Of a stretch of 64,000 nucleotides of DNA, positions 1 through 64,000 are shown piece after piece. Under the pieces are notes generated by a model that had not been told where the DNA came from, made no database searches, and worked only from the letters and a program-made list of their open reading frames with translations. Position 1 is the stretch's first letter. Each line of letters starts with the position of its first letter. Where the stretch lies: the NCBI GenBank assembly GCA_025060105.1, contig JANXCS010000003.1:211341-275340 (forward strand). Reading direction: 5' to 3'. A program made the position numbers and the translations under genes. This DNA comes from Pseudothermotoga sp. (GTDB lineage Bacteria > Thermotogota > Thermotogae > Thermotogales > DSM-5069).

Positions 1-435
1 ACCGCCAGACAGTTGACTGGGATATCTCTTTTCCAAACCAACGAGCCCGACTATTTCCAGTATCTGCATCACTTTCCTTCGCAAAATGTCTTTCGCTACC
101 CTGCGCGCTTTGAGTCCGTAGGCGACATTCTCGAACACGTTCAGATGTGGAAACAAAGCGTAGCTCTGAAAGACCATCGCGGTCGGACGGCGGTTCGGTG
201 GCAGATCGTTGACCACACTTCCGTCGATGAGTATGTCTCCAGAAGTGGGTATTTCGAATCCACCTATCAGGCGTAGAGTTGTAGTCTTGCCACAACCTGA
301 TGGCCCCAGCAAAGTCACGAGTTTCCCCTTCTCCACCCCAAAGCTCACACCATCGACGGCCCTCACGACGGAACGTGTGGCAGGATCTTTGAAGATCTTC
401 ACCAAGTTTTTGACTTCGACGTAGTAGCCGTTCAC
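1..435 (-). CDS. ABC transporter ATP-binding protein (FbpC/PotA type), 3' part outside window
   Basis: This is the first 145 codons of an ATPase energising the adjacent two-domain permease. Visible motifs are Walker A GPSGCGKTT near residue 40 and the Q-loop segment FQSYALFPH near residue 85. The window edge falls inside the ABC signature (SQLSGG), so Walker B and any C-terminal TOBE domain are not seen. The start is GTG at 435-433, overlapping the permease stop by 4 nt (GTGA), which indicates translational coupling. Family members of this type serve ferric iron, polyamine, phosphonate or hexose-phosphate uptake. The substrate here is unknown, but the gene is the distal end of an operon that begins with inositol catabolic genes. 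Family is confident, substrate is not. Confidence 0.9.
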   Translation of the reverse strand, partial: MNGYYVEVKNLVKIFKDPATRSVVRAVDGVSFGVEKGKLVTLLGPSGCGKTTTLRLIGGFEIPTSGDILIDGSVVNDLPPNRRPTAMVFQSYALFPHLNVFENVAYGLKARRVAKDILRRKVMQILEIVGLVGLEKRYPSQLSGG

Positions 436-2102
436 CCTTCAACCCTCCTGAGCTTCATTTGGTACGAAAGGTTCACCGTCACAACTCTCATCAAAAACAT
501 CGCCAGAACGACGAACCCAATCAAAACACAGCTGAGAGCTGCCGCTTGTGCCAAGTCACCGTTGCTCACAGCCCCAAGGATCCTCACGGTGATGAGATTC
601 CACTTGGCCGATACGACGAAGATCACGGCGCTTATAGCCGTCATGCTCCGAACGAAAGCGTTGAACAACGCCGTGAAGAAGGCTGGCATCAACAATGGGA
701 GTGTGACTTTCCAAAAGGTCTGGTTACTGTTACACCCAAGATCCATGGAAGCTTCTTCTATCGATTTGTCTATCTGATACAGCGCAGCAACTCCGTTCTG
801 TACGCCCACAGGAAGCTCCCTGAAGACGAACACCAACACTATGATCAACGCCGTTCCCGTTAGAACGAGTGGTTCTTGGTTGAAGGCCAGAAGGTAACCT
901 ATACCAACCACCGTTCCGGGGACCGCGAAAGGCAGCAGCGAAATGGCTTCCATCAATCTCCTTCCAAAGAACTCTTTCCTCGCCACAAGATAGGCGATCA
1001 TTATGCCGAGCACACCACATATGGGTGTCGCCATGGACGCCAACAACAGAGTGTCCTTCAGATACTCCCAGCTGAAGTTGAAGACGTATCTGTAGTTGTC
1101 CAGCGTTAAGGTATGATTCACACCCCAAAGCTTGGTGAAAGAACCGAACAACACTGTTCCGTAGAACGTCATGATGGAGGCTGTGAGGATGAAGCAGATG
1201 AGCGTGAGGATCACCTTCGCCCAACTTGGAAGTTCCATCGATTTGGATAGGAAAGATTTTCCCGTCACCGTGACGAAAGATTTCCTCGACAACCAATATC
1301 TCTGTACGAAGAACGCTATCAAGGTTGGGATCAAAAGCAAAATCGCAAGTGCAGAACCGTGTGGTACCCTGTAACCGCCCGTGATCTCCAAATAGGCAGA
1401 CACGCTCAGCACGTGGTATTTTCCACCCAGCACGAGTGGATTTCCAAAATCAGCCATCGATTGGGAGAACACCAAAAGCCACGCAGACAGAACACCTGGC
1501 ATACTCAAAGGAAAAGTCACACGCCAAAAAGTTCTCCATTTGCTACATCCAAGACTTTGGGAAGCCTCCTCAAGATCTGCACCTATCGAGAGCAACGTAC
1601 CTTCCAAAGTCAAAAACGCCGTTGGAAAGTAAGCGAGCGTTTCGACGATGACCAAACCCCAAAATCCATATATCTCGAACGGTGGCGTACCACCGAACAG
1701 TCTTCTTGTGAACAAGCCGTTCCTTCCAAAAAGAAGGATCGCAGCCAGCGCAACGACGAACGGTGGAGAAACGATGGGAAAAGTTGCAACCGTTCTGAAG
1801 AAGTTCTTCATGGGCACGTTGGCCTTGACGATGGAGTATGCGAAGATGTATCCTATCAGAACACCAAGGCATGCCACCACAACGCCGAGTCTCAGAGTGT
1901 TGAAGATCGGTACGATGAAATACCTTTTGGAGAATATGGTCCTATAGACGTCCAAACCGAACCTGGCTGGCTTCGGTTCAAAGCTCTTCAACCCCACCAT
2001 GAAGAGTGGATAGATCACGAAGATCGCCAACAGTACCCAGACTAAAACTATCATCGAGAGCAAAACCGGCTCGTTCAAAATCCTCCTCAGTTGTTTCCCC
2101 AC
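432..2102 (-). CDS. ABC transporter permease, fused two-domain FbpB/ThiP type
   Basis: This 556-residue integral membrane protein contains two copies of the binding-protein-dependent permease domain. The EAA loops are recognisable as EEASQSLGCSKWRTFWRV in the first half and EEASMDLGCNSNQTFWKV in the second, so one polypeptide can form the whole channel. That duplicated layout is typical of FbpB, ThiP and AfuB permeases. The start is GTG at 2102, about 24 nt downstream of a GC-rich stem-loop that follows the binding-protein gene. The stop overlaps the ATPase start by 4 nt. Iron, thiamine, phosphonate and hexose-phosphate systems share this architecture, so the substrate cannot be named from the permease. 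The sugar-kinase and inositol context argues against simple iron uptake, but only as inference. Confidence 0.88.
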   Translation of the reverse strand: MGKQLRRILNEPVLLSMIVLVWVLLAIFVIYPLFMVGLKSFEPKPARFGLDVYRTIFSKRYFIVPIFNTLRLGVVVACLGVLIGYIFAYSIVKANVPMKNFFRTVATFPIVSPPFVVALAAILLFGRNGLFTRRLFGGTPPFEIYGFWGLVIVETLAYFPTAFLTLEGTLLSIGADLEEASQSLGCSKWRTFWRVTFPLSMPGVLSAWLLVFSQSMADFGNPLVLGGKYHVLSVSAYLEITGGYRVPHGSALAILLLIPTLIAFFVQRYWLSRKSFVTVTGKSFLSKSMELPSWAKVILTLICFILTASIMTFYGTVLFGSFTKLWGVNHTLTLDNYRYVFNFSWEYLKDTLLLASMATPICGVLGIMIAYLVARKEFFGRRLMEAISLLPFAVPGTVVGIGYLLAFNQEPLVLTGTALIIVLVFVFRELPVGVQNGVAALYQIDKSIEEASMDLGCNSNQTFWKVTLPLLMPAFFTALFNAFVRSMTAISAVIFVVSAKWNLITVRILGAVSNGDLAQAAALSCVLIGFVVLAMFLMRVVTVNLSYQMKLRRVEG

Positions 2103-2125
2103 CGTTCAACCTCACCTCTAGAATA

Positions 2126-2148
2126 CTGGCGCGGCAGCACCGCGCCAG
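2126..2148 (-). promoter_or_regulatory. Intercistronic stem-loop after a solute-binding-protein gene
   Basis: CTGGCGCGG pairs perfectly with CCGCGCCAG (9 bp, 5-nt loop) between the binding-protein stop and the permease start. No T-tract follows on the transcribed strand, so it is probably an mRNA 3'-end stabiliser or processing barrier rather than a full terminator. Similar hairpins follow the four other complete binding-protein genes in the window. Confidence 0.7.
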
Positions 2149-2156
2149 CGAAAAGT

Positions 2157-3149
2157 TCATCTTCCATACTCGATCTCTTCTCTCCAGCGTTCACACAACC
2201 TATCTTTTTCTCTACCGAAGTATTCGAAGTCCATGGGCACCAACTTGACATCTTCCAACCTCACCGCGCCGAGCGCCACTTCGGCCGCCGGGTTGGCAGG
2301 TATCCTGAACCATTCTTTCATGAGGTTCTGCGCCTCAACGCTGAGCATCCAGTCGATGAACTTCGCCGCTAGATCTGGTTCCGGTCCACCCTTGATGAGG
2401 GACATCGCACCGATTTCGTAACCGGTCCCTTCCTTAGGGAAGGTGAGCACCAGAGGATAACCCTTCGCGATACCCCTCGCTATGATGTCGTGTGCGAAGG
2501 CGATGCCCACAGCCGCTTCACCGAGACCAACTTGTACGACGGGGGCAGAACCAGATTTGGTGTACTGCTGTATCTGTTTGTCCAAACTCTTCCAGTACTT
2601 GAACGCTGCATCCTCACCCATCAACGCCACGAGAGCCGCCAATACGGTGTAAGCGGTGCCAGAAGTGTACGGGAAAGCTACAGAAACTTTGCCTTTGAAT
2701 TCGGGTTTGAGCAGGTCTTGCCAAGAAGTTGGTGGATCAACCTTGAGTTGTTTCAAGATCTCCGTGTTACTCGCAAAACCTATGGCACCGAAGTAAATAC
2801 CAACCCAGTAACCTTCCGGATCCTTCAAAGCTGCCGGAACCTTCTCGGTCATCGCAGATCTGTAAGGCACCAAAAGTCCCTTCTTCTTCGCTGCGATGTG
2901 ATCGACGGCAGGCCCACCGAACCAGATGCTGGCCCTGGGGTTCTTAGATTCAGCCTCGATACGCGCGAGCAGTTCACCTGAAGACAATCGAACGACTTCA
3001 ACTTTGATCCCCGTCGCCTTCTCGAAAGCCTTCACATAGATGGGCCATTCGTTCTCATCCAAGGCGGTGTACATGTGCAGCACTCTCTCGGCAGTCAGAG
3101 CCACGCATGCCACCAACATCACCGACAACAACACAAAGAGCTTTCTCAC
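2157..3149 (-). CDS. ABC transporter substrate-binding protein (FbpA/AfuA-like class)
   Basis: A 330-residue secreted binding protein for the adjacent permease and ATPase. It begins with a hydrophobic signal segment; LVAC at residues 12-15 could be a lipobox, and cleavage after ALTA is the alternative. The segments VLHMYTALDE and WFGGPAVDHIAAKKKGLL are typical of the extracellular binding-protein family that includes FbpA, AfuA and phosphonate receptors. I do not see the paired C-terminal tyrosines (YYY-like) usual for ferric-binding FbpA; the corresponding segment reads FPYTSGTAY. The start is GTG at 3149, overlapping the upstream kinase stop by 4 nt. AfuA-type members bind hexose phosphates, which would suit this sugar-acid/inositol operon, but the ligand is inferred only. 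Confidence 0.82.
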   Translation of the reverse strand: MRKLFVLLSVMLVACVALTAERVLHMYTALDENEWPIYVKAFEKATGIKVEVVRLSSGELLARIEAESKNPRASIWFGGPAVDHIAAKKKGLLVPYRSAMTEKVPAALKDPEGYWVGIYFGAIGFASNTEILKQLKVDPPTSWQDLLKPEFKGKVSVAFPYTSGTAYTVLAALVALMGEDAAFKYWKSLDKQIQQYTKSGSAPVVQVGLGEAAVGIAFAHDIIARGIAKGYPLVLTFPKEGTGYEIGAMSLIKGGPEPDLAAKFIDWMLSVEAQNLMKEWFRIPANPAAEVALGAVRLEDVKLVPMDFEYFGREKDRLCERWREEIEYGR

Positions 3150-3994
3150 ACGACCTCACCCCCTCTGTAAGGCCCCGCGTACTGCATCTTCGCTGAAGTC
3201 ACCCTAGCTGCCAGTTCAACCGATTCTTCCAAACTCTTTCCGTTCATCAAACCTGCAAGGAACGCAGCCAGACACGTATCGCCACGACCAGTACGACCGA
3301 GAAGCTTGTAATCTGAGAACTTTCCTTCGTAGAAATTTCGACCATCGTAGGCGACAACGCCTTCTTTATGAGTTGCTAGGATCAACTTCGCTCCAAACTT
3401 TGAAAGTTCAACGCACGCTCTTTCCAACCGCCGTTCATGGGTCATCACGTACGCTTCGTTGTTGTCAACTTTGAAGATGTCTATCATCGGCAGATATTTC
3501 TCTTTGTCATGCCAATCTGCATACTTCATGCTTCCATCCTCGAGCACGTTCCTCAAAAAACCTTGTGCGTCCACAACGAGCAATTCCACTTTCGATCTCA
3601 ATCGTTCCAAGAGCCTTTCTGGAAATTCTCCGTGCCACAGCGCGCTGACCACCGTCACGTTGGTCTTCACGTAACTCAGCTCTTCATCCACGAACGGTTC
3701 GGCTCTGTATAAGATCCTGCTTTTTCTTTCGTCTGGGTTGCTCGATGGATAGACGTTCTCTATCGTCGTCGTCTCCCGGCTGGGTAGAGTGAGCATTTCG
3801 ACCCCAGCTTCCCGCATCGGTTTGAAAAGTTCAACGTCCCGATCGGCCAGTTTCGTCACAACGACACATTCCACCGCGAGCTTTCGTGCCGTTATGGATC
3901 CGTAGAAAACACCTCCACCCGGTACGACGAGCAATTCGGTTTGTGTTCTGTTGATGTCTTTCGACACATGTCCGACGAACGTCACTTTCGCCAA
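3146..3994 (-). CDS. PfkB-family kinase, TM0415-like (putative inositol/sugar kinase)
   Basis: A ribokinase-fold kinase of about 282 residues. The N-terminal segment VTFVGHVSKD and the C-terminal catalytic segment GRTGRGDTC, which contains the Asp base, match what I recall of T. maritima TM0415, the PfkB kinase of its inositol locus. GRGD replaces the usual GAGD. The best start is TTG at 3994: GAGGTGAT lies at the right distance, whereas ATG at 4000 abuts the ribosome binding site and an upstream in-frame start overlaps the ATPase gene. It lies between two ABC transporters in the iol operon. It could phosphorylate inositol or a sugar acid derived from it. Family is confident; substrate rests on similarity and neighbours. 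Confidence 0.85.
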   Translation of the reverse strand: MAKVTFVGHVSKDINRTQTELLVVPGGGVFYGSITARKLAVECVVVTKLADRDVELFKPMREAGVEMLTLPSRETTTIENVYPSSNPDERKSRILYRAEPFVDEELSYVKTNVTVVSALWHGEFPERLLERLRSKVELLVVDAQGFLRNVLEDGSMKYADWHDKEKYLPMIDIFKVDNNEAYVMTHERRLERACVELSKFGAKLILATHKEGVVAYDGRNFYEGKFSDYKLLGRTGRGDTCLAAFLAGLMNGKSLEESVELAARVTSAKMQYAGPYRGGEVV

Positions 3995-4004
3995 ACTCAT
4001 CACC

Positions 4005-4754
4005 TCATTTGACCCCAGCCGCAGCGGCAATGAGGTCCATCACCTGCTGTGGTGTTACATGTTCTTTTTTGTACTCACCGATCTTCTCCCCACGCTCAAG
4101 GACGACCAATCTGTCTGCGACCTCGTAGACGTGGTAGATGTTGTGCGTGATGAAGATCACCGAAATTCCCCTCCTTTTGGCTTCCAAGATGTGCTCGAGC
4201 ACCCTTCTCGTTTCACCGACCGAAAGTGCGGCGGTCGGTTCATCCAAGATCAGCAACTTCGCTCCGAAATGGATCGCTCTGGCTATCGCCACAGCTTGTC
4301 TTTCACCACCGGATAGAAAGGCGACCGTGTCGTCGACGTTGCGCACACTTATCCCGATGTCTGCGAGAGCTTCCAGCGCGACCTTTCTCATTTTCTTCCT
4401 GTTCAACCACTTCACTGGTCCAAATCTGTGTACCAGTTCGCGACCCAAAAAGAAGTTGCGCCACAACGGCATGAGGTTGACCAACGCGAGATCTTGATAG
4501 ACAGTCTCTATACCAAGCTCACGAGCCTCACGTGGAGAACTGAACCTGACGCGTTTGCCTTCAAAATAGATCTCACCCTCGTCCGGTTGGTAGTAACCGA
4601 CCAAGACCTTTATCAAGGTGGATTTGCCTGCGCCGTTGTCTCCCAAAAGTCCGACCACTTCAGCTCGACCCACTGAGAAATCTACACCCTTCAGTGCCCT
4701 CACCTTACCGAAACTTTTTTTGATGTTCCTCATCTCAACGAGTGGCTGGTTCAT
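4005..4754 (-). CDS. Ribose-type (CUT2) ABC transporter ATP-binding protein, single domain
   Basis: A 249-residue ATPase with Walker A GDNGAGKST, signature FLSGGERQAVAIARA and Walker B LLILDEPTAAL. CUT2 ATPases such as RbsA usually carry two fused ATPase domains (about 500 residues). This one has a single domain, as in FrcA-type systems, so it presumably works as a homodimer. The start is ATG at 4754, overlapping the permease stop by 4 nt (ATGA); longer in-frame extensions run back into the permease gene and have no ribosome binding site. It couples ATP hydrolysis to import through the adjacent RbsC-like permease. Position directly after the iol genes suggests inositol or a related cyclitol as substrate. 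Confidence 0.9.
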   Translation of the reverse strand: MNQPLVEMRNIKKSFGKVRALKGVDFSVGRAEVVGLLGDNGAGKSTLIKVLVGYYQPDEGEIYFEGKRVRFSSPREARELGIETVYQDLALVNLMPLWRNFFLGRELVHRFGPVKWLNRKKMRKVALEALADIGISVRNVDDTVAFLSGGERQAVAIARAIHFGAKLLILDEPTAALSVGETRRVLEHILEAKRRGISVIFITHNIYHVYEVADRLVVLERGEKIGEYKKEHVTPQQVMDLIAAAAGVK

Positions 4755-5716
4755 CCCGCCACCTTCCTTCTGATCCTCGCGTTGATCACTGCCGCGATTA
4801 TCAGAATCACTCCGATGAACGCTCTGTACCAGTAAGCGGGTGCTCCAGCGAGCACCAAGCCGTTTCGAACCATGCTTATCATGAAAGCTCCGATGCACGC
4901 ACCGAGCACACTCCCATACCCACCTGTGAGCAAGGTGCCTCCCATCACGGCACTGGCGATCGCCTCGAGCTCGAGTTCTTGACCGAAGGTGGGATCAACC
5001 AACTTGAACCTTGCAAACGTCGTCAGGCCAGCAAAACCAGCCAAGACCGAGCACAGAACGAAGTTGATCAGTTTCACACTACCCGTCGCGATCCCCAAAG
5101 CCCTCGCGGCACCGAGACTACCGCCAGTGGCGAACACCCAGTTGCCGTACTGCGTTTGTTCCAAAATGATCGAAAAAATCAAGGCCAACACGACGAACCA
5201 GAGTGCCGAATACCTCAATCCTCCATAGATCCTGCCACCCAAGTACTGCAACATGTCTACTCTCCGAGCCAAGATGATGGGAAACCCACCGGTGACCGCC
5301 AAAAGAATCCCACGCCAAAACATCATCATTCCAAGCGTCGTTATGAAAGAAGGTATCCCAGTCTTGAGGGTCACCAACCCGTTCACCGCTCCGACCCCAA
5401 GACAGACCGCCAGAGAGACGACTAAAGACAGATACGGATCGTATCTGGAATTGACCATGGTTGCGAACACCATGGGTGCGACGGCGAACACGGAACCAAC
5501 AGACAGATCGAATTCACCGCTGATCATGAGCATCGCAACACCTATCGATATGATCCCCAGCTCGGCCGCCATCGTGAGTGTGTTGAAGAAATTTTCTACC
5601 GTCAAAAACCTGTTGGATAACGCGGAAAAGAGGACCAAAAAAACAGCGACACCGACTATGGCTCCAAACTCCTTTATTCTGAAAAAGCCCATCAAACTCG
5701 CTTGCTTGTTTTTCAA
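4751..5716 (-). CDS. Ribose-type (CUT2) ABC transporter permease
   Basis: A 321-residue RbsC/FrcC-like permease with many hydrophobic helices. The segment GLVTLKTGIPSFITTLGMMM and the downstream AIASAVMGGTLLTGGYGS are diagnostic of the branched-chain/ribose permease family. The start is TTG at 5716, preceded by a GGGGGG ribosome binding site. It follows the binding-protein gene after a 69-nt spacer holding a perfect 12-bp stem-loop, and its stop overlaps the ATPase start by 4 nt. A homodimer would form the membrane channel. Substrate by context: inositol or another polyol or sugar. Confidence 0.9.
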   Translation of the reverse strand: MKNKQASLMGFFRIKEFGAIVGVAVFLVLFSALSNRFLTVENFFNTLTMAAELGIISIGVAMLMISGEFDLSVGSVFAVAPMVFATMVNSRYDPYLSLVVSLAVCLGVGAVNGLVTLKTGIPSFITTLGMMMFWRGILLAVTGGFPIILARRVDMLQYLGGRIYGGLRYSALWFVVLALIFSIILEQTQYGNWVFATGGSLGAARALGIATGSVKLINFVLCSVLAGFAGLTTFARFKLVDPTFGQELELEAIASAVMGGTLLTGGYGSVLGACIGAFMISMVRNGLVLAGAPAYWYRAFIGVILIIAAVINARIRRKVAG

Positions 5717-5732
5717 ACGCTTCCCCCCTATG

Positions 5733-5760
5733 CAAGGGGTGGTCGAAAGACCACCCCTTG
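5733..5760 (-). promoter_or_regulatory. Intercistronic stem-loop between binding-protein and permease genes
   Basis: CAAGGGGTGGTC and GACCACCCCTTG form a perfect 12-bp stem with a GAAA/TTTC tetraloop. On the transcribed (minus) strand it is followed by GCATAGGGGG, not by a T-tract. It is therefore more likely to protect or process the mRNA 3' end of the binding-protein cistron than to terminate transcription. Confidence 0.75.
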
Positions 5761-5785
5761 TGAGTCGTGAGGGATCATTTTCGAT

Positions 5786-6715
5786 TCATCGATATCCCAG
5801 TTTTACGGTCTTTTCCACGATATCGACGTTGCTCTTATCGACGATGGAAGGTCCAGTCAAGATGTTTTCGTGAGGTATCAGACCGTACTCTTTGTAGAGG
5901 TACAGAAACACGATGGGTAGGTAACCTTGCAGATACTGCTGTTGATCGATCGTGAAGACCACGACACCTCTCTTGATCGCGTCCGTGATCCTCGTCGTCA
6001 GGTCGATCGCACCTATTTTGACTTTGCCCACCAGTTTTTCTTCCTCAACGAGTTGAATGGCTGGATGTGCACCCAACGGGCCAAGAGTGAAGATCGCATC
6101 GGTGTCTGGATATCTGGCGAGATAACTCTTCAGCAAGGTCAAAGCCTTGGTTGGATCGGTGGTTATGTCCAACTTTTCGGCAGGTATCTTCTTTTCCTTC
6201 AACACATCGATGATGCCTTTCGCTCTGGCTTCGAGTCCCACGTGGCCCGGTTCGTGTATGGCGATGACGGCGCGTTTGGGTGTGAACTCTTGAAGCATTC
6301 TTCTTCCCGCGTAGACTCCGGCCAGATACTCATCCATACCGACGTAGCACAGATACGGGATCTTCTGATCGATCGGTCGATCGTCTGGCACGTTGATCGC
6401 CACCACGGGTATCCCCATCTGGATCGCCCGTCTTATGGGTTCATCCAGAGCAACCGGGTTCGTCATCGTGACGATGAGACCATCGGGTTTTTTGGCTATC
6501 GCTGCGTTCACAAGATCGATGAACTCCTTCAGAGAAAACTTCTCAGGACCCAGATACACCGCTTCGACGCCGAACTTCGCAGCCGCATCTTTGACGCCTT
6601 TCATGACCACGCCCCAGAACGGATCGGCCGGTCCACCGTGTGAGACCACGTAGAACGTGTAGGCAAAGGCTGCAACCACCACCACGAGTAGAGCCACCAC
6701 AAGCAACCTTCTCAC
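5786..6715 (-). CDS. Ribose/inositol-type ABC transporter substrate-binding protein
   Basis: An RbsB-like periplasmic binding protein of about 309 residues (Peripla_BP_4 fold). The signal peptide reads VRRLLVVALLVVVVAAFA. The mature start FYVVSHGGPADPFWGVVMKG is the conserved first strand and helix of the family, and IGAIDLTTRI and VFTIDQQQYLQGY match later ligand-pocket segments. I prefer GTG at 6715 to the ATG six bases upstream, because the ATG touches the GGGGGG ribosome binding site while the GTG lies 6 nt from it. It is the first transport gene after iolN, separated by a small terminator-like hairpin. Known relatives bind ribose, galactose, inositol and similar sugars; inositol is inferred from the operon. 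Confidence 0.9.
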   Translation of the reverse strand: MRRLLVVALLVVVVAAFAYTFYVVSHGGPADPFWGVVMKGVKDAAAKFGVEAVYLGPEKFSLKEFIDLVNAAIAKKPDGLIVTMTNPVALDEPIRRAIQMGIPVVAINVPDDRPIDQKIPYLCYVGMDEYLAGVYAGRRMLQEFTPKRAVIAIHEPGHVGLEARAKGIIDVLKEKKIPAEKLDITTDPTKALTLLKSYLARYPDTDAIFTLGPLGAHPAIQLVEEEKLVGKVKIGAIDLTTRITDAIKRGVVVFTIDQQQYLQGYLPIVFLYLYKEYGLIPHENILTGPSIVDKSNVDIVEKTVKLGYR

Positions 6716-6733
6716 ACACATCCCCCCTGAAAA

Positions 6734-6752
6734 CGGGCGCGCGGGGCGCCCG
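6734..6752 (-). terminator. Terminator-like hairpin between iolN and the transporter genes
   Basis: On the transcribed strand CGGGCGC pairs with GCGCCCG (7 bp, 5-nt loop) and is followed by TTTT. The next gene in the same direction begins 18 nt later, so this is probably a partial attenuator that lowers or separates expression of the transport cistrons relative to the catabolic ones. Confidence 0.6.
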
Positions 6753-6757
6753 GTGTT

Positions 6758-7726
6758 TCACCACATATTAGCTATGCTGTATATGCTCCTCCATCCGGGA
6801 GATAGAGGTTCTTTCAACGCCGCATCGAGCTCTTCTTTTGATCTCTGTGACAGCTCGTGTGCTGGCGGCAGTTTTCCTGCTGGGAACCTTTCCATGATGT
6901 CTCTCACCAATTTTTCAAGATAGTCCAAAAACGCTTCGACTCCCTCTTTCGCTTTCTCCGCACTCGCAGCCGTAGCCTTTCCAACTACACCTTCTGGGTA
7001 TGCGACCACCTCGATCGGTCCACCTCCAACGTGTCCGTACCAAGCGATGGGTCTGTGCAACAAGTTTCCAGCTTTGTCTATGTGGCCTTCTGGGAGATAG
7101 CCACGCGGTTTGGTGTCCACGGCCCATTCTTGGTGGCAGAACTCGGGGAACAGCGCCAAACTCCAGGAGGTCTCGACCTCGTCTGCGTGGACGAACCTCG
7201 TTTCGTAAGGTCCACCTTCCTCTTTGGTTTTGAATTTGTCCTGGATCGCGTGGTACCAGTTCAAGTTGATGATTATTGCCGGCAGCTGGAAGATCTTGGC
7301 GAATTTGTGTATCGCGACGGGTATCACGAATTCTTGGCCATGGCCATTCAACAAGATCTGCTTTCTGAAACCCGTGTTCCAAAAACCAGCGATGACGCTG
7401 ACCAGATAATCTACGAAGGCTTCATCCTTCACAGGAACCGTTCCAGGCATGCCGATGTGGTGGTAAGGATGAAATCCGTACCATATCGGTTCTGCCACGG
7501 TACAACCAGTTTTCAACGCGACTTGCTCGGCCATGCGCGTGACCAAGAAGGTGTCTTCTCCAGTCGGTGCGTTGGGGCCGTGGTTTTCCGTGCTTCCGAC
7601 TGGGATGATTATCAAGTCGCACTTCTTCAGCCTATCTTGAATTTCTTTCATCGTCATCGTTTGAAAGTAGACTCCCGTAGGTCTCTCCATGTGCCCTCCT
7701 TCTGGAGGTATCTTCCACTTCGACAT
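6758..7726 (-). CDS. iolN: Creatininase-family hydrolase, IolN-like (3-dehydro-scyllo-inosose hydrolase)
   Basis: A 322-residue member of the creatininase/arginine-utilisation amidase fold. Metal-site motifs are visible: PVGSTENHG near residue 43, GEDTFLVTRMAEQ, LNGHGQEF, and an HADEVETSWSL segment supplying the late acidic ligand. In T. maritima, IolN is proposed to open the oxidised inositol ring to give 5-keto-L-gluconate; direct adjacency to iolG and iolM supports the same role here. The start is ATG at 7726, with TTGGAGGG 7 nt upstream; the ATG at 7732 abuts that site. The gene begins 2 nt after the iolG stop. A generic creatininase-family amidase is the fallback reading. Confidence 0.87.
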   Translation of the reverse strand: MSKWKIPPEGGHMERPTGVYFQTMTMKEIQDRLKKCDLIIIPVGSTENHGPNAPTGEDTFLVTRMAEQVALKTGCTVAEPIWYGFHPYHHIGMPGTVPVKDEAFVDYLVSVIAGFWNTGFRKQILLNGHGQEFVIPVAIHKFAKIFQLPAIIINLNWYHAIQDKFKTKEEGGPYETRFVHADEVETSWSLALFPEFCHQEWAVDTKPRGYLPEGHIDKAGNLLHRPIAWYGHVGGGPIEVVAYPEGVVGKATAASAEKAKEGVEAFLDYLEKLVRDIMERFPAGKLPPAHELSQRSKEELDAALKEPLSPGWRSIYSIANMW

Positions 7727-7728
7727 CT

Positions 7729-8715
7729 TCATCCCTCCAATTTCACGTGAGCGTTTCCACTCTCGACAGCTCTGTAACAAGCATCTATTATTCGAATGAC
7801 GGCAACACCGTCCGACACGGTGATGGGTGGCGTCGCTCTCTGCTTGACGCATTCCACGAAGAGCTTGTTTTCCTCGATGTAACCCCACTTTTCCTTGAAA
7901 TCGACTTTTGTGAAGTCGTGGCTCTCAACCTCTTTCCCCAGACCCTTACAGAAGTGCACCCTCTCCATCTCTTCGTTCATGAGCATGTTGTGTTCACCGT
8001 AAACTTCAACCCTTTCGAACGGGATCATCCAACTCGCGTGCGCGCAAGAAGTGAAGGTGCCAATGAGACCGTTCTTCAACTTCATGACGATCGCCCAATC
8101 GTCTATGTCTGGATAGACGCTCTTTTTACCCAACACGTACATCTCCTCGACTTCTCCCAAGAGCCACCTGACCATGTCGAACAGATGGATCGTGCTTTCG
8201 AACAAAAAACCACCAGTGTAGTTGCGATCGCTCGTCCAAGGCGGGTTCAACAGTTCTCCTCGATTCATCTTTATCTGGAAAGAGAGCGGTTTCACCGAAC
8301 CGTCCAGAATCTTCTGCTTCATGAATTTGTAAACGCTCGCGAAACGCCTGTTGTGTCCAACTTGAAAGATGAGGTTCTTTTCTTTGACTTTCTTTTCCAG
8401 CTCGATCGCATCCTTCAGAGAGATCGTCATGGGTTTTTCACAGAACACGTTCATGCCCAATTCGAGCGTCTGCATCGCATAGTCGAAGTGAGTTCTGTTC
8501 GGCGAGGTTATGTAAACTGCATTCACACCGGCATCCTTCATCTGCTTGAGGTTATCAAACACTTTTGCGTTGAATCTCTCTGCAACCGTTTTGGCTCGAT
8601 TCTTATCGACATCCATCACACCGACTATCTCAACGTCTGGAAAAGTCGACAGTATCTCCAAATGAACTTGGCCTATGAACCCACTCCCCACTACTCCTAT
8701 CCTGACTTTATCCAT
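7729..8715 (-). CDS. iolG: Inositol 2-dehydrogenase (Gfo/Idh/MocA family)
   Basis: A 328-residue NAD(P)-dependent oxidoreductase. The N-terminal Rossmann motif is GVVGSGFIGQVH, and the catalytic CEKPM motif (Lys) lies near residue 95; the substrate-side segment GGFLFESTIHLFDMVRWL carries the conserved HxxD (HLFD). In the inositol pathway this enzyme oxidises myo-inositol C2 to 2-keto-myo-inositol (scyllo-inosose) in the cytoplasm. The start is ATG at 8715, 8 nt after GAGAGG; a GTG three codons upstream overlaps the ribosome binding site. It lies between iolM and iolN with 12- and 2-nt spacing. Gfo/Idh/MocA enzymes are diverse, so the inositol assignment rests mainly on the cluster. Confidence 0.88.
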   Translation of the reverse strand: MDKVRIGVVGSGFIGQVHLEILSTFPDVEIVGVMDVDKNRAKTVAERFNAKVFDNLKQMKDAGVNAVYITSPNRTHFDYAMQTLELGMNVFCEKPMTISLKDAIELEKKVKEKNLIFQVGHNRRFASVYKFMKQKILDGSVKPLSFQIKMNRGELLNPPWTSDRNYTGGFLFESTIHLFDMVRWLLGEVEEMYVLGKKSVYPDIDDWAIVMKLKNGLIGTFTSCAHASWMIPFERVEVYGEHNMLMNEEMERVHFCKGLGKEVESHDFTKVDFKEKWGYIEENKLFVECVKQRATPPITVSDGVAVIRIIDACYRAVESGNAHVKLEG

Positions 8716-8727
8716 GCGTTTCACCTC

Positions 8728-9915
8728 TCATGGGTTGAGCATCGTGACCTTGACCAGCTCCTTGTCGGTCTGCAGTCTCTTTATGTACTCGGGGATCTCA
8801 TCTATCTTCACCGTCTTGGAGATGATCTTCGTCATGTCCATACCCGTGGCCATGAGGCTGATGACCCTTGGGAAGTTCCCATGACCCGAGTGACCCTGCG
8901 ACCCTACAACTTGAGCGCGCCTGACTTGCAACACTTCACCGGTGAGCGGTATCTTCACATCCGCCCTCGCCACGATGACGACGGTCGCGTTCACGCTCCT
9001 ACCTCTCCAGATGACTTCCTCTATGTCTTTCCAAACTATCTGTGGCAGTCCAGTCGCTTCCAAATACAGCTTGGCACCCATTCCGTTCGTACTGTCGAGA
9101 ACGGCTTCAACGAAGTTCTCTTTCGTTGGATCTATCACTACGTCGGCACCGAGTTGCTTAGCGATGTTCCTGCGTGTGGCTGCAGGTTCTGAGAGTATAA
9201 CCTTCGCAGCCCCAGCCCTCTTCAAGATGGCCACGGCCGCAAGCCCTATGGGTCCTCCTCCGAGGATCACCACATTGTCGCCAGGTCTGATGCCTCCTCC
9301 CCTCTCTATCACGGCGTTGTAAGCAACCGAAGTCGGTTCCACCAAACTACCAGCTAAGAATAGCCTGTCCCCCTCGTAAACACCTTCAAGTTCCTTCAAG
9401 CTCCACAGGTATTTGGACTCCAGAACGATGTACTCAGCGAAGGCACCGTCGACGTCGAACCCCATTTCGCGAAGATTTTCACAGTTGTTCGGATAACCAT
9501 CCGCACACGGTCTGCAATGTCCACACCAGAACATCTCTTCGGTAGTGACAGGCTCACCGGGTTCGAACCGCTTGTTCGTTCTCCTGTTGATCGCTTCTGG
9601 ACCGGCATCCACCACGATGCCAGAGAACTCGTGACCGAGGGTAACCGGAAAACCCGTCAAACCGGGGTAGAGAATGTAACCTTGTTCGTCGGTCTGAGCC
9701 ATGTGAACATCGCTACCACAGATCCCGCATGCCTTCACTTTCACGAGCACTTGCGTGGGTTTGGTGATCTTCGGCTCGGGTACGTTCTCAACACGTACCT
9801 CTGGATACCTCCACACCTTGCTGCCGAGCCAACAGAGTTTTCCCTCGACATCTTTCGGACCAAGTTTGAACCCAGGTCTTGGGTCCCATTTAGCATGCAA
9901 TCTGACCGCTTTCAT
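8728..9915 (-). CDS. iolM: Zn-dependent scyllo-inosose 3-dehydrogenase, IolM-like
   Basis: A 395-residue medium-chain alcohol dehydrogenase, as long as I recall for T. maritima TM0412 (IolM). The catalytic zinc segment is KACGICGSDVHMAQT followed by GHEFSGIV. Four cysteines in CGHCRPCADGYPNNC form the structural zinc lobe, and VILGGGPIGLAAVAIL is the NAD-binding Rossmann motif. IolM oxidises 2-keto-myo-inositol to a diketo-inositol, the substrate of IolN. It is the first gene of the leftward operon; the start is ATG at 9915 with GGGAGGG upstream. Other polyol dehydrogenases share the fold, but the iolG-iolN context makes this specific assignment likely. Confidence 0.9.
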   Translation of the reverse strand: MKAVRLHAKWDPRPGFKLGPKDVEGKLCWLGSKVWRYPEVRVENVPEPKITKPTQVLVKVKACGICGSDVHMAQTDEQGYILYPGLTGFPVTLGHEFSGIVVDAGPEAINRRTNKRFEPGEPVTTEEMFWCGHCRPCADGYPNNCENLREMGFDVDGAFAEYIVLESKYLWSLKELEGVYEGDRLFLAGSLVEPTSVAYNAVIERGGGIRPGDNVVILGGGPIGLAAVAILKRAGAAKVILSEPAATRRNIAKQLGADVVIDPTKENFVEAVLDSTNGMGAKLYLEATGLPQIVWKDIEEVIWRGRSVNATVVIVARADVKIPLTGEVLQVRRAQVVGSQGHSGHGNFPRVISLMATGMDMTKIISKTVKIDEIPEYIKRLQTDKELVKVTMLNP

Positions 9916-9951
9916 CTTCGTCCCTCCCGTCCATCGTGCACTCCGTTACAT

Positions 9952-9982
9952 AGTTTATGATCATTTGAACACGGTTCCAAAT
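9952..9982 (-). promoter_or_regulatory. Candidate iol promoter with overlapping operator
   Basis: Read on the minus strand, TTGGAA (9980-9975) and TAAACT (9957-9952) are spaced by exactly 17 nt and lie 37 nt upstream of iolM. An interrupted inverted repeat, ATTTGGAAC then CGT then GTTCAAAT (9982-9963), covers the -35 box and part of the spacer. A repressor such as the divergently encoded DeoR protein could bind here. The hexamers are only moderate matches, so the promoter is a candidate. Confidence 0.5.
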
Positions 9983-10109
9983 CCGATAATTGACGGTTAA
10001 GGTCAGTTGAAATGCCTTACGCTCGCATTTTCTTTGCTTTTCTTCTCTTTTCGTAAAATTTCCAACTCTTTTTGATGCTTTCGATTCTGATCTTCGTAAC
10101 TCGCCGTGC

Positions 10110-10115
10110 TATAAT
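10110..10115 (+). promoter_or_regulatory. -10 box of the deoR-uxaE-uxuB-larA operon
   Basis: A perfect TATAAT lies 20 nt upstream of the GTG start at 10135. No good -35 hexamer is seen at the matching distance; TTCTGA at 10085-10090 is the nearest, with 19-nt spacing. The site rules out any start codon upstream of it. Confidence 0.6.
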
Positions 10116-10134
10116 GCAAAAGGGGGTTGTGAAC

Positions 10135-10899
10135 GTGTTTACAGAAGAAAGAAGGAATATGATACTCGATATTCTGAAACGAAAAGGGAAGGTCACCGTA
10201 CAGGAACTCGTAGAAAAGTTCAACGTCAGCAGTGTCACGATACGAAAGGATTTGGAATTTCTCGAATCCAACGGTTCGATCGTTCGAACGCACGGTGGAG
10301 CGATATTGGCAGACCATTCTCGATCTGAATGGAATTTTTTGAAGAAGATACACCAAAAAGAAAACGAAAAGAGACGCATAGCAAGAAAGATCGTTTCCTT
10401 GATCGAAGACGGTGACACTGTGATCTTGGACAGCAGCAGCACCAATTATTACGTCACTTTCGAATTGAGACATGCGGAATTTTCTTCCATAACTGTGGTG
10501 ACGAACAACGTTTTCATAGCAGGGAAATTGATAGAGCAGGGAGTGGAGGTCATCGTGCTCGGCGGTGTGGTGAGGGAGAACAGTCTATCGCTCGTTGGAC
10601 CTTGGGCTTTGAGGTTCTTGGAGGAGATCAACGTGGACAAAGCGTTCCTAGGTACCACGGGCTTTTCGATAGACAAAGGTTTCATGACGCCGAGCATCGT
10701 CGAAGCTGACGTGAAGAGGGCCATGATAAGGAGCGCCTCGAAGGTGTACATCGTGACCGATTCCACCAAGTTCTACAGGAGTGCGTTCGCATCCTTCGCG
10801 ATGCCTGAAGATATCGACGGTATAATAACAGATCACGGCATACCAGAAGATTTCGAAAAGTTCTTGATCGAAAAAGGTGTCGAAGTGCACAAAGTGTGA
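10135..10899 (+). CDS. DeoR-family transcriptional regulator
   Basis: A 254-residue sugar-responsive regulator. The N-terminal DeoR helix-turn-helix signature is seen in RRNMILDILKRKGKVTVQEL and VSSVTIRKDLEFLESNG, followed by the usual RTHGGA. The C-terminal part is the phosphosugar-sensing, isomerase-like DeoRC domain with the IEDGDTVILDSSST, VTNN and GTTGFS segments. The start is GTG at 10135, 8 nt after GGGGG, giving VFTEERRN, the normal N-terminus for the family; earlier starts would include the -10 box. It is divergent from the iol operon and first in the uxaE operon, so it is the natural candidate to control both. The effector is probably a phosphorylated sugar or inositol derivative. 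Confidence 0.88.
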   Translation: MFTEERRNMILDILKRKGKVTVQELVEKFNVSSVTIRKDLEFLESNGSIVRTHGGAILADHSRSEWNFLKKIHQKENEKRRIARKIVSLIEDGDTVILDSSSTNYYVTFELRHAEFSSITVVTNNVFIAGKLIEQGVEVIVLGGVVRENSLSLVGPWALRFLEEINVDKAFLGTTGFSIDKGFMTPSIVEADVKRAMIRSASKVYIVTDSTKFYRSAFASFAMPEDIDGIITDHGIPEDFEKFLIEKGVEVHKV

Positions 10900-10913
10900 A
10901 GGGGGTTGATCTG

Positions 10914-12386
10914 ATGAACGAAGCGCTGAGAAAGTTCAAAGCTCAGCTGGCTGGAAAGTTCAGTACTTACGATGCGTCAGTTCGACAGACCGCCGATGCC
11001 ACGTTTTTCATGGCGAGGAATCAGAGTGCAAAACGTTTGATCGTCATGGGGAAGAAGGGGGTCTGTGCCCTGTTCGAGGGGGAAAAGATCGGAACCATCG
11101 ATCAATTGGACGTGCTTGCGTGTCCTCTCAACGATCACAACTGTGGGAGGTTGATGGAACTGCTCGTTTCCCTCAAGCCATCGATCTGTGATAAAAAGCT
11201 TTCGTTTGGTTTCGGTGATCGCATCGGAGTCGCAACGGCCGCACACGCACAAATCGTGAACAAAGACGAGGTGTTCCCCGTCTTTGCACAACAATCCGTC
11301 CGTGAAATAACGAGGACCGAGAGATCTTGGCGAGAGGTTCTCCACAGCGCCGTTTGGGGTGTCTTCGAGAGCGGTTACGATGGAGCCTTCGGCGCCGATG
11401 CCGATCATGTGAAAAAGATCGAAGATTTAGAGAGTGCCGCGCACGTGGGCTACACCATGTTCACGATCGATCCTTCTGACCACGTGAAAGACCCTACAAA
11501 GATCGATCGAAGAGAACTTGTGAACTTTTTTCAAGAACATCCCAAAAGGCGAGAGATCGCGTCCAAATACATCGGTAAAAGTTTCACCGTTTTAGATGAA
11601 AAACTCTCGTTCGACGAAGACAGTTTCGCCGAGATTTTCACAACTTACATCAGCGCCATAGAGCACGTGGAAAGTTGTTATAAGGCCCTGCGTGCCGTTC
11701 GTTCGAGAGGTTTCGACCTTGAAGTTTCCATAGACGAAACTTCCCTGCCGACGACACCACTCGCACACATATTTTTCGTTCAAGAATTGAGGAGGCGTGG
11801 GGTAGATTTCCAAACGCTCGCGCTCAGATTCCCCGGAGAATGGCAGAAAGGCATCGATTACATAGGTGATACAGACCAATTTTCCAAAGAACTCGAAAAA
11901 CACGTCGCCATAGTGAAAATGCTCTCAGGATACAAGCTTTCTTTGCATTCAGGTAGCGACAAGTTCAGCGTGTATCCAGTTTTGGCTGAGAAAACGGAAA
12001 GAACGGTGCACGTCAAAACGGCCGGAACCAGCTATCTCGAAGCGATCAGAACGGTTGCGAAGTTTGCTCCCGATTTGTACAGAGAGATTCACAAATTCGC
12101 ACTGTCGAGGTTCGAACAGGACAGAGCCTCGTACCATGTCACAACGAACTTGTCGAGGGTTCCGAACGTGGACGAAGTTTCAGATTCAAATCTTTCAGAT
12201 CTTCTCGATCAGCCAGACGTGCGTCAAGTCATCCACATAACTTACGGTTCTGTTCTGACTGCGAAAGAATCTGGTAAAACTCTCTTCAAAGATCGTATAA
12301 TGAAAGTGTTGTTTGAACATGAGGATGAACACTACAACTTTTTGAAATCACATCTTGGAAAACATCTAAAACTGCTCGGCGCATGA
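10914..12386 (+). CDS. uxaE: Tagaturonate/fructuronate epimerase UxaE
   Basis: A 490-residue cytosolic enzyme matching the UxaE family first described from T. maritima, which epimerises D-tagaturonate to D-fructuronate. Distinctive segments are SFGFGDRIGVATAAHA near residue 100, GADADHVK, DETSLPTTPLAHIFFVQEL and LSLHSGSDKFSVYP, followed by VKTAGTSYLEA; their His, Asp and Glu residues are plausible metal ligands. The start is ATG at 10914, 8 nt after GGGGG; the region immediately upstream overlaps the end of the regulator. The next gene, a fructuronate-reductase-like SDR, begins 10 nt downstream. UxaE here connects tagaturonate from inositol (through IolN and a missing epimerase) or from galacturonate to the fructuronate branch. 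Confidence 0.88.
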   Translation: MNEALRKFKAQLAGKFSTYDASVRQTADATFFMARNQSAKRLIVMGKKGVCALFEGEKIGTIDQLDVLACPLNDHNCGRLMELLVSLKPSICDKKLSFGFGDRIGVATAAHAQIVNKDEVFPVFAQQSVREITRTERSWREVLHSAVWGVFESGYDGAFGADADHVKKIEDLESAAHVGYTMFTIDPSDHVKDPTKIDRRELVNFFQEHPKRREIASKYIGKSFTVLDEKLSFDEDSFAEIFTTYISAIEHVESCYKALRAVRSRGFDLEVSIDETSLPTTPLAHIFFVQELRRRGVDFQTLALRFPGEWQKGIDYIGDTDQFSKELEKHVAIVKMLSGYKLSLHSGSDKFSVYPVLAEKTERTVHVKTAGTSYLEAIRTVAKFAPDLYREIHKFALSRFEQDRASYHVTTNLSRVPNVDEVSDSNLSDLLDQPDVRQVIHITYGSVLTAKESGKTLFKDRIMKVLFEHEDEHYNFLKSHLGKHLKLLGA

Positions 12387-12396
12387 AAGGAGTGTG

Positions 12397-13227
12397 ATGG
12401 ATGTGAACGAAGCGTACAAACTTTTCAGTCTGGAGGGGAAGGTCGTCGTCATCACGGGTGGTGCGGGGATCCTCGGCTCAGCGATAGGTGAGGGAATGGC
12501 GAGGTTCGGAGCGAGCATCGCCATTTGTGACATCAGAAACTACGAAGAGAGGGCAAACGAGTTCAGATCCAAAGGCTTGAACGCTCGTGGTTATTACATG
12601 GATGTGTTGAACATCGAAAGCATAAGGAAGGCCCACGATGAGATACTCAAAGACTTCGGTAAGGTGGATGTGTTGATCAACGCCGCGGGTGGGAACATAC
12701 CCGAGGCGACCACATCGCCACAGCTGAGCTTCTTCGATATCCCACTCGAATCACTCCAGAAAGTCGTTGGACTGAATCTGTTCGGCGGTGCGATACTACC
12801 TTCACAAGTGTTTGGAAAAACGCTGGTGAAGAATCCAGAAGGTGGTTCCATCATAAACATCTCTTCGATGTCGGCTTACAGACCATTGACACGGGTCCTT
12901 GGATATTCTGCGGCCAAGGCGGCGGTGAGCAACTTCACTCAATGGCTCGCGGTGCACATGGCCATGGAATACAGCAAGAAAGTGAGAGTCAACGCGATCG
13001 CACCCGGATTTTTCTTGACCCATCAGAACAGATACCTCCTGTTGGACGAGCAGGGGAATCTGACGGCGAGGGGCAAGGCTATAATCGATCATACACCCAT
13101 GGGTAGGTTCGGCGATCCAGAAGACCTCATCGGTGCGTGTGTGTGGCTCGCTTCCGACGCTTCAAAGTTCGTCACCGGCGCGGTCATCCCGATCGATGGA
13201 GGTTTCAACGCCTACGCGGGTGTGTAA
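12397..13227 (+). CDS. uxuB: SDR-family D-mannonate oxidoreductase (fructuronate reductase)
   Basis: A 276-residue short-chain dehydrogenase. The cofactor motif is GGAGILGSAIG, the structural NAG equivalent is INAAGG, and the catalytic Ser-Tyr-Lys set is visible as SSMSAYRP and YSAAKAA; the family ending DGGFNAYAGV is intact. SDR-type fructuronate reductases of Thermotoga convert D-fructuronate to D-mannonate and sit beside uxaE, as here. The start is ATG at 12397 after AAGGAG; a GTG one codon upstream is less likely. Spacing is 10 nt to uxaE and 15 nt to the LarA-family gene. Substrate identity is from synteny; a gluconate 5-dehydrogenase reading is possible because those SDRs are close relatives. 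Confidence 0.82.
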   Translation: MDVNEAYKLFSLEGKVVVITGGAGILGSAIGEGMARFGASIAICDIRNYEERANEFRSKGLNARGYYMDVLNIESIRKAHDEILKDFGKVDVLINAAGGNIPEATTSPQLSFFDIPLESLQKVVGLNLFGGAILPSQVFGKTLVKNPEGGSIINISSMSAYRPLTRVLGYSAAKAAVSNFTQWLAVHMAMEYSKKVRVNAIAPGFFLTHQNRYLLLDEQGNLTARGKAIIDHTPMGRFGDPEDLIGACVWLASDASKFVTGAVIPIDGGFNAYAGV

Positions 13228-13242
13228 TGAAAGGTGGTACAC

Positions 13243-14520
13243 ATGAAATGCATCGAGCGTTTGGAAGGTTGTCTCGATCGAGATGAAATGAAACGATTAG
13301 TCGAAGAGACCTTACCAGATAGAGATCTTCAGAAGGTTCTTTTGATCCATCCAGACTACACGCGCGTGGACTTCTCATCCACGTTGGTTCCCATCGTTCA
13401 TCGAGAGCTGAAAAAGAGGGGATTGAAGACTCTCCACACGCTGAACGCCAGCGGTACACACAGGGCCATGAGCGAGCAAGAAGTCAGAAAGAAGCTCGGC
13501 CTGTTCAACGAAGACTTCGTGATGTTCAACCATGAGTACGCCAATCCGAACGCGCTGATGAACGTTGGAGAACTCAGCGCGGAGTTCGTGAGCCAAAAAA
13601 CGATGGGAGATCTTCAACAACCTCTTCCAGTCACGCTCAACAGATTGTTCTTCGAGAAGTACGATCTCATCATCGTTCTGAGTGGTACTTCCCCACACGA
13701 ATCCACTGGATTTTCTGGTGGATTGAAATCCATCGTTCCAGGCATCGCTGGTCCCGACGTCGTTGGGCTCTTCCATTGGGCTGCCGTTTTGATAGGCATA
13801 CCGAGGCTGATCGGATTGATCGACAATCCGGCCAGAGATGTGATCAACGAAGCTTGCAGGATGGCTTTCCAAAAGGTTCGTTCACCTGTGATCTTTTACA
13901 ACATGGTCTACGAAGAAACCTCCAGCGGAGTTCTGGCAAAAGGCCTTTACTGTGGAAACGGATACGAAGGAGCCTTGGAGGCGTACAGGCGCGCGGCCGA
14001 AGCGAGCAAGAAGGTCCACATAGTGTACATCGATAAACCTGTGAAGCGCGCCGTGCAGGTCATCGATGAAAATTACGACGAAATATGGACGGCTGGGAAA
14101 GGTTCTTACAAGTTGCAACGGCCCGGTGTGATAGAACCTGGTGGAGAGATCATCATTTATGCTCCTCACATAAAGATCTTCCATTCGAACAGAGACATGG
14201 ATCGAGCCATCCGGCAGATCGGTTATCACTGCAAAGATTACGTGAAAGAGTTTTTGAAGAAGCACCCAAACTTCGACAGAAACGTTGCGGCGCACGTGAT
14301 AAACGTCCGTGGTGATGGTAGGTACGATCCCAAAACTGGCAAAGAAGAATGTCTATTCAACGTGACCTTGGCCACGAGTATAAGCAAAGAAGAATGTGAA
14401 GCCGTGTCGTTGGGGTACAGGTCACCTCAATCGATAAGACGTGAAGATTTCTTGAATGAAGATTCTCTGTGGATAGAACACGGAGGAAAGTTCCTCTACG
14501 AACTTCGTAAAAACGAGTGA
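13243..14520 (+). CDS. LarA-family nickel-pincer hydroxyacid epimerase (predicted hexonate 2-epimerase)
   Basis: A 425-residue protein of the lactate racemase superfamily. The residues that hold nickel and its pincer cofactor in L. plantarum LarA appear to be present: R41 in PDYTRVD, H73 in ASGTHRAM, H152 in GTSPHES, K162 in SGGLKSIVPGIAG and H178 in GLFHWAA. The spacings H-K of 10 and K-H of 16 are the same as those of LarA H174, K184 and H200. Lactate makes little sense in this operon. A D-gluconate 2-epimerase is known in the superfamily, and D-mannonate, the product of the preceding gene, is the C2 epimer of D-gluconate. The start is ATG at 13243 after AAAGGTGG. LarB, LarC and LarE cofactor genes are not in the window. 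Confidence 0.85.
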   Translation: MKCIERLEGCLDRDEMKRLVEETLPDRDLQKVLLIHPDYTRVDFSSTLVPIVHRELKKRGLKTLHTLNASGTHRAMSEQEVRKKLGLFNEDFVMFNHEYANPNALMNVGELSAEFVSQKTMGDLQQPLPVTLNRLFFEKYDLIIVLSGTSPHESTGFSGGLKSIVPGIAGPDVVGLFHWAAVLIGIPRLIGLIDNPARDVINEACRMAFQKVRSPVIFYNMVYEETSSGVLAKGLYCGNGYEGALEAYRRAAEASKKVHIVYIDKPVKRAVQVIDENYDEIWTAGKGSYKLQRPGVIEPGGEIIIYAPHIKIFHSNRDMDRAIRQIGYHCKDYVKEFLKKHPNFDRNVAAHVINVRGDGRYDPKTGKEECLFNVTLATSISKEECEAVSLGYRSPQSIRREDFLNEDSLWIEHGGKFLYELRKNE

Positions 14521-14585
14521 ATGTCATTCACCGAAAACCAACATTTAACAAATTTGAGCAATAATACTTTAGCTCAAAAAGCACG

Positions 14586-14647
14586 CCTTCCGATCCCGAG
14601 CCTCGGTGCCCGTGTGGGTCGGTGAGGGAGATGACGAAGGCGGAAGG
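14586..14647 (+). promoter_or_regulatory. Structured 5' leader of rpsB (candidate)
   Basis: The 152-nt space before rpsB holds a candidate -10 TAATAC (14562-14567) and then a GC-rich segment closed by a 7-bp stem, CCTTCCG (14586-14592) with CGGAAGG (14641-14647). Inside, CCTC (14601) can pair with GAGG (14624) and CCC (14609) with GGG (14616). The rpsB ribosome binding site follows 12 nt later. It may be an S2-responsive autoregulatory leader; I do not recognise a known riboswitch class, and no tRNA fits. Confidence 0.45.
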
Positions 14648-14672
14648 TTCAACCAAATCGGGAGGTGTTCGA

Positions 14673-15476
14673 ATGCCAGTTGTCACCATGAAGCAGTTGC
14701 TCGAAGCCGGTGCGCATTTCGGTCATCGCACCAGACGATGGAATCCCAAGATGGCACCGTACATCTACGGTAGTCGTAAGGGAATCTACATCATCGACCT
14801 TCAAAAGACACTGAAACTCATCGAAGAAGCGTGCGAGTTCATCCGGACCAAGGCGAGTGAAGGTGGCACCATGATCATGGTCGGTACGAAGAAACAAGCA
14901 CAGCGAGTCATCGAAGAGGAAGCGAAAAGGTGTGGAGTTTTCTACGTGAACAACAGGTGGCTCGGTGGCCTTCTGACGAACTTCAGAACGATCAAATCGA
15001 GGATCGACAAACTCGCCGAACTCGAGCGGATGGAAGAAAGTGGAGAACTCGCCAAGCTACCGAAGAAGGAACAGAGTAAGATGAGAAAAGTGCTGGAGAA
15101 GTTGCGCAAGAACTTGGGCGGTTTGAAAGGCATGGAAAGGTTGCCGGACATCGTTTTCGTGGTAGATCCACGCAAGGAAAAGAACGCGGTGGCTGAGGCG
15201 AACATTCTAGGCATCCCAGTGATAGCCATAGTCGATACCAACTGTGATCCCGATCCAATCGATTATGTAATTCCAGCCAACGACGATGCTATAAGATCGA
15301 TAAAACTGATCGTTTCGAAGATAGCAGATGCCTATCTCGAAGGTAGAGAAGGTGTTTCGTTCGCCGAACCTGAGCCTGAGCAACCTCCGAAGGTCGAAGC
15401 GAAGGAATCTGAAAGTGAGATAGACATCTCTGATCTGTTCGAAGATACAAGTTTCGAAGAAGAGGAGGAAGAATGA
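14673..15476 (+). CDS. rpsB: 30S ribosomal protein S2
   Basis: A 267-residue S2 protein. Signature segments are [20 protein letters not shown] at the start, [21 protein letters not shown] near residue 95, and the conserved [13 protein letters not shown]. The C-terminus is a long acidic tail rich in Glu. The start is ATG at 14673, 5 nt after GGGAGGTG; an in-frame ATG 51 nt upstream lies inside the leader hairpin. In most bacteria tsf follows rpsB, but here the gene is followed by its own terminator and miaB. S2 assembles late on the 30S head-body junction and often regulates its own mRNA, consistent with the leader structure. Confidence 0.97.
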
Positions 15477-15499
15477 GGGGGTCGAAACCCCCTCTTTTT
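15475..15499 (+). terminator. Rho-independent terminator overlapping the rpsB stop codon
   Basis: GAGGGGGT and ACCCCCTC form a perfect 8-bp stem with a CGAA loop followed by TTTTT. The last two bases of the rpsB TGA stop (15474-15476) lie in the stem. miaB starts only 6 nt after the T-tract, so some read-through or an embedded start signal must feed miaB. Confidence 0.88.
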
Positions 15500-15504
15500 G
15501 TTTC

Positions 15505-16803
15505 ATGAGGGTGTACATCAAAACCTATGGATGCCAGATGAACGAGAGCGACACAGAGACGATGGCTGGCATACTTTCACACGAAGGATTCGAGATCGTC
15601 GACGATGTAGAATCTGCGGACGTAGTCATACTGAACACCTGTGTCGTTAGACAAAAATCGCAGGACAAATACCATTCGGCACTCGGGCAGCTCGTCAAAC
15701 TGAAAAAGCAGGGGAAGATAAAGTTAATAGGCATCGCGGGCTGTGGTTCCAACCTCGAAGGAGAAAGATTGTTGCAACTCGGTGCCGATTTCGTCATAGG
15801 GTCTCGTTCGATAGTCGAGATCGCCAACGTGCTCAAGCGTGCCGTCGAAGGCGAAAAGATAGTCTATCTTGAAGACAGAACGTGCGACATCGTTGCAGAT
15901 TTGCCAAAGTTACGCAGTACGAAGCACCATGCGTGGATAACGATCATACACGGATGCAACAGATTCTGCACCTACTGCATCGTTCCTTACGTGCGTGGCC
16001 GTGAACGGAGCAGGCCCATTCAGGACGTGCTGAAGGAGATCGAAGGTTTGACCCAGCAAGGCGTCATCGAGGTCACTTTTTTAGGTCAGAACGTGGATGC
16101 GTACGGAAAAGATTTGAAGGATGGAACGAGCCTAGCGAAGTTGATAGAGGAAACGAGCGAGTTCGATCGAATAAAACGCATCTGGTTTTTGACCTCCTAT
16201 CCCACAGACATCACCGACGAGTTGATAGACGTCGTTGCGAACAATCCGAAGGCTGCAAAGTCGTTCCACATACCAGTACAATCTGGTAGCGATCGCATCC
16301 TCAAGTTGATGAACCGTCGTTACACTTCGGCGCAGTTTTTAAAGCTTGTAGAAAAGATTCGCTCGAAGGTTCAAGATGTCGCGATCAGCAGTGATATCAT
16401 AGTGGGTTTTCCCACCGAATCGGAAGAAGATTATCTTCAAAGTGTCGAGTTGGTACGCCAAGCCAGGTTCGAACGTTTGAATCTGGCCGTTTATTCCCCA
16501 AGACCAGGAACGGTCGCGGCGAAGTATTATCCAGACGACGTGCCGTACAGTGTGAAGGTGAAGAGACTGAACGAGTTGTTGAATCTACAAAAGCAGATCA
16601 ACGCGGAGCTGAACCGGTCTTATTTGAACCGGACTGTGGAACTGTTCGTCGAAGGCAAAACGAAGGATGGCTCCCACTATGGACGTGACATTAGAAACAA
16701 GATCGTGATCTTCACGGCTGAAAAGCCATTGCAACCTGGTGAGTGCGTTCGCGTGAAGATAGACCGGGTCACGGCAGGCCCAGTGTATGGAAAGATGATT
16801 TAA
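15505..16803 (+). CDS. miaB: tRNA-2-methylthio-N6-dimethylallyladenosine synthase
   Basis: A 432-residue radical-SAM methylthiotransferase that adds the 2-methylthio group to i6A37 of tRNAs reading U-starting codons. The N-terminal UPF0004 domain supplies Cys10, Cys46 and Cys80 for the auxiliary cluster, the radical-SAM motif CNRFCTYC gives Cys151, Cys155 and Cys158, and a TRAM-like domain occupies roughly the last 65 residues. ATG at 15505 gives the conserved N-terminus [14 protein letters not shown], but no ribosome binding site precedes it, because the rpsB terminator T-tract lies immediately upstream. Translation may need a short or leaderless transcript. MtaB-type paralogues are less likely because the opening GCQMN is typical of MiaB. 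Confidence 0.93.
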
Positions 16804-16811
16804 AAGAAAAT

Positions 16812-16831
16812 GCGGACCCAGGTGGGTCCGC
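16812..16831 (-). terminator. Hairpin terminator in the convergent miaB / cDPG-synthetase space
   Basis: GCGGACCC and GGGTCCGC form a perfect 8-bp stem. On the minus strand it is followed by ATTTTCTTTT, so it fits best as the terminator of the leftward gene ending at 17026; it could also stop miaB transcripts weakly. The rest of the 222-nt space contains only a small inverted repeat, TGTAAC/GTTACA at 16895-16914, of unknown meaning. Confidence 0.65.
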
Positions 16832-17025
16832 TAAAGCCGTGGGGGGTGTATCTCAAGGGGGATAGGGGGGTCCTGATTCACTTTCCAACTACATTGTAAC
16901 GGTTCCAAGTTACATTATCTATCAGTTTAGGTTCCTATGTGACAACGTTTGTGTTAACAAATCTCTGACTAAACTGGTCTTACTTTTTCCTTCCGTTATA
17001 TAGACGATCGATCGGTCGAACTGGT

Positions 17026-18363
17026 TCAAACACCTTTCTTCACCCGATGCTTTATGAACTCTGAAAGCACGTCTTCCAAGTTCGGTTTTCCTATCTCCTG
17101 TAGTTCGTACCGCACTCTCACGGCAGGTTTGTTGAGTTTCATGAGCCTCCTCAGATCTATGGGTGTACCTATGATCACGACGTCTGCTTCTGCGTTGTTT
17201 ATTGTTTGTTCCAGTTCTCTTATCTGTCTTTCTCCATAACCCATCGCAGGGAGTATCAGATCCAGATGTGTGTACTTTCTGTACGTTTCCAAGATCGAAC
17301 CGACCGCGTACGGCCTTGGATCCACTATCTGCGATGCACCGAACTTCTTGGCTGCGACGAACCCAGCCCCGTACCGCATTTCCCCGTGCGTTAGAGTTGG
17401 ACCATCCTCCACGATGAGCACTCTTTTTCCTTTGATCAAGCTTGGATCTTCCACGAATATGGGTGAGGCTGCATCGATCACGATGGCGTGAGGATTCCAT
17501 TTTTCAATGTTCTTTCTGACCGTTTCTATGTTCTCTGGACTGGCCGTTTCTTCCTTGTTGATCACCACGACGTTCGCCATGAGCAGGTTGGTCATCCCAG
17601 GATAGTAGGACACTTCGTGCCCAGCCCTGTGTGGATCCGCCACGACTATCAAAAGGTCTGGTTTGTAGAACGGAAAGTCGTTGTTACCACCGTCCCAGAG
17701 TATGACGTCTGGATTTTCAGCCTCGGCGCTTTTCAGTATCGCTTCGTAATCGACTCCAGCGTATATTACAGATCTTCTGTCTATGTGAGGTTCGTATTCC
17801 TCTCGCTCTTCTATGGTGCAGTTGTATTTGTCCAAATCTTCATGCGTTGCGAACCTTTGAACCTTCTGCGCAACGAGGTTACCGTACGGCATGGGGTGTC
17901 TGATGGACACGACTTTCAAACCTTTGGATCTGAGTATGTCGAGCACCCGGCGCGTCGTTTGGCTCTTTCCGCAACCTGTCCTCACCGCACATACGGCCAC
18001 CACCGGTCTTTTCGATTCGATCATCGTGTGCTTCGGTCCCATGAGTTTGAAGTCCGCACCTGCCGCCGTCACTATCGCAGCCCGCTCCATCACGTATTGG
18101 TGCGAAAGGTCGCTGTATGCGAGGATCACTTCATCGACGTTGTACTTTTTGATCAGCTCGACCAACTTCGATTCAGGTTCTATGGGTATTCCGTTTGGAT
18201 AGAGCTTGCCTGCCAGCTCCGGCGGATAGATCCTACCTTCTATGTCCGGTATCTGAGTCGCTGTGAAGGCAACCACTTCGTATTCTTCGTTGTCTCTGAA
18301 GTACACGTTGAAATTGTGAAAATCTCTTCCTGCCGCACCCATGATGATGACTCTCTTACGCAT
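17026..18363 (-). CDS. Cyclic 2,3-diphosphoglycerate synthetase-like P-loop protein (COG2403 type)
   Basis: A 445-residue cytosolic protein beginning MRKRVIIMGAAGRDFHNFN, the hallmark opening of the cDPG-synthetase/predicted-GTPase family. A nucleotide P-loop is visible as CAVRTGCGKSQTTRR near residue 132, with VILWDGGNNDFPFYKPDLLI and VLIVEDGPTLTHGEM further on. In hyperthermophilic methanogens the enzyme makes cyclic 2,3-diphosphoglycerate, a thermoprotective solute and phosphate store; bacterial homologues are mostly unproven. The start is ATG at 18363 with GGAGGTGAT upstream; longer in-frame extensions would include the promoter at 18404-18432. The gene is monocistronic. Confidence 0.78.
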   Translation of the reverse strand: MRKRVIIMGAAGRDFHNFNVYFRDNEEYEVVAFTATQIPDIEGRIYPPELAGKLYPNGIPIEPESKLVELIKKYNVDEVILAYSDLSHQYVMERAAIVTAAGADFKLMGPKHTMIESKRPVVAVCAVRTGCGKSQTTRRVLDILRSKGLKVVSIRHPMPYGNLVAQKVQRFATHEDLDKYNCTIEEREEYEPHIDRRSVIYAGVDYEAILKSAEAENPDVILWDGGNNDFPFYKPDLLIVVADPHRAGHEVSYYPGMTNLLMANVVVINKEETASPENIETVRKNIEKWNPHAIVIDAASPIFVEDPSLIKGKRVLIVEDGPTLTHGEMRYGAGFVAAKKFGASQIVDPRPYAVGSILETYRKYTHLDLILPAMGYGERQIRELEQTINNAEADVVIIGTPIDLRRLMKLNKPAVRVRYELQEIGKPNLEDVLSEFIKHRVKKGV

Positions 18364-18403
18364 CCTGTACATCACCTCCGTGTACGCGTTGCTCGCCTGG
18401 AGT

Positions 18404-18432
18404 AATATACCAATCAAACGACCGTTTGTCAC
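18404..18432 (-). promoter_or_regulatory. Promoter of the cDPG-synthetase-like gene
   Basis: On the minus strand GTGACA (18432-18427) and TATATT (18409-18404) are separated by exactly 17 nt, 40 nt upstream of the start codon. Five of six -35 bases and five of six -10 bases match consensus. The short inverted repeats ACCGT/ACGGT and AAACG/CGTTT overlap the -35 region and spacer and may be an operator. Confidence 0.7.
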
Positions 18433-18498
18433 GGTTGAATCGAAACCTTGGAGAGCCAAAGAAAGACGATCTTTAACCAAAGTGGGTCACTTTTTTCA

Positions 18499-18538
18499 GT
18501 ATGCTCACGTATGCGCAGGTATGCTCGAGTATGCGCAT
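18499..18538 (+). repeat. Four tandem 10-bp repeats in a divergent promoter region
   Basis: Four head-to-tail copies: GTATGCTCAC, GTATGCGCAG, GTATGCTCGA and GTATGCGCAT. All share GTATGC at an exact 10-bp period, with T and G alternating at position 7, so the array is also two copies of a 20-bp unit. It ends 5 nt before the -10 box of the EamA gene and covers the place where a -35 box should be. One site per helical turn suggests cooperative binding of a regulator along one DNA face. Confidence 0.8.
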
Positions 18539-18543
18539 TTTGT

Positions 18544-18549
18544 TATACT
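18544..18549 (+). promoter_or_regulatory. -10 box of the EamA transporter gene
   Basis: TATACT lies 33 nt upstream of the GTG start. At 17-nt spacing the -35 position reads ATGCTC, inside the tandem repeats and unlike consensus, so the promoter probably depends on a factor bound to the repeats. Confidence 0.55.
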
Positions 18550-18581
18550 CTTTTCAGTGCAAGACTTGAGAGGTGGTAATT

Positions 18582-19412
18582 GTGCACTATCTCTATCTGA
18601 TCGTGACGTTGTTTTTCTTCTCTTCGCTGGAAGTTGTCACAAAACCTCTTTCTGGTAGGATCGATCCTTTCTTTCTCACATTTTTCAGATTCTTCGCCGG
18701 TGGCATCTTCTTGACACTCTTTTCGTTGACTTCCAGAAAGAAGATCGAACGGAACGATCTGTCGAAGCTCATCGCCGTGGGTTGTTTGAACGGTGTGATC
18801 TCCATGAGTTTGCTTCAACTGTCCATAAAGCACTCGAACGCCTCCACCGCCGCCACGTTAGTGGCGATGAACCCCTTGTTCGTCAGCGTGTTCGCCCACG
18901 CGTTTGGTAAAGACAAACTGACGAGGAAAGCTATCTTGGCGATATCACTCGGTGCCATCGGGGTTTTGGTCCTCTCTTCGGCCAACGTTGCTGGTGACAG
19001 TCCTTTTGGGATCTTCTGTGGGATAGCAGCTTCGATCACTTTCGCTCTCTACACAGTTCTGATGAGAGATTTTTCCGTCAAGTACGGTGCACTGCTCGCA
19101 ACCTCCATCTCCACTCTCGCCGCCGGCTTGGTCTATGGAGCTCTGCTCGCCGTCTTTGGAAGGCTCTCAGTTCCAAGCTTGAGCTGGCCCGATTGGTCGA
19201 TCCTGCTCTACGTTGGGATCGGCATCACGGGCGTTGCGTACGTCACCTTCTTCAAGGCGATGCAAAGGTTCGGCCCTGTGAGAACGAGCCTCGTGTTCTA
19301 CCTCAAACCTGCCCTCGCGAGCTTTCTCGCAGCGATCTTTCTATCCGAAACCATCAGCGCACAGAAAGTCCTTGGCACGATCATCGTGGTGCTGTCACTC
19401 TTTTTGAGATGA
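18582..19412 (+). CDS. EamA/DMT-superfamily transporter
   Basis: A 276-residue inner-membrane protein with about ten hydrophobic helices in two EamA repeats. The first repeat includes FFLTFFRFFAGGIFLTLFSL and the conserved NASTAATLVAMNPLFV; the second includes GVAYVTFFKAMQRFGPVRTS and ends with the typical LAAIFLSETISAQKVLG. Members export or import small metabolites, amino acids or nucleotide precursors, so the substrate is unknown. The start is GTG at 18582, 6 nt after AGAGGTG; an upstream in-frame GTG overlaps that ribosome binding site. It is driven by a promoter with four tandem repeats upstream. The next gene begins 30 nt downstream and may be partly cotranscribed. Confidence 0.88.
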   Translation: MHYLYLIVTLFFFSSLEVVTKPLSGRIDPFFLTFFRFFAGGIFLTLFSLTSRKKIERNDLSKLIAVGCLNGVISMSLLQLSIKHSNASTAATLVAMNPLFVSVFAHAFGKDKLTRKAILAISLGAIGVLVLSSANVAGDSPFGIFCGIAASITFALYTVLMRDFSVKYGALLATSISTLAAGLVYGALLAVFGRLSVPSLSWPDWSILLYVGIGITGVAYVTFFKAMQRFGPVRTSLVFYLKPALASFLAAIFLSETISAQKVLGTIIVVLSLFLR

Positions 19413-19442
19413 TAATTTGGTATCATTGAATTGGGTTGAAGA

Positions 19443-21386
19443 ATGAAACTGTTGCTCATCATCGCTTTGATGATCTGTTCTTTCTCTTTCTCGATCACCG
19501 TCAGGGTGGGAATCTATGACAATCCACCCCAAGTGTTTCTGTCGAATGGACGTCCAGCTGGCTTGTACATAGAACTGCTCGAGAAGATCGCCAAAGAGAA
19601 CGGCTGGAAACTGAATTATGTTTTTTCTACTTTTTCCGAGCAACTAGAAAATCTGAAGAACGCAAAGATAGACGTTTTGGTCTCCATAGCCTACACGCCT
19701 GAACGTGCTCAGATCTACGATTACAACAACGAAACTCTTCTGCTCAACTGGGGTGTACTCTGCGTCGATGAAAAGTTTCCTTACAGGGACATAACCGATC
19801 TAGCCGGTAAAACGATAGCCATCTCCAGAAGTGATGTTTACGGTCAGGCTTTCATCAAAGAACTACGACGCTACTCCGTGGTGGTCGAACTGCTCGAAGT
19901 TTCAGACTATCCAGACGTTTTACGAGCCATCAGAGAGAAACGTGCAGTCGGAGGGATCGTCAGCAGGATATACGCTGCACAGAACTATGAAAAGTTCAAC
20001 GTGAAGATCACGGGAACGATTTTTTCACCGGTCGAACTGAGATTCGCTTTTCCAAAAGGTTCACCTTTGAACGAAACGTTGATACCTGCCATCGACGAAT
20101 CTTTAAAGGCTCTCAAATCGGATGTAAAGTCTTACTCGGCTCTGCTCGCACGCTATCTTGGAATGGAAAAACAAGTTGTTCCAAGATGGTTGGCCACCGC
20201 TTTTTTGATCTTCGGTATTTCCGCAGTTGGTTTTGCATCCTGGACGATGAGCCTTAGAACGTTGGTGAGATTGCGCACAAAGCAATTGACGAAAGCTAAC
20301 GAGGAATTACAGCAACTTCATGAAGAAACTTTGGCGCAAAATCAAGAAATTTCTGCGTTGAACGAACAACTCCAAAGTACCTTCACTCAACTTGAAGACG
20401 CCGTGAAGAGGTTCACGGACATGATCTGGTTACTCTCCAACGTTTCTGCCGATGCAACGCGTGAAGAGTTCTATGAAAAGTTCCTCTCGGCTACTCAAAA
20501 GCTCTGTCCGAACGGCCGTGTGGTGTTGTTGCAAGGTGATGTTTGTCTTTCAGTGAAAGATGATTCTATCGAGAAGGTTTCACTGAGTAGATCCGTCAAC
20601 GTTCCTGAGGGAATCAGCCAAGTTCCTGAAGAATTCAGCCGAATCGCTGAGAAGCATTTTGGCAGAGCATTTTGTATCAACATCGACGATGAAACGAAAT
20701 TGGTTTTTCTGTACGCAGATAAGCTTCAAATGGAACCTGACCTCGCGAGAGGTCTAGCTTCCATTCTGAGTCTCTATACGAGATTGAAAAAACACGAAGA
20801 AATGCTCGTTTCTTTGAGTGAAGGAATCGCTCAAGCTTTCCTGACAGCGCTGGAATTCCACGAACAGTACACCGCAAAACATTCCGAAACTGTGAAAAAT
20901 TACGCTTCCAAAATGGCGAGGAAGTTGAACTTGGACGAGAACGAAACGAGATTGATCACCTGTGCCGCGATGATCCACGATCTGGGTAAGTTGGCGATAC
21001 CAAAGACCATTTTGAACAAACCGGATAGGCTCTCAGCGGAAGAGTTCGAGCTGGTGAAACAACATCCCGTCGTTGCCGCAGAGATCGTGAAACACATCAA
21101 AGGTCTTGAAGATCTAGCCACCATCATACGCCACCATCACGAAAGGTGGGACGGAACAGGTTATCCCGATGGCCTTGCTGGAGAAGACATACCTTTAGGT
21201 TCAAGGATCATATGTATAGTCGACGCGTTCGAAGCCATGACCTCGGATAGACCATACAGAAAAGCGATGAAGATCGAAGAAGCTATTTCTGAACTTTTGA
21301 GGAACGCTGGAAAGCAGTTCGATCCGCAGCTGGTCAAGATCTTTTTAGAAATACTCTCAGAGGAGAGGGGGGTTGTCTTTGATTAA
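19443..21386 (+). CDS. Periplasmic-binding-domain sensor with HD-GYP phosphodiesterase output
   Basis: A 647-residue membrane sensor. Residues 1-17 are a signal sequence, about 18-245 form an SBP_bac_3 (amino-acid-type) domain beginning TVRVGIYDNPPQVF, 249-268 are a transmembrane helix, and 275-330 a coiled coil rich in Gln, Glu and Leu. A poorly conserved GAF-like stretch follows, then an HD-GYP domain with H512-D513 in HDLGKLAIP, KQHP, and HHHERWDGTGYP at 564-575, so all metal and GYP residues are present. Binding of a periplasmic ligand probably controls hydrolysis of cyclic di-GMP. The gene overlaps the MFS transporter gene, which is followed by a glycosidase, so the ligand may relate to sugar uptake. 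There is only a weak ribosome binding site. Confidence 0.9.
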   Translation: MKLLLIIALMICSFSFSITVRVGIYDNPPQVFLSNGRPAGLYIELLEKIAKENGWKLNYVFSTFSEQLENLKNAKIDVLVSIAYTPERAQIYDYNNETLLLNWGVLCVDEKFPYRDITDLAGKTIAISRSDVYGQAFIKELRRYSVVVELLEVSDYPDVLRAIREKRAVGGIVSRIYAAQNYEKFNVKITGTIFSPVELRFAFPKGSPLNETLIPAIDESLKALKSDVKSYSALLARYLGMEKQVVPRWLATAFLIFGISAVGFASWTMSLRTLVRLRTKQLTKANEELQQLHEETLAQNQEISALNEQLQSTFTQLEDAVKRFTDMIWLLSNVSADATREEFYEKFLSATQKLCPNGRVVLLQGDVCLSVKDDSIEKVSLSRSVNVPEGISQVPEEFSRIAEKHFGRAFCINIDDETKLVFLYADKLQMEPDLARGLASILSLYTRLKKHEEMLVSLSEGIAQAFLTALEFHEQYTAKHSETVKNYASKMARKLNLDENETRLITCAAMIHDLGKLAIPKTILNKPDRLSAEEFELVKQHPVVAAEIVKHIKGLEDLATIIRHHHERWDGTGYPDGLAGEDIPLGSRIICIVDAFEAMTSDRPYRKAMKIEEAISELLRNAGKQFDPQLVKIFLEILSEERGVVFD

Positions 21387-22680
21387 GAAGAACCAAACTC
21401 TCTCGTCCATGCTTTTCATCGTGCTGCTCATAGTTCTTCTCAACGCGGATCAGATGGTGATGTCTCCGAACATTGGTGCGATCGAAAAAGATTTCAACGT
21501 GGACGACGCACAGATAGGTCTGGTCGGAGCTGTCTTCACGGTGGTTGGAGCTGTCGTGAGCTTGGCTTGGGGTTATTTCGCAGATAAATACAGCAGGAAG
21601 CGTCTGCTCATCTATTCGATACTCGTCGGTGAGATTCCATGTTTCATGACGGCTTTTTCAACCAGCTTTTCCCAGCTTTTCTTCTGGAGGGTTTTGACCG
21701 GAATCGGTGTTGGTGCTTCATTCCCGATCGTATTTTCGCTCATCGGCGACATGTTCGATGAAGTGAACAGGGCGAAGGTCGCCGCGCTCATGGGTGCGGC
21801 GATCAGTGTGGGAAACATCCTTGGCATGATCGTCGGCGGTTTCGTCGGTCCGAGCTTCGGTTGGCGTTTGCCGTTCGTTTTGGTGTCCCTACCGAACGTG
21901 GTGTTGGCTTTCATCGCCCTGTTCGTGATCAAAGAACCTCCCAGGGGTGCCTTCGAAAAAGGCATAGGGGAGCTCGTCAGGGCTGGCTACGCTTATCCTA
22001 AAGCGCCGAGGCTCGAAGACTACGCGAAACTCGTGAGCGTGAAGACGAACCTGTTGTTGTTCCTTCAAGGTATAGCGGGCACGATCCCTTGGGGTGCGAT
22101 ACCGTACTTTCTGGTCGAGTTCTTCAGGAGGGAACGTGGTCTTTCGGTCGAAACTGCCACGATCATCTTCCTCGTTTTCGGTGTTGGAAACATCCTCGGC
22201 ACGATCGTTGGTGGCTGGCTCGGTGCGCTTTTGTACAAAAGGTCTAAGCCTCTGGTGCCGATATTCTGCAGTCTCACAACGGCTTTGGGTGTTTGGCTCA
22301 CCGTGTTGACGTTCGACTATTCGAACGTGGCCAACTCTGGACTCTACGTGTTGATGGTTCTGGGCTTGCTCGCCTCGCTCACCGACAGTCTCACCGGACC
22401 GAACGTGAAGATGATGCTTTTGAACGTGAACGAACCTCAGGACCGTGGAAGGATCTTTTCGATCTTCAATTTGACCGATTCTCTAGGAACAGGCATCGGC
22501 AGATGGATCGGAGGATTGTTTTCTGTGAGTCTCGGTTCACTCGCAGCGGCGATGAAGGTTTCTGCGTATTTTTGGTTGATCTGCTCACTGTTCCTTTTCT
22601 TACTCACCTTCAAGTTCTCCAGGGATGTCGATTCGCTCGAGTCTCGCATGATCGCTCTCGCTCAAAAGTTGAACAAGTGA
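21379..22680 (+). CDS. Major facilitator superfamily transporter
   Basis: A 433-residue, 12-helix MFS permease. The loop 2-3 signature appears as WGYFADKYSRKRLLIYS near residue 60, and the helix-4 segment FFWRVLTGIGVGASFPIVFS is typical of the spinster/sugar-phosphate-like branches. The start is uncertain: TTG at 21379 lies 6 nt after GGGGGG, while the TTG at 21373 abuts it. Either start lies inside the end of the HD-GYP gene, so the two are translationally linked. A GH1 beta-glycosidase gene starts 12 nt downstream. A saccharide or glycoside substrate for that enzyme is plausible but not shown by the sequence. Confidence 0.87.
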   Translation: MIKKNQTLSSMLFIVLLIVLLNADQMVMSPNIGAIEKDFNVDDAQIGLVGAVFTVVGAVVSLAWGYFADKYSRKRLLIYSILVGEIPCFMTAFSTSFSQLFFWRVLTGIGVGASFPIVFSLIGDMFDEVNRAKVAALMGAAISVGNILGMIVGGFVGPSFGWRLPFVLVSLPNVVLAFIALFVIKEPPRGAFEKGIGELVRAGYAYPKAPRLEDYAKLVSVKTNLLLFLQGIAGTIPWGAIPYFLVEFFRRERGLSVETATIIFLVFGVGNILGTIVGGWLGALLYKRSKPLVPIFCSLTTALGVWLTVLTFDYSNVANSGLYVLMVLGLLASLTDSLTGPNVKMMLLNVNEPQDRGRIFSIFNLTDSLGTGIGRWIGGLFSVSLGSLAAAMKVSAYFWLICSLFLFLLTFKFSRDVDSLESRMIALAQKLNK

Positions 22681-22692
22681 GGGGGTGTTTGG

Positions 22693-24171
22693 ATGTTTCC
22701 TAAAGATTTTCTTTTCGGTGCTTCCATGTCTGGTTTTCAAGTCGAGATGGGCTACGGTAAGAGCGATGTGGATCCCAACACGGATTGGTTCGTCTGGGTT
22801 CGAGAGCCGGAGAATTTGATCAACGGTGTGGTGAGTGGACACCTTCCAGAGTACGGAGCAGGTTATTGGTACAACTTTCCGACCATCCACAAGCTCGCGG
22901 CAGATTTCGGCATGAACGTGCTTCGAACGAACGTTGAGTGGTCTAGGATCTTTCCAAAACCCACCTTCGATGTGCCAGTGAAGGTGGTACAGGACGAGAG
23001 TGGCATCAAGTCGGTACAGATCGACGAGAAGACATTAAGATCTCTCGATGAACTTTCGAACAAGGAAGCTGTGGAGCACTATCGAGAGATCTTTTCCGAC
23101 ATGAGAAAAAGGGGTTTAAAGGTGTTTCTGAACTTAACACATTTCACGTTGCCCATTTGGTTGCACGATCCGATCGCTGTTCATAAGAGGCAGGAAACGG
23201 AAAAGCTCGGCTGGGCAACTGAGAGGAGTATCGTTGAGTTTGCAAAATTCGCAGCTTACGTGGTTTGGAAGTTCGACGATCTGATAGACATGTACAGCAC
23301 CATGAACGAACCGAACATCGTCAGCCAGATGGGTTACGTGATGAGCGTGTCTGGATTTCCCCCAGCGCGTTTTGAGCCAGAGATGTTCTTCAAAAGTTTG
23401 CTCAACCAAATAGTCGCACACGCGAGAGCTTACGATGTCATGAAGGCGTTGACTAAAAAACCGATCGGTTTGATCTATTCCGCTTCGGTGTACGAATCGA
23501 TCGATAAAGACGAAGAACTCGAACAGAGCGCGACGAATTTCATGAATTACATGTTTTTGGATGCCTTGACGAGCGGGATGTTGCTGTTTCAAACCAGAGA
23601 AGATCTGGCTGGAAGGCTCGATTTTCTCGGAATCAACTATTACACGCGCACCGTCATTCAAAAGATCGCTCCGATGCAGTTGGGTGTCGCGACTATAGAT
23701 TGGATGATCTGTCCGGGCTATGGACATTCGTGCCAACCTGGCGGTTTTTCCAAAGACGGCAGACCTGTGAGCGATTTCGGTTGGGAAACTTATCCTGAAG
23801 GTTTGCTCAAACTCTTACGTGCCATGAACGATAGGTACGGTCTCACCATGTACGTGACCGAGAACGGCGTGGCGGACGGTCGAGATTGGCTCAGACCTTA
23901 TCACCTGGTTGGGCACATGTACGCTGTGGAGAGAGCGATCGAAGAGGGAGTGAAGGTGAAAGGTTATCTGCATTGGAGCATCATCGATAACTTCGAATGG
24001 GCGAAGGGTTACCACATGCGTTTCGGTTTGGCCGAGACGGACTATCAAGCCAAGAGTTATTCGCCACGACCGTCGATGTACATCTTCAGAGAGATCGTGA
24101 AAGATTCTTCCACGGAGAAGTTCAAATATTATTTGCGCTCGCCTTACGAGATCTGGAGGACGAAAACTTAA
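22693..24171 (+). CDS. GH1 beta-glycosidase of the archaeal LacS type
   Basis: A 492-residue cytosolic family-1 glycoside hydrolase. The acid/base Glu206 lies in STMNEPN and the nucleophile Glu390 in YVTENG. Unlike ordinary bacterial GH1 enzymes, it carries the segments DPNTDWFVWVREPEN and EYGAGYWYNF and ends with GYLHWSIIDNFEWA, closely resembling Sulfolobus beta-glycosidase (489 residues, also Glu206). Relatives cleave beta-glucosides, galactosides, mannosides or fucosides. The start is ATG at 22693 after GAGGGGGTG. It is the last gene of the sensor-MFS-glycosidase operon. Its final 50 bases overlap the oppositely oriented metal ATPase gene. The archaeal type suggests horizontal transfer between hyperthermophiles. 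Confidence 0.93.
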   Translation: MFPKDFLFGASMSGFQVEMGYGKSDVDPNTDWFVWVREPENLINGVVSGHLPEYGAGYWYNFPTIHKLAADFGMNVLRTNVEWSRIFPKPTFDVPVKVVQDESGIKSVQIDEKTLRSLDELSNKEAVEHYREIFSDMRKRGLKVFLNLTHFTLPIWLHDPIAVHKRQETEKLGWATERSIVEFAKFAAYVVWKFDDLIDMYSTMNEPNIVSQMGYVMSVSGFPPARFEPEMFFKSLLNQIVAHARAYDVMKALTKKPIGLIYSASVYESIDKDEELEQSATNFMNYMFLDALTSGMLLFQTREDLAGRLDFLGINYYTRTVIQKIAPMQLGVATIDWMICPGYGHSCQPGGFSKDGRPVSDFGWETYPEGLLKLLRAMNDRYGLTMYVTENGVADGRDWLRPYHLVGHMYAVERAIEEGVKVKGYLHWSIIDNFEWAKGYHMRFGLAETDYQAKSYSPRPSMYIFREIVKDSSTEKFKYYLRSPYEIWRTKT

Positions 24172-26023
24172 CACCCTGAGCGAACAATCGGAACGAATTG
24201 AGCGCACACAACACCATCACACCGGTGTCTGCGAAGACGCCTTGCCACATGGTTGACTTACCCATCATCGCTAAAACGATGAAGAACACTTTCACACCGA
24301 TCGCCAGAACGATGTTCTGAAGCACGATTTTCCTTGTATTTCTACCGATGGAAATCAGTTGCCAAACTTGTGCAGGTTCACCGCTCATCACGACGGCGTC
24401 GGCCACTTCGAGCGCCGCATCGTTTCCCAACGAGTTCATCGCGACACCAACGTCCGCTCTCGACAGAGCGGGTGTGTCGTTCACACCATCCCCAACGAAC
24501 ATCGTCGTTCCTTCCTCCAAGATCTTCTCTTCCAACAGCGTGAGCTTGTCCTCAGGCTTCAGTTCAGCAAAGTAGGAAACTCCTCCGAGTTTCATCGAAG
24601 TCTCTTGAACCGCACTCTTCGAATCACCACTCATGATGTAAACTTTCAAGCCCGCCCTTTTCAGCCTTTCGACGGTCTCCAAGGCGCTGTCTTTCAATTT
24701 CTCTTTGAAAGTGAGTGTACCAGCGTACAGTCTGTCGACAGAAACGTGTACCGCCTTAGTGTCGAGCTTGCACACACTCTCTGGATGCTCTATGTTTTCT
24801 TCGTGCAGGAATCTGTCGTTGCCCAGATGGACCAACCTGTCCTTTACGAACACCTTCACTCCCAAACCAACGAATTCCTTCGGCTCTCTCAACAGTGTAT
24901 GGTTAGTCTTGAAGGAGTCCGAGATGGTCCTGGCCAACGGATGGTTCGAACTGAGTCCTGCGTGCGCTGCGAAGAAAAGAACCTCGTCTTTCGAAAAACC
25001 GTTGTGAGGCTCGATGGAAGCGAGTTCCAGCTTTGGCTGAGTCAAGGTGGCGGTTTTATCGAACACCACATTTTTAACGTTCGCAACCGCATCGAGATAT
25101 TCTGCACCTTTAACGAATATGCCGTTCTTCGAAGCCTTCCCGAGCCCAGCGACGTAAGTGAGAGGTACACTGAGCACCAGGGCGCACGGACAGGAAATGA
25201 CCAACAAGATCAGTGCCCTGTAGAGTGAGGCCGAAAAGCTCAGTTTGAAAACTGTGGGCAAGATGAAGAGCAAGAGGGCGGCCGTCAAAACGACGATCGG
25301 TGTGTAGTACTTCGCGAACAATGTGATGAACCTTTCGGCTTTCGCCTTCCTAGCTTTGGCATTTTCGATCAACTGAGCCAATCTCGCCATCGAAGATTCT
25401 TCAAAGCTTTTCGATATTCGAACCTTCACATTTCCGTTGATCACGATCGAACCTGCGTAAACTTCGTCCATCACCGTCACAGTCTTTGGAAAAGATTCTC
25501 CAGTCAGGTGCGATAGGTCCACCTCCGCTACGCCTTCCACGACGATCCCATCGCTCGGGACCTTCTCACCGACCCTAACGAAAACCACATCTTCAACCTT
25601 CAATTCGTTCACGTGAACCTTTTTGAGCTCGTTGCCTTCGATCTTCCAAGCGTAACGTGGTGATTCGAAGAGCAACTTCTTCATTTCCTTGCCGGACCTA
25701 TCCACCACGTAACGTTCGAGTAGCTCTCCGAATCTGTAAAGGACCATCACGACGGCGGCTTCTGGAAATTCTCTGAGAAAGAGTGCACCAACGGTTGCGA
25801 TGCTCATCAAACTGTACTCGTTGAAGAATCTCAACTTGGCGAAATTTTTGAAAGTCTTTTTCAGCACTTCAAAACCTGAAAGAGCGTAAGCGATCAAAGC
25901 CAGTTCGAAAATCTTGGTCAGCAGAGAGATGAAAATCACACTCGAAGAAACGATCAGCAGAACGAGCTGTCTTGTGTACTTCCCGCTCGACTTTTGAGCT
26001 TTGCACCTTTCACAGTCTTTCAA
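24122..26023 (-). CDS. Heavy-metal P1B-type ATPase (Zn/Cd/Pb class) with DKTAT motif
   Basis: A 633-residue metal-exporting ATPase. Motifs in order: a short N-terminal CERC in place of a full metal-binding domain, actuator TGES at 174-177, membrane CPC at 278-280, the phosphorylation site D322 in DKTATLT, HPLA at 361-364 and GDGVNDTPAL from 511. The SCPCALVLSVP segment fits the Zn/Cd/Pb class. The phosphorylation motif reads DKTAT instead of the nearly invariant DKTGT: codon GCC, at 25049-25051, encodes Ala325. The rest of the protein is intact. The start is TTG at 26023, 6 nt after the ArsR-family stop and preceded by AAGGAGTGA. Metal efflux is likely, under control of the upstream repressor. 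Confidence 0.9.
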   Translation of the reverse strand: MKDCERCKAQKSSGKYTRQLVLLIVSSSVIFISLLTKIFELALIAYALSGFEVLKKTFKNFAKLRFFNEYSLMSIATVGALFLREFPEAAVVMVLYRFGELLERYVVDRSGKEMKKLLFESPRYAWKIEGNELKKVHVNELKVEDVVFVRVGEKVPSDGIVVEGVAEVDLSHLTGESFPKTVTVMDEVYAGSIVINGNVKVRISKSFEESSMARLAQLIENAKARKAKAERFITLFAKYYTPIVVLTAALLLFILPTVFKLSFSASLYRALILLVISCPCALVLSVPLTYVAGLGKASKNGIFVKGAEYLDAVANVKNVVFDKTATLTQPKLELASIEPHNGFSKDEVLFFAAHAGLSSNHPLARTISDSFKTNHTLLREPKEFVGLGVKVFVKDRLVHLGNDRFLHEENIEHPESVCKLDTKAVHVSVDRLYAGTLTFKEKLKDSALETVERLKRAGLKVYIMSGDSKSAVQETSMKLGGVSYFAELKPEDKLTLLEEKILEEGTTMFVGDGVNDTPALSRADVGVAMNSLGNDAALEVADAVVMSGEPAQVWQLISIGRNTRKIVLQNIVLAIGVKVFFIVLAMMGKSTMWQGVFADTGVMVLCALNSFRLFAQGVKFSSSRSRKASANNI

Positions 26024-26029
26024 GCGACA

Positions 26030-26377
26030 TCACTCCTTGGCATGCTCGAGTGCGGAAGAGATCAGATCGAGTACGTGTTTGTCTTTGAGCTTGTGTACGA
26101 CCTGCTTTCCTACCCTGATCGAATCGACGAGATTGGAAAGCTTCAACACCCTCAGCTGGTGAGACACGGCTGACGGTGAGAGCGATAGGATCTGAGATAG
26201 ATCGCACGTGCACAGATCGGATTTCGAAAGCGCTATGAGTATCTTCAACCTCGTTTCGTTTGCGCACGCACGTAAAAGTTGAACCATCCTCTCAACAACT
26301 TGCTTAGACTCAAGCTGTGAACTGACCTTCGCCACAAGATCACCGTGCTCGTGCTTCTCACCACACACGTTCTCCAC
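26030..26377 (-). CDS. ArsR/SmtB-family metal-responsive repressor (CadC-like)
   Basis: A 115-residue winged-helix repressor. The metal-sensing alpha-3N site is visible as DLCTCDL, preceding the recognition helix SPSAVSHQLRVLK; the N-terminus adds one Cys and two His in CGEKHEHGD, which could complete a Cd/Pb/Zn site as in CadC. The start is GTG at 26377, 7 nt after GGGG; the possible TTG at 26401 lies in the operator and has no ribosome binding site. Metal binding would release the operator at 26394-26417 and derepress this gene and the downstream P-type ATPase. Zn, Cd or Pb are the likely effectors; the exact metal is unknown. Confidence 0.9.
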   Translation of the reverse strand: MENVCGEKHEHGDLVAKVSSQLESKQVVERMVQLLRACANETRLKILIALSKSDLCTCDLSQILSLSPSAVSHQLRVLKLSNLVDSIRVGKQVVHKLKDKHVLDLISSALEHAKE

Positions 26378-26393
26378 AGGATCACCCCAATAT

Positions 26394-26450
26394 TTGAACA
26401 ACTGCTCAATTGTTCAATAGTATTATAACACGTACCGTCCGACACATCAA
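26394..26450 (-). promoter_or_regulatory. Promoter and operator of the metal-resistance operon
   Basis: On the minus strand TTGATG (26450-26445) and a perfect TATAAT (26427-26422) are spaced 17 nt apart. Just downstream of the -10 box lies the inverted repeat TTGAACAA with TTGTTCAA (26394-26417), with an internal TTGAGCA half-site. This is the usual position and type of an SmtB/CadC operator. The transcription start would fall inside it. Confidence 0.85.
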
Positions 26451-26465
26451 GACACCGTAGATTTT

Positions 26466-28916
26466 TCAAAAGATCAGCCAACTTCGAACGCTCTTCACTT
26501 TGGTCTTCTCGCCGATGGGATCTTCCTTCATATCGACTTCGACGAATTCTCGGTCCGTGCGAACTTCGGCGGTCGATCTGTCTGGACAGAAAACTCGCAG
26601 AATGACACCTTTCTCCTCTGCAGGTTTGAAGGCAGAGACGAAACCGTTCTTGATCTCAACGTTCAGTTTGGGTAGTTTTTCGAATATCCCTTGAACCGCG
26701 ACAGGTGGAACCTGATACGCCCGAACCGATTCGTAGATTTTGTTCAGTTCGTACTCGTCGTGCAGGATGATCGAAAAGCTCGCCCTATGTTCACCCAACC
26801 CTTGAGCCTCTGGAGTTTCAAAACCAGGTCCTGCATGACCAGGTCGAGTGACGAGATCGTTTCGAGAAAGCCAACCGACACTCCTGAGTATCGTCACGTG
26901 CAGGCCAGATTCATCCACAAAGATTTCTCTCAATCCTTTGGTGGTTATCGTGAATCTGTACTCAGGTACGCTGACGAACCAGTACATCGGAAATTGGTTG
27001 TCAGGCAGCTCCGACCAGCTGGAGTAATCTCCTTCGAGTCGTTCGATCTTTCTTTCCACCGGTCCGTAATAACCGTCCGTGACGATCTCAGTTACATTTC
27101 GAAGCGGGAAAACGACGCTGAGTCTGTGATCTTTAGCGACGTTTTTGAAGAACATATCCACATCGACGCGTTTTTCATCTTTATAAAAGGTGTAGATGCA
27201 CCTGAAAGGTATCTCAACCAACCGTTTCGATCTGGTCTTTCTATCCTCAGAGATCCTTTCTGGAACGTTCAAAGAAAAACTCACTTCGATTCGTTTCAAA
27301 AAAGTCGAGTCGATGAGCGTTTTCACTTCAGCTCTGCATCCTTTCGAATCGTACTTTTCCCTGCACGCGTGACTGTAGTTGTACTCGTCCCCCACATCTT
27401 CAACGTCTTCGACGTAGCACAGATTCTCTAACACTTCACCGTTCCAGTTCAATCTCAAAGCACCGTTCTTCTGCACATCGAAAACAGGTTGAAAACTTCC
27501 AGTTTTTTTCGTCTTTCCTCTGACGAACTTCAACCTCTTGAAAGACATCCCAGCCACGTTCGTTTTCATCAAACATCTGTACCGCTGACCCTCTTCACTG
27601 AACGCACTGTTCGTAGAGCGGTGAGAATAAAAATCGATCAAAAAGCCAAGATCCTGCACAAATTCGCGATCCAGAGGAATGAGAATGAAATCCACCTCTT
27701 CACCGTTCTCATCGATCAACTTCCAATCACCGTCAGGCAAACGGACGTTCAGTTCCACCAAGCCTTCATATTTTCTCTCCAGCGGATTGAAAACGGTCAC
27801 ACCCAATTCATCAACGATCTTGCCACACACGTTCAGCAGAGCTCGAGCCATGAGTGATTTTCCATGGTTCAAAGCCCTTCTCAATCTGTCTTGAACGTTT
27901 CTATGCACTTCATCGATGCTGCAACCACACAAGCTATCGTGTGGATGACACTGCAAGATCAACTTCCAACCGTACCAGAGGCTTTCTTGCGAAAGTGATT
28001 CTCCGTATAAACGCGCCATCGCCATGAGTGGCTCAACGTAGTACAGATACATCCGCTCCGCTTCGTACTGCATTATCTTTTCCCAAATCCTAGCGGAAAG
28101 TACGTCCTTCAAAATGGGTGCATGTTTTGAACTTCTCAGTTCCCCAACACACTCTTCTTTCGGTTTCTTCAACTGCGAAACGTAATCTTCCAACGAAGAA
28201 TGAACGAACTCGAACCCTTTCCCATTCAGTTGCTGAAGTATTTTCCCAACGTCGGGTCTCGGTATTTCGTGGTCCGTACCGTTCATGAGTAGAGGAGGGT
28301 TCTCTGGATCCATCTGGCTCAACTTCTCGGCCTCCAGCGACAAGTGGGATTTGAACCTTTCTTCTTCCCAATCCCAGTGCGCGGCGTTGGAATAACTGTG
28401 CGCCAGATACACCGTGTTCACCTCTTCGCCGGACAACGAGCGCCACACGAAACTGGTGCCTTTCACGTTCTCAACGCCACGCCACACCACGGCCCAATCC
28501 AAACCCAGTCCCTTCAGGATCGTCGGTGTGTAAGCGTTGTGGCCGAACATGTCGGGTAGATAGGCAACTTTAGATAGAGGTAAATCGAATTTTTTGGCCA
28601 ACTTTCGGCTGTACAGAAAGTTTCTGATCCACGATTCACCGCTTATCAAAAATTCGTCGGGAAGCACGTACCAAGGTCCGATCGCGATCTTTCCATTCCT
28701 GATGAGCTCGAAGAGCTTTTCGTTGATCCCATCGTTTTCAACGAAATCTTCTATCACCACAGTTTGGCCGTCCAGATGGAAATGCTTGAAAGAATCCTCA
28801 GATTCGAAGATGGATACGAGTTGGTTCAAAAGGATCGATAACCTCTGTCTATAGACCTCGAAGCTGGTGTACCATTCTCTGTCCCAGTGCGTGTGGGTCA
28901 CGACGAACGCTTTCAT
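26466..28916 (-). CDS. GH38 alpha-mannosidase
   Basis: An 816-residue family-38 enzyme without a signal peptide. The N-terminal zinc site is HTHWDREWYTSF, the nucleophile Asp lies in LPDMFGHNA near residue 120, and QCHPHDSLCGCSIDEVHRNV supplies later active-site His and Asp residues. The C-terminal beta-domains are complete, and the length is close to bacterial GH38 enzymes (about 800-1000). It releases alpha-mannosyl units inside the cell, perhaps from imported mannosides or glucuronoxylan-associated oligosaccharides; MngB-type 2-O-mannosylglycerate hydrolysis is an alternative, since mannosylglycerate is a thermophile solute. It begins 6 nt after the PHP-domain gene with GAGGTGAGCGGGG upstream and is the distal gene of the leftward operon. 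Confidence 0.92.
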   Translation of the reverse strand: MKAFVVTHTHWDREWYTSFEVYRQRLSILLNQLVSIFESEDSFKHFHLDGQTVVIEDFVENDGINEKLFELIRNGKIAIGPWYVLPDEFLISGESWIRNFLYSRKLAKKFDLPLSKVAYLPDMFGHNAYTPTILKGLGLDWAVVWRGVENVKGTSFVWRSLSGEEVNTVYLAHSYSNAAHWDWEEERFKSHLSLEAEKLSQMDPENPPLLMNGTDHEIPRPDVGKILQQLNGKGFEFVHSSLEDYVSQLKKPKEECVGELRSSKHAPILKDVLSARIWEKIMQYEAERMYLYYVEPLMAMARLYGESLSQESLWYGWKLILQCHPHDSLCGCSIDEVHRNVQDRLRRALNHGKSLMARALLNVCGKIVDELGVTVFNPLERKYEGLVELNVRLPDGDWKLIDENGEEVDFILIPLDREFVQDLGFLIDFYSHRSTNSAFSEEGQRYRCLMKTNVAGMSFKRLKFVRGKTKKTGSFQPVFDVQKNGALRLNWNGEVLENLCYVEDVEDVGDEYNYSHACREKYDSKGCRAEVKTLIDSTFLKRIEVSFSLNVPERISEDRKTRSKRLVEIPFRCIYTFYKDEKRVDVDMFFKNVAKDHRLSVVFPLRNVTEIVTDGYYGPVERKIERLEGDYSSWSELPDNQFPMYWFVSVPEYRFTITTKGLREIFVDESGLHVTILRSVGWLSRNDLVTRPGHAGPGFETPEAQGLGEHRASFSIILHDEYELNKIYESVRAYQVPPVAVQGIFEKLPKLNVEIKNGFVSAFKPAEEKGVILRVFCPDRSTAEVRTDREFVEVDMKEDPIGEKTKVKSVRSWLIF

Positions 28917-28922
28917 CCCCGC

Positions 28923-30164
28923 TCACCTCTTGTAAAGAAAAATGGGATTGGTCAAAAACAGGGGTCTAGCTCTGTCATCGAACGCGAGTAAGATCAAAAA
29001 GTCTTCTTTTTCATCCAGTTGGAGTTTCTTTTCAAATCCCCCACTCACATCGAAGCTCTGTGCATCTTTTTTCGTCACAACTACAAGGTTCACCCTCGAT
29101 AAACCATCGATCCTGAGCGATACGGTCCCATCGTGGAAAACAGTTTCTCCCACTTTCTTGTCGAGGACCGAAACGTCTAGCTCACCCATCGAGGACAAAT
29201 AAACTCTGCCGAACTTCATAGACCACAGCACTTCAGACATCTCCAACCCTCTGGCCACAACGTACGTCGCCATCCAGTTCGATTCGTCCGGTCTGTGTAA
29301 GTCCCTGCCCGCCACAGCCACGGCTTTTCCACCATTTCTGATGCTCCTTATCCAACCACCTATCGATTCGTAGTTCAACTCCAACCTGGTCAGATCCGCA
29401 TTCCACACCTCGACGAAATCCGCACCGAAAGGATCAAAATTGTGAGTCCATCTGCATCCCACGCAAGCTGGCTCTCCCATGGCGAACGGATGGGCCACAC
29501 CGATCAGCGCACCTTGACAGTGTGCTTCACGAACTATCTCGTGGAAGCTCTTTTCTTCACCATTCTCGTCCTTCCAATCGACGAAACTTTTTCCACCAAG
29601 CACCAGCGCGTGACCTTTGAACGTGTTCAGTTCTTGTCCGGGGAAACCCACGGCACCGTCGAGCCTTTCAAGATCTCTCCAACCGGAGACGTTGCTGTGA
29701 TCGGTCAAGAAGAAAAAATCAAAGCCTTTCTTCTTCAAAAAGATTGAAAGCTCATTCACACTCAAAGCTCCGTCGCTGTGACGAGAATGTGTGTGAATCT
29801 CACCTTTGAACGTCTTGAACGTTTCTTCACCTTCACAAATTATCTGAAGTCTGTAGCGTACGTTGCTGAACAAATAATGATTCTCAAAAAACACAGTCCA
29901 AGTTCCCGGCAGAGGTTTCGTTCTCACGGCAGATTCAGTCGCATCGAGGCCGACGACGAAACTTTCTGTATTTCTGTCGTACCTTCCCATGAACCTACCC
30001 AGCGAATCGTAGAAGAGGAGGTTCACATGGTTCTGCACTGGACCGAGCGAAGTGGGAGAGTATTCGAAACTGACGGTGAGCTTGCTCGCACCATGTGGCA
30101 CTTCGAAGTGCAATTTTTTAACCGTTTTGCATTCATCGATCTTTATCTCACCTTCGAAAATCAT
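28923..30164 (-). CDS. CehA/McbA-like PHP-domain metallohydrolase
   Basis: A 413-residue protein. About 120 N-terminal residues are beta-rich and of unknown role. A PHP domain starts near residue 125 with GEIHTHSRHSDG, followed by FFFLTDHSNVSGW, PGQELN, GVAHPFAMG and AVAGRDLHRPD, giving the usual His/Asp/Glu metal ligands. Relatives hydrolyse phosphate esters or other small esters; CehA-type proteins are often found in sugar-utilisation operons. No signal peptide is seen. The start is ATG at 30164, overlapping by 4 nt (ATGA) the stop of the ATPase remnant upstream, with AGGAG inside that remnant. The substrate is unknown. Confidence 0.83.
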   Translation of the reverse strand: MIFEGEIKIDECKTVKKLHFEVPHGASKLTVSFEYSPTSLGPVQNHVNLLFYDSLGRFMGRYDRNTESFVVGLDATESAVRTKPLPGTWTVFFENHYLFSNVRYRLQIICEGEETFKTFKGEIHTHSRHSDGALSVNELSIFLKKKGFDFFFLTDHSNVSGWRDLERLDGAVGFPGQELNTFKGHALVLGGKSFVDWKDENGEEKSFHEIVREAHCQGALIGVAHPFAMGEPACVGCRWTHNFDPFGADFVEVWNADLTRLELNYESIGGWIRSIRNGGKAVAVAGRDLHRPDESNWMATYVVARGLEMSEVLWSMKFGRVYLSSMGELDVSVLDKKVGETVFHDGTVSLRIDGLSRVNLVVVTKKDAQSFDVSGGFEKKLQLDEKEDFLILLAFDDRARPLFLTNPIFLYKR

Positions 30165-30300
30165 TCTTCATCTCTCCTGCGTATGCGAACGCCGTTCCCA
30201 TCGAAAACGTGCAGTTTGCTTCTTTTGAATTTCACGAATATTCTATCACCGCTTTTGAAAGGTGCATTCCTGTGAAAAGAATCGGTGCGGAACGATCGAT
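30161..30300 (-). pseudogene. Remnant of a CUT1-type sugar ABC ATPase (C-terminal TOBE tail only)
   Basis: In the 137-nt space between the GH67 stop and the PHP start, the minus strand reads, in one frame, about 36 residues including FKSGDRIFVKFKRSKLHVFD and ending GVRIRRRDEE before TGA. This matches the end of the TOBE domain of MsmK/UgpC-type ATPases, whose last strand typically reads VxVxFxPxKLHLFD. Nothing of the Walker or signature regions remains, so at least 300 codons have been lost. The reading-frame end still overlaps the PHP gene by 4 nt and supplies its ribosome binding site, which may be why it survives. The match is by eye. Confidence 0.6.
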
Positions 30301-32337
30301 TCAAGGATGAATCTTTCGGCCTTTTTCGTCGGGCACGTTCGTTTTTCTGAAGAAGTACGTGTTGATCACGTCCCTCCATTCTTTGGCGTGCTCAAGTTGC
30401 ATCAACAATCTTTCGTGCACCCTTTTGTACTTTTCAGAATCTATTCTGTCTTTGATCTCTTCCCACTTTCTCAGAAACTCTTCGACCTCTTCGACGCCTT
30501 CGAAGTGAAGATCGTACATGCTCTGCAACAGAGTTTTCCCCGATCTCATTCTATGATCGTAGCGCACCCTGTGGAAGAACAGTAGCAGATCTTCAGGACA
30601 GCTATCGATGCTGTCGAAAATTTCTCTCCAGGGTGAATGGTATTGAAGCGTGAAACCTGTCCCTCTGGAAGATCTGTCCACACCTATGGCTTGGCAGTTG
30701 GCTCTATGGTAAGTTCCCCATTTGGAGTATTCGTAGCCTTCGGGGTTGGGACCGTAATGATGGCCAGGATTCACCATCCATCCGAGGCCGAAGGGGGTGG
30801 TGTACTTCTCATAAGCCCTGTGAGATTTCATGAGCATGTATTTGATGTTTTCCTTGACTTTCTCATCTTTTCCAAAGGTGAGAGTGATCCAATCTTCGAC
30901 TATGCGTTCCACACTCTCGTCTGGATTGTGAGCGAGCCTTCCAAAGGTGTACAAATTCGCCTGTGCGAGATCGTGCCCAGTCCAGTTGGGATCGTCCCCA
31001 ACGTTCGAAACACCCGCGATACCACAGTTCTTTCTTTCGAAAACGGTTCCATCGATGATCCTTTTGACGAAAGAACCTGGACCTTTGGCGAAGGTGTCGA
31101 AATCCAGAATTTCTTTCCAAAACGTTCCAAGGTAACACAGATGTATCTGCTGACCGGTGTATTCCTGAGTTATCTGAAGTTCGAGGATCTGGTTCGTCTT
31201 TTCGAGGGCTCCGAACAGTGGCGATACGGGCTCTCTCACCTGAAAGTCCATCGGTCCAAACTTGGTCTGCAAGATCACGTTCTCTCTGAACTGCCCATCG
31301 AGTGGTTTGAAATTTTCGTAAGCTGCTTTCGCTCTGTCTGTGCTGTAGTCTCGCCAATCTTGAAGACAGTTGTAAACGAAAGTGCGCCAGATGACGAAAC
31401 CATCGAAAGGTTCCAAAGCTTGAGCCAGCATGTTTGCACCTTCAGCGTGCGTCCTTCCGAAGTAGTGAGGGCCTGGGTTGAACTCAGAATCTGCCTTGAC
31501 GAGGAAACCTCCAAAGTCTGGAATGAATTGGTACAGCTTTTTCACCTGTCGTTTCCACCAGTTCTTCACACCTTCATCCAGTGGGTCTGCGGTGTTCAAA
31601 CGGCCTATGTGGATGGGAGAAGCGAAGTTCACACTCAAGTATATCTTTATAGCGTACTTTCTGAAAATTTCAGCCAGTCTAGCCAGTTCCTTCAAATAGG
31701 CATCGTGATCGATGAGTAGCACGGCACGGTCTTTCACGTTGACGTTGTTCAGAACCACACCGTTGATCCCGATCGAGGCGAGGAGTCTTGCATAATCTTC
31801 GGTCCTTCGATTGATAATTATCCTGTTGGCTTTGAAGAATATCGATCTACCGGCGTATCCCCTCTCGACAGATCCATCCAGGTTGTCCCAGTGATTCAGC
31901 ATTCTGAACTTCACAGCTGGTGCTTGAGTTATGTTCATCCCTTCGAACTTTTCACCTAGCCTTACACACTCGATGAGTTTGAACGCGCCGTAGATCAAGC
32001 CAGACCTATCTTTCGCTGTGAGGATCAAAAGGTCTTTATCTTGGAACTTTCTGTGCACCAAGGCGAAAGAACCTGCCTTGTCCAGCTTTGGTGTGTCGAT
32101 GAACTTGCAAATTCGATCAACTTCACCGATGACGATGAGTTTTTTCCTGTTGATCGATTCTTTTTCGATGAGCACGTTCATGCCCAAACAATCCTTGGCG
32201 AACCGTTCGATCTCGCTGGAAACCGCCCGTTCATCGGTGAAGAGGCTGACCTTCCTGAACCATTCTCTGTAGTAAGAGATTTCTTCATCGTTCAGTTTTT
32301 CATAGTTCAACCAACACATTTCGTAGTTTTTCGGCAC
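30301..32337 (-). CDS. aguA: GH67 alpha-glucuronidase
   Basis: A 678-residue intracellular enzyme that removes 4-O-methylglucuronic acid from the non-reducing end of xylo-oligosaccharides. Typical GH67 segments are [19 protein letters not shown] near residue 145, [12 protein letters not shown] carrying the catalytic Glu, and [28 protein letters not shown] and [14 protein letters not shown] further on. The length is as expected. The start is GTG at 32337, 7 nt after GGGGG; a TTG two codons upstream is too close. It lies 14 nt downstream of the GH42 gene. In T. maritima the equivalent gene also adjoins an oligopeptide-type ABC transporter and GH10 xylanase, so cooperation in glucuronoxylan use is well supported. 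Confidence 0.95.
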
Positions 32338-32351
32338 GTTCAAACCCCCAT

Positions 32352-34379
32352 TCAGTCAGATTCTTCCAACACCAAAACATCTTCCGGTCCGATGGATATT
32401 TCGCCTCGAAAGATCTTCCCACTCAAAAGATCTCTCCAACTTCCACCACCAATGTCCACTCTCTTGCCGACTTTGTCGAAATTGAGTATGAACAAAAGCT
32501 TTCCTCCGGTGTTTTTCTCTTTCTGCACGATTTCGATGCCATCGATGGGTTCTCTGCAAAATCTTTCAAGGTCGTGTTTTGAGACCAAATAGGCCACAAA
32601 ATCGTTCGCCAGCTGTTGCGATGCGCACGCTCCAACGTAGTACGCGACACCTTTGGCGTACTTGTTTGAAGTGATGCAGGCTCGATTCGTGTACAGACCA
32701 TCGACGTACCAACCCAACGTTTCTGCCTTTTCGACCTTCACGAGCGCTTCCAAAAGTTTGACGCTGTATTTTTTGTTCAAAAATTCTACCGTCCTTTCTT
32801 CGTTTGGAGGAAACGCATCGAACTCTTCTATTCGAACACCAAAAACTTCGTTCAAACCAGCCAGATACCCACCGAGCCACACCAAATTGTCCTCGTCGCT
32901 GATCCCACTCATCGTCGTGGCGACGAAAACTCCACCGGATCTTACGTAACTTTCTATCTTCTCAGCCGTCTTTTTATCCACCATGAAGAGCGCTGGGCCG
33001 AAGATAACTTTGTATTTATTGAAATCTTCTTCAACGCTCACAACGTCCACTCCCACACCCCACCTCAACAGCGCTCTGTAGTACTTCTCGAGCTCCTGTA
33101 GATAGGTGAAATCGATGTTTGGACCTGGACTGTCTTCCAAAGCCCACCAGCTGTTCCAATCGAACAGTACAGCGACTCGCGACAGAACTCGTGTGTTCAA
33201 GACTCTATCTTGCAACTTCTTCAACTCTTCCCCCACGCGTTTCACCGCGCCGAACACTCGCGTTTCGTTGCTATCTGCGTGGGTTATCACCGCTCCGTGG
33301 AAGCGTTCGCACCCACCGCGCGATTGCCTTATCTGGAAATAGAGTGCAGCTTCCGCACCGTGCGCCAAGGACTGAAACGTGTGCAACCTGAGAGCCTCTT
33401 CGGATTTTTGATGGTTGTACCATTTCCATATCGCCTGTGAAGGGGATTGTTCCATCAGAACGAAGGCTCTTCCACCGGCCAAACCCCTCACGAGCGCGTG
33501 CCTCATGGAAACCTTGGCGTGGTCTTCACCGTAATCTGGATAGCTGTCCCAAGAGACTATGTCCATACGCTTGGCCCATTCGAAATAATCGAGGGGCTTG
33601 AAAGTCGCCATGATGTTCGTCGTTACAGGCACGTTCGGTGTGTGCTTCTTGATGGCCAGATATTCAAGTTGAAAACATTCAAGGAGGCTTTCGTTCATGA
33701 ACCTTCTGTAATCTTGGTACGCGGCAGGATTCGTCGATTGAAACCTGTCTTTTCTGAACATGAGAAAGTTGCGCGTCGTTGGGATCGGTATTTCCTGCCA
33801 ATCGTACACTCTCTGACCCCAAAAATCTGCATACCAAGCTTGGTTGAACTCTTCCAAGGTCTTGTATCTGCTTTTCAACCATTCTCTGAACTTTTCCGCG
33901 CACGTTTCACAGTAACAATAGTTCGAATATTCGTTGTTCACGTGCCAGAGCACCAAGGGCTTGTAATCTTTGTATCTCTCGGCGAGTTTTTCAGCTATCT
34001 TCACCGAGAATTCTCTGTATTTTTCACTGTTTGGGCAAAAGTTTGCCCTGCCACCGGGCGTTTTTCTGTGCCCGTTCATATCGACGGCCAAAATGTCTGG
34101 ATACTTTCGCACCATCCACAACGGCGGTGCGGCGGTCGGTGTCGCTAAACACACGTAAAAACCTTCTTTCTCAAAGATCTCGAGTGTTCTGTCCAAATAG
34201 GTGAAATCGTAACGATCTTCTTCCGGTTGGATCAAAGACCAGCAGAACACGCCGACCGTGACGATGTCCATTCTGGCTTGCTTCATCCATTCCAGATCTT
34301 TCTTGAACGTCTCTTCGTCCCACTGCTCTGGATAGTATTCCCCACCGTACCAAACGACCTTCTGTCTCGGATCGATCAT
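32352..34379 (-). CDS. GH42 beta-galactosidase
   Basis: A 675-residue cytosolic family-42 enzyme. [10 protein letters not shown] opens the TIM barrel, acid/base Glu150 lies in LWHVNNEYS, and the nucleophile Glu is in [10 protein letters not shown]. The structural zinc site is complete: Cys115 in NFCP and Cys155, Cys157 and Cys160 in YCYCETC. The central trimerisation domain and C-terminal beta-domain are present. Substrates in this family are beta-galactosides and sometimes alpha-L-arabinosides, so it may trim side chains of hemicellulose oligosaccharides imported by the upstream transporter. The start is ATG at 34379 with GGAGGAATGG upstream. It follows the binding-protein gene across a terminator-like hairpin. 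Confidence 0.94.
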
Positions 34380-34400
34380 GCTACCATTCCTCCAGAAAGA

Positions 34401-34432
34401 TTTTTAAAAAGGGCCTACCCGAAGGTAGGCCC
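34401..34432 (-). terminator. Terminator-like hairpin after a binding-protein gene
   Basis: GGGCCTACC and GGTAGGCCC form a perfect 9-bp stem (34411-34432), followed on the minus strand by TTTTTAAAAA. It sits between the substrate-binding-protein gene and GH42 in the same operon, so it probably reduces but does not abolish read-through into the glycosidase genes. Confidence 0.78.
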
Positions 34433-34453
34433 CAAACGTGCCGAGCTCGTGAT

Positions 34454-36415
34454 TCACTTCTGTTTGAAGAAGAACTGCATGGGCATGGCGTTGAGAGGAC
34501 TTCTCAGAACATCGTCGGTGACGATCTTGGCTGGGACGTTCTTGAAGTTGTTCTTCACCACGGCTGGTGATAGGTCTTCACCGACAGTTCCGATCATCCA
34601 CAGATTCTCTCTGTGGATCTTGGTGACTTCTCTCATGTACTGCTTGATCTCCTCGTCGCTGGTTGCGGTCTGTATCTTGAGCCACAGATCGACCAACCTC
34701 ACCACTTCCGCCGGTGGCACTTCAGCATCTGCAGGTGGTTTTTCACCCCTCAGATAGTACTGGATCCAAGTGGTCCAGGGAGCGTACCACCAATCAGAGT
34801 ACACGGTTACACCTGGGAAGACGAGCATCGGAGAAGCCAGAGGCTGAGCAGCCCTATCGAACGCCCAGACCGCGGCATCGTATTCACCGGTGCCCATCCT
34901 GGTTTCCAGGAGCGATCTTTCTATGTTGTTGACCTCGATCCAAACTCCTATCTTCTTCCAATGTTCCTTGACCATCGTCCAGATGTCTGCGTGCATCTGT
35001 CCTGTGACTTCGACGGTGAACCTCAGAGGTCTACCGTCCGGTAGCAATCTGTACTGACGTTTTGCATCCCACTTGAGTCCCATCTCGTCGAGCAGTTTGT
35101 TGGCAAGATCTGGATTGTAATCGGCGTAAGCCTTTTCCCATTCTGGATCGTAGTAAGCTGATCCGCTCACGAAGGAGGCCTGTCTCGGCTTGGCCATGCC
35201 GTTGAACAGAACTTCGCTGATTTCCTGTCTGTTGATGCCGAGCGAAAGCGCCCTTCTGAATCTCACGTCGTTGAAGACTTGCCTCAAAACAGGATCACGG
35301 TGTGCTGGGTTCAGAGATATCCTGCTGACAGAACCGTTCGCCGCGATCCAGTTGAAAACTCTGTAATCTCCTTTCTTTTCGTTCTCCTTGAGCAACGTGT
35401 AGTTACCGGCACCGGCTGCGAGGCCTCCTATGTGCCTCCACTGCATATCGATCATGCCGGAGATCGCTCTCAAGAGGATGATCTCGTTGTCCGTCACGTA
35501 CTCGTGTCTGATGTAATCGATGTACGGAAGCTGGTTACCTTCGATGTCGACCGCCCAGAAGTACGGGTTCCTCTCAAGGACGTAGAACGGTTCGGACGGA
35601 TCGGTGATGGCCTTCCAGGTTCCAAGCACCGGCAGTTCCACGTTCCTGACGATGTTGTTCTTGATGTTGAAAAGATCGACCCACGTGTTGACGCCTGTGA
35701 CCTTCTTCATCTCTTCTTGGATTTTTTCCATGGGTGTGTACTTCGGATGGAACCGTTTCAGATAGTGCTTAGGAGCACCCGTGAACCCCGTGCTGTAAGC
35801 CACTTGGAGCATGAACAATGAATAAGGCTTGGCGAATTCGAACTTGATCGTATAATCGTCGATCTTCGTGACCTTGGTGGTTTGACCTCCCACTCTGAAC
35901 CATTCAGGTTTTGTGGGTGTAAGATCGTTGTTCCCGACGATGTCTTCGACCCAGAAGAGGATGTCATCGACCGTGTAGGGATTACCGTCTGACCATTTGA
36001 CACCTTTTCTCAGATAGAATATGTACACTCTACCGTTCTCAAGTATGTCCCAAGCCTTCGCGAGTCCCGGCAGGAACGAACCACCTTCCATGTCCCAATA
36101 CACCAAGTGTGGCTCGACGATCTTGTAGATTCCCCACTGATCGCCCAAACCCTTCCAAACTCTCCTCCAAGTACCACCGAATTGACCTACCTCTTCGTGC
36201 GGTATGACGACCAACGGTTCTTCAGGCAAGCGCTGTTCCACTGGAGGTAGTTTACCCTGCTTCACAAGCTCGGTGAGCATCGGAGATTCTTTGTATCGTG
36301 TGATCTTCTTACCCGTAAGCTTTTCCATCTCGGCCGGCGTGGCATAAACACCCCATGCGAGGACAAAGGTCACGAACAGAACCAAAACGACAGCGATCAA
36401 GAAACGCACCCTCAT
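34454..36415 (-). CDS. Oligopeptide-type ABC transporter substrate-binding protein (xylo-oligosaccharide candidate)
   Basis: A 653-residue secreted SBP_bac_5-family receptor. The signal peptide is MRVRFLIAVVLVLFVTFVLA. Family marks include VVIPHEEVGQFGGTWRRVWKG near residue 70, FYLRKGVKWSDGNPYTVDDI near 140, and the RRALSLGINRQEI motif. In Thermotoga, this class beside aguA and GH10 xylanase transports xylo-oligosaccharides rather than peptides. The start is ATG at 36415, 7 nt after GGGGG, in preference to the ATG six bases upstream. Unusually it comes after its permease and ATPase genes, not before them. Glucuronylated xylo-oligosaccharides are a good guess, given the downstream GH67. Confidence 0.88.
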   Translation of the reverse strand: MRVRFLIAVVLVLFVTFVLAWGVYATPAEMEKLTGKKITRYKESPMLTELVKQGKLPPVEQRLPEEPLVVIPHEEVGQFGGTWRRVWKGLGDQWGIYKIVEPHLVYWDMEGGSFLPGLAKAWDILENGRVYIFYLRKGVKWSDGNPYTVDDILFWVEDIVGNNDLTPTKPEWFRVGGQTTKVTKIDDYTIKFEFAKPYSLFMLQVAYSTGFTGAPKHYLKRFHPKYTPMEKIQEEMKKVTGVNTWVDLFNIKNNIVRNVELPVLGTWKAITDPSEPFYVLERNPYFWAVDIEGNQLPYIDYIRHEYVTDNEIILLRAISGMIDMQWRHIGGLAAGAGNYTLLKENEKKGDYRVFNWIAANGSVSRISLNPAHRDPVLRQVFNDVRFRRALSLGINRQEISEVLFNGMAKPRQASFVSGSAYYDPEWEKAYADYNPDLANKLLDEMGLKWDAKRQYRLLPDGRPLRFTVEVTGQMHADIWTMVKEHWKKIGVWIEVNNIERSLLETRMGTGEYDAAVWAFDRAAQPLASPMLVFPGVTVYSDWWYAPWTTWIQYYLRGEKPPADAEVPPAEVVRLVDLWLKIQTATSDEEIKQYMREVTKIHRENLWMIGTVGEDLSPAVVKNNFKNVPAKIVTDDVLRSPLNAMPMQFFFKQK

Positions 36416-36431
36416 GAACATACCCCCTTTC

Positions 36432-37457
36432 TCAAAGTTGTTTTACACCTTTCAAACTCAGCTTCTCTGCGAAGTGACAGGCCACATAGTGTGGTCTTTC
36501 TTGATCGGCTAAGTTTCGAAGTTCCGGATAAACCTTTCTGCAAATCTCTTCAGCGTACTGACACCTGGGATGGAAATGGCAACCAGCCGGTGGATTCACA
36601 GGACTTGGAACTTCCCCTTCGACGGGTTTGAATTCACCGGCAGCGTTTGGATCCGGTTTGGGTACTGAAAGCAACAGAGATTCCGTGTAAGGATGTTTCG
36701 GTGACACGAACAGCTCTTCAGTATCGCTCAGTTCGACTATCTTCCCAAGGTACATGACGGCCACCCTGTCGCTCACGTGTTGAACGACGCTCAGGTCGTG
36801 CGAAATGAAGATGTAAGTCAGTTTGAATTTTTCTTGAAGTTCCATCAGCAAATTCAAAATCTGTGCACGTATGGAAACGTCCAGCGCCGCCACGGGCTCG
36901 TCGCATATCACCAGCTTCGGTCTCAAAGCCAACGCTCTTGCGATGACGATCCTTTGTCTTTGACCACCGCTGAACGCGTGGGGATATCTGACCATGTACT
37001 CTGGTCTCAACCCGACGGCCTCCAACAGCTCTGCAACCTTCTGCTCTAGCTCCTTCCCACTGGCGATCTTGTTCACCAGCAACGGTTCTCCAACGATCTC
37101 TTTGACTTTCAAACGTGGATTCAAAGACGTGTATGGGTTTTGAAAGATCAACTGCATATAACTTCTGAGTGGTTTGAGCTCTTTTCTGCTCAGCTTGGCT
37201 ACATCCACGACTTTCCCATTGACGTTCAAAAGTATCTGACCTTCCGTGGGGTCTATCGCACGCAGTATGCAACGGGCCGTCGTCGTTTTACCACAACCGG
37301 ACTCACCCACGAGCGCCAGCGTTTCACCTTCGTAGAGATCGAAGCTTATACCGTCGACCGCTTTAACGTACCCCAAGACCCTCCTGAACAGACCTTTCTC
37401 GATGGCAAAATATTTCTTCAATCCCTTAACTTCCAACAGCTTGCGTTTGTCCGTCAA
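36432..37457 (-). CDS. Oligopeptide-type ABC transporter ATP-binding protein (OppF-like)
   Basis: A 341-residue ATPase. Walker A is GESGCGKTT, the signature is FSGGQRQRIVIARALAL and Walker B is LVICDEPVAALD. The C-terminal extension holds the cysteine pattern GCHFHPRCQYAEEIC usual for Opp/Dpp ATPases, probably an iron-sulfur or structural cysteine site. The start is TTG at 37457, 8 nt after GGAGG and 1 nt after the stop of the partner ATPase; the in-frame ATG at 37472 overlaps that ribosome binding site. It works as a heterodimer with the OppD-like protein to import oligosaccharides through the OppB/OppC channel. Confidence 0.9.
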   Translation of the reverse strand: MTDKRKLLEVKGLKKYFAIEKGLFRRVLGYVKAVDGISFDLYEGETLALVGESGCGKTTTARCILRAIDPTEGQILLNVNGKVVDVAKLSRKELKPLRSYMQLIFQNPYTSLNPRLKVKEIVGEPLLVNKIASGKELEQKVAELLEAVGLRPEYMVRYPHAFSGGQRQRIVIARALALRPKLVICDEPVAALDVSIRAQILNLLMELQEKFKLTYIFISHDLSVVQHVSDRVAVMYLGKIVELSDTEELFVSPKHPYTESLLLSVPKPDPNAAGEFKPVEGEVPSPVNPPAGCHFHPRCQYAEEICRKVYPELRNLADQERPHYVACHFAEKLSLKGVKQL

Positions 37458-37458
37458 C

Positions 37459-38448
37459 TCACTTACCTCCATAGAGAAAGCATTTCACTCTGTGATCTTG
37501 ACCAACTTCCACCTCTGAAGGTTCCTCTCTGTCACACAAACCTTTCATGAAACTGTCGCACCTGTTGTGATATCTGCATCCCGTGGGCAAGTTGTACGGG
37601 TCTGGAACAACGCCTTTGATCGCTTCGAGTTTCGTCTTTCTCCGTGCAAGTCTCGGGATCGATCTCAACAGTGCGCGCGTGTAAGGATGTTTGGGATCTT
37701 CAAAGAGATCTTTCACCCTCGCCGTCTCCACGATGTGTCCTAAGTACATCACCGCCACCCTGTCTGAAACCTGTGCGATGACACCCATATCGTGCGTGAT
37801 CCAGATGATCGAGGAGTTGTATTCTTTTTGAAGCTGCTTCACCAAATAGAGTATCTGCGCCTGAATCGTCACATCGAGCGCCGTGGTCGGTTCGTCGGCT
37901 ATCAACACCTTTGGATTCAACGACAGTGCCATCGCGATCATACACCTTTGGAGCATCCCACCTGAAAGTTGGAAAGAATATCTGTCCAGAACGCTCTCAG
38001 GGTTCGGTATTTTGACCTTATCGAGCATCTCCACGGCCAACTTCCTAGCTTCCTGTTTTGAAACATCTTCGTGCAGAACTATCGCTTCTATCATCTGTTC
38101 TCCCACTGTGTAAACTGGTGAAAAACAGGCGGCAGGTTCTTGAAAGATCATGGAGATGTCTTTACCTCTGATCTTTCTCATCTCCTCGCCGTTCGCATCC
38201 AACTTCGCCAGATCCAGAACGTTCCCTTCATTTCTGAACAGGATCTGTCCATCGCATATCCGTGCAGACTTCGGCAGTATGCGCATGATCGACAGCGCCG
38301 TGACACTCTTGCCGCAACCAGACTCTCCAACTATGCCTAGAACCTCGCCTTTTCTCAATTGGAAATTGATCCCATCTACGGCCTTCACCGTACCTTCTGC
38401 CAGTTCGAAATAAGTTCTGAGTCCCTTCACTTCCAAAACGTTCTCCAT
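37459..38448 (-). CDS. Oligopeptide-type ABC transporter ATP-binding protein (OppD-like)
   Basis: A 329-residue ATPase partner of the OppF-like protein. Walker A is GESGCGKSVTAL, the signature LSGGMLQRCMIAMAL and Walker B VLIADEPTTALD, and the C-terminal GCRYHNRCDSFMKGLC has the family cysteine pattern. The start is ATG at 38448 with GAGGGGAG upstream, 10 nt after the preceding permease stop. The two ATPases, two permeases and the binding protein form one complete transporter encoded by consecutive genes from 40562 to 34454. Confidence 0.9.
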   Translation of the reverse strand: MENVLEVKGLRTYFELAEGTVKAVDGINFQLRKGEVLGIVGESGCGKSVTALSIMRILPKSARICDGQILFRNEGNVLDLAKLDANGEEMRKIRGKDISMIFQEPAACFSPVYTVGEQMIEAIVLHEDVSKQEARKLAVEMLDKVKIPNPESVLDRYSFQLSGGMLQRCMIAMALSLNPKVLIADEPTTALDVTIQAQILYLVKQLQKEYNSSIIWITHDMGVIAQVSDRVAVMYLGHIVETARVKDLFEDPKHPYTRALLRSIPRLARRKTKLEAIKGVVPDPYNLPTGCRYHNRCDSFMKGLCDREEPSEVEVGQDHRVKCFLYGGK

Positions 38449-38458
38449 GGATCTCCCC

Positions 38459-39568
38459 TCAGCTCTTGTAAGGATCCGCCGCGTCCCTCAAACCGTCCCC
38501 GACGAAGTTGAAACACAACACGGTCGTGATGACGAAGAATGCGGGAGCGAGCAACCAAGGATACAGAGCCACCGTTCTTATGTTCTGCGCCTCTTGCAAG
38601 AGCACACCCCAACTTATGGCGGGTGACCTCAAACCCAAACCTAGAAAGCTCAGACCAGTCTCGCCGAGTATCATGCCCGGGATCGCGAGCGTCACGGACG
38701 CGATCATGTGACTGGTGAGCGCCGGAAGCATGTGCTTGAATATCACCCTGAACTCGCTCGCTCCGGCGAGCCTCGCCGCGATGACGTAGTCTTCCTCTTT
38801 CAAAGCCAAAAACTTACTCCTAACGACCCTCGCAAGACCAGTCCAACCGACCAAAGAGAGTATCACCGTGATGCCGAAATACACCCTCACCTGTGACCAG
38901 TATCTGGGCAGTGCTGCTGCCAACGCCATCCACAACGGAATCGTGGGTATACTCCTGATGAACTCGATGGCCCTCTGTACGAAGTTGTCCACCCATCCTC
39001 CGTAATAACCCGAGATGCCACCGATGAGTATGCCGAGGACCATGCTTATGAAGACGCCCACCAAACCTATCGTTGTGGATATGCGTGCCCCGTAGAGAAC
39101 GCGTGACAATACGTCCCGACCCATGCGGTCTGTACCGAGCAGGAACATCGTTCCTCTTTCCACACCCAGGAAGCGAACGTTGGCCCGCCATATACCCCAG
39201 AGCTTGTATTCATCACCCTTCACGAAGAACTTGATCGGATACACCTTCGTTGGATCTTCTTTGTAAATCTTTCTGAGTGTTTGAGGATCGCGCTCGATTT
39301 TGTAGCCGTAAACGAAAGGCCTTGTGAGTTTCCCATCTTTGAAGAAATGGATCCTTTGAGGTGGTGCATAGACGTAGAGCGAATAGATCCTTTCGGGATT
39401 GTAGGGTGCGAAGAATTCACAGAAGATGCCGACCACGTACAGGACAAACAGCACGACTAGACCTATGATCGCAAGCTTGTTCTTTTTGAAACGCCACCAC
39501 ATCAATTTCCATTCGGACGCCAAATAGATCTCTTCAGCCTTTTCGGTCAACTTCTTTTTGGAAAACAT
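38459..39568 (-). CDS. Oligopeptide-type ABC transporter permease (OppC-like)
   Basis: A 369-residue permease. The N-terminal cytoplasmic stretch and first helix (KNKLAIIGLVVLFVLYVVGI) are followed by a soluble insertion of about 80 residues before LLGTDRMGRDVLSRVLYGAR, the conserved OppC opening. The EAA loop is AARLAGASEFRVIFKHMLPA. The insertion makes it longer than the usual roughly 300 residues and is seen in sugar-transporting members of the family. The start is ATG at 39568, 8 nt after GAGG. It pairs with the OppB-like permease immediately upstream. Confidence 0.9.
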   Translation of the reverse strand: MFSKKKLTEKAEEIYLASEWKLMWWRFKKNKLAIIGLVVLFVLYVVGIFCEFFAPYNPERIYSLYVYAPPQRIHFFKDGKLTRPFVYGYKIERDPQTLRKIYKEDPTKVYPIKFFVKGDEYKLWGIWRANVRFLGVERGTMFLLGTDRMGRDVLSRVLYGARISTTIGLVGVFISMVLGILIGGISGYYGGWVDNFVQRAIEFIRSIPTIPLWMALAAALPRYWSQVRVYFGITVILSLVGWTGLARVVRSKFLALKEEDYVIAARLAGASEFRVIFKHMLPALTSHMIASVTLAIPGMILGETGLSFLGLGLRSPAISWGVLLQEAQNIRTVALYPWLLAPAFFVITTVLCFNFVGDGLRDAADPYKS

Positions 39569-39578
39569 CCACAACACC

Positions 39579-40562
39579 TCATTCGAACCGTATTCTCGGA
39601 TCGAGCCAAGCGAGGATGATATCGGAGATGATCGTTCCTATGATGGTGAAGATGCTCAGAAACATGACCAAACTCCCTGCGAGGTACATATCTTGTGATT
39701 TCAAAGCGTCCAACAGGATGACTCCGACCGTGGGCAAGTTCAAAACGATCCCCGTGACGACAGCACCAGAAACGATCTCGGGTAGGACCCATCCGGCCGT
39801 ACTGGCGAACGGTATCACCGCGACGCGGAGTGGATATTTCCAATAGAGTTTCTTTTCTGGAACTCCCCTCGCTTTCGCGGCCGTCACGTAAGGCTTTTCG
39901 AGCTCGTCCAACAGGTTGGCTCGCAGTATCCTTATCAAACCGGCCATGCTACTTCCACCTATGACGATCACTGGAAGCCAGATGTGCTTGAGCAGATCGA
40001 TGAACTTCGCCCAACTCCACGGAGCGTTGGCATATTCTGGAGAGAACAGTCCACCCAGACTGACACCGAATATCACGAAGACCGCCCAGAGAAGGATCAG
40101 AGCCATCAGAAAGTTCGGTGTTGCCAAACCGACGTAACCGAGCACGGTGAAAACGTAATCACCGACTGAATATTGGCGAATGCCCGAGTACACTCCGATG
40201 AGGAAACCGAAGGTCCATGCGAAGGCCGTGGCGAGCACGGAGATGAGCACCGTGTACCACAGCCTCGGGCCTATCAACTCACTCACGGGCTTTTCCCACA
40301 TGAAGGAATATCCAAAATCACCTCTGAGTACTCCACCGAGCCATATGAAGAACCTGGTGAACAAAGGTTTATCCAAACCGTACCGAGCTCTCAGCACCTC
40401 GAGCGCGGCTTGGTCTATCTGTTCTCCACTCTGTTTTAGGTTCATCACATAAACGGTCAGATAGTCTCCAGGTGGAAGTTCTATGATGATGAAAGAGACC
40501 ACGGCTATGAGGAAGAGCAGTGGGATGGCGAACAACAACCTTCTGAGTATGTAAGTCAGCAC
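39579..40562 (-). CDS. Oligopeptide-type ABC transporter permease (OppB-like)
   Basis: A 327-residue permease and first gene of the leftward operon. The N-terminus LTYILRRLLFAIPLLFLIAV and the following ELPPGDY are typical of OppB, and the EAA loop reads TAAKARGVPEKKLYWKYPLR. Six transmembrane helices are expected. The start is GTG at 40562 with GAGGTGG upstream. The operon promoter lies in the following 130 nt, among GTCAA half-sites. It forms the translocation path with the OppC-like subunit. Confidence 0.9.
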   Translation of the reverse strand: MLTYILRRLLFAIPLLFLIAVVSFIIIELPPGDYLTVYVMNLKQSGEQIDQAALEVLRARYGLDKPLFTRFFIWLGGVLRGDFGYSFMWEKPVSELIGPRLWYTVLISVLATAFAWTFGFLIGVYSGIRQYSVGDYVFTVLGYVGLATPNFLMALILLWAVFVIFGVSLGGLFSPEYANAPWSWAKFIDLLKHIWLPVIVIGGSSMAGLIRILRANLLDELEKPYVTAAKARGVPEKKLYWKYPLRVAVIPFASTAGWVLPEIVSGAVVTGIVLNLPTVGVILLDALKSQDMYLAGSLVMFLSIFTIIGTIISDIILAWLDPRIRFE

Positions 40563-40604
40563 GGCACCACCTCATTTTTTCTTTATTTACCAGCAGAAAT
40601 AATT

Positions 40605-40631
40605 TTGACATGAACGTCAAGAATATGTCAA
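40605..40631 (-). promoter_or_regulatory. Promoter and half-site array of the OppB operon
   Basis: TTGAC at 40605 and GTCAA at 40616 and 40627 start at exact 11-bp steps; the first two form the inverted repeat TTGAC-6-GTCAA. On the minus strand the outer site supplies a consensus -35 TTGACA (40631-40626), with CAAAAT 18 nt further on as a possible -10. A regulator bound to the inner pair would block polymerase. Confidence 0.5.
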
Positions 40632-40756
40632 GAGTAAAAACCGAAGATTATGACGGATATTTCAAAGCTTATCGGTGATTTCTCCTTTTTTCTCACGGTT
40701 ACTCATTCTAGTTTCTTCTTTCATTTTCTTTGACCGCTTTTTGCATCAAATCGGAC

Positions 40757-40771
40757 ACGATACAATATCGT
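40757..40771 (+). promoter_or_regulatory. GH10 xylanase -10 region inside a palindrome
   Basis: The inverted repeat ACGATA-CAA-TATCGT is perfect and contains TACAAT (40761-40766), a good -10 box, 63 nt upstream of the xylanase start. The -35 position (TTTTTG at 40738) is weak. A protein bound to the palindrome would occlude the promoter, so it is a candidate operator for XylR or another sugar regulator. Confidence 0.5.
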
Positions 40772-40829
40772 ACGGTGAACACGTTTTTTCATTACTGTCT
40801 GGTTGAAACTGAAAAACGGGGGGATCTCC

Positions 40830-42827
40830 ATGAAGTTAATCTTCGTTCTTTCGATCCTGATCGGCTTGACGTTGAGCGTTCAAGCTGACAGTTTGAACCT
40901 TTCTTTTGAATCGAACATCGAGCCTTTCTCGAGGTTCGGTGTGGCGAACGTTGAACTGTCGAAATCCGTAGTGTTCCACGGTCAAAGTTCGTTGAAAGTT
41001 GCGGACCGTCGTTCGACTTGGGACGGTTGTCAGCTCGATCTGACACAATTTTTCCAGCAGTTCAAGAAAATAGACCACGAGATATCGATGTACATCTTCC
41101 ATCGATCCAGCAACCCAGAACTGTTCAGAATCATCGCTGTCTTGCAAGTGGACAAAACGTCCCAGCGGATCACTCTCATGGAGAAGGTGGTCATGCCGAA
41201 CACTTGGAAGAAAATCAGCGCACGTTTCACCACGACCGAAGGACCGTTCGAGAACGTTTCGCTGTTGATACTTTCACCGAGCAACCACGAACATGATTAT
41301 TACGTTGATCTTTTGAGCGTCGTTCCAACCGAGAAAGTGTTACATCCTGGAACGGTCCTCTACAGCTCCTTCGATGGTTCTCTCGACGGTTGGCAACCTC
41401 GAGGTGCGGATGTCAATTTGGCCATCGATGGTACCACCGCGAAGTCTGGCTCGGGCTCCCTCAAGGTGCGAGGCAGAACTAAGAATTGGCACGGAGCCCA
41501 GATCGATGTGAAGAACGTCCTTCAGTCTGGAAAATCTTACGAATTCACAGTTTGGGTTTATCAGAACAGTGGTGAAGATCAGCGCATCACACTCACCATG
41601 CAAAGAAAATACGCAGGCGATGAAGAGACCAACTACGATACCATCGTGTGGCAGAGGCTCGTTCCAACTGGGAAATGGACGGAGATCAAGGGTACTTATT
41701 CTGTGAGATTGAACGCGATCGTTGAGGAACTTACGTTCTACGTTGAATCACCGAACCCCACGCTGGAATACAACATAGACGAGGTGATGATCGTGGATAG
41801 AAGTGTGATGCTCGTTGAACCAGAGTGGGAAATTCCTTCGCTGAAGGAAGTGTTCAAAGACCATTTCAGAATGGGTGTGGCCTTGCCATACAAGGTGTTG
41901 ATGAACCCAATGGAAAGAAAACTCGTCGTCAAGCATTTCAACAGCATAACCGCCGAGAACGAGATGAAACCAGAAAGTTTACTCGTCTCGATCGGCAAAT
42001 ACAGCTTCCTCAGGGCGGACGAGTACATACGCTTCGCTGAAGAGAACGGCATGGTCGTTCGTGGCCACACGCTCGTCTGGCACAGCCAAACTCCAGAGTG
42101 GTTCTTCAGAGACGAGACTGGTAAATTCCTCTCTAAAGAAGCCATGATAGAAAGGATGAGGCAATACATACACGACGTGGTGGGACATTTCAAGGGGAAG
42201 ATCTACGCTTGGGACGTCGTGAACGAGGCGATCGATCCGAGTCAACCTGACGGTTATAGAAGATCTCTATGGTATCAGATCATCGGTCCAGAATACATAG
42301 AGTTGGCCTTCCGGTTCGCGCACGAAGCCGATCCAAACGCGTTGCTCTTCTACAACGACTACAACACCTTCGAGCCGAGGAAACGTGAGTTCATCTACAA
42401 ACTCGTCAAGGGCTTGAAAGAAAAAGGAGTACCCATACACGGTATAGGTATGCAACAACACGTTTGCATATTCGACAGCATCGCGGAGATAGATAAAACG
42501 ATACAACTTTTCAAATCGATACCAGGCATCAAGATCCACGTCACAGAACTCGATGTGAGTGTCTATAGAGACCAAACTTCGAACTATCCTAGCCTGTCGT
42601 ACGAGCTGGCCATTGAACAGGCACATTTCTACAGAAGATTGTTCGATGTGTACAAGAAGCATTCGGATGCGATAGAGAACGTGACCTTCTGGGGATTGAA
42701 AGACGATTATTCTTGGAAGAGTCAAAGGAGAAACGATTGGCCTTTGCTGTTCGACAGGAACTACCAAGCCAAGTACGCTTACTGGGCCATCGTCGATCCG
42801 CACGTGCTCCCCACACCGCAGAAGTGA
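40830..42827 (+). CDS. Secreted GH10 endo-1,4-beta-xylanase with two N-terminal CBM22-like modules
   Basis: A 665-residue secreted enzyme. A signal peptide (MKLIFVLSILIGLTLSVQA) is followed by two beta-sandwich modules of the CBM_4_9/CBM22 type (about residues 20-165 and 170-320), each ending with a VD or ID near a beta-strand. The GH10 barrel runs from about 335 to 660: acid/base Glu in WDVVNEAID, nucleophile Glu in HVTELDVS, and the segments NSITAENEMKPE and GHTLVWHSQTPEWF. It lacks the C-terminal CBM9 modules of T. maritima XynA. The start is ATG at 40830 after GGGGGG. It is transcribed away from the OppB operon and cuts xylan outside the cell. Confidence 0.94.
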   Translation: MKLIFVLSILIGLTLSVQADSLNLSFESNIEPFSRFGVANVELSKSVVFHGQSSLKVADRRSTWDGCQLDLTQFFQQFKKIDHEISMYIFHRSSNPELFRIIAVLQVDKTSQRITLMEKVVMPNTWKKISARFTTTEGPFENVSLLILSPSNHEHDYYVDLLSVVPTEKVLHPGTVLYSSFDGSLDGWQPRGADVNLAIDGTTAKSGSGSLKVRGRTKNWHGAQIDVKNVLQSGKSYEFTVWVYQNSGEDQRITLTMQRKYAGDEETNYDTIVWQRLVPTGKWTEIKGTYSVRLNAIVEELTFYVESPNPTLEYNIDEVMIVDRSVMLVEPEWEIPSLKEVFKDHFRMGVALPYKVLMNPMERKLVVKHFNSITAENEMKPESLLVSIGKYSFLRADEYIRFAEENGMVVRGHTLVWHSQTPEWFFRDETGKFLSKEAMIERMRQYIHDVVGHFKGKIYAWDVVNEAIDPSQPDGYRRSLWYQIIGPEYIELAFRFAHEADPNALLFYNDYNTFEPRKREFIYKLVKGLKEKGVPIHGIGMQQHVCIFDSIAEIDKTIQLFKSIPGIKIHVTELDVSVYRDQTSNYPSLSYELAIEQAHFYRRLFDVYKKHSDAIENVTFWGLKDDYSWKSQRRNDWPLLFDRNYQAKYAYWAIVDPHVLPTPQK

Positions 42828-42834
42828 TCTGGTT

Positions 42835-43254
42835 TCATTGACCGTGGGGATGCTCGTGGAGTTTCAAAGAGACGAATACTAAAGTTGAGCCGAGTATCGG
42901 CTTGAAGAGGTATTTGAACAACTCTACAGAGCCCATTCTGTAACCTAAGGTGAAGAAGAACGGCGCTTGGAACGCTGCGAGGAGTAACAGTTGAAAACCA
43001 GAAAAGACGAAGAAATACCTCAGTGCTTCCGTTGGCTTTTCTTTTTTCCTGTAACGGCTTTCGAAGAACACTATGAGGCCCAAAGTCAACAGTCCAAACA
43101 CTATCGCGAAGATCTTCGAAGTTAGGTTCACCATGTCAAAACTCATTCCGATCAAGGCGGAGATGTTGTAGAAGAACTTCTGCGCCTCGAAGAACGTGTG
43201 GAAGGCGAGCAGTATGTTCACCAACAGGAAGATGTAAGACAATAGGCTCTTCAA
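42835..43254 (-). CDS. Small four-helix membrane protein of unknown function
   Basis: A 139-residue hydrophobic protein not recognised. Four transmembrane segments are likely, at about residues 5-22, 47-65, 80-100 and 113-130; a basic loop RYRKKEKP separates the second and third, and the C-terminus KLHEHPHGQ is His-rich. The start is TTG at 43254, immediately after the xylulokinase stop (TAGATTG) with AAGGAGGG upstream, so it is genuinely expressed as the last gene of the xylose operon. Its end lies 7 nt from the convergent GH10 gene. A role in sugar or metal transport would be guesswork. Confidence 0.7.
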   Translation of the reverse strand: MKSLLSYIFLLVNILLAFHTFFEAQKFFYNISALIGMSFDMVNLTSKIFAIVFGLLTLGLIVFFESRYRKKEKPTEALRYFFVFSGFQLLLLAAFQAPFFFTLGYRMGSVELFKYLFKPILGSTLVFVSLKLHEHPHGQ

Positions 43255-43255
43255 T

Positions 43256-44737
43256 CTATCCCTCCTTGAAGGTGTCTTTCAACACGGCGTACAATTTTTT
43301 GAACTTCGCATAGACTAGCTCATAATTTTGTTGATTTTCTGATGAAGGTTGCGTGGTGGCTTTGAGTTTGTACCAACTTTTGGATATCTTCTCCAGCGGT
43401 AGTTTCGTATAACCAGAGCATGCCAACATGGCTGCACCGTACGAAGCTCCCTCATCCACCGCGGGTTTTTCGATCTGAAAGCCGAGCATGTCTGCGAGCA
43501 TCTGGTTCCAAACCTTGCTCTTCGAACCTCCCCCCGTGATCCTGATGCGCTCCACCCTATCGCCCAACTCTTTCAGAATATCGAAAGAATCCTTGATGCC
43601 GAACGCCACACCTTCGAATATCGCCCGAACGACGTCCCATTTCGAGTGGAACGAGGAAAGGCCGAAGAACACTCCGCGTGCGTGTGGATCTCTGTGCGGA
43701 GTTCTTTCACCGTTCAAGTACGGCAAGAACAACACTCCGTTCGAACCTACAGGTATCTTCGCCACTTCTTCGTTTATTTTTTCGTAATCTTCGTTGAGGA
43801 AACGTTCTTTGAACCACTCTAAAGAGTACGTGGCGGTGAGCATGACCCCCATGTGGTACTTCACACCGAACACCGTGTGCGCGAAGAAATGGACCCTCCC
43901 TTTTGGATCGGAAGATCCGTTCACAACCGGAGCAACAACGGTCCCGGAGGTTCCAAGGCTCACCATCACATCCCCCGGTTCTATCACACCTATTCCCAGC
44001 GCGGCGCAGGCGTTGTCCGCTCCACCGGCAACCACGAAGACTTCCCCTTTTAGTCCCAGCTCTCCGGCCAAGTTTTTCTTCACCTTCCCAACGATCTGGT
44101 CTGATCTTGAAAGAGTCGGAAGCCAACTTTTTTGTATCTCGAAAGTTTCGAGCACCTCTTCGCACCAATCCAGCTTGGACACATCGTAGAGCATCGTGCC
44201 AGACGCGTCGGAATGTTCCGTGGCGAACTCGCCGGTGAGCATGAAGTTGGTGAAATCTTTCGGCAGCATGATCTTTCTGATCCTTTTAAACAGCTCAGGT
44301 TGGTGTTTCTTCAACCACAGTATCTTCGGCAACGTGAAGCCAGGCAAGATGGGATTTCCGACCAAGCTGAGCACTCTCTTTTCTCCACCGAGTTTTTCGG
44401 TCGCTTCCTCGCACTCCGTGTGGGTGCGCTGGTCGCACCAGAGGATCGCGTTGTGTATGGGTTTGTCAGATTCATCCAGAGCGACCAAACTGTGCATCTG
44501 TCCGCTGGTGGATATGGAAACGATCTTCCCCGAAAGCTGTTCGGCACGCTCGGCCAGCTTCCTCAAAACCTTCTTGACCGCCAGCCACCAATCTTCGGGC
44601 CTTTGCTCCGCCCAGCCAGGCTTCGGGGTGAGCATGCTCAACTTTTCGTTCTCTATGGCTCGAACGTTCCCAAACGCATCCACCAAGATCCCCTTCACTC
44701 CCGTGGTACCCACGTCCAATCCCACGAACAGCTCCAC
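43256..44737 (-). CDS. xylB: Xylulokinase
   Basis: A 493-residue FGGY-family kinase that phosphorylates D-xylulose to xylulose 5-phosphate. The ATP-binding opening is GLDVGTTGVKG; ISTSGQMHSLVALD and NAILWCDQRT are typical of XylB; GGADNACAALGIG contains the catalytic Asp, and GGGSKSKVWNQMLADM is the second FGGY signature. The start is GTG at 44737, 8 nt after GAGG; the GTG three codons earlier overlaps that site. It follows the ROK repressor by 10 nt, so kinase and regulator are in one operon with the xylosidase and esterase. Xylose isomerase, the enzyme before it, is not in this window. Confidence 0.93.
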   Translation of the reverse strand: MELFVGLDVGTTGVKGILVDAFGNVRAIENEKLSMLTPKPGWAEQRPEDWWLAVKKVLRKLAERAEQLSGKIVSISTSGQMHSLVALDESDKPIHNAILWCDQRTHTECEEATEKLGGEKRVLSLVGNPILPGFTLPKILWLKKHQPELFKRIRKIMLPKDFTNFMLTGEFATEHSDASGTMLYDVSKLDWCEEVLETFEIQKSWLPTLSRSDQIVGKVKKNLAGELGLKGEVFVVAGGADNACAALGIGVIEPGDVMVSLGTSGTVVAPVVNGSSDPKGRVHFFAHTVFGVKYHMGVMLTATYSLEWFKERFLNEDYEKINEEVAKIPVGSNGVLFLPYLNGERTPHRDPHARGVFFGLSSFHSKWDVVRAIFEGVAFGIKDSFDILKELGDRVERIRITGGGSKSKVWNQMLADMLGFQIEKPAVDEGASYGAAMLACSGYTKLPLEKISKSWYKLKATTQPSSENQQNYELVYAKFKKLYAVLKDTFKEG

Positions 44738-44747
44738 GCAGATCACC

Positions 44748-45884
44748 TCAAACGACTTTCTCTATGATGTCCTCAACGGCGAGCACGGCCGCCCCGACCA
44801 AGTTCGAACTTATCGTGCCGAACACGGATGGCCTGATCCTCAGGTCCTTCACCGCATCCCTCAACGCTCTCTTTTTGACCTCTTCCTCTACGATCTTGTA
44901 GAAATACTCACCAAGGTCTTGCACCTCTCCACCCAAGATCACCAACTTCGGATTGAGAATGTTGACGATGTTCACGATACCGACGGCTATGTTTTCGGCG
45001 AGCCTTTCGAAGACTCTGCGACTGTCACTCTTCTTCTTCAAAGCCGAGAACTTCTCGATGGCGTTCTTGCCTTCGAGCTGACCTTCGTAGTGTTCTATGG
45101 CCCAGTTTATCGACGAGTACAATTCCCAGCAACCCGTGTTGGAACAATGACAGTGCCTGTCGGAATGTATATCGATCGTCATGTGGCCCGCCTCACCGGC
45201 AGTGTAAGATGGCCCTCTGTACACCTTCCCATCGAGCAGAACGCCAGTTCCCACACCTTCCCTCACCACGATGAACACGGCTTCCCTCACTTCTTTCAAG
45301 TCCTCCGAATGGTACTTCTCAGCCATCATGGAGAGGTTCGCTTCGTTGTCGGCGAGTATGGGTACGTCCACTTCGAACAGTGCTGGGATCGAAACGTCCT
45401 GCCAACGCAGGTTCGGAGCCATCAATATCCTGTTTTCTTCCATGTTGACCATGCCAGGTATGGAGAAGGAAACACGGTTGATGTTCTTATCCACAGAATA
45501 TTTGTCGAAGATCTCCCTGACCTTGGCGAAGAACTTGGCGGGATCTTTCGGCGTTTCGAAGGATCCGCCGAGCACCACGGTACCATCGAAATAGCCAAGA
45601 CCGTACGTCGTGACGTTCACTCCCACGTCGAACACCAAACTCAAAAAGGCATCGTTACGCACATCGAGCAGGATCCGACGCCGGCCAGGTGAATTCTTTC
45701 CCACGGTGCCAATTTCGCGCACGTAACCTTCGTCTATCAGCTCTTTCGTTATCCTAGTCACACTGCTCGCCGTCAATCCCGTGATGCTCGATATCTCCGA
45801 TCGGGAGATCGGACGGTTCTCATGGATCACCTTCAGAATGTTCCGCTTGTTCAGTACCTTGATCCATGGTGAGTTGTACTTCAA
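44748..45884 (-). CDS. xylR: ROK-family xylose-responsive repressor
   Basis: A 378-residue ROK regulator. A winged helix-turn-helix occupies about residues 1-75 (PISRSEISSITGLTASSVTR). The ROK sugar-binding domain follows, with GVGTGVLLDGK, the ExGH-type segment AGEAGHMTI, and the zinc motif CHCSNTGCWELYSS. In Thermotoga, the xylose regulator XylR is of this type and controls the xylan genes; location between the acetylxylan esterase and xylB gives the same conclusion here. The start is TTG at 45884, 8 nt after GGAGG. Candidate operators are at 40757-40771, 40605-40631 and the promoter at 54996-55024. Confidence 0.9.
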   Translation of the reverse strand: MKYNSPWIKVLNKRNILKVIHENRPISRSEISSITGLTASSVTRITKELIDEGYVREIGTVGKNSPGRRRILLDVRNDAFLSLVFDVGVNVTTYGLGYFDGTVVLGGSFETPKDPAKFFAKVREIFDKYSVDKNINRVSFSIPGMVNMEENRILMAPNLRWQDVSIPALFEVDVPILADNEANLSMMAEKYHSEDLKEVREAVFIVVREGVGTGVLLDGKVYRGPSYTAGEAGHMTIDIHSDRHCHCSNTGCWELYSSINWAIEHYEGQLEGKNAIEKFSALKKKSDSRRVFERLAENIAVGIVNIVNILNPKLVILGGEVQDLGEYFYKIVEEEVKKRALRDAVKDLRIRPSVFGTISSNLVGAAVLAVEDIIEKVV

Positions 45885-45887
45885 GTC

Positions 45888-46868
45888 TCATTCCTCCTTT
45901 TTTGAAACGACTCTTTTTAGAAATTTTAATTTCTTTTGTGCGTGGTGTGAACCCCCTCCTTCGTGTCCCGCGAACGGGTACACCTCGATGTGCTTATCAC
46001 CGGCGTAATGGTTGTACGCTGCGAACACCGTTGAAGGTGGACATATTTCGTCTTGCAGTGCGACGGAAAACAGTGCAGGAACTTTCGAACGCACAGCGAA
46101 ATTCACACCATCGAAATACGAAAGCGTTATGAAGACCTGCTCCGCATGGTCTGGATGGATCTTGCAATAGCGTGTTATCTCCGCATAAGGCGTCGTATCG
46201 ACGAGTCGAACCGCCCTTTCGAAATGGCACAAGAACGGCACATCACAGATGAGTGCTTTGACCTTGTTCGACAGCGCACTCGTGGCCAACGCGATGCCTC
46301 CACCTTGACTGGTGCCTGCCACGACGATCCTGGTTGCATCGATTCTTTCGAAATGCACGATCGATTCGACCGCCATCACCGCGTCGGTGAACACCCTTCG
46401 ATAATAATAATTTTTCGGATCGAGTATCCCCCTAGTTACGAAGCCGGGATACTGTGGTCCAGAGATCGCTTCGTAGTCTGGGGTGTCCCCCTTGAGCCAA
46501 CCGCTACCTTGCCCGCGCGTGTCCATCACGAAGTGTGCATAACCTGCGCACGCGTAGAACAACCAATCGTGTGGAAAACCTCTACCACCACCGTAACCCA
46601 CAAATTCCACGACGCACGGTAATTTTTCCGACGCACCTTTCGGTAGGATCAACCACGCCTTGATCTTCTGTCCAAGATAACCGCTGAACGTTACGTCGTA
46701 GGTGTCGAGAAGCTTCAGTCCAAAATCCACCGGTTCGAACCGCGGTGGCTCGAAGAACCTCTTGGTCTCCTCGATCGTTTTCTTCCAAAATTCGTCGAAG
46801 TCTGGCTCTTCGTGCCTCTTTGGAAGATACTTCTTCAGCTCTTCCAGTGGAAGATCGTACTGTGCCAC
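45888..46868 (-). CDS. CE7 acetylxylan esterase / cephalosporin-C deacetylase
   Basis: A 326-residue alpha/beta hydrolase of carbohydrate esterase family 7, closely like T. maritima TM0077. The catalytic triad is Ser187 in GTSQGG, Asp273 in LQDEICPP and His302 in AGHEGGG, and the family mark RGQGSG lies near residue 118. No signal peptide is seen, so it removes acetyl groups from imported acetylated xylo-oligosaccharides in the cytoplasm. The start is GTG at 46868, immediately after the GH3 stop codon (TGAGTG), meaning tight coupling. CE7 enzymes are hexamers with relaxed acyl-acceptor specificity. Confidence 0.95.
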
Positions 46869-49184
46869 TCAGAAGACCTCCACTTCGCTGAAGAATTTCC
46901 TGTACGTCGGCACTCTCCTCTCCTCACCCACCAGTTCGGCCTGTGCCGTGAACTTGATATCGTTCGAAGAAGAGCCGACCATGAATCTGTAAACGCCCGG
47001 CTCCACGACCAACTCCATGTACCTGTTGTAGTAAGCGAGAACGTCCGTATCTATCTTGAACGTCACGGTTTTTTCCTCACCAGGTTCGAGATGTACCCTC
47101 ACAAACCCCTTCAACTCCTTCACAGGTCTGGTGACGGAGGCATGCTCCCTTCCGACGTAGAGCTGAACGATCTCATCGCCTTCCCTATCTCCAACGTTCT
47201 TCACGTTCAATTTCAAAACGACCTTACCTCCCGTGGCGACCTGCGGTGTTTGTAGCTCGAAGTTGGTGTATTCAAACTTCGTGTAAGATAAACCATGTCC
47301 GAACGCGAACAACGGCTCTACAGATTCATCGACGTAATCTTTGTGCCAGTGGGACCTTCCGCCCGAAGGCTTCACGTAATGGAAAACTGGCAATTGTCCC
47401 GCACTCCTTGGAAAACTGATGGGCAATTTCCCAGAAGGATTCACCTTACCCAAAAGCACATCGACTATCGCTTCGGCTCCAGCCTCTCCCAACAACCAAG
47501 CTTCGACGATGGCGTTGATTCTGTCCGCGATGTTGCCCAACGCGTAAGGTCTACCCGTGACGAGCACCAACACTGTGGGTTTTTTGGTCTTCAAAAGTTC
47601 CATCAAGAGTTTTTCTTGCAACCCTGGTAGTTTCAAATTCGCACTGTCTCTCGATTCACCGGAAGTACAATCTTTCGTTAGACCGGATCTGTCACCCAAA
47701 ACGGCCACGATCACATCGCACTTCTCCGCGATCTTCACAGCTTTTTCGATCTGCTCTTCTGCTTCGAGTACACCACAACCTTCCACCCACTCAACTTCGA
47801 CTCCCTGCGATTTGAAGGCATCGTAAACGCTCTTGAAACTCTTCAGCTCTTTTTCAACGATTTCTTCCACCTTCTTCAAGTTGAACTTCGGCGCGTTGAT
47901 CGCTCCAACGTTTGCCGTGTCGAGTAGAGCTTTTATGTGCGTGTAGTAAGAATAATCGCCGAACATGTTGCGCACATTTTTAGAGTTGGGACCGACGAGT
48001 GCGATCTTCAACCCCCTCTTCAAAGGTAATATCCCATCGTTCTTCAACACCACGATGGATTTTCTGGCCACTTCCAGAGCCAGCTCGTAGTGTCTCGAGA
48101 GGGACTTCACTTCGTCCACGTAAGGTTGGTCGAACAGACCGAGTCTGAATTTCATCATCAACACGCGCAGGACAGCTTCGTCGAGCAAGCTTTCAGACAG
48201 TATGCCATTCTGTACGAGGTACTTCAGTTCCCCGTAGCAGTCTATCTTCGGAAGCTCTATGTCTATTCCAGCTTCCAGCGCGTACATCGCCGCTTGAGCC
48301 TTGTTCTTGGCGAGTCTATGGTACTGGCACAACATGTCGATGGCGAAATAGTCCGAAACCACGATCCCTCTGAAACCCCATTCCTTTCTGAGCACGTTCG
48401 TCAAAAGTTCTTTCGAAGAGGCACACGGTACACCGTCGATCTCACTGTAAGAATTCATGATGGAAAGAACGTTGGCCTGTTTCACCGCAGCTTCGAACGG
48501 CAACATGAACACTTCGCGCAGTTCTCTGGGAGCTATGTTCGTCGGAGCCCAGTTCTTTCCACCTTCAGAAGCGCTGTAACCCACATAGTGCTTCGCCGTG
48601 GCAACGACACCGCTCTTTTGAAGACCTTCGATGTAAGCAACCCCCATGCGCGCCACGAGGTAAGGCGATTCACCGAAGCTCTCTTCGGTCCTTCCCCACC
48701 TCGGATCCCTCACCACGTCGAGCACCGGTGCCAAACCTTGATGGGCTCCAACCTTCTTTACGTCCTCACCGATGGCCTGCGCGACTCTTTGAACCAACGA
48801 AGGCTCCCACGTGCTCGCCATCGCTATAGCTTGTGGAAAGTTCGTCGCACCCAGGCCCATGTAACCTGCCAAGCACTCTTCGTGCACCATCGCTGGTATT
48901 CCCAGTCTGGTTTGTTCCAAAAGATACTTTTGAATTTGATTGACGAACTTCACTACCTCCGCCGGCTCGAAGTTCGTCGCCCCACCAGGCCTCGTGATCT
49001 GCCCCACGCCGTGCTTCAACAACTCTTTCGCCTTCTCTTTCGAAAAGTTTCCCTCTTCATCCAACAATTCATAACCCCAGATCGAACCGAGCTGTGCCAC
49101 CTTTTCATCCAGGTTCATCCTCGAAAGCAAATCTTTCGCCCTCAACTCGATGGGTGCATCCTTTTTTCTGTAAAGTTCCATCAT
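46869..49184 (-). CDS. GH3 beta-xylosidase/beta-glucosidase
   Basis: A 771-residue family-3 enzyme without signal peptide. The N-terminal barrel holds RWGRTEESFGESPYL and the nucleophile Asp in GIVVSDYFAID near residue 280. The C-terminal alpha/beta domain includes VIVAVLGDRSGLTKDCTSGE with the likely acid/base Glu, and a fibronectin-III-like domain (VVLKLNVKNVGDREGDEIVQ) ends the protein. T. maritima has a beta-xylosidase in the same position (TM0076). The start is ATG at 49184 (or the next codon, also ATG) after GGGAGGTAG. It lies 12 nt from the upstream ATPase gene. It degrades imported xylo-oligosaccharides to xylose. Confidence 0.94.
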   Translation of the reverse strand: MMELYRKKDAPIELRAKDLLSRMNLDEKVAQLGSIWGYELLDEEGNFSKEKAKELLKHGVGQITRPGGATNFEPAEVVKFVNQIQKYLLEQTRLGIPAMVHEECLAGYMGLGATNFPQAIAMASTWEPSLVQRVAQAIGEDVKKVGAHQGLAPVLDVVRDPRWGRTEESFGESPYLVARMGVAYIEGLQKSGVVATAKHYVGYSASEGGKNWAPTNIAPRELREVFMLPFEAAVKQANVLSIMNSYSEIDGVPCASSKELLTNVLRKEWGFRGIVVSDYFAIDMLCQYHRLAKNKAQAAMYALEAGIDIELPKIDCYGELKYLVQNGILSESLLDEAVLRVLMMKFRLGLFDQPYVDEVKSLSRHYELALEVARKSIVVLKNDGILPLKRGLKIALVGPNSKNVRNMFGDYSYYTHIKALLDTANVGAINAPKFNLKKVEEIVEKELKSFKSVYDAFKSQGVEVEWVEGCGVLEAEEQIEKAVKIAEKCDVIVAVLGDRSGLTKDCTSGESRDSANLKLPGLQEKLLMELLKTKKPTVLVLVTGRPYALGNIADRINAIVEAWLLGEAGAEAIVDVLLGKVNPSGKLPISFPRSAGQLPVFHYVKPSGGRSHWHKDYVDESVEPLFAFGHGLSYTKFEYTNFELQTPQVATGGKVVLKLNVKNVGDREGDEIVQLYVGREHASVTRPVKELKGFVRVHLEPGEEKTVTFKIDTDVLAYYNRYMELVVEPGVYRFMVGSSSNDIKFTAQAELVGEERRVPTYRKFFSEVEVF

Positions 49185-49196
49185 TCTACCTCCCTT

Positions 49197-50156
49197 TCAT
49201 CTGTACAAAAAACACTTCACGATCACGTTCTCGACTTCGAAATGATTGGGAGATTCTCTCTTGCAGATGTCCATCACCTTCGGACATCTTCCAGCGAACT
49301 TACAACCCACCTTCAGATACTCTTCGTGGTCCAACTCTGCGAGCCTCACCTTCGACGTCCATCTTTTCGATGGATCGGGTTCCGGTACGGAATCTCTCAA
49401 CAGCTGCGTGTAGGGATGTTTTGGCCTTTGAAGCACGCTGTCCGCTGGTCCAAGCTCGACGATCTCTCCACGGAACATGATCGCCATCCTATCGCTCACG
49501 TAGTAAGCCGTGGCGAGATCGTGTGTGATGTAGAGCACGCTCAAACCGAGTTTGTCGCGCAGATCTTTGAACAAGTTCACTATCGACATCCTCAAAGATG
49601 CGTCCACCATCGAAACGGGTTCATCGGCGATGAGGAGGCTGGGGTTGGTGAGCAACGCGCGAGCGATGGAGATCCTTTGAAGTTGTCCACCAGAAAATTC
49701 GCTCGGATATTTCTCACAGAACTCGTCGTACGACACGCCCACAGCTTCCAATTTTTCCTTCACGATCTTCACCGCTTCATTTTTGTCCTGCGTGATGTCG
49801 AAGTTTTCGATCAATTCGAAGAAGTATCTATCGACCTTCCTGAGGGGATTGAAGGTGGAAAAGGGGTTCTGAAAGACTGCCTGTATCTCCTTCCTCAGCT
49901 TGAAACGTTCTTTCGGTTTAACGTTATCTATCCTTCTACCTCTGTATTCGATCGTTCCAGAAGTTGGGTGCTCAAAACCGAGTAAGATCTTCGCGATCGT
50001 TGTTTTTCCACAACCACTCTCTCCAGCGAGCGTGAAGATCTCAGAGTTTCCTATCGTGAAAGATACGTTGTTGACAGCGACGATCTTCGCTCTGGAAAAG
50101 ATGCTACCTATGGTGAAAATCTTCGTCAGATTGTTGATCTTCAAAATGTCAGACAA
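49197..50156 (-). CDS. Oligopeptide-type ABC transporter ATP-binding protein (OppF-like, second system)
   Basis: A 319-residue ATPase with Walker A GESGCGKTTIAK, signature FSGGQLQRISIARALL and Walker B LLIADEPVSMVD; the C-terminal GCKFAGRCPKVMDIC has the family cysteine set. The start is TTG at 50156, directly after the partner's stop and 8 nt from GGAGG. It is the last transporter subunit gene before GH3, exactly as in the T. maritima TM0071-TM0077 order. With its partner it drives uptake of xylo-oligosaccharides or xylobiose. Confidence 0.9.
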   Translation of the reverse strand: MSDILKINNLTKIFTIGSIFSRAKIVAVNNVSFTIGNSEIFTLAGESGCGKTTIAKILLGFEHPTSGTIEYRGRRIDNVKPKERFKLRKEIQAVFQNPFSTFNPLRKVDRYFFELIENFDITQDKNEAVKIVKEKLEAVGVSYDEFCEKYPSEFSGGQLQRISIARALLTNPSLLIADEPVSMVDASLRMSIVNLFKDLRDKLGLSVLYITHDLATAYYVSDRMAIMFRGEIVELGPADSVLQRPKHPYTQLLRDSVPEPDPSKRWTSKVRLAELDHEEYLKVGCKFAGRCPKVMDICKRESPNHFEVENVIVKCFLYR

Positions 50157-51143
50157 TCACGATCCCTCCAAGAGCCAGCAAGCAACTTTATGAGAAGCGT
50201 TCAAACTCACAAGGACTGGTTCTTCAAGCTCACACTTTTTCATCTTGAAAGGACATCTGGGATGAAAGGTGCAACCTGCAGGCAGGTTCAAAAGCGACGG
50301 GGGACTTCCAGGCAGACCTTCCCTTTTGGATTTGTCGCCGAACCTGGGGAGTGATCCGATCAAATACTTCGTGTATGGATGCTTCGGTTCGTTGAACAAC
50401 TCTTCCGTGGGAGCTTCTTCTATCAACTTGCCAGCGTACATGATGCTCATCCTATCGGACACGTTCGCGTGCACACCCATATCGTGCGTCACGAGCACCA
50501 GAGAACTACCGTAGAGAGTCTGTATTTCTTTCAAAAGCTGAATCACACCGCGCTGTGTGACGACATCCAGAGCGGTGGTCGGTTCGTCTGCGATGATGAC
50601 CTTAGGCTTCAAAACGGTGGCGAGCGCTATGGTCACCCTCTGTCTCATACCGCCAGAAAGCTGGTGTGGATAGGCGTTGAGTATCTTCAAAGGAAGGCCG
50701 AGTTCTTTCAAATGCTCTTTGGCCATCTCGTAAGCGTCAGATTTACTCTTTCCTTTCAAATGGCTGAAGATGAAATCTTTGAAGGTGTCTTTTATTTTCA
50801 GAACGGGATTCAGCACGCTCATCGAACCTTGAGGAACGTAAGAAGCGAACGACCATCTCAACCTTTTTCTCTCGCTCTCTTCGATCGAATATATATCGAT
50901 CGCACCTTCGCCGTCTGCATAGTAAACCTTTCCTCCCATCAACCTGAGCGGTGGTTCGACTGCGGCGAACAGGACTTTGAGCAGGGTCGTTTTTCCACAA
51001 CCACTTTCACCGGCTATACCGTGCACCAAGCCTTCGGAAACGCTCAAGTCGACCCCATCGACGGCCTTGATGGTCCTTCTTTCTCCAAAGATTTCGAGTA
51101 CATAATAGGCCTTGATGTTTTCAGCTTTGATCAACGTTTTCAT
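50157..51143 (-). CDS. Oligopeptide-type ABC transporter ATP-binding protein (OppD-like, second system)
   Basis: A 328-residue ATPase with Walker A GESGCGKTTLLK, signature LSGGMRQRVTIALA, Walker B VIIADEPTTALD and C-terminal GCTFHPRCPFKMKKC. The start is ATG at 51143, 8 nt after GAGG; the longer form beginning at 51152 overlaps that site. It forms a heterodimer with the following ATPase. The gene lies 10 nt after the OppC-like permease. Confidence 0.9.
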   Translation of the reverse strand: MKTLIKAENIKAYYVLEIFGERRTIKAVDGVDLSVSEGLVHGIAGESGCGKTTLLKVLFAAVEPPLRLMGGKVYYADGEGAIDIYSIEESERKRLRWSFASYVPQGSMSVLNPVLKIKDTFKDFIFSHLKGKSKSDAYEMAKEHLKELGLPLKILNAYPHQLSGGMRQRVTIALATVLKPKVIIADEPTTALDVVTQRGVIQLLKEIQTLYGSSLVLVTHDMGVHANVSDRMSIMYAGKLIEEAPTEELFNEPKHPYTKYLIGSLPRFGDKSKREGLPGSPPSLLNLPAGCTFHPRCPFKMKKCELEEPVLVSLNASHKVACWLLEGS

Positions 51144-51153
51144 GCACAACACC

Positions 51154-52008
51154 TCAAGCTCTACCGATCCTTTGAATCCTCATTCTCGGATCGAGATATT
51201 CGCTGACGCTCACAGACATCAAATACAGTGCGATGAACAGAAAAACACTGACCGTCACGGGTGTGAGTATCCACCACCAATAGCCCAGCAGGATCGATTG
51301 ATAGTTAATCGCCCAATAGAGCATCGTTCCGATCAGAGGCACTTCCAAATTCAAAACGCCCAAGATGGCCAGGACGATCTCCATGCCTATCGCCCAGGAC
51401 ATGTTCCCTATGAGCGTGGCGAAGATCAAAGGTATCAAGAAAGGCATGTACTCTTTGAAGACTATCGCGAATGTCGATGAACCTGAGAGTATCGCCGTGT
51501 AGGTGAAATCCCTTTCACGCAGACTCAAAACTTGAGACCTGATCACCCTCGCATCCCACGCCCAACCGAACACACCGAGCAACAATCCCAAGCTGGCGAG
51601 GTTCATCCTTCCCTTCACCATGACGGCGAACATCAGGATGATCAGGAGCAGGGGGATTATCAAAAAAGAATCGCTCAGGAACATCAACACCCTGTCGGTT
51701 TTACCACCCTTGTGCCCCGCAGTCAACCCTATGATTATGGCTATGATGCGCGACACCGTGCTGGCGATCAGAGACATCGTGAGTGAGTTCCTCACGGCGA
51801 ACGTGAGGAGCCAAAACACGTCCTGTCCAGTGGAAGTGGTGCCGAGTATGTGTGGCCAGTGTGGAGGTAAATCCCTCGGAACCACTCTCCATCTGTAGGG
51901 GTTGTAAGGTGAAAAGAAAGAGAGTATGGAGAGCGTTAAGAGCACGAGGCAAACGATGAAAGCGAATCTGAACCTAACATCTTTGAGTAGATCTTTCAAC
52001 ACCCTCAT
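51154..52008 (-). CDS. Oligopeptide-type ABC transporter permease (OppC-like, second system)
   Basis: A 284-residue six-helix permease. HILGTTSTGQDVFWLLTFAV corresponds to the OppC opening motif LGTDxxGRDV, here with TGQD in place of GRD, and the EAA loop reads TAILSGSSTFAIVFKEYMPF. It lacks the soluble insertion of its paralogue at 38459-39568. The start is ATG at 52008, 9 nt after GAGGGG; the TTG three codons upstream is too close. The C-terminus ends YLDPRMRIQRI as usual. Confidence 0.88.
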   Translation of the reverse strand: MRVLKDLLKDVRFRFAFIVCLVLLTLSILSFFSPYNPYRWRVVPRDLPPHWPHILGTTSTGQDVFWLLTFAVRNSLTMSLIASTVSRIIAIIIGLTAGHKGGKTDRVLMFLSDSFLIIPLLLIILMFAVMVKGRMNLASLGLLLGVFGWAWDARVIRSQVLSLRERDFTYTAILSGSSTFAIVFKEYMPFLIPLIFATLIGNMSWAIGMEIVLAILGVLNLEVPLIGTMLYWAINYQSILLGYWWWILTPVTVSVFLFIALYLMSVSVSEYLDPRMRIQRIGRA

Positions 52009-52021
52009 TCGGCTCAACCCC

Positions 52022-53029
52022 TCATCTGTATCTGACTCTTGGGTCGAACACGGGATAGAGCATATCTATCACGAAGATGCTCGTGGTGATGACGAATATC
52101 GACATCGTCATGATGCCCATCAGCAGATTGTAATCGCCCGTGAAGATCGCGTTGTAGAGGAGCGTTCCTAAACCAGGATAAGAGAACACGATTTCGGTGA
52201 TCAGAGCGCCACTGAATATCTGTCCCAGGGAGAGGGCCAGACCTGTGATCTGTGGTAACATCGCGTTCCTCATGACGTACCTGCCCACGATCTTGGACTG
52301 GCTCAACCCACCGAGTTTCGCGTACATCACGAAATCTTCGTTCTTGACGCTCTGCACCACGAGTTTCATGGCTTGAAACCACAGAAACACACCTATGAGT
52401 ATCAGAGACAGAGCCGGTAAAAAGGCGTATCTGAGCAGTATGAGGATACTTTTCAGATCGAAGCTGATCCTACCGCCTATCAAGAACCCCCCACCGAGCG
52501 GAAAGATCGGTATCAAATAAGCGAACAACAAAAGCAGACTGAGCGCCAGCACATAGTAAGGCATCGGTCTTATCACCATCGATACCGCATCCAAAGTCTT
52601 AGCCCATCTTTTTTGTGGAAAATATCCCGCCAACGCTCCGAGCACGTTCCCAACCAGCCACGAAATCAACGTGGTCGTTAAAAGTAGTCCGAGCGTCCAA
52701 GGCAGAGATTGTCTTATCAGAGAAATGACGGGTACAGGGAATTGATAGTAAGAAGGGCCGAAATCTCCCTTCAAAAGTCTTCTCCAAAAACCGACGTACT
52801 GTTCCCACAACGTTCCTTTCAAACCGTACAGTTCTTTGAGCGTTTCGATCATGTAGTTGAGCGTCTTTGGATCCAGATACGCTCCAGCGGACGTGATCTG
52901 TCCTATCATCTGTTGAATGGGATCGATCGGTAGAAGCCTTGGGATGATGAAAACTACGGTCACACCCACCAAGATGACTAGAAAATAGATGATGATCCTT
53001 GGAAGAAGATAACTTTTGAGAAATCTCAA
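52022..53029 (-). CDS. Oligopeptide-type ABC transporter permease (OppB-like, second system)
   Basis: A 335-residue permease beginning LRFLKSYLLPRIIIYFLVIL, with IPRLLPIDPIQQMIG as the conserved ExxPGDP-equivalent region and EAA loop YAKLGGLSQSKIVGRYVMRN. The start is TTG at 53029, 8 nt after AGGAGG. The open frame runs 57 nt further upstream but that part contains the GC-rich stem-loop at 53053-53074 and is not likely to be translated. It pairs with the following OppC-like permease. Confidence 0.89.
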   Translation of the reverse strand: MRFLKSYLLPRIIIYFLVILVGVTVVFIIPRLLPIDPIQQMIGQITSAGAYLDPKTLNYMIETLKELYGLKGTLWEQYVGFWRRLLKGDFGPSYYQFPVPVISLIRQSLPWTLGLLLTTTLISWLVGNVLGALAGYFPQKRWAKTLDAVSMVIRPMPYYVLALSLLLLFAYLIPIFPLGGGFLIGGRISFDLKSILILLRYAFLPALSLILIGVFLWFQAMKLVVQSVKNEDFVMYAKLGGLSQSKIVGRYVMRNAMLPQITGLALSLGQIFSGALITEIVFSYPGLGTLLYNAIFTGDYNLLMGIMTMSIFVITTSIFVIDMLYPVFDPRVRYR

Positions 53030-53052
53030 GACTTCGACCTCCTTTTGAAAGA

Positions 53053-53074
53053 GCTGGGGCGCGCACGCCCCAGC
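53053..53074 (-). promoter_or_regulatory. Intercistronic stem-loop after a binding-protein gene
   Basis: GCTGGGGCG and CGCCCCAGC form a perfect 9-bp stem with a 4-nt loop, between the binding-protein stop (53083) and the permease start. No long T-tract follows on the transcribed strand, so stabilisation of the upstream mRNA is more likely than termination. Confidence 0.72.
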
Positions 53075-53082
53075 CGTTTTCG

Positions 53083-54960
53083 TCACTTCCTACCGGTTGG
53101 TTTCAAGAATGGGAGCATGTACTTGAAGTTTGGCCAGTGATGGTAAGGCTGACAGTACATGTTCTCAGCTCCAGGATAGTTCGTCCAGTAGTATTCGTCC
53201 CACGCGATGACGCCAGGATAGTTGAACGTTGGAATTCCAGGCATCTCCTTCACCAGTAGCTTGAGGCCTTCAAGACCGATTTGAATGATCTTTTCGGTGT
53301 CGTTCCAATCTGTGTCCCTCAACTTCGCGATGATTTTGTCCATCTCGGGGTTGGTCCACCTTCCATAGTTCCCCCAAGGTGCGTTCTCCCCGATGGGTAC
53401 CAAATACTCAGAGTTGTAAGGATCGAACACTCTGTACAGGTCTGGATGACCCCCCCACGGCTCTGCTGCGGGCCAGTCCGTCGTGATCTCGAACTCGCCC
53501 CTCTGACCCAGCGTTGCCAGCGCGTCGGTGGTCATGACCGTCACATCGATACCGAACTTCTTCCATTCCTGCGAAACTGCGAAACCGTTCCTGTAGCTCG
53601 GGTGCGCCGGGTTCGTCGTCGTGAGGATCGTTATCGTCCAAGGTTTACCGTCGGGTAGCAACCATTTACCGGTCTTTGGATCTCGTTTGAATCCGTTCTT
53701 GATCAAGAGCTTTTCTGCAACGTCTGGAGCGTACTTGTACCAGCCTGGACCGAAGATCTTCTTGATCTCCTCTGGGTTGGTGGGAACGTTGTAACCTCTC
53801 TTCCTAGCGTACTCGGCGAGTCTCAGACTGGCCGTCGGATCGTACGGTTTGAACTTCTGACCACCACCGATATCGAGCTCGAAGTTCTTCAACCACTCTT
53901 CCATCTTCGTGAAATACCAATTATAGTAGGCGCTCGTGAGCGGTATGTGGATCGGGCTCAGCGTGACCGCACCGTCGAACGCGTTCGCAGCGTACTCGAC
54001 TATGTCTATGGCCAACAACAGCGCCCACCTGACTTCTGGGTTTTTGAAAGGTTCCACGGCGTTGTTGAAGTGCAGACCCGTCACGCACGGATCGATGTTC
54101 ACAGACCATGGAAATTCCCTTCTCCAAGCCCTAGCCGTGCTGACTCTCTGTAGCACGGCCCTCAAACCTTCCATCGTCAAGTCTGCCGCGTCCAGCTCGT
54201 GTCTCGCCATGGCGAGCACCTGTTGTTCTGCCGTACCGAAGGTCTGTATCAAGACGTACTTCGGCGCAGGTTTACCGTACAGCATACCAGTGGGTGTTCT
54301 CTGCCAATCTTCCCTCAGCTCCCACAGCGTCCAGTATCCACCTGGATCGTAAGCTTTCAACACGTATGGACCAGTTCCTACTGGTGGGTTGAATTCGAAG
54401 GTCATCGGGTCTTGAACCTTTTCGAACACGTGTTTCGGCAAAATCCTGAGCGCACCCCACCTGTCCAAAAGGTACGCATGGAACCTGGAGTTCGGTGAAG
54501 TCAATTTCAGCACAACCGTGTAATCGTCGATCTTCTTCACCTCAGCCACAGACTGCATCTGCGCATTGTAGCTCATACCCGGCGTCTTTTTGATCAGCTC
54601 GATCGTGTAGACCACGTCGTCCGCCGTGAACGGAACACCGTCGCTCCAGTAGACGCCTTTGCGTAGCTTGATCGTCAGTTCTGTGAAGTTTTTGTTGTAT
54701 ATGGGTGGTTCTGCCGCCAGAGCGTTGATGATCTGACCAGTCGCGTACTCAACACACCACAGCGGTTCCAAAAGCAAGTTCTGAATGCCTCTGTCTTGCC
54801 AGCGCCATCCAGCCCACAAGTTGAAGTTGCCCGGTGTTCCAACACGACCGGTCAGCTGGTTCGCGATGAACGTCTCATGCCTCGGCACACCTGCGGCGAG
54901 TTGCGAGAAAGCAAGGCAAGTCAAGCTCAAAAGAGCGAGCGTCAAGAGCACTTTCCTCAT
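53083..54960 (-). CDS. Oligopeptide-type ABC transporter substrate-binding protein (xylo-oligosaccharide, second system)
   Basis: A 625-residue secreted SBP_bac_5 receptor with signal peptide MRKVLLTLALLSLTCLAFS. Family segments include LTIKLRKGVYWSDGVPFTAD near residue 100, FEFNPPVGTGPYVLKAY and NPEVRWALLLAIDIVEYA. Gene order after it (two permeases, two ATPases, GH3, CE7) equals the T. maritima TM0071-TM0077 locus, whose binding protein recognises xylo-oligosaccharides. It is the first gene of a leftward operon of about 12 kb; the start is ATG at 54960 with GAGGGGGTG upstream. The promoter is at 54996-55024. Confidence 0.9.
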   Translation of the reverse strand: MRKVLLTLALLSLTCLAFSQLAAGVPRHETFIANQLTGRVGTPGNFNLWAGWRWQDRGIQNLLLEPLWCVEYATGQIINALAAEPPIYNKNFTELTIKLRKGVYWSDGVPFTADDVVYTIELIKKTPGMSYNAQMQSVAEVKKIDDYTVVLKLTSPNSRFHAYLLDRWGALRILPKHVFEKVQDPMTFEFNPPVGTGPYVLKAYDPGGYWTLWELREDWQRTPTGMLYGKPAPKYVLIQTFGTAEQQVLAMARHELDAADLTMEGLRAVLQRVSTARAWRREFPWSVNIDPCVTGLHFNNAVEPFKNPEVRWALLLAIDIVEYAANAFDGAVTLSPIHIPLTSAYYNWYFTKMEEWLKNFELDIGGGQKFKPYDPTASLRLAEYARKRGYNVPTNPEEIKKIFGPGWYKYAPDVAEKLLIKNGFKRDPKTGKWLLPDGKPWTITILTTTNPAHPSYRNGFAVSQEWKKFGIDVTVMTTDALATLGQRGEFEITTDWPAAEPWGGHPDLYRVFDPYNSEYLVPIGENAPWGNYGRWTNPEMDKIIAKLRDTDWNDTEKIIQIGLEGLKLLVKEMPGIPTFNYPGVIAWDEYYWTNYPGAENMYCQPYHHWPNFKYMLPFLKPTGRK

Positions 54961-54995
54961 GAATACACCCCCTCGTTTTTTTACTTGCTGAAAAA

Positions 54996-55024
54996 ATTAT
55001 AATTCCAACGTATCACTTTACCAA
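54996..55024 (-). promoter_or_regulatory. Promoter of the xylo-oligosaccharide transport/xylosidase operon
   Basis: On the minus strand TTGGTA (55024-55019) and a perfect TATAAT (55001-54996) are 17 nt apart, ending 36 nt upstream of the binding-protein start codon. The other half of this 218-nt divergent space is AT-rich and carries a possible reverse gyrase promoter (TTGCAA at 55116, TAATAT at 55141, 19-nt spacing). Confidence 0.75.
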
Positions 55025-55178
55025 ACTCTATTTTCATCTATGTACGGCGAGTATGACCAATGATCAGCGAAATTGGTGATTTATTTGTCGATTTCGTTTG
55101 AATTCTTTTATTTTCTTGCAAAATCTGTTTCGAACGCATTTAATATTAAAATGCAGTTACTGAGCGGGGTGATGGAAG

Positions 55179-58100
55179 ATGGCTTTGGCTCTGTTCGAAG
55201 CGTTATGTCCAAACTGTGGTGGAAGGATCGATACAGACAGACTCGAAAAGGGGTTGGCTTGTGAGAGGTGCCTTCCCCATCCAGCCGAAGGGCATCTGTG
55301 TGAACTTTTGGAGCAAAAACTCCAATACACACAGGTTTGTGAACTTCTAGATCGAGAAAAAAAGTTCATAAAGTTCTTCACCGAGAAGATGAACAATCCA
55401 CCTTGGTCTTTGCAGAAACTGTGGGCGAAGAGGATCTTTCAAGGACAAAGTTTTGCGATAGTCGCTCCGACTGGTGTTGGCAAAACCACTTTCGGTGCCA
55501 CGATGGCGTGCTTTTTGGAAGGTAAATCTTACATCATCGTACCAACGCGTACTTTGCTCGATCAGGTCAAGAGACAATGCAAAAGTTTTTCAGAAAAGAG
55601 AATCGTAGCCTACAGCGGGAAGAAGGGCGAGAAGGACAGTATAAAACGGGGTGATTTCGATATTTTGATCACGACCAATGCGTTCTTATCCCACAACTTT
55701 GAACTTCTTCAAGACAAAGTCTTCGATTTCATCTTCATCGATGATACCGATTCGTTCTTGAAATCAGGTAAGAACATCGACAAGGTGTTTCTTTTGCTCG
55801 GTTTTACGCATCAACAACTCGAGTCGATCATGAAGGGACAAATCCAAGAGCCGTTCAAACCCAAGGGGGTCTTGGTCGTTTCTTCCGCCACGCTCAAACC
55901 CAAGACGAACCGAGCGATTCTTTTCAGAAAAGCTCTCGGCTTTGAAGTTTCTCCAGTGCGTGTTTCACTCAGAAACGTTTTGGACTGTTTCCAGATAGTG
56001 AAAGACGAAGAGGAAGCCTTGCAGCAGCTTCCAAATTGGATCGAGCGTTTCGGAAAGGGTGGGCTCGTTTATGTGAGTCTGGAGTTCGGCAGAAGAGGTG
56101 TGAAGAGCATCGTAGACGGATTGAGAGAGTGTGGTTTGAAGGTCGTGAGCTACGAAGATTTCAACGCTGAGGAATTCCGAAAAGGTGGTTTCGATGTTGC
56201 GGTTGGTATCTCCGTATCGAACAACAGTTTGGTTCGAGGAATCGATCTACCCGACGTCATCAGGTACGCCATCTTTTTGGATGTACCTCACATCTCTTTT
56301 CCTTTGAAGTTGGACAGCCCCAGCGTTCAAAGATCTCTGTTACTCGCTTTGAGGGAGTTCGTTGAGGATGAACGTGTTGATAAATATTTGACGATTTTGC
56401 ATTCTCAGCGCAAACCAAGCACGGCTTTTTCACAGGAAATTTCAAGTTTTCTGAGAAAGTATCTCGCCGACCCTTCAATTTTCGAAAGATTGAAAAGCAG
56501 TGAAACTCTATTGTTAGAAGATCGGGAAGGTGAATCGTTCATACGTCTGGCAGATCCGGCAACGTACCTACAGGCCTCGGGGAGAACTTCTCGAATGTTC
56601 GCAGGTGGTGTGAGCAGGGGCATAAGTCTTGTGGTATGCTGGAACGAAAGGCTTCTGAACAACCTCAAGAAGAGATTGAGGCTGTTTTTCGAAGACTTAG
56701 ATTTCGTTGACGCGAAAGAAGTAGATTGGCAAAGAGAGCTAAAGAGAGTGGACGAAGATAGGCTCACTGTGAAGAAATTGTCGGCGGAAGGATCGCACTC
56801 GCAACCGAATGTGAGATCGACACTCATCGTCGTGGAATCACCGAACAAAGCCAGAACGATCGCGCGCTTTTTTGGAACGCCACAGGTGAGGCTCGTTGAG
56901 AATTTAGTCGTGTGGGAAACGACCACGGGAGATCGCCTGATCGCCATCACCGCATCCTTGGGTCACGTGTTCGATTTGGTGGAAGATGAAGGTCTCTACG
57001 GAGTTTTAGAACTGGATGATCTTTATCTTCCTGTATATTCAAGTATCAAGGTCTGTGAGGAGTGCGGTGAACAGACAACCAATCGAGTTTGTTCGAAGAA
57101 ACACGCTCAGATCTCGGACAAATTGGACTTCGTTCGAGCGCTCAGGAAACTTTCAATTCAATTCGATGAAGTTTTGATCGCGACGGACCCAGACGCTGAA
57201 GGTGAAAAGATCGCTTACGATCTAACGTTAGCTTTGAAACCTTTCAACGCCAACGTCAAACGTTCGGAGTTCCACGAAGTCACGAAGATAGCATTCAAAA
57301 AGGCGATCGATTCACCAAGGATGCTCAACGATAATCTCGTCAAAGCCCAGATAGCACGCAGGGTACTCGACAGGTGGGTGGGTTTCTCCCTCTCCAGCGA
57401 GCTTTGGAGAGTTTTTCGAAGGTACGATCTTTCAGCTGGTAGGGTCCAAACACCTGTTCTGGGATGGATCATAGAAAGAACAGAAAATTTCAAACAGAAA
57501 AAAGCTCTGTTGCGCTTGCTCGCCAAGGACGAAAAAGGGAACAGTCTGTGGCTCGATTTGCAGATCGATGATCCATCTTCCGCCAGAAAAATGGCCGATC
57601 GAATTCTGAAAAGAAAGCTGAAAGTGAAGGAACGTTTCGAAGAAATCCTCCAACCGCCTTCGCCCCACAACACCGCCACCGTTCTGAGTGAGCTCGGAAC
57701 GAAGTTCAACACTTCCGATTTGATGGAAACTCTCCAACAGCTCTTCGAACAGGGTTTGATCACTTACCATCGCACTGACAGCTTCACAGTTTCCGAAACG
57801 GGTGTGAAACTCGCAGAACAGATCATCTTGGAAAAGTTCAGCAGAGACCTTTTCCATCCCAGGCGATATCCCTCAACTGGCGCCCATGAATGTATCAGGA
57901 TCGTCAAGAACCTGACGCCCAAAGAGCTGAAACTATGGATAGAGCTCGGAAAGGTGGATTTCTCACGTCCAAACCTCGCGATGACTTTGTATTCTACCAT
58001 TTATGAAAGGTTCATCGCCTCCCAGATGAAACCTGTTAAGGTGCTGAAGAAAAAGCTGCAACTTGAACTCGACTCCAACCATTACGAGTGGGTGATCATC

Positions 58101-58514
58101 GATAGCGTGATCGAACACGGCTTCGATCTGGTCTTACCTATCAAAACACAGCGTGTGGGGGACGAACCTTTCATAGCTTTCTTCAAAATCGATCTGATGC
58201 CCAAAGTTTTCCCCTTCACACAGGGTAGTCTCATCGAGCAGATGCGACAGAGAGGTCTCGGCAGACCATCCACTTACGCCAAGATCGTTCAGAACTTGCT
58301 CGAGCGCGGTTACGTTGTCCAAAAAGGTGGGTATCTGTTCGCCACGGAACTTGGAAGAAAGGTCTTTGAGTGGTTGAGCGAGCACTATCTGTATTTCGTC
58401 AGTGAATCGCTAACGCGAGAGCTTGAGGAAAAATCGGATGAAATAGAGCGTGGATCGTTGAACCATTTGGATTTACTGAAGTCTTTGAGAAAAAACCTTC
58501 CGTTCACCAGTTGA
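55179..58514 (+). CDS. rgy: Reverse gyrase
   Basis: A 1111-residue helicase-topoisomerase I fusion that introduces positive supercoils; it is the hallmark protein of hyperthermophiles. Zinc finger 1 is Cys10-Cys13-Cys28-Cys31. The helicase module has Walker A APTGVGKTTFG and a DDTD box in place of the common DDVD, and ends with an ASGRTSRM motif VI. The topoisomerase part has TOPRIM VVESPNKARTIARFFG, a second cysteine cluster in CEECGEQTTNRVC, DPDAEGE, and catalytic Tyr863 in GLITYHRTDS. The start is ATG at 55179 after GGGGTGAT. It is transcribed alone, divergently from the xylan operon. Thermotogales are thought to have obtained it from archaea. Confidence 0.98.
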   Translation: MALALFEALCPNCGGRIDTDRLEKGLACERCLPHPAEGHLCELLEQKLQYTQVCELLDREKKFIKFFTEKMNNPPWSLQKLWAKRIFQGQSFAIVAPTGVGKTTFGATMACFLEGKSYIIVPTRTLLDQVKRQCKSFSEKRIVAYSGKKGEKDSIKRGDFDILITTNAFLSHNFELLQDKVFDFIFIDDTDSFLKSGKNIDKVFLLLGFTHQQLESIMKGQIQEPFKPKGVLVVSSATLKPKTNRAILFRKALGFEVSPVRVSLRNVLDCFQIVKDEEEALQQLPNWIERFGKGGLVYVSLEFGRRGVKSIVDGLRECGLKVVSYEDFNAEEFRKGGFDVAVGISVSNNSLVRGIDLPDVIRYAIFLDVPHISFPLKLDSPSVQRSLLLALREFVEDERVDKYLTILHSQRKPSTAFSQEISSFLRKYLADPSIFERLKSSETLLLEDREGESFIRLADPATYLQASGRTSRMFAGGVSRGISLVVCWNERLLNNLKKRLRLFFEDLDFVDAKEVDWQRELKRVDEDRLTVKKLSAEGSHSQPNVRSTLIVVESPNKARTIARFFGTPQVRLVENLVVWETTTGDRLIAITASLGHVFDLVEDEGLYGVLELDDLYLPVYSSIKVCEECGEQTTNRVCSKKHAQISDKLDFVRALRKLSIQFDEVLIATDPDAEGEKIAYDLTLALKPFNANVKRSEFHEVTKIAFKKAIDSPRMLNDNLVKAQIARRVLDRWVGFSLSSELWRVFRRYDLSAGRVQTPVLGWIIERTENFKQKKALLRLLAKDEKGNSLWLDLQIDDPSSARKMADRILKRKLKVKERFEEILQPPSPHNTATVLSELGTKFNTSDLMETLQQLFEQGLITYHRTDSFTVSETGVKLAEQIILEKFSRDLFHPRRYPSTGAHECIRIVKNLTPKELKLWIELGKVDFSRPNLAMTLYSTIYERFIASQMKPVKVLKKKLQLELDSNHYEWVIIDSVIEHGFDLVLPIKTQRVGDEPFIAFFKIDLMPKVFPFTQGSLIEQMRQRGLGRPSTYAKIVQNLLERGYVVQKGGYLFATELGRKVFEWLSEHYLYFVSESLTRELEEKSDEIERGSLNHLDLLKSLRKNLPFTS

Positions 58515-58531
58515 CGTCTCGGTGCTACAAT
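58503..58531 (+). promoter_or_regulatory. Candidate promoter of the PiT-family gene
   Basis: TTCACC (58503-58508) and TACAAT (58526-58531) are 17 nt apart; the -35 lies in the last codons of reverse gyrase. A second reading, TTGACG at 58511 with TATACT at 58531, has only 14-nt spacing and is less likely. Confidence 0.45.
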
Positions 58532-58568
58532 ATACTCCACATAACTTTGCACCTAGAGGTGGTAACAC

Positions 58569-59498
58569 ATGTGGTACGTGCTTTCGTCCATCTTTTTAGG
58601 CTGGACATTGGGCGCGAACAACACGGCCTCGATCTTTGGACCAGGCATCGTGGCTGGCACCTTCCACCACAGAAAGATCCTGCTGGTTGGCTCGATCTTC
58701 GTCGTGCTCGGTGCTTTGCTCAACGGTCAGGAAGGTTTGAAGAACGTTTCCTCGCTCGCCTCCGCACACCCTCACGATGGTATGCTGGTTTTGATCTGCG
58801 CGGCACTCACGATGCTTACACTCACAAAACTCGGCTTTCCGGCATCCGCCACGCAGACGGTCTTCGGTGGCATGGTCGGTGTCGGTTTGGTGAGGATGGG
58901 TGTAGCGAGCATGAGATGGTCAACGATAGCCAAATTCTTGACCTTCTGGCTCATCACACCACTCTTCGCCGTCATGGTCGCCTTCTTCGCTTTCCACATC
59001 CTCGCCTTTTTCTTCAGAAAGATCAGAAAGACCCAGTTTCAGGATGCTTTCATCTACATTTCATCTTGGCTCACAGCACTCTACGATGCTTACGCACTCG
59101 GTGCGAACAACGTGGCGAACGTCACAGGACCTGTGCTGAATCAACTTCCTTCGATACGTTTCGCCACACTGCTTGGAGGTTTCGCCATCGCTCTTGGAGT
59201 TGTGACGAGTAGCAAGAAGGTCATAGACACCGTAGGAAAGCAGATCGTTCTTTTGGACCACTTCTCTTCGCTCGTCGCCATGTTGGCTCAAGCAATCAGC
59301 CTTTGGACTTTCAGTTTGATCGGTGTTCCCGTCGCGGCATCGCAAGCGATAGTCGGTGGGATCATCGGTGTTGGTTTGGCTCGAGGCGTGAAGCTTTCCA
59401 GTAAAAAGACCGTGCTCGAAATGGTGGGAGCTTGGCTCCTATCACCGCTCGTTTCCGCCGTGTTCACAGCGCTCATTTGTAGGTTGGTTTTGGTATAG
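58569..59498 (+). CDS. PiT-family inorganic phosphate (or sulfate) permease
   Basis: A 309-residue membrane protein with two inverted PiT repeats. Each repeat starts with the GANN signature: GWTLGANNTASIFGPGIVAG near residue 10 and AYALGANNVANVTGPVLNQL near residue 175. The paired GFPASATQTVFGGMVGVGL and GVPVAASQAIVGGIIGVGLA segments complete the ion site. PiT proteins carry phosphate with H+ or Na+, some carry sulfate; the sequence does not decide. The start is ATG at 58569 after TAGAGGTGG. The promoter of the TRAP operon lies in its 3' end. Confidence 0.9.
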   Translation: MWYVLSSIFLGWTLGANNTASIFGPGIVAGTFHHRKILLVGSIFVVLGALLNGQEGLKNVSSLASAHPHDGMLVLICAALTMLTLTKLGFPASATQTVFGGMVGVGLVRMGVASMRWSTIAKFLTFWLITPLFAVMVAFFAFHILAFFFRKIRKTQFQDAFIYISSWLTALYDAYALGANNVANVTGPVLNQLPSIRFATLLGGFAIALGVVTSSKKVIDTVGKQIVLLDHFSSLVAMLAQAISLWTFSLIGVPVAASQAIVGGIIGVGLARGVKLSSKKTVLEMVGAWLLSPLVSAVFTALICRLVLV

Positions 59499-59505
59499 TT
59501 ATAAT
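59477..59505 (+). promoter_or_regulatory. Candidate promoter of the TAXI-TRAP operon
   Basis: A perfect TATAAT at 59500-59505 lies just after the PiT stop codon and 46 nt upstream of the binding-protein start. TTGTAG at 59477-59482 is 17 nt upstream of it, but is a weak -35. Confidence 0.5.
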
Positions 59506-59551
59506 ATGTTGAGAATTATATTGAGAACTTAATCTTCAAGGAGGTGAAATT

Positions 59552-60514
59552 GTGAAGAAGTTGCTGGTTGTACTTTTGTTGGTTGGACTTTTGAGCGTTT
59601 CGATGGCTCAGAAATGGCCCGCACAGCTCAGGTTCGTTTCTGGTCCATCTGGAGGAACTTGGTTCGCGCTCGGTGGTACGCTCGCAGGCATGTGGTCTGA
59701 AACGGTCATACCCATGACCAGCGGAACCGGTGGAGGTACCGCCAACATCCTCACCATCTCGAGGGCTCAAGCGGACATAGGCCTGACGACCCTTTCTGTT
59801 TTCAACGCGGCCGTTAAAGGGATCGATCCGTTCAAAGAACCAGTGAAGGGTACCGTGCTGTTCGCCAACCTCTACAGACAATACGCTTACTTCATCATGA
59901 GGAAAGACTACGCCACGAAGAACGGTATCAAGACTTTGGGCGATGTCATCAAAAAGAGACTGCCCATCAGGTTCGCAACGCTCACGCCTGGGACTGCTTC
60001 AGAGTTCGTCATCAGGTTGCTCTTCGAAAAAGGTTACGGTGTGAGCTGGTCGGACATCAAGTCTTGGGGTGGTAGAGTCGAGTTCGCTTCTTACACGGAC
60101 GGAGCCAACTTGCTGTGCGACAACCATCTGGACATGTTCGCGTTCCAGATAAGCAGGGTGGCGTCGGTCATCATGGACATAGAGAGCAGGATCGAAGTGG
60201 TCATTCTCCCAGTGGACGATGAAGCCATCCAGAAACTGGCAGAATATCTCGGAACGACGAAGTTCTTCATCGAACCCGGCATTTACAAGAGCGTCACTCA
60301 ACCTGTTCAAACCGTCGGTGACTACACATGTCTGGTGATAAGACAGGACCTACCGGAAGATCTCGTGTACAAACTTGCCGAAGCGCTTTGGAACAGAAAA
60401 GAACAGATCGCGAAGGCTTTCACCGACATGGCCGAGCTCAACCCGAAGGAAGCCATCAGTGAAGGAGTCCCCGCACATCCCGGTGCTGTGAGCTTCTGGT
60501 CGAAACAGAAATGA
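59552..60514 (+). CDS. TAXI-family TRAP transporter solute-binding protein
   Basis: A 320-residue secreted receptor with signal peptide ending LLSVSMA. The mature protein begins with the diagnostic LRFVSGPSGGTWFALGGTLA, and later SGTGGGTANILTISRAQADI and TPGTASEFVIRLLFEKGYG are the conserved TAXI segments. TAXI proteins feed secondary TRAP permeases driven by ion gradients; ligands include glutamate, glutamine or other organic acids, but the ligand is unknown here. The start is GTG at 59552 with GGAGGTG upstream. The fused permease gene follows 49 nt later across a perfect hairpin. Confidence 0.92.
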   Translation: MKKLLVVLLLVGLLSVSMAQKWPAQLRFVSGPSGGTWFALGGTLAGMWSETVIPMTSGTGGGTANILTISRAQADIGLTTLSVFNAAVKGIDPFKEPVKGTVLFANLYRQYAYFIMRKDYATKNGIKTLGDVIKKRLPIRFATLTPGTASEFVIRLLFEKGYGVSWSDIKSWGGRVEFASYTDGANLLCDNHLDMFAFQISRVASVIMDIESRIEVVILPVDDEAIQKLAEYLGTTKFFIEPGIYKSVTQPVQTVGDYTCLVIRQDLPEDLVYKLAEALWNRKEQIAKAFTDMAELNPKEAISEGVPAHPGAVSFWSKQK

Positions 60515-60516
60515 TC

Positions 60517-60547
60517 CGTGGGGGGTTTAAACCCCCCACGAACTTTT
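60517..60547 (+). terminator. Terminator-like palindrome between TRAP receptor and permease genes
   Basis: CGTGGGGGGTTT and AAACCCCCCACG form a perfect 24-nt palindrome (60517-60540) followed by AACTTTTTT. It resembles a real terminator, but the permease gene begins 17 nt later with its own ribosome binding site, so it probably sets a high receptor-to-permease ratio by partial termination. Confidence 0.78.
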
Positions 60548-60563
60548 TTACGAGGTGATTCAG

Positions 60564-62417
60564 ATGCGAAAACTCAAGGGAGCAACGTACTATTTCGCGT
60601 TCTTTTCACTCATCGCCATGGGCATATTCCACCTCTACACCGCCATCTTCGGAACGTTCGAAGCTTACTTACAGAGGAACATCCACTTGATCTTCGCCTT
60701 ACCACTCGCGTTCATCTTCTATCCAGCAACGCAGAAGAGTCCCAAAGACAGAGTGCCTTGGTACGATTGGCTGTTGTTGATTTTGGCCGTTCTGCCGTGT
60801 TTGTATGCGATCGTCAACTATGAAACGATCATCTACCGCATGGTTCAAGTGGAGGAAGTCACCCCAGCCCAGATCTTGCTCGGCACCCTTTTGATAATCC
60901 TCATCCTCGAAGCTACAAGAAGGATCGTCGGACTGGCGCTCGCCATTCTGGCCGCAGCCTCGGTCCTCTACATGTACGTAGGCCATCTTCTACCAGGTCA
61001 GTTCAAAGGCATGTACGTCACGTACGACAGGATCGTCGAACATTTGTATCTAACTGGTGAGGGGATCTTCTCCACACCGCTTGGAGTTTCCGCCACCTAC
61101 GTGATGATCTTCCTCATCCTTGGAGGATTCCTCGAACACAGCGGCGTCGGAGAGTACTTCATGGATCTGTCAAAGTCGTTCGCCGGTAAGGCCACGGGTG
61201 GTCCTGCGAAGATCGCCGTGGTGGGTTCGGCACTCTTTGGGAGTATTTCAGGTTCCGCCGTCGCGAACGTCTATGCGACAGGTACCTTCACCATACCGAT
61301 GATGAAACAACTTGGCTTTTCACCAATCTTCGCCGGTGCGGTCGAAGCGGTGGCGAGCAGTGGTGGTCAGATCATGCCACCGATCATGGGTGCAGCCGCG
61401 TTCATCATGGCTTCGTTTTTGGGAATCCCTTACAAACAAGTGATGATCGCCGCACTCGTTCCAGCGATACTCTATTATTTCTACGTCTTCATGTCCGTCC
61501 ACGCACGCGCAGTGAAACTCGGCTTGAGAGGATTACCAGACGAGATGATCCCTTCCATCAAGCAGGTGCTGAAAAAGCTCTACGTGCTCGCACCGATAGT
61601 CGTTCTGGTCGTCATGATCATGCAGGGTTATACCCCCATGAGCGCCGCCATGGCTGGCATAATCGTGAGCTGGTTCGTTTCACTTTTGGATAAAAAACAC
61701 CGCATGGGACCAAAAGGCATTCTGGACGCCATCTACGACGGTTCGAAGAACGTCTTCGTCGTCGCCATAGCTTGCGCCGCGGCAGGTATCGTCGTTGGAG
61801 CCGTGACGCTCACAGGTATCGGTTTCAAACTGGTGAGCTTCATCTTCTCACTGGCGCAGAACATACCGTTCCTAGCACTCTTCATGGTCATGCTCATGGC
61901 CATCGTGCTGGGTATGGGTCTTCCCACGACGGCCGCTTACATAGTCGCTTCGGCGCTCGCAGTACCCGCGCTGATACGACTAGGCTTTCAAGCGATGCCG
62001 GCACACATGTTCGTCTTTTACTACGCAGTCTTTTCCGCCATCACTCCGCCCGTCGCACTCGCCGCCTACGCCGCAAGCTCCATCTCTGGCGCCAAGCCTG
62101 CAGAGACGGGTTATCAAGCCTTCAGACTCGGTCTACTGGCCATGATCATACCCTTCGCCTTCATGTACGATCCAGGCTTCCTGCTACAGGCCAATTGGAC
62201 CAAGAACATAGTCGCACTCGTGGCTGGTATCGTTTCGGCGATGGCACTCAGCTACGCTCTGGAAGGTTTCTTCAAAACCAAACTGAACATCCTCACAAGA
62301 ACCTTGTTCGCTCTCATCGGTGTGTTGGTACTGTTTCCAAACACTCTACTGAGAATTTTTTCTATACTCGCCTTCATCGCTTTGTACGTCAGTTTATATC
62401 TGAAAAAGTCAACTTGA
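60564..62417 (+). CDS. TRAP transporter fused permease (4TM-12TM)
   Basis: A 617-residue membrane protein joining the small DctQ-like and large DctM-like subunits, the usual partner of TAXI receptors. The large part begins near residue 115; signature segments are FSTPLGVSATYVMIFLILGG, GSALFGSISGSAVANVYATG, and AVEAVASSGGQIMPPIMGAA, and LGMGLPTTAAYIVASAL in the second half. The start is ATG at 60564, 8 nt after GAGG; the in-frame GTG at 60555 overlaps that site. It transports an organic acid with Na+ or H+. A strong terminator overlaps its stop codon. Confidence 0.93.
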   Translation: MRKLKGATYYFAFFSLIAMGIFHLYTAIFGTFEAYLQRNIHLIFALPLAFIFYPATQKSPKDRVPWYDWLLLILAVLPCLYAIVNYETIIYRMVQVEEVTPAQILLGTLLIILILEATRRIVGLALAILAAASVLYMYVGHLLPGQFKGMYVTYDRIVEHLYLTGEGIFSTPLGVSATYVMIFLILGGFLEHSGVGEYFMDLSKSFAGKATGGPAKIAVVGSALFGSISGSAVANVYATGTFTIPMMKQLGFSPIFAGAVEAVASSGGQIMPPIMGAAAFIMASFLGIPYKQVMIAALVPAILYYFYVFMSVHARAVKLGLRGLPDEMIPSIKQVLKKLYVLAPIVVLVVMIMQGYTPMSAAMAGIIVSWFVSLLDKKHRMGPKGILDAIYDGSKNVFVVAIACAAAGIVVGAVTLTGIGFKLVSFIFSLAQNIPFLALFMVMLMAIVLGMGLPTTAAYIVASALAVPALIRLGFQAMPAHMFVFYYAVFSAITPPVALAAYAASSISGAKPAETGYQAFRLGLLAMIIPFAFMYDPGFLLQANWTKNIVALVAGIVSAMALSYALEGFFKTKLNILTRTLFALIGVLVLFPNTLLRIFSILAFIALYVSLYLKKST

Positions 62418-62442
62418 AAGGCGCCCGAGTGGCGCCTTTTTT
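62417..62442. terminator. Bidirectional terminator between convergent genes
   Basis: AAAGGCGCC and GGCGCCTTT form a 9-bp stem with loop CGAGT, followed on the plus strand by further T residues. The symmetry with A-tract and T-tract lets it end both the TRAP operon and the leftward epimerase gene (stop at 62465). Confidence 0.88.
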
Positions 62443-62464
62443 CACAAGCTTTACTCAATGAAGC

Positions 62465-63265
62465 TCACACAAAAGCTTTCAACTTTTCAAACGCCACCTT
62501 CGCCGTTTCACACGCTGGTTTTTTCCAATAATCTTCGTTGAACAACTCCACACTCACCGCACCATCGTAACCGATCCTCTTCAGCGTGGCGAAGAAATCC
62601 TTCAAAGGCAAAATTCCATCGCCTGGCATCACCCTGTCTGAATCTTTCACATCTTTCAGCTTGGGTAGATCGTTGACGTGCACGATCAAAATCTTTTTGG
62701 GATCTATCTTTTCAAGCTGTTCCAACCTCGAACCACCCGCGAAGAAATGGCACGTATCGACGATAACACCAACGTTTTCTTCATTCACCTTCTGAACTAT
62801 CTTCCAAGCCGAATCGATCTTGTTCACAGAACAGTTTGGAAAGCCGAGAAACTCAAAACCAAGTTTCACAGAAAACTTCTTCGCAACGTCCGCCATCTTC
62901 TTCAACATCTTCACAGACTCATCTTCGATCGTTTTCTCATCCACAAAACCTTTCAAAAACCCTGGAACCACGACTATACCTTCCACACCGAGCTCCTTCG
63001 CCAACTTGCACAACTGCTCACACTCTTTCAACTTCTCCTGCTCATTTTCAAAAAACGTGATCTGTTCGATCGAGTTGATGGTCACCGGCTTGAGCCTGTG
63101 TCTTTCGAACAAGCTTTTCACATTCTCAACGCCATCTTTTTTGAGCATGTTTAAAAGCTTACTCTTCCAAATCTCGATCAGTTCAAAACCAGCCTTTTTT
63201 GCACACTCAACGTCTTCCACCAACCCCGCCTCGATCGTAGTTGCACCGTTGAAAGCCAACTTCAA
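62465..63265 (-). CDS. Sugar-phosphate isomerase/epimerase-like TIM-barrel protein
   Basis: A 266-residue protein of the AP-endonuclease-2/xylose-isomerase-like fold. It begins LKLAFNGATT; metal-ligand segments LGFEFLGFP, GVIVDTCHFFAGGS, LIVHVNDLP, RVMPGDGILPL and AVSVELFNEDYW give the Glu-Asp-His-Glu set of IolE/IolI, hydroxypyruvate isomerase and tagatose epimerases. The start is TTG at 63265, 8 nt after GGGAGG. The gene stands alone, convergent to the TRAP operon. It could epimerise or isomerise a keto-sugar or keto-acid. It does not closely resemble my recollection of T. maritima IolO, but has the right chemistry for the IolO step. Confidence 0.82.
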   Translation of the reverse strand: MKLAFNGATTIEAGLVEDVECAKKAGFELIEIWKSKLLNMLKKDGVENVKSLFERHRLKPVTINSIEQITFFENEQEKLKECEQLCKLAKELGVEGIVVVPGFLKGFVDEKTIEDESVKMLKKMADVAKKFSVKLGFEFLGFPNCSVNKIDSAWKIVQKVNEENVGVIVDTCHFFAGGSRLEQLEKIDPKKILIVHVNDLPKLKDVKDSDRVMPGDGILPLKDFFATLKRIGYDGAVSVELFNEDYWKKPACETAKVAFEKLKAFV

Positions 63266-63342
63266 AAGGTTCACCTCCCAATCTATGATACAGCTCGGTG
63301 ATAAAATACTATCGTCGATGATTCGAAGGGGAGGAAGAGGTT

Positions 63343-64000
63343 TTGAGGTACAACCGTTTCATTCTCGTTCTCATCGATTATGCGATCGTGTCGATTTTCT
63401 ATTGGATCTTCAGTGGTTCTATTCCTGCTTCGATCTTGTTACCCATCGTGATCTTCATAGCGCTGTTTTCGTTTAGAAGTTACGAAAAAGAACATCTTTC
63501 AGACTTCAACGAATCTTTGGTGAGAGCTTTCGTTTCGCTCATATTCGGCAATCTCATCAACTACGTTTTGCTGAGATTGATCTATCTTTCACTCATGGAA
63601 ACTCCAGGTAGAGTGAGACTAACTGGACTAGTTCTGCACACGATCTTTACCGCTCCTTCTTTGACGTTGATCAACTTTTTCCTGTTCAAAGCATTGAAGA
63701 AGAACGTTGCTCCAGCACGGTTCGCCGTCGTTGGGAAAAAAGAAGAATTCGAACAGCTCTTCAAAGAGATAGAGCAAAAAAGTGAAGATTATTGTTTTGT
63801 TGACTACATCAGCGATGAAGAACACTTAAAGAGATTGAACAGCGATCTTTCAGGCATCGTCATAGCAGATTACGAAATCTTTCAATCTTTGAAGCACAAG
63901 CTAGCGAACAACCATTTGCAGTTGATCTTTCTTCCACACATCGCCGAAACTGTTTTGAAAAGAATTCCACTCATTTTGATAGACAAATTCAACAGCTACT
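63343..64000 (+). CDS. N-terminal part of a polyprenyl-phosphate sugar-phosphotransferase-like membrane protein (partial)
   Basis: Only the first 219 codons are in the window. Four hydrophobic segments (about residues 5-22, 24-40, 60-85 and 100-120) are followed by a soluble Rossmann-like region, RFAVVGKKEEFEQLFKEIEQ, then IVIADYEIFQSL. This layout is that of WcaJ/WbaP-type initiating glycosyltransferases before the catalytic C-terminal domain, which lies outside. These enzymes load the first sugar phosphate onto undecaprenyl phosphate for surface polysaccharide. The start is TTG at 63343, 8 nt after GGAGG. Without the catalytic domain the call is tentative. Confidence 0.55.
   Translation, partial: MRYNRFILVLIDYAIVSIFYWIFSGSIPASILLPIVIFIALFSFRSYEKEHLSDFNESLVRAFVSLIFGNLINYVLLRLIYLSLMETPGRVRLTGLVLHTIFTAPSLTLINFFLFKALKKNVAPARFAVVGKKEEFEQLFKEIEQKSEDYCFVDYISDEEHLKRLNSDLSGIVIADYEIFQSLKHKLANNHLQLIFLPHIAETVLKRIPLILIDKFNSY

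Follow-up and report, generated by a model that had tools for sequence, protein, structure and literature searches.

A LarA-family ortholog of the D-mannonate/D-gluconate 2-epimerase GntE2 predicted in Pseudothermotoga, in a genome without recognised larB, larC or larE

The LarA-family gene gntE, in the 64,000-nucleotide stretch of Pseudothermotoga sp. DNA analysed here (the window), is with a probability of about 85% the Pseudothermotoga ortholog of the gene for Thermotoga maritima GntE2, and its product is predicted to bind the nickel-pincer (NPN) cofactor and to interconvert D-mannonate and D-gluconate by epimerisation. The enzyme is a thermophilic GntE ortholog, an ordinary relative of a known enzyme, and adds little by itself; the genome context matters more. 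The window's family, several of whose genomes are closed, offers a clean case of conserved NPN enzymes occurring without any of the known synthesis genes, of which there are three. If the LarA proteins of this family carry NPN, either organisms share this organometallic cofactor with one another or there is a second pathway to it.

Identity of the window protein and its active site

The gntE reading frame begins with an ATG, nine bases downstream of an in-frame GTG, and encodes 425 amino acids (Table 1). The best match of the protein in the PDB is 4NAR (E=1.9e-164), and since it extends over nearly the full length, chance is excluded; lactate and malate racemases are far behind among the solved structures matched. 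The N-terminal region scores 82.8 bits with the Pfam model Lar_N, against a gathering cut-off of 23.3. Identity to the Thermotoga ortholog at L063, which we take to be the T. maritima locus encoding GntE2, is 61%. In the phylogenetic tree the gene falls within the well-supported clade of its own family (100/99), beside other Thermotogota. With the NCBIfam model NPN_18_hexonate (NF052594) the protein reaches 199.5 bits, below the curated cut-off of 500, and it therefore lies outside that sister group; it is also far below the cut-offs of the NCBIfam malate and lactate racemase models.

Table 1. Features of the hexuronate operon and the other LarA genes of the genome
Feature	Position	Strand	Basis
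DeoR-family regulator, head of operon (longest reading frame from 10072)	10105..10899	+	PF00455, PF08220
uxaE, tagaturonate/fructuronate epimerase	10896..12386	+	Pfam PF16257, 623 bits
uxaD, SDR-family D-mannonate oxidoreductase (fructuronate reductase)	12394..13227	+	NCBIfam PRK08277, 356.9 bits vs cut-off 281
Ribosome-binding site of gntE, AAAGGTGG	13230..13237	+	Sequence read directly; good site
gntE, predicted LarA-family D-mannonate/D-gluconate 2-epimerase, ortholog of T. maritima TM0442/GntE2	13243..14520	+	4NAR match, Lar_N, residues
Second LarA, malate racemase LarAH6 family	L079:9116-10390	-	NCBIfam, 579 bits vs cut-off 500
Third LarA	L080:8998-10278	+	Lar_N; arginine aligns with catalytic lysine

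GntE2 (4NAR) is a LarA homolog of T. maritima for which genomic context had suggested D-gluconate 2-epimerase activity before it was assayed (PMC7583248). In vitro it converts D-mannonate to D-gluconate with a kcat of 197 per second, a Km of 17 mM, and an optimum at 80-90 C; its residue map names R41, K164, and H180 as NPN contacts and E155, S156, G286, and N348 as substrate residues, besides four catalytic residues (PMC7583248). The window protein resembles this enzyme, also named LarAH20, along its full length, with the same NPN, catalytic, and substrate-loop residues. Two other members of the superfamily, GntE1/LarAH19 of Corynebacterium glutamicum and LarAH15 of Phytophthora nicotianae, are also assayed D-gluconate 2-epimerases (PMC7583248, PMC11770544); they are set apart from the window protein by description, as members of more distant LarA groups with other genomic contexts.

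The LarA-type nickel-pincer site of the window protein is complete. The preliminary description had listed R41, H73, H152, K162, and H178, with spacings of 10 from histidine to lysine and 16 from lysine to histidine, and all of these are found exactly as stated, together with D38 and K286. The NPN contacts R41, K162, and H178 correspond to R75, K184, and H200 of LarA, and the catalytic residues D38, H73, H152, and K286 to D72, H108, H174, and K298. The hexonate-type substrate pattern (glutamate and serine or valine after the second histidine, a tryptophan, a glycine before the catalytic lysine, and an asparagine) is matched by E153, S154, W282, G285, and N347. LarA lactate racemase and Mar2 malate racemase share the catalytic and NPN-binding residues and have a weak but significant similarity in the N-terminal domain, whereas their substrate-loop residues differ from those of the window protein.

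Across the aligned GntE orthologs D38, R41, H73, H152, E153, K162, H178, and K286 are invariant, whether or not LarC is present in the genome. Within the window's family, which lacks LarC, dN/dS is about 0.03-0.07 for the pairs where it could be computed, similar to the values in Thermotoga. Judged from these alignments, the GntE active site is under strong purifying selection in lineages without larB, larC, and larE.

By analogy with GntE2, NPN would be held by K162 and H178, with R41, and C2 of D-mannonate would be inverted to give D-gluconate, and the reverse, through proton-coupled hydride transfer. H73 and H152 may serve as alternating acid and base, while E153 and S154 may help to hold the hexonate. 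We infer the activity and the use of NPN in the window species, with the native direction and substrate taken from the T. maritima enzyme. The preliminary description had proposed a mannonate/gluconate 2-epimerase; with an assayed GntE2 that is 61% identical and encoded in the same operon, this function is very likely right as a prediction from sequence. Counted against the assignment to GntE2 are the missing larB, larC, and larE, the failure to find a kinase, and the high Km of GntE2 for mannonate.

The hexuronate operon and the proposed route to gluconate

The regulator, uxaE, uxaD, and gntE lie in one direction, with overlaps or with gaps of fewer than 20 bases. The order uxaE-uxaD-gntE is conserved, including at the T. 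maritima locus, and uxaD adjoins gntE in most of the Thermotogota loci examined. It had been stated that the gene follows an enzyme predicted to make D-mannonate; since the product of uxaD exceeds the NCBIfam cut-off for D-mannonate oxidoreductase (357 against 281 bits), this claim is sound. The regulator is a GntR-family protein, UxaR, in Thermotoga, whereas a DeoR-family protein takes its place in the window organism and is kept, as cluster 10, in the window's family, f11, and G004. In T. maritima gntE-gntK is listed in the UxaR regulon (PMC3750489).

UxuA (523 bits) and 6-phosphogluconate dehydrogenase (Gnd; 354 bits, and 591 bits with TIGR00873) are both encoded in the window genome. With gntE placed behind uxaE and uxaD in a single operon, the carbon of D-mannonate formed from galacturonate or glucuronate would have two routes: dehydration by UxuA, or epimerisation to gluconate by GntE, followed by phosphorylation and then oxidation by 6-phosphogluconate dehydrogenase.

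The kinase of the second route is the missing step. The gene 3' of gntE is an FGGY gluconate kinase in T. maritima, whereas no kinase is adjacent in the window organism, and in the window's genus the gene at this place was identified by eye as that of ribosomal protein S2. Comparison of the FGGY kinases of the window genome yielded no ortholog of the Thermotoga gluconate kinase: xylulokinase or glycerol kinase is their best-scoring assignment, and they share 23-31% identity with Thermotoga GntK. Thermotoga GntK is itself below the TIGR01314 cut-off, and therefore the scoring of the FGGY proteins in the window genome excludes no kinase.

In four Thermotogota families a gene resembling PPi-phosphofructokinase (diphosphate-phosphofructokinase) and an unassigned gene, HAD-like as judged by eye, are found 3' of gntE (phosphofructokinase-like genes at L075:4481-5845 and L074:4736-5908, with equivalents in L060-L062, L071, L073, and L076). 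These four families are without an adjacent gluconate kinase, and it is possible that the phosphofructokinase-like gene is a replacement kinase for gluconate or mannonate.

Of the nickel-dependent branch from the hexuronate pathway to gluconate that had been suggested for the window organism, the predicted epimerase and Gnd are present; a gluconate kinase was not found in its genome, and the term nickel-dependent is not secured for its enzyme. The branch is also not new, having been proposed by Rodionova et al. in 2012, as cited in PMC6978723. Function and branch go back to predictions of 2012, and the activity was demonstrated in 2020.

Beside the operon, at 4754-9915, is a divergently oriented inositol catabolic cluster. 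Its IolM (scyllo-inosose 3-dehydrogenase) and IolN (3-dehydro-scyllo-inosose hydrolase) are above their NCBIfam cut-offs, and it also contains an inositol-dehydrogenase-like gene and ABC transporter genes. This neighbourhood is conserved in the window's genus, g4, and f11.

Cofactor genes and the possible source of NPN

The window genome (99% complete, 21 contigs) carries three intact LarA (Lar_N) genes. T. maritima has larC-larB-larE, whereas in the window organism all three are missing. In profile searches of its genome, in which the T. maritima positive control was matched by each profile, larC had no match at all, and the LarB- and LarE-like matches were all below cut-off. The LarB-like match is PurE, over PurE's own cut-off, and was rejected as a hidden LarB. 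Five of the six LarE-like matches were rejected likewise, being known PP-loop enzymes (two NadE-type proteins, GuaA, TilS, and a TtuA-like protein). The presence of larB, larC, and larE had been put forward as a check on the prediction, and it came out negative: the three genes are absent here and throughout the window's family (11 of 11 genomes, five of them single-contig), although every one of these genomes has Lar_N genes. The cofactor is therefore without a known source. Given an active site that does not vary and that strong purifying selection maintains, this absence is not taken to refute the enzyme.

The pattern extends beyond the family. Lar_N is matched in 53 of 103 Thermotogota genomes and LarC in only 15 of the 103; LarB and LarE exceed their cut-offs in what is essentially the same set of genomes as LarC, and in most of these the three genes are adjacent. 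In other phyla 21 genomes with GntE were reached; LarC is present in 14 of them, and the remainder are mostly draft genomes of one Atribacterota clade. The opposite mismatch also occurs, in that three draft Thermotogota genomes (G009, G010, and G014) have LarC with no Lar_N gene detected; larBCE without larA is a reverse puzzle that has been discussed (PMC11796402). In G004 a divergent LarA (L072:5576-7015), 28% identical to GntE, has a LarE fragment directly downstream of it, where the contig ends.

It is probable that Pseudothermotoga and several other Thermotogota families use NPN enzymes without LarB, LarC, or LarE and draw on a source yet to be described, by uptake or by a second, non-homologous route. 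In the window's family this could mean uptake of NPN or of a precursor, or synthesis by enzymes that are unrelated to the known ones or too divergent to be recognised. On larA without larBCE, or on NPN salvage, nothing was found in the literature searched, which excluded the 2014 lar survey (PMC4066177).

An undescribed source would be needless if the cofactor genes were present and had been missed, through assembly gaps or extreme divergence. The 21 contigs of the window genome leave room for gaps, but nine single-contig Thermotogota genomes bear LarA and lack all three families, and five of the nine belong to the window's family; therefore the absence is not due to an assembly gap. As to divergence, the sixth LarE-like match is an orphan PP-loop protein of 326 amino acids (L129:9161-10141, minus strand) with 34.6 bits on the LarE profile, a C-x-x-C pair, a further cysteine, and a weak likeness to LarE and to GMP and NAD synthases. 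Its gene stands in a housekeeping locus, between mfd and a phosphodiesterase/glucokinase/rho cluster, and no LarC candidate accompanies it; as a LarE-like protein it may be considered a weak lead. Where the genes exist, LarC reaches 254 bits or more with the same profiles and LarB and LarE mostly exceed 180 bits, and the remaining LarB- and LarE-like matches have the other assignments given above. Overall, it seems unlikely that the genes were overlooked.

The absence of all three known synthesis genes from the 11 family genomes would also be expected if the family's LarA proteins were still made but had lost NPN and worked with another cofactor or in another mode, for instance as binding proteins or with a simpler metal site. 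Against this, no variation is seen in the nickel ligand H178, the tethering lysine K162, the NPN contact R41, or the two catalytic histidines, and they are kept in the malate-racemase-like paralog as well. Loss of the cofactor should relax such positions, yet dN/dS is as low as in the LarC-bearing Thermotoga. Such a loss is thus rather improbable, and for the window's family an NPN source that goes unrecognised appears more likely than an inactive enzyme.

Other LarA proteins of the genome

The two paralogs of gntE, at L079 and L080, fall on the lactate and malate racemase side of the superfamily. Both retain the NPN and catalytic residues, with one exception: at L080 an arginine stands where the catalytic lysine would be. 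From these sequences the window organism appears to use NPN enzymes generally, and the retention of three NPN-type enzymes in separate pathways has been taken here as an argument that the cofactor is available. No candidate cofactor gene shared by the neighbourhoods of all three LarA genes was found, only transporters and genes of carbon metabolism.

That the window enzyme acts instead as a racemase or epimerase of lactate, malate, or an aldarate is very unlikely: promiscuity is common among LarA homologs (PMC11770544), and the Km of Corynebacterium GntE1 for mannonate is high (PMC7583248), but E153/S154, W282, and N347 match GntE2, the operon makes D-mannonate, the racemase models remain far below cut-off, and malate- and lactate-type roles are held by the separate paralogs in their own transport clusters.

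The second LarA is flanked by genes for malic enzyme, a galactarate/altronate dehydratase-like protein, and a Tct-type transporter. Near the third are genes for a GlcD-type FAD oxidase, electron-transfer flavoprotein-like proteins, a Tct transporter, and 2-hydroxyacid dehydrogenases. The arginine at the position of the catalytic lysine is shared by this third LarA and its closest orthologs.

Follow-up and report, generated by a model that had tools for sequence, protein, structure and literature searches.

The window, the whole 64,000-nt stretch of Pseudothermotoga DNA that we analyzed, holds an array of four 10-bp direct repeats between two divergent genes (18499 to 18538, forward strand). 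Each unit is GTATGC plus 4 nts; the units start at 18499, 18509, 18519, and 18529, exactly 10 bp apart, and read, in order, GTATGCTCAC, GTATGCGCAG, GTATGCTCGA, and GTATGCGCAT. Five nucleotides past the end of the array at 18538 is the hexamer TATACT (18544 to 18549), and the last GTATGC core ends 9 nts before it. With the TG at 18541 to 18542, this hexamer forms a predicted extended −10 box (TGn TATACT; 18541 to 18549, forward strand) for a gene encoding an EamA/DMT-type exporter (18582 to 19412, forward strand; likely start, GTG at 18582), the product of which matches PF00892 (E value, 7.7e-41). On the other side, on the reverse strand, is a gene (17026 to 18363) whose product resembles cyclic 2,3-diphosphoglycerate (cDPG) synthetases; the array is about 150 bp upstream of this cDPGS-like gene and reads away from it. 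The predicted −10 box of the gene, TATATT (18404 to 18409, reverse strand), is 89 nts from the near edge of the array, and a 17-nt spacer separates it from a predicted −35 box, GTGACA (18427 to 18432, reverse strand). The only PDB sequences that matched the cDPGS-like protein at an E value of ≤0.01 were three cyclic 2,3-diphosphoglycerate synthetases (best, 3.7e-7), and no Pfam or NCBIfam family was found for it. The repeats, their distance from TATACT, and the two neighbors had been recorded in the initial annotation, and re-reading of the positions and the protein matches bore them out.

After the EamA gene, positions 19443 to 21386 encode a family-3 solute-binding domain fused to an HD domain (PF00497, PF13487); in other genera, an HD-domain gene precedes the EamA gene in the same direction. 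A search of positions 16800 to 19500 against Rfam at the gathering threshold gave no matches, and so no riboswitch or other RNA element of that collection was found there.

GTATGC occurs 23 times on the two strands of the window, the four array units included, versus 10.5 expected, and none of 100 shuffles reached 23. Over the 420 bp 5′ of the cDPGS-like gene in this genome (G000), the array score was 18 of 18; the best of 100 dinucleotide shuffles scored 12.

The cDPGS-like gene was matched in 67 of 103 genomes of the phylum, and 66 upstream regions were read (in G087 the gene is split over two contigs, and the genome was left out). At 1e-50, there was no match in G006 and G001, which are 81% and 71% complete, respectively. 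With a three-unit score of at least 14 of 18 as the threshold, 48 of the 66 regions had an array at a 10-bp step, a number in which related genomes are not independent; at steps of 7, 8, 9, 11, 12, 13, and 14 bp, the same regions passed 0, 1, 0, 0, 3, 0, and 1 times, respectively. The repeats are thus tandem, direct, and one helical turn apart. Among regions 5′ of response-regulator genes in the phylum, none passed (0 of 56, these being the loci among 60 that were long enough to score). All 100 dinucleotide shuffles were exceeded in 49 of the 66 regions (9/9 in family f1, 18/18 in f2, 16/16 in f9, 5/5 in f8, and 1/2 in f7). The 18 regions below the cutoff were those of f3 (4/4), f10 (8/8), f11 (2/2), f5 (1/1), and f6 (1/1), plus G016 and G084 with scores of 13 each. 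The array of GTATGC units at 10-bp steps is therefore conserved at the cDPGS-like gene in four families. That the repeats would be conserved upstream of orthologous genes was the point on which the initial annotation had staked its reading, and they are.

At the cDPGS-like gene, a site has 3 to 6 units, a unit being counted when ≥4 of 6 positions match. In the logo, the unit reads G/T-T-A-T-G-C, followed by T/G, a pyrimidine, and two nearly free positions. The core positions carry 0.87 to 2.00 bits and the four spacer positions 0.03 to 0.49 bits, a contrast that is partly circular because the units were chosen by their cores. The alternation of T and G after the core, which had been taken for a 20-bp super-period, proved not to be conserved: congeners show it in part (T,G,T in G003 and G005; T,A,T,A in G004), and the order is T,T,T in G002, G007, G008, and G009.

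The region before the EamA gene could be read in four members of the genus (G000, G003, G004, and G005; in G006 it is unreadable at a contig end and was left out). All four keep the array and the TATACT box, which is identical among them, and the array contains the longest stretch of the alignment with no variation (15 columns). The distance from array to −10 is 9 or 19 nts in all four, which, as far as sequence can tell, supports the earlier suggestion of a regulator site on one face of the helix, cooperative in appearance, in place of the −35 of the EamA promoter. EamA as the main target did not hold up. Its orthologs in other genera follow an HD-domain gene and have no array (0 of 5; scores of 9 to 12), and the array there remains 5′ of the cDPGS-like gene, facing hisI (G002), no near gene (G007), or a pilin-like gene (G008 and G009). 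Judged by eye, the neighbor on the other side of the array varies among EamA, hisI, pilin, MalE-like, HTH, ThiF-like, and nucleoside kinase genes. The best reading of these comparisons is that the older partner of the array is the cDPGS-like gene and that EamA was probably recruited at the level of the genus. Thus, what stood of the initial interpretation was the regulator site replacing the −35 and its conservation; the super-period and the choice of EamA as the main target fell. (The labels hisI, pilin, ThiF, hrcA, IS605, PLC-like, DrrA, and COG1318 are presumptive throughout.)

Several loci have features of their own. In f9 (L143 to L148, L151, L152, L154, and L243), a ThiF-like gene, identified by eye, closely precedes the array and the cDPGS-like gene, and some loci also have a small ThiS-like gene. 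In g8 (L168, L173, L174, L179, and L268), genes for a KaiC-like ATPase and a small HTH protein are directly upstream of the cDPGS-like gene; relatives of this HTH protein occur in g13. A gene for a MalE-like binding protein is divergent from the array in two settings, by gdh in this genus and by the cDPGS-like gene in g5/g6 (L013, L060, L071, L074, L121, and L166 to L186). In G067 (L311, 472 to 2075), two open reading frames (ORFs) that by eye are IS605-like transposases separate the cDPGS-like gene from the two-component genes, which are its direct neighbors in relatives, and the cDPGS-like gene at G025:C57:2728-4050 has one in-frame TAG.

A pattern search of the G000 genome (1.92 Mb) found a second array 5′ of rocD (ornithine aminotransferase; over the TIGR01885 cutoff), with genes for a PLC-like protein, an OmpR-type regulator, and a PhoR/PnpS-like kinase on its far side. 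A third array, with two good units only, is between gdh (glutamate dehydrogenase) and a MalE-like gene. Two further G000 sites that were read (0 to 1 mismatches; contigs C5 and C2) are both in coding frames. The array was present in 10 of 10 rocD upstream regions, covering 10 of the 11 f1 genomes, and in G007, a genome in which the PLC-like gene and the regulator have other locations, it stays with rocD. Several f1 genomes also have repeated TTGCCA/TGGCAA-like motifs 5′ of rocD (L055/L123), perhaps the site of another regulator. The PLC-like gene (identified by eye; no Pfam or NCBIfam family) precedes the OmpR-type regulator and the kinase in this genus (L012, 558 to 3622; L049 to L053); in G002 and G008 to G010, about 3 kb separates the regulator from the PLC-like gene, and in G007 they are far apart.

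Scans for three-unit arrays in 103 genomes, among the matches listed (which run to G043, with the sites of f10 and f1 to f3 outside them), and then in eight chosen genomes led to sites before arcA (arginine deiminase), arcB-arcC (ornithine carbamoyltransferase and carbamate kinase), and ord-ortA (ord encodes 2,4-diaminopentanoate dehydrogenase). They also led to a dppA-ptb-arcC cluster and to genes for an M20 peptidase and a YfcC-like antiporter, the latter below its cutoff. In G033, an array precedes an operon of FAD oxidoreductases with Δ1-pyrroline-5-carboxylate (P5C) dehydrogenase. Ten further weak sites were read and yielded one more array, before the same first two genes in G038 (L355; score, 14); weak sites in G053 and G049 precede genes that by eye are hrcA-like and had no array at a score of 14. 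One representative each of arcA, ornithine carbamoyltransferase, arcC, Ord, OrtA, rocD, and P5C dehydrogenase passes its curated NCBIfam cutoff. The motif thus recurs across the phylum before arcA, arcB(-arcC), rocD, ord-ortA, and gdh, a recurrence that was beyond the view of the initial annotation.

In the eight chosen genomes, 20 distinct sites had at most one mismatch, and 18 of them were read; 17 precede arginine, ornithine, or peptide catabolism genes or cDPGS-like genes, and the other falls in a coding frame. Of 60 loci, 30 were displayed, the rest being further cDPGS-like loci, overlapping matches, or weak matches; among those displayed, L127, L137, L251, and L253 are in coding frames or by unrelated genes. 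The arc and ord sites come from genomes other than G000. Protein matches supplied the cDPGS-like and regulator sets, but the arc, ord, gdh, and dppA loci were found by matches to the motif; their number is therefore not an unbiased rate, and the evidence is the shared function of the targets. In G040, two small XRE-like HTH genes (L352, 94 to 522 and 2680 to 3084) are near a weak array-like site with a score of 14, in that one genome only.

No array was found in 7 of 16 arcB upstream regions, and all seven are within 1.5 kb of a cDPGS-like gene: in G081, arcB is directly behind the cDPGS-like gene, and in six more g7 to g9 loci it is ≤1.5 kb away. These arcB genes may share the promoter of the cDPGS-like gene, and their proximity ties the cDPGS-like gene to the arginine/ornithine pathway. 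Seven genomes of g32, which we take to be Marinitoga-like and in which the cDPGS-like gene has no match, are rich in arrays (64 overlapping matches versus 6 in controls). In seven genomes of g13, presumably Thermotoga proper, which also has no cDPGS-like gene, arrays were not above the control (3 versus 10). A third such label, g27, we take to be Mesotoga-like. A published survey of arc clusters reports none in 15 Thermotogae genomes, according to the row of its table for that group (PMC5300872), which agrees with the separate locations of arcA and arcB in our genomes.

We predicted σ70 promoters downstream of the arrays with a simple score that ignored phase; upstream regions scoring <13 (seven arcB, five EamA, and one PLC-like) are outside the set. 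From array to predicted −10, the distances are quantized in a 10-bp register in either orientation, at 9, 19, 28, 38, 68, 78, 88, and 98 bp. For the cDPGS-like gene, the −10 is 68, 78 to 80, 88 to 90, or 99 nts from the near edge of an array that reads away from the gene, and 28 nts in f8, where the array reads toward it. The values are 98 to 99 for rocD, 98 to 100 for the gdh of this genus, 88 for arcA, 38 for dppA, 9 or 19 for EamA, 68, 78, 88, or 89 for arcB (38 in the flipped case of G075), and 27, 78, 89, or 98 for ord.

On these predicted promoters, 83 of 91 first-choice distances equal 7 to 9 modulo 10, and four more equal 0. Over 17 gene/lineage groups, the mean resultant was R = 0.84, a value reached in none of 200,000 random draws, with the provisos that related sequences are not independent and that periods of 10.0 and 10.5 bp cannot be told apart over these distances. 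As in a tandem operator, the array thus has a fixed position relative to the predicted −10. Off phase were two first choices, L119 (23) and L248 (26), and two g4 gdh arrays (93 and 103) of ambiguous orientation. The genes on the far side of arrays, MalE-like and PLC-like, have a fairly tight phase of about 1 (the malE genes of f2 are more scattered, with R = 0.66). From their spacing and from changes of neighbors, we take them as bystanders, although this evidence is not decisive; since they too are phase consistent, phase is support for targeting, not proof of it.

Promoters with distant arrays (68 to 99 nts from the −10) usually have a −35-like box of their own. The −35 is poor at the EamA genes (9 or 19 nts) and the f8 cDPGS-like genes (28 nts), and both kinds of promoter may be helped by an extended −10. 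An exception is the ord gene of g32, which has a near array (27 nts) yet a fair −35, TTGACT. The missing −35 of EamA may also be tolerated through the TGn extended −10, an element reported, in the part of the study on which we draw, for RpoD promoters of Thermotoga maritima (PMC3636130).

We consider it probable that the phylum has a regulon for arginine/ornithine catabolism with the array as its upstream activating sequence, bound by a cooperative activator on one face of the DNA, and that the EamA gene was recruited to it in this genus. A transcription factor would occupy one face of the helix, its monomers binding one unit each in a cooperative, head-to-tail row, and from that face would activate RNA polymerase carrying σ70. 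At the near arrays, those of EamA and the f8 cDPGS-like genes, the bound array would stand in for the poor −35. In this genus, the array would have gained the EamA gene as its neighbor on the far side, and that gene would use it as well. As the inducer, we presume arginine, ornithine, or a related nitrogen or energy signal. We put forward more tentatively, as a possibility rather than an expectation, that the array is a phylum-wide enhancer of arginine fermentation. It would have variable length, would nucleate a head-to-tail filament of a factor of an undescribed binding family, and would act in either orientation and at a range of helically phased distances; the number of units would tune output, and the cDPGS-like enzyme would be a core step or a sensor in this metabolism.

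Other explanations differ in how they fare against these data. An array that acts only on the cDPGS-like gene, with EamA as a bystander in this genus, accords with its tracking the cDPGS-like gene and not EamA across families and with its absence from the five EamA orthologs elsewhere. We nevertheless think this unlikely, given the spacing of 9 or 19 nts to TGn-TATACT, with no good −35, in all four readable genomes of the genus and the 15-column invariant run in the array. Nor do we favor, as an unlikely reading, a repressor operator at which cooperative binding upstream of the promoter, or over the −35 of EamA, keeps the arginine-catabolism genes off until their substrate comes. The EamA array does cover the −35 region, so that a protein sitting on it could block polymerase, and position alone cannot separate activation from repression; however, most arrays are 68 to 100 nts upstream of the −10 in a fixed register, as would be those of an activator, and the lack of a good −35 at the f8 cDPGS-like and EamA promoters would be odd for genes that need only repression.

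The OmpR/PhoB-type (DrrA/WalR-like) regulator beside the second G000 array might bind the array, regulate itself, and control EamA. Regulators of this type bind direct repeats, and the second array ends 21 nts before a −10-like box of the PLC-like, regulator, and kinase genes in G000 and its congeners (12 nts in G002 and G008 to G010). These spacings are 2 to 3 nts off the target register, however, and close matches to the regulator (1e-70) occur in 102 of 103 genomes, among them those of g13, in which arrays do not exceed the control; together with the array of G007, which remains before rocD without the regulator, this makes the proposal highly improbable. An array that arose by chance, or a slipped-strand simple repeat with no function, is scarcely conceivable. 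Slippage does make tandem repeats, and the number of units varies from 3 to 6, but the conservation of position and register in four families, the period control, and the shuffles contradict it, as does the free variation of the spacer relative to the core, an argument that is partly circular because units were picked by core.

We rejected other candidates for the binding protein as well. The HTH gene by the KaiC-like gene, next to the g8 array, is present in 20 of 103 genomes and absent from G000. BTAD/SARP activators occur in 28 of 103 genomes but in only 1 of 20 genomes of f2, a family that has arrays. In g5/g6, a regulator gene is convergent with the cDPGS-like gene; at 1e-48, this regulator is in none of the 11 f1 genomes. 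Thus, neither of the two response regulators tried, this one and the DrrA-like one, matches the distribution of the sites. The kinase of a two-component pair near arcB in G029 is only 29% identical to the g5/g6 kinase. When 474 distinct ORFs beside arrays were clustered, a kinase and an HTH gene recurred within f2 only, and no regulator recurred across families.

The pho box has an 11-bp repeat period and replaces the −35. PhoB binds direct repeats in tandem, head to tail, and its modeled dimer contacts subunits of polymerase, according to the portions of two reports used here (PMC3348028, PMC4415409). The array shares with the pho box the tandem direct repeats and differs from it in its 10-bp step, its GTATGC core, its 3 to 6 units, its distances of 9 to 100 nts from the −10, and its two orientations. 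By eye, the pstS region of G000, one genome, and the regulator pair divergent from it have no GTATGC array; this pst region has its own regulator pair, and the idea of a Pho box was dropped. The TorR boxes of Escherichia coli are four decameric direct repeats upstream of a promoter. In this the array is like them, but the core sequence and the genes differ.

ARG boxes are palindromes. Units of the array are direct repeats with no dyad (GTATGC plus four weak positions in the logo), unlike the sites of ArgR/AhrC, although arginine catabolic genes are among the targets in both cases; for ArgR/AhrC, the sections consulted describe arginine-dependent control that includes catabolic genes (PMC4865122). 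Some sites of the IclR family, such as that of PcaU, add a direct half-site repeat to a palindrome, as outlined in the relevant part of PMC8222616. Their boxes alternate in direction, and the units of the array all read one way.

In the parts of the open-licence literature covered, we found no description of the motif or of an arginine-catabolism regulon in the phylum. A word search of a study of carbohydrate regulation in T. maritima (PMC3750489) found no arginine, ornithine, tandem repeat, or direct repeat, and the passages of RegPrecise 3.0 that we draw on (PMC3840689) mention a Thermotogales collection and do not enumerate its regulators. The array offers a defined DNA bait and a list of targets for an orphan regulator, ties an uncharacterized cDPG-synthetase-like protein to arginine/ornithine catabolism, and provides a natural series of phased, flipped, and relocated sites with which to learn how tandem repeats act on promoters.

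BldC of Streptomyces, in the portion of the report used here, forms cooperative head-to-tail multimers on a variable number of direct repeats, with 2 and 4 subunits per DNA shown (PMC5859096). The variable number of direct repeats is common to BldC sites, as described there, and to the array; the BldC sites are 9 bp long with the sequence AATT-N4-C, and the array has 10-bp units of GTATGC. As far as the literature covered shows, the motif and the proposed regulon are new, and the kind of site, a run of tandem direct repeats, is known.
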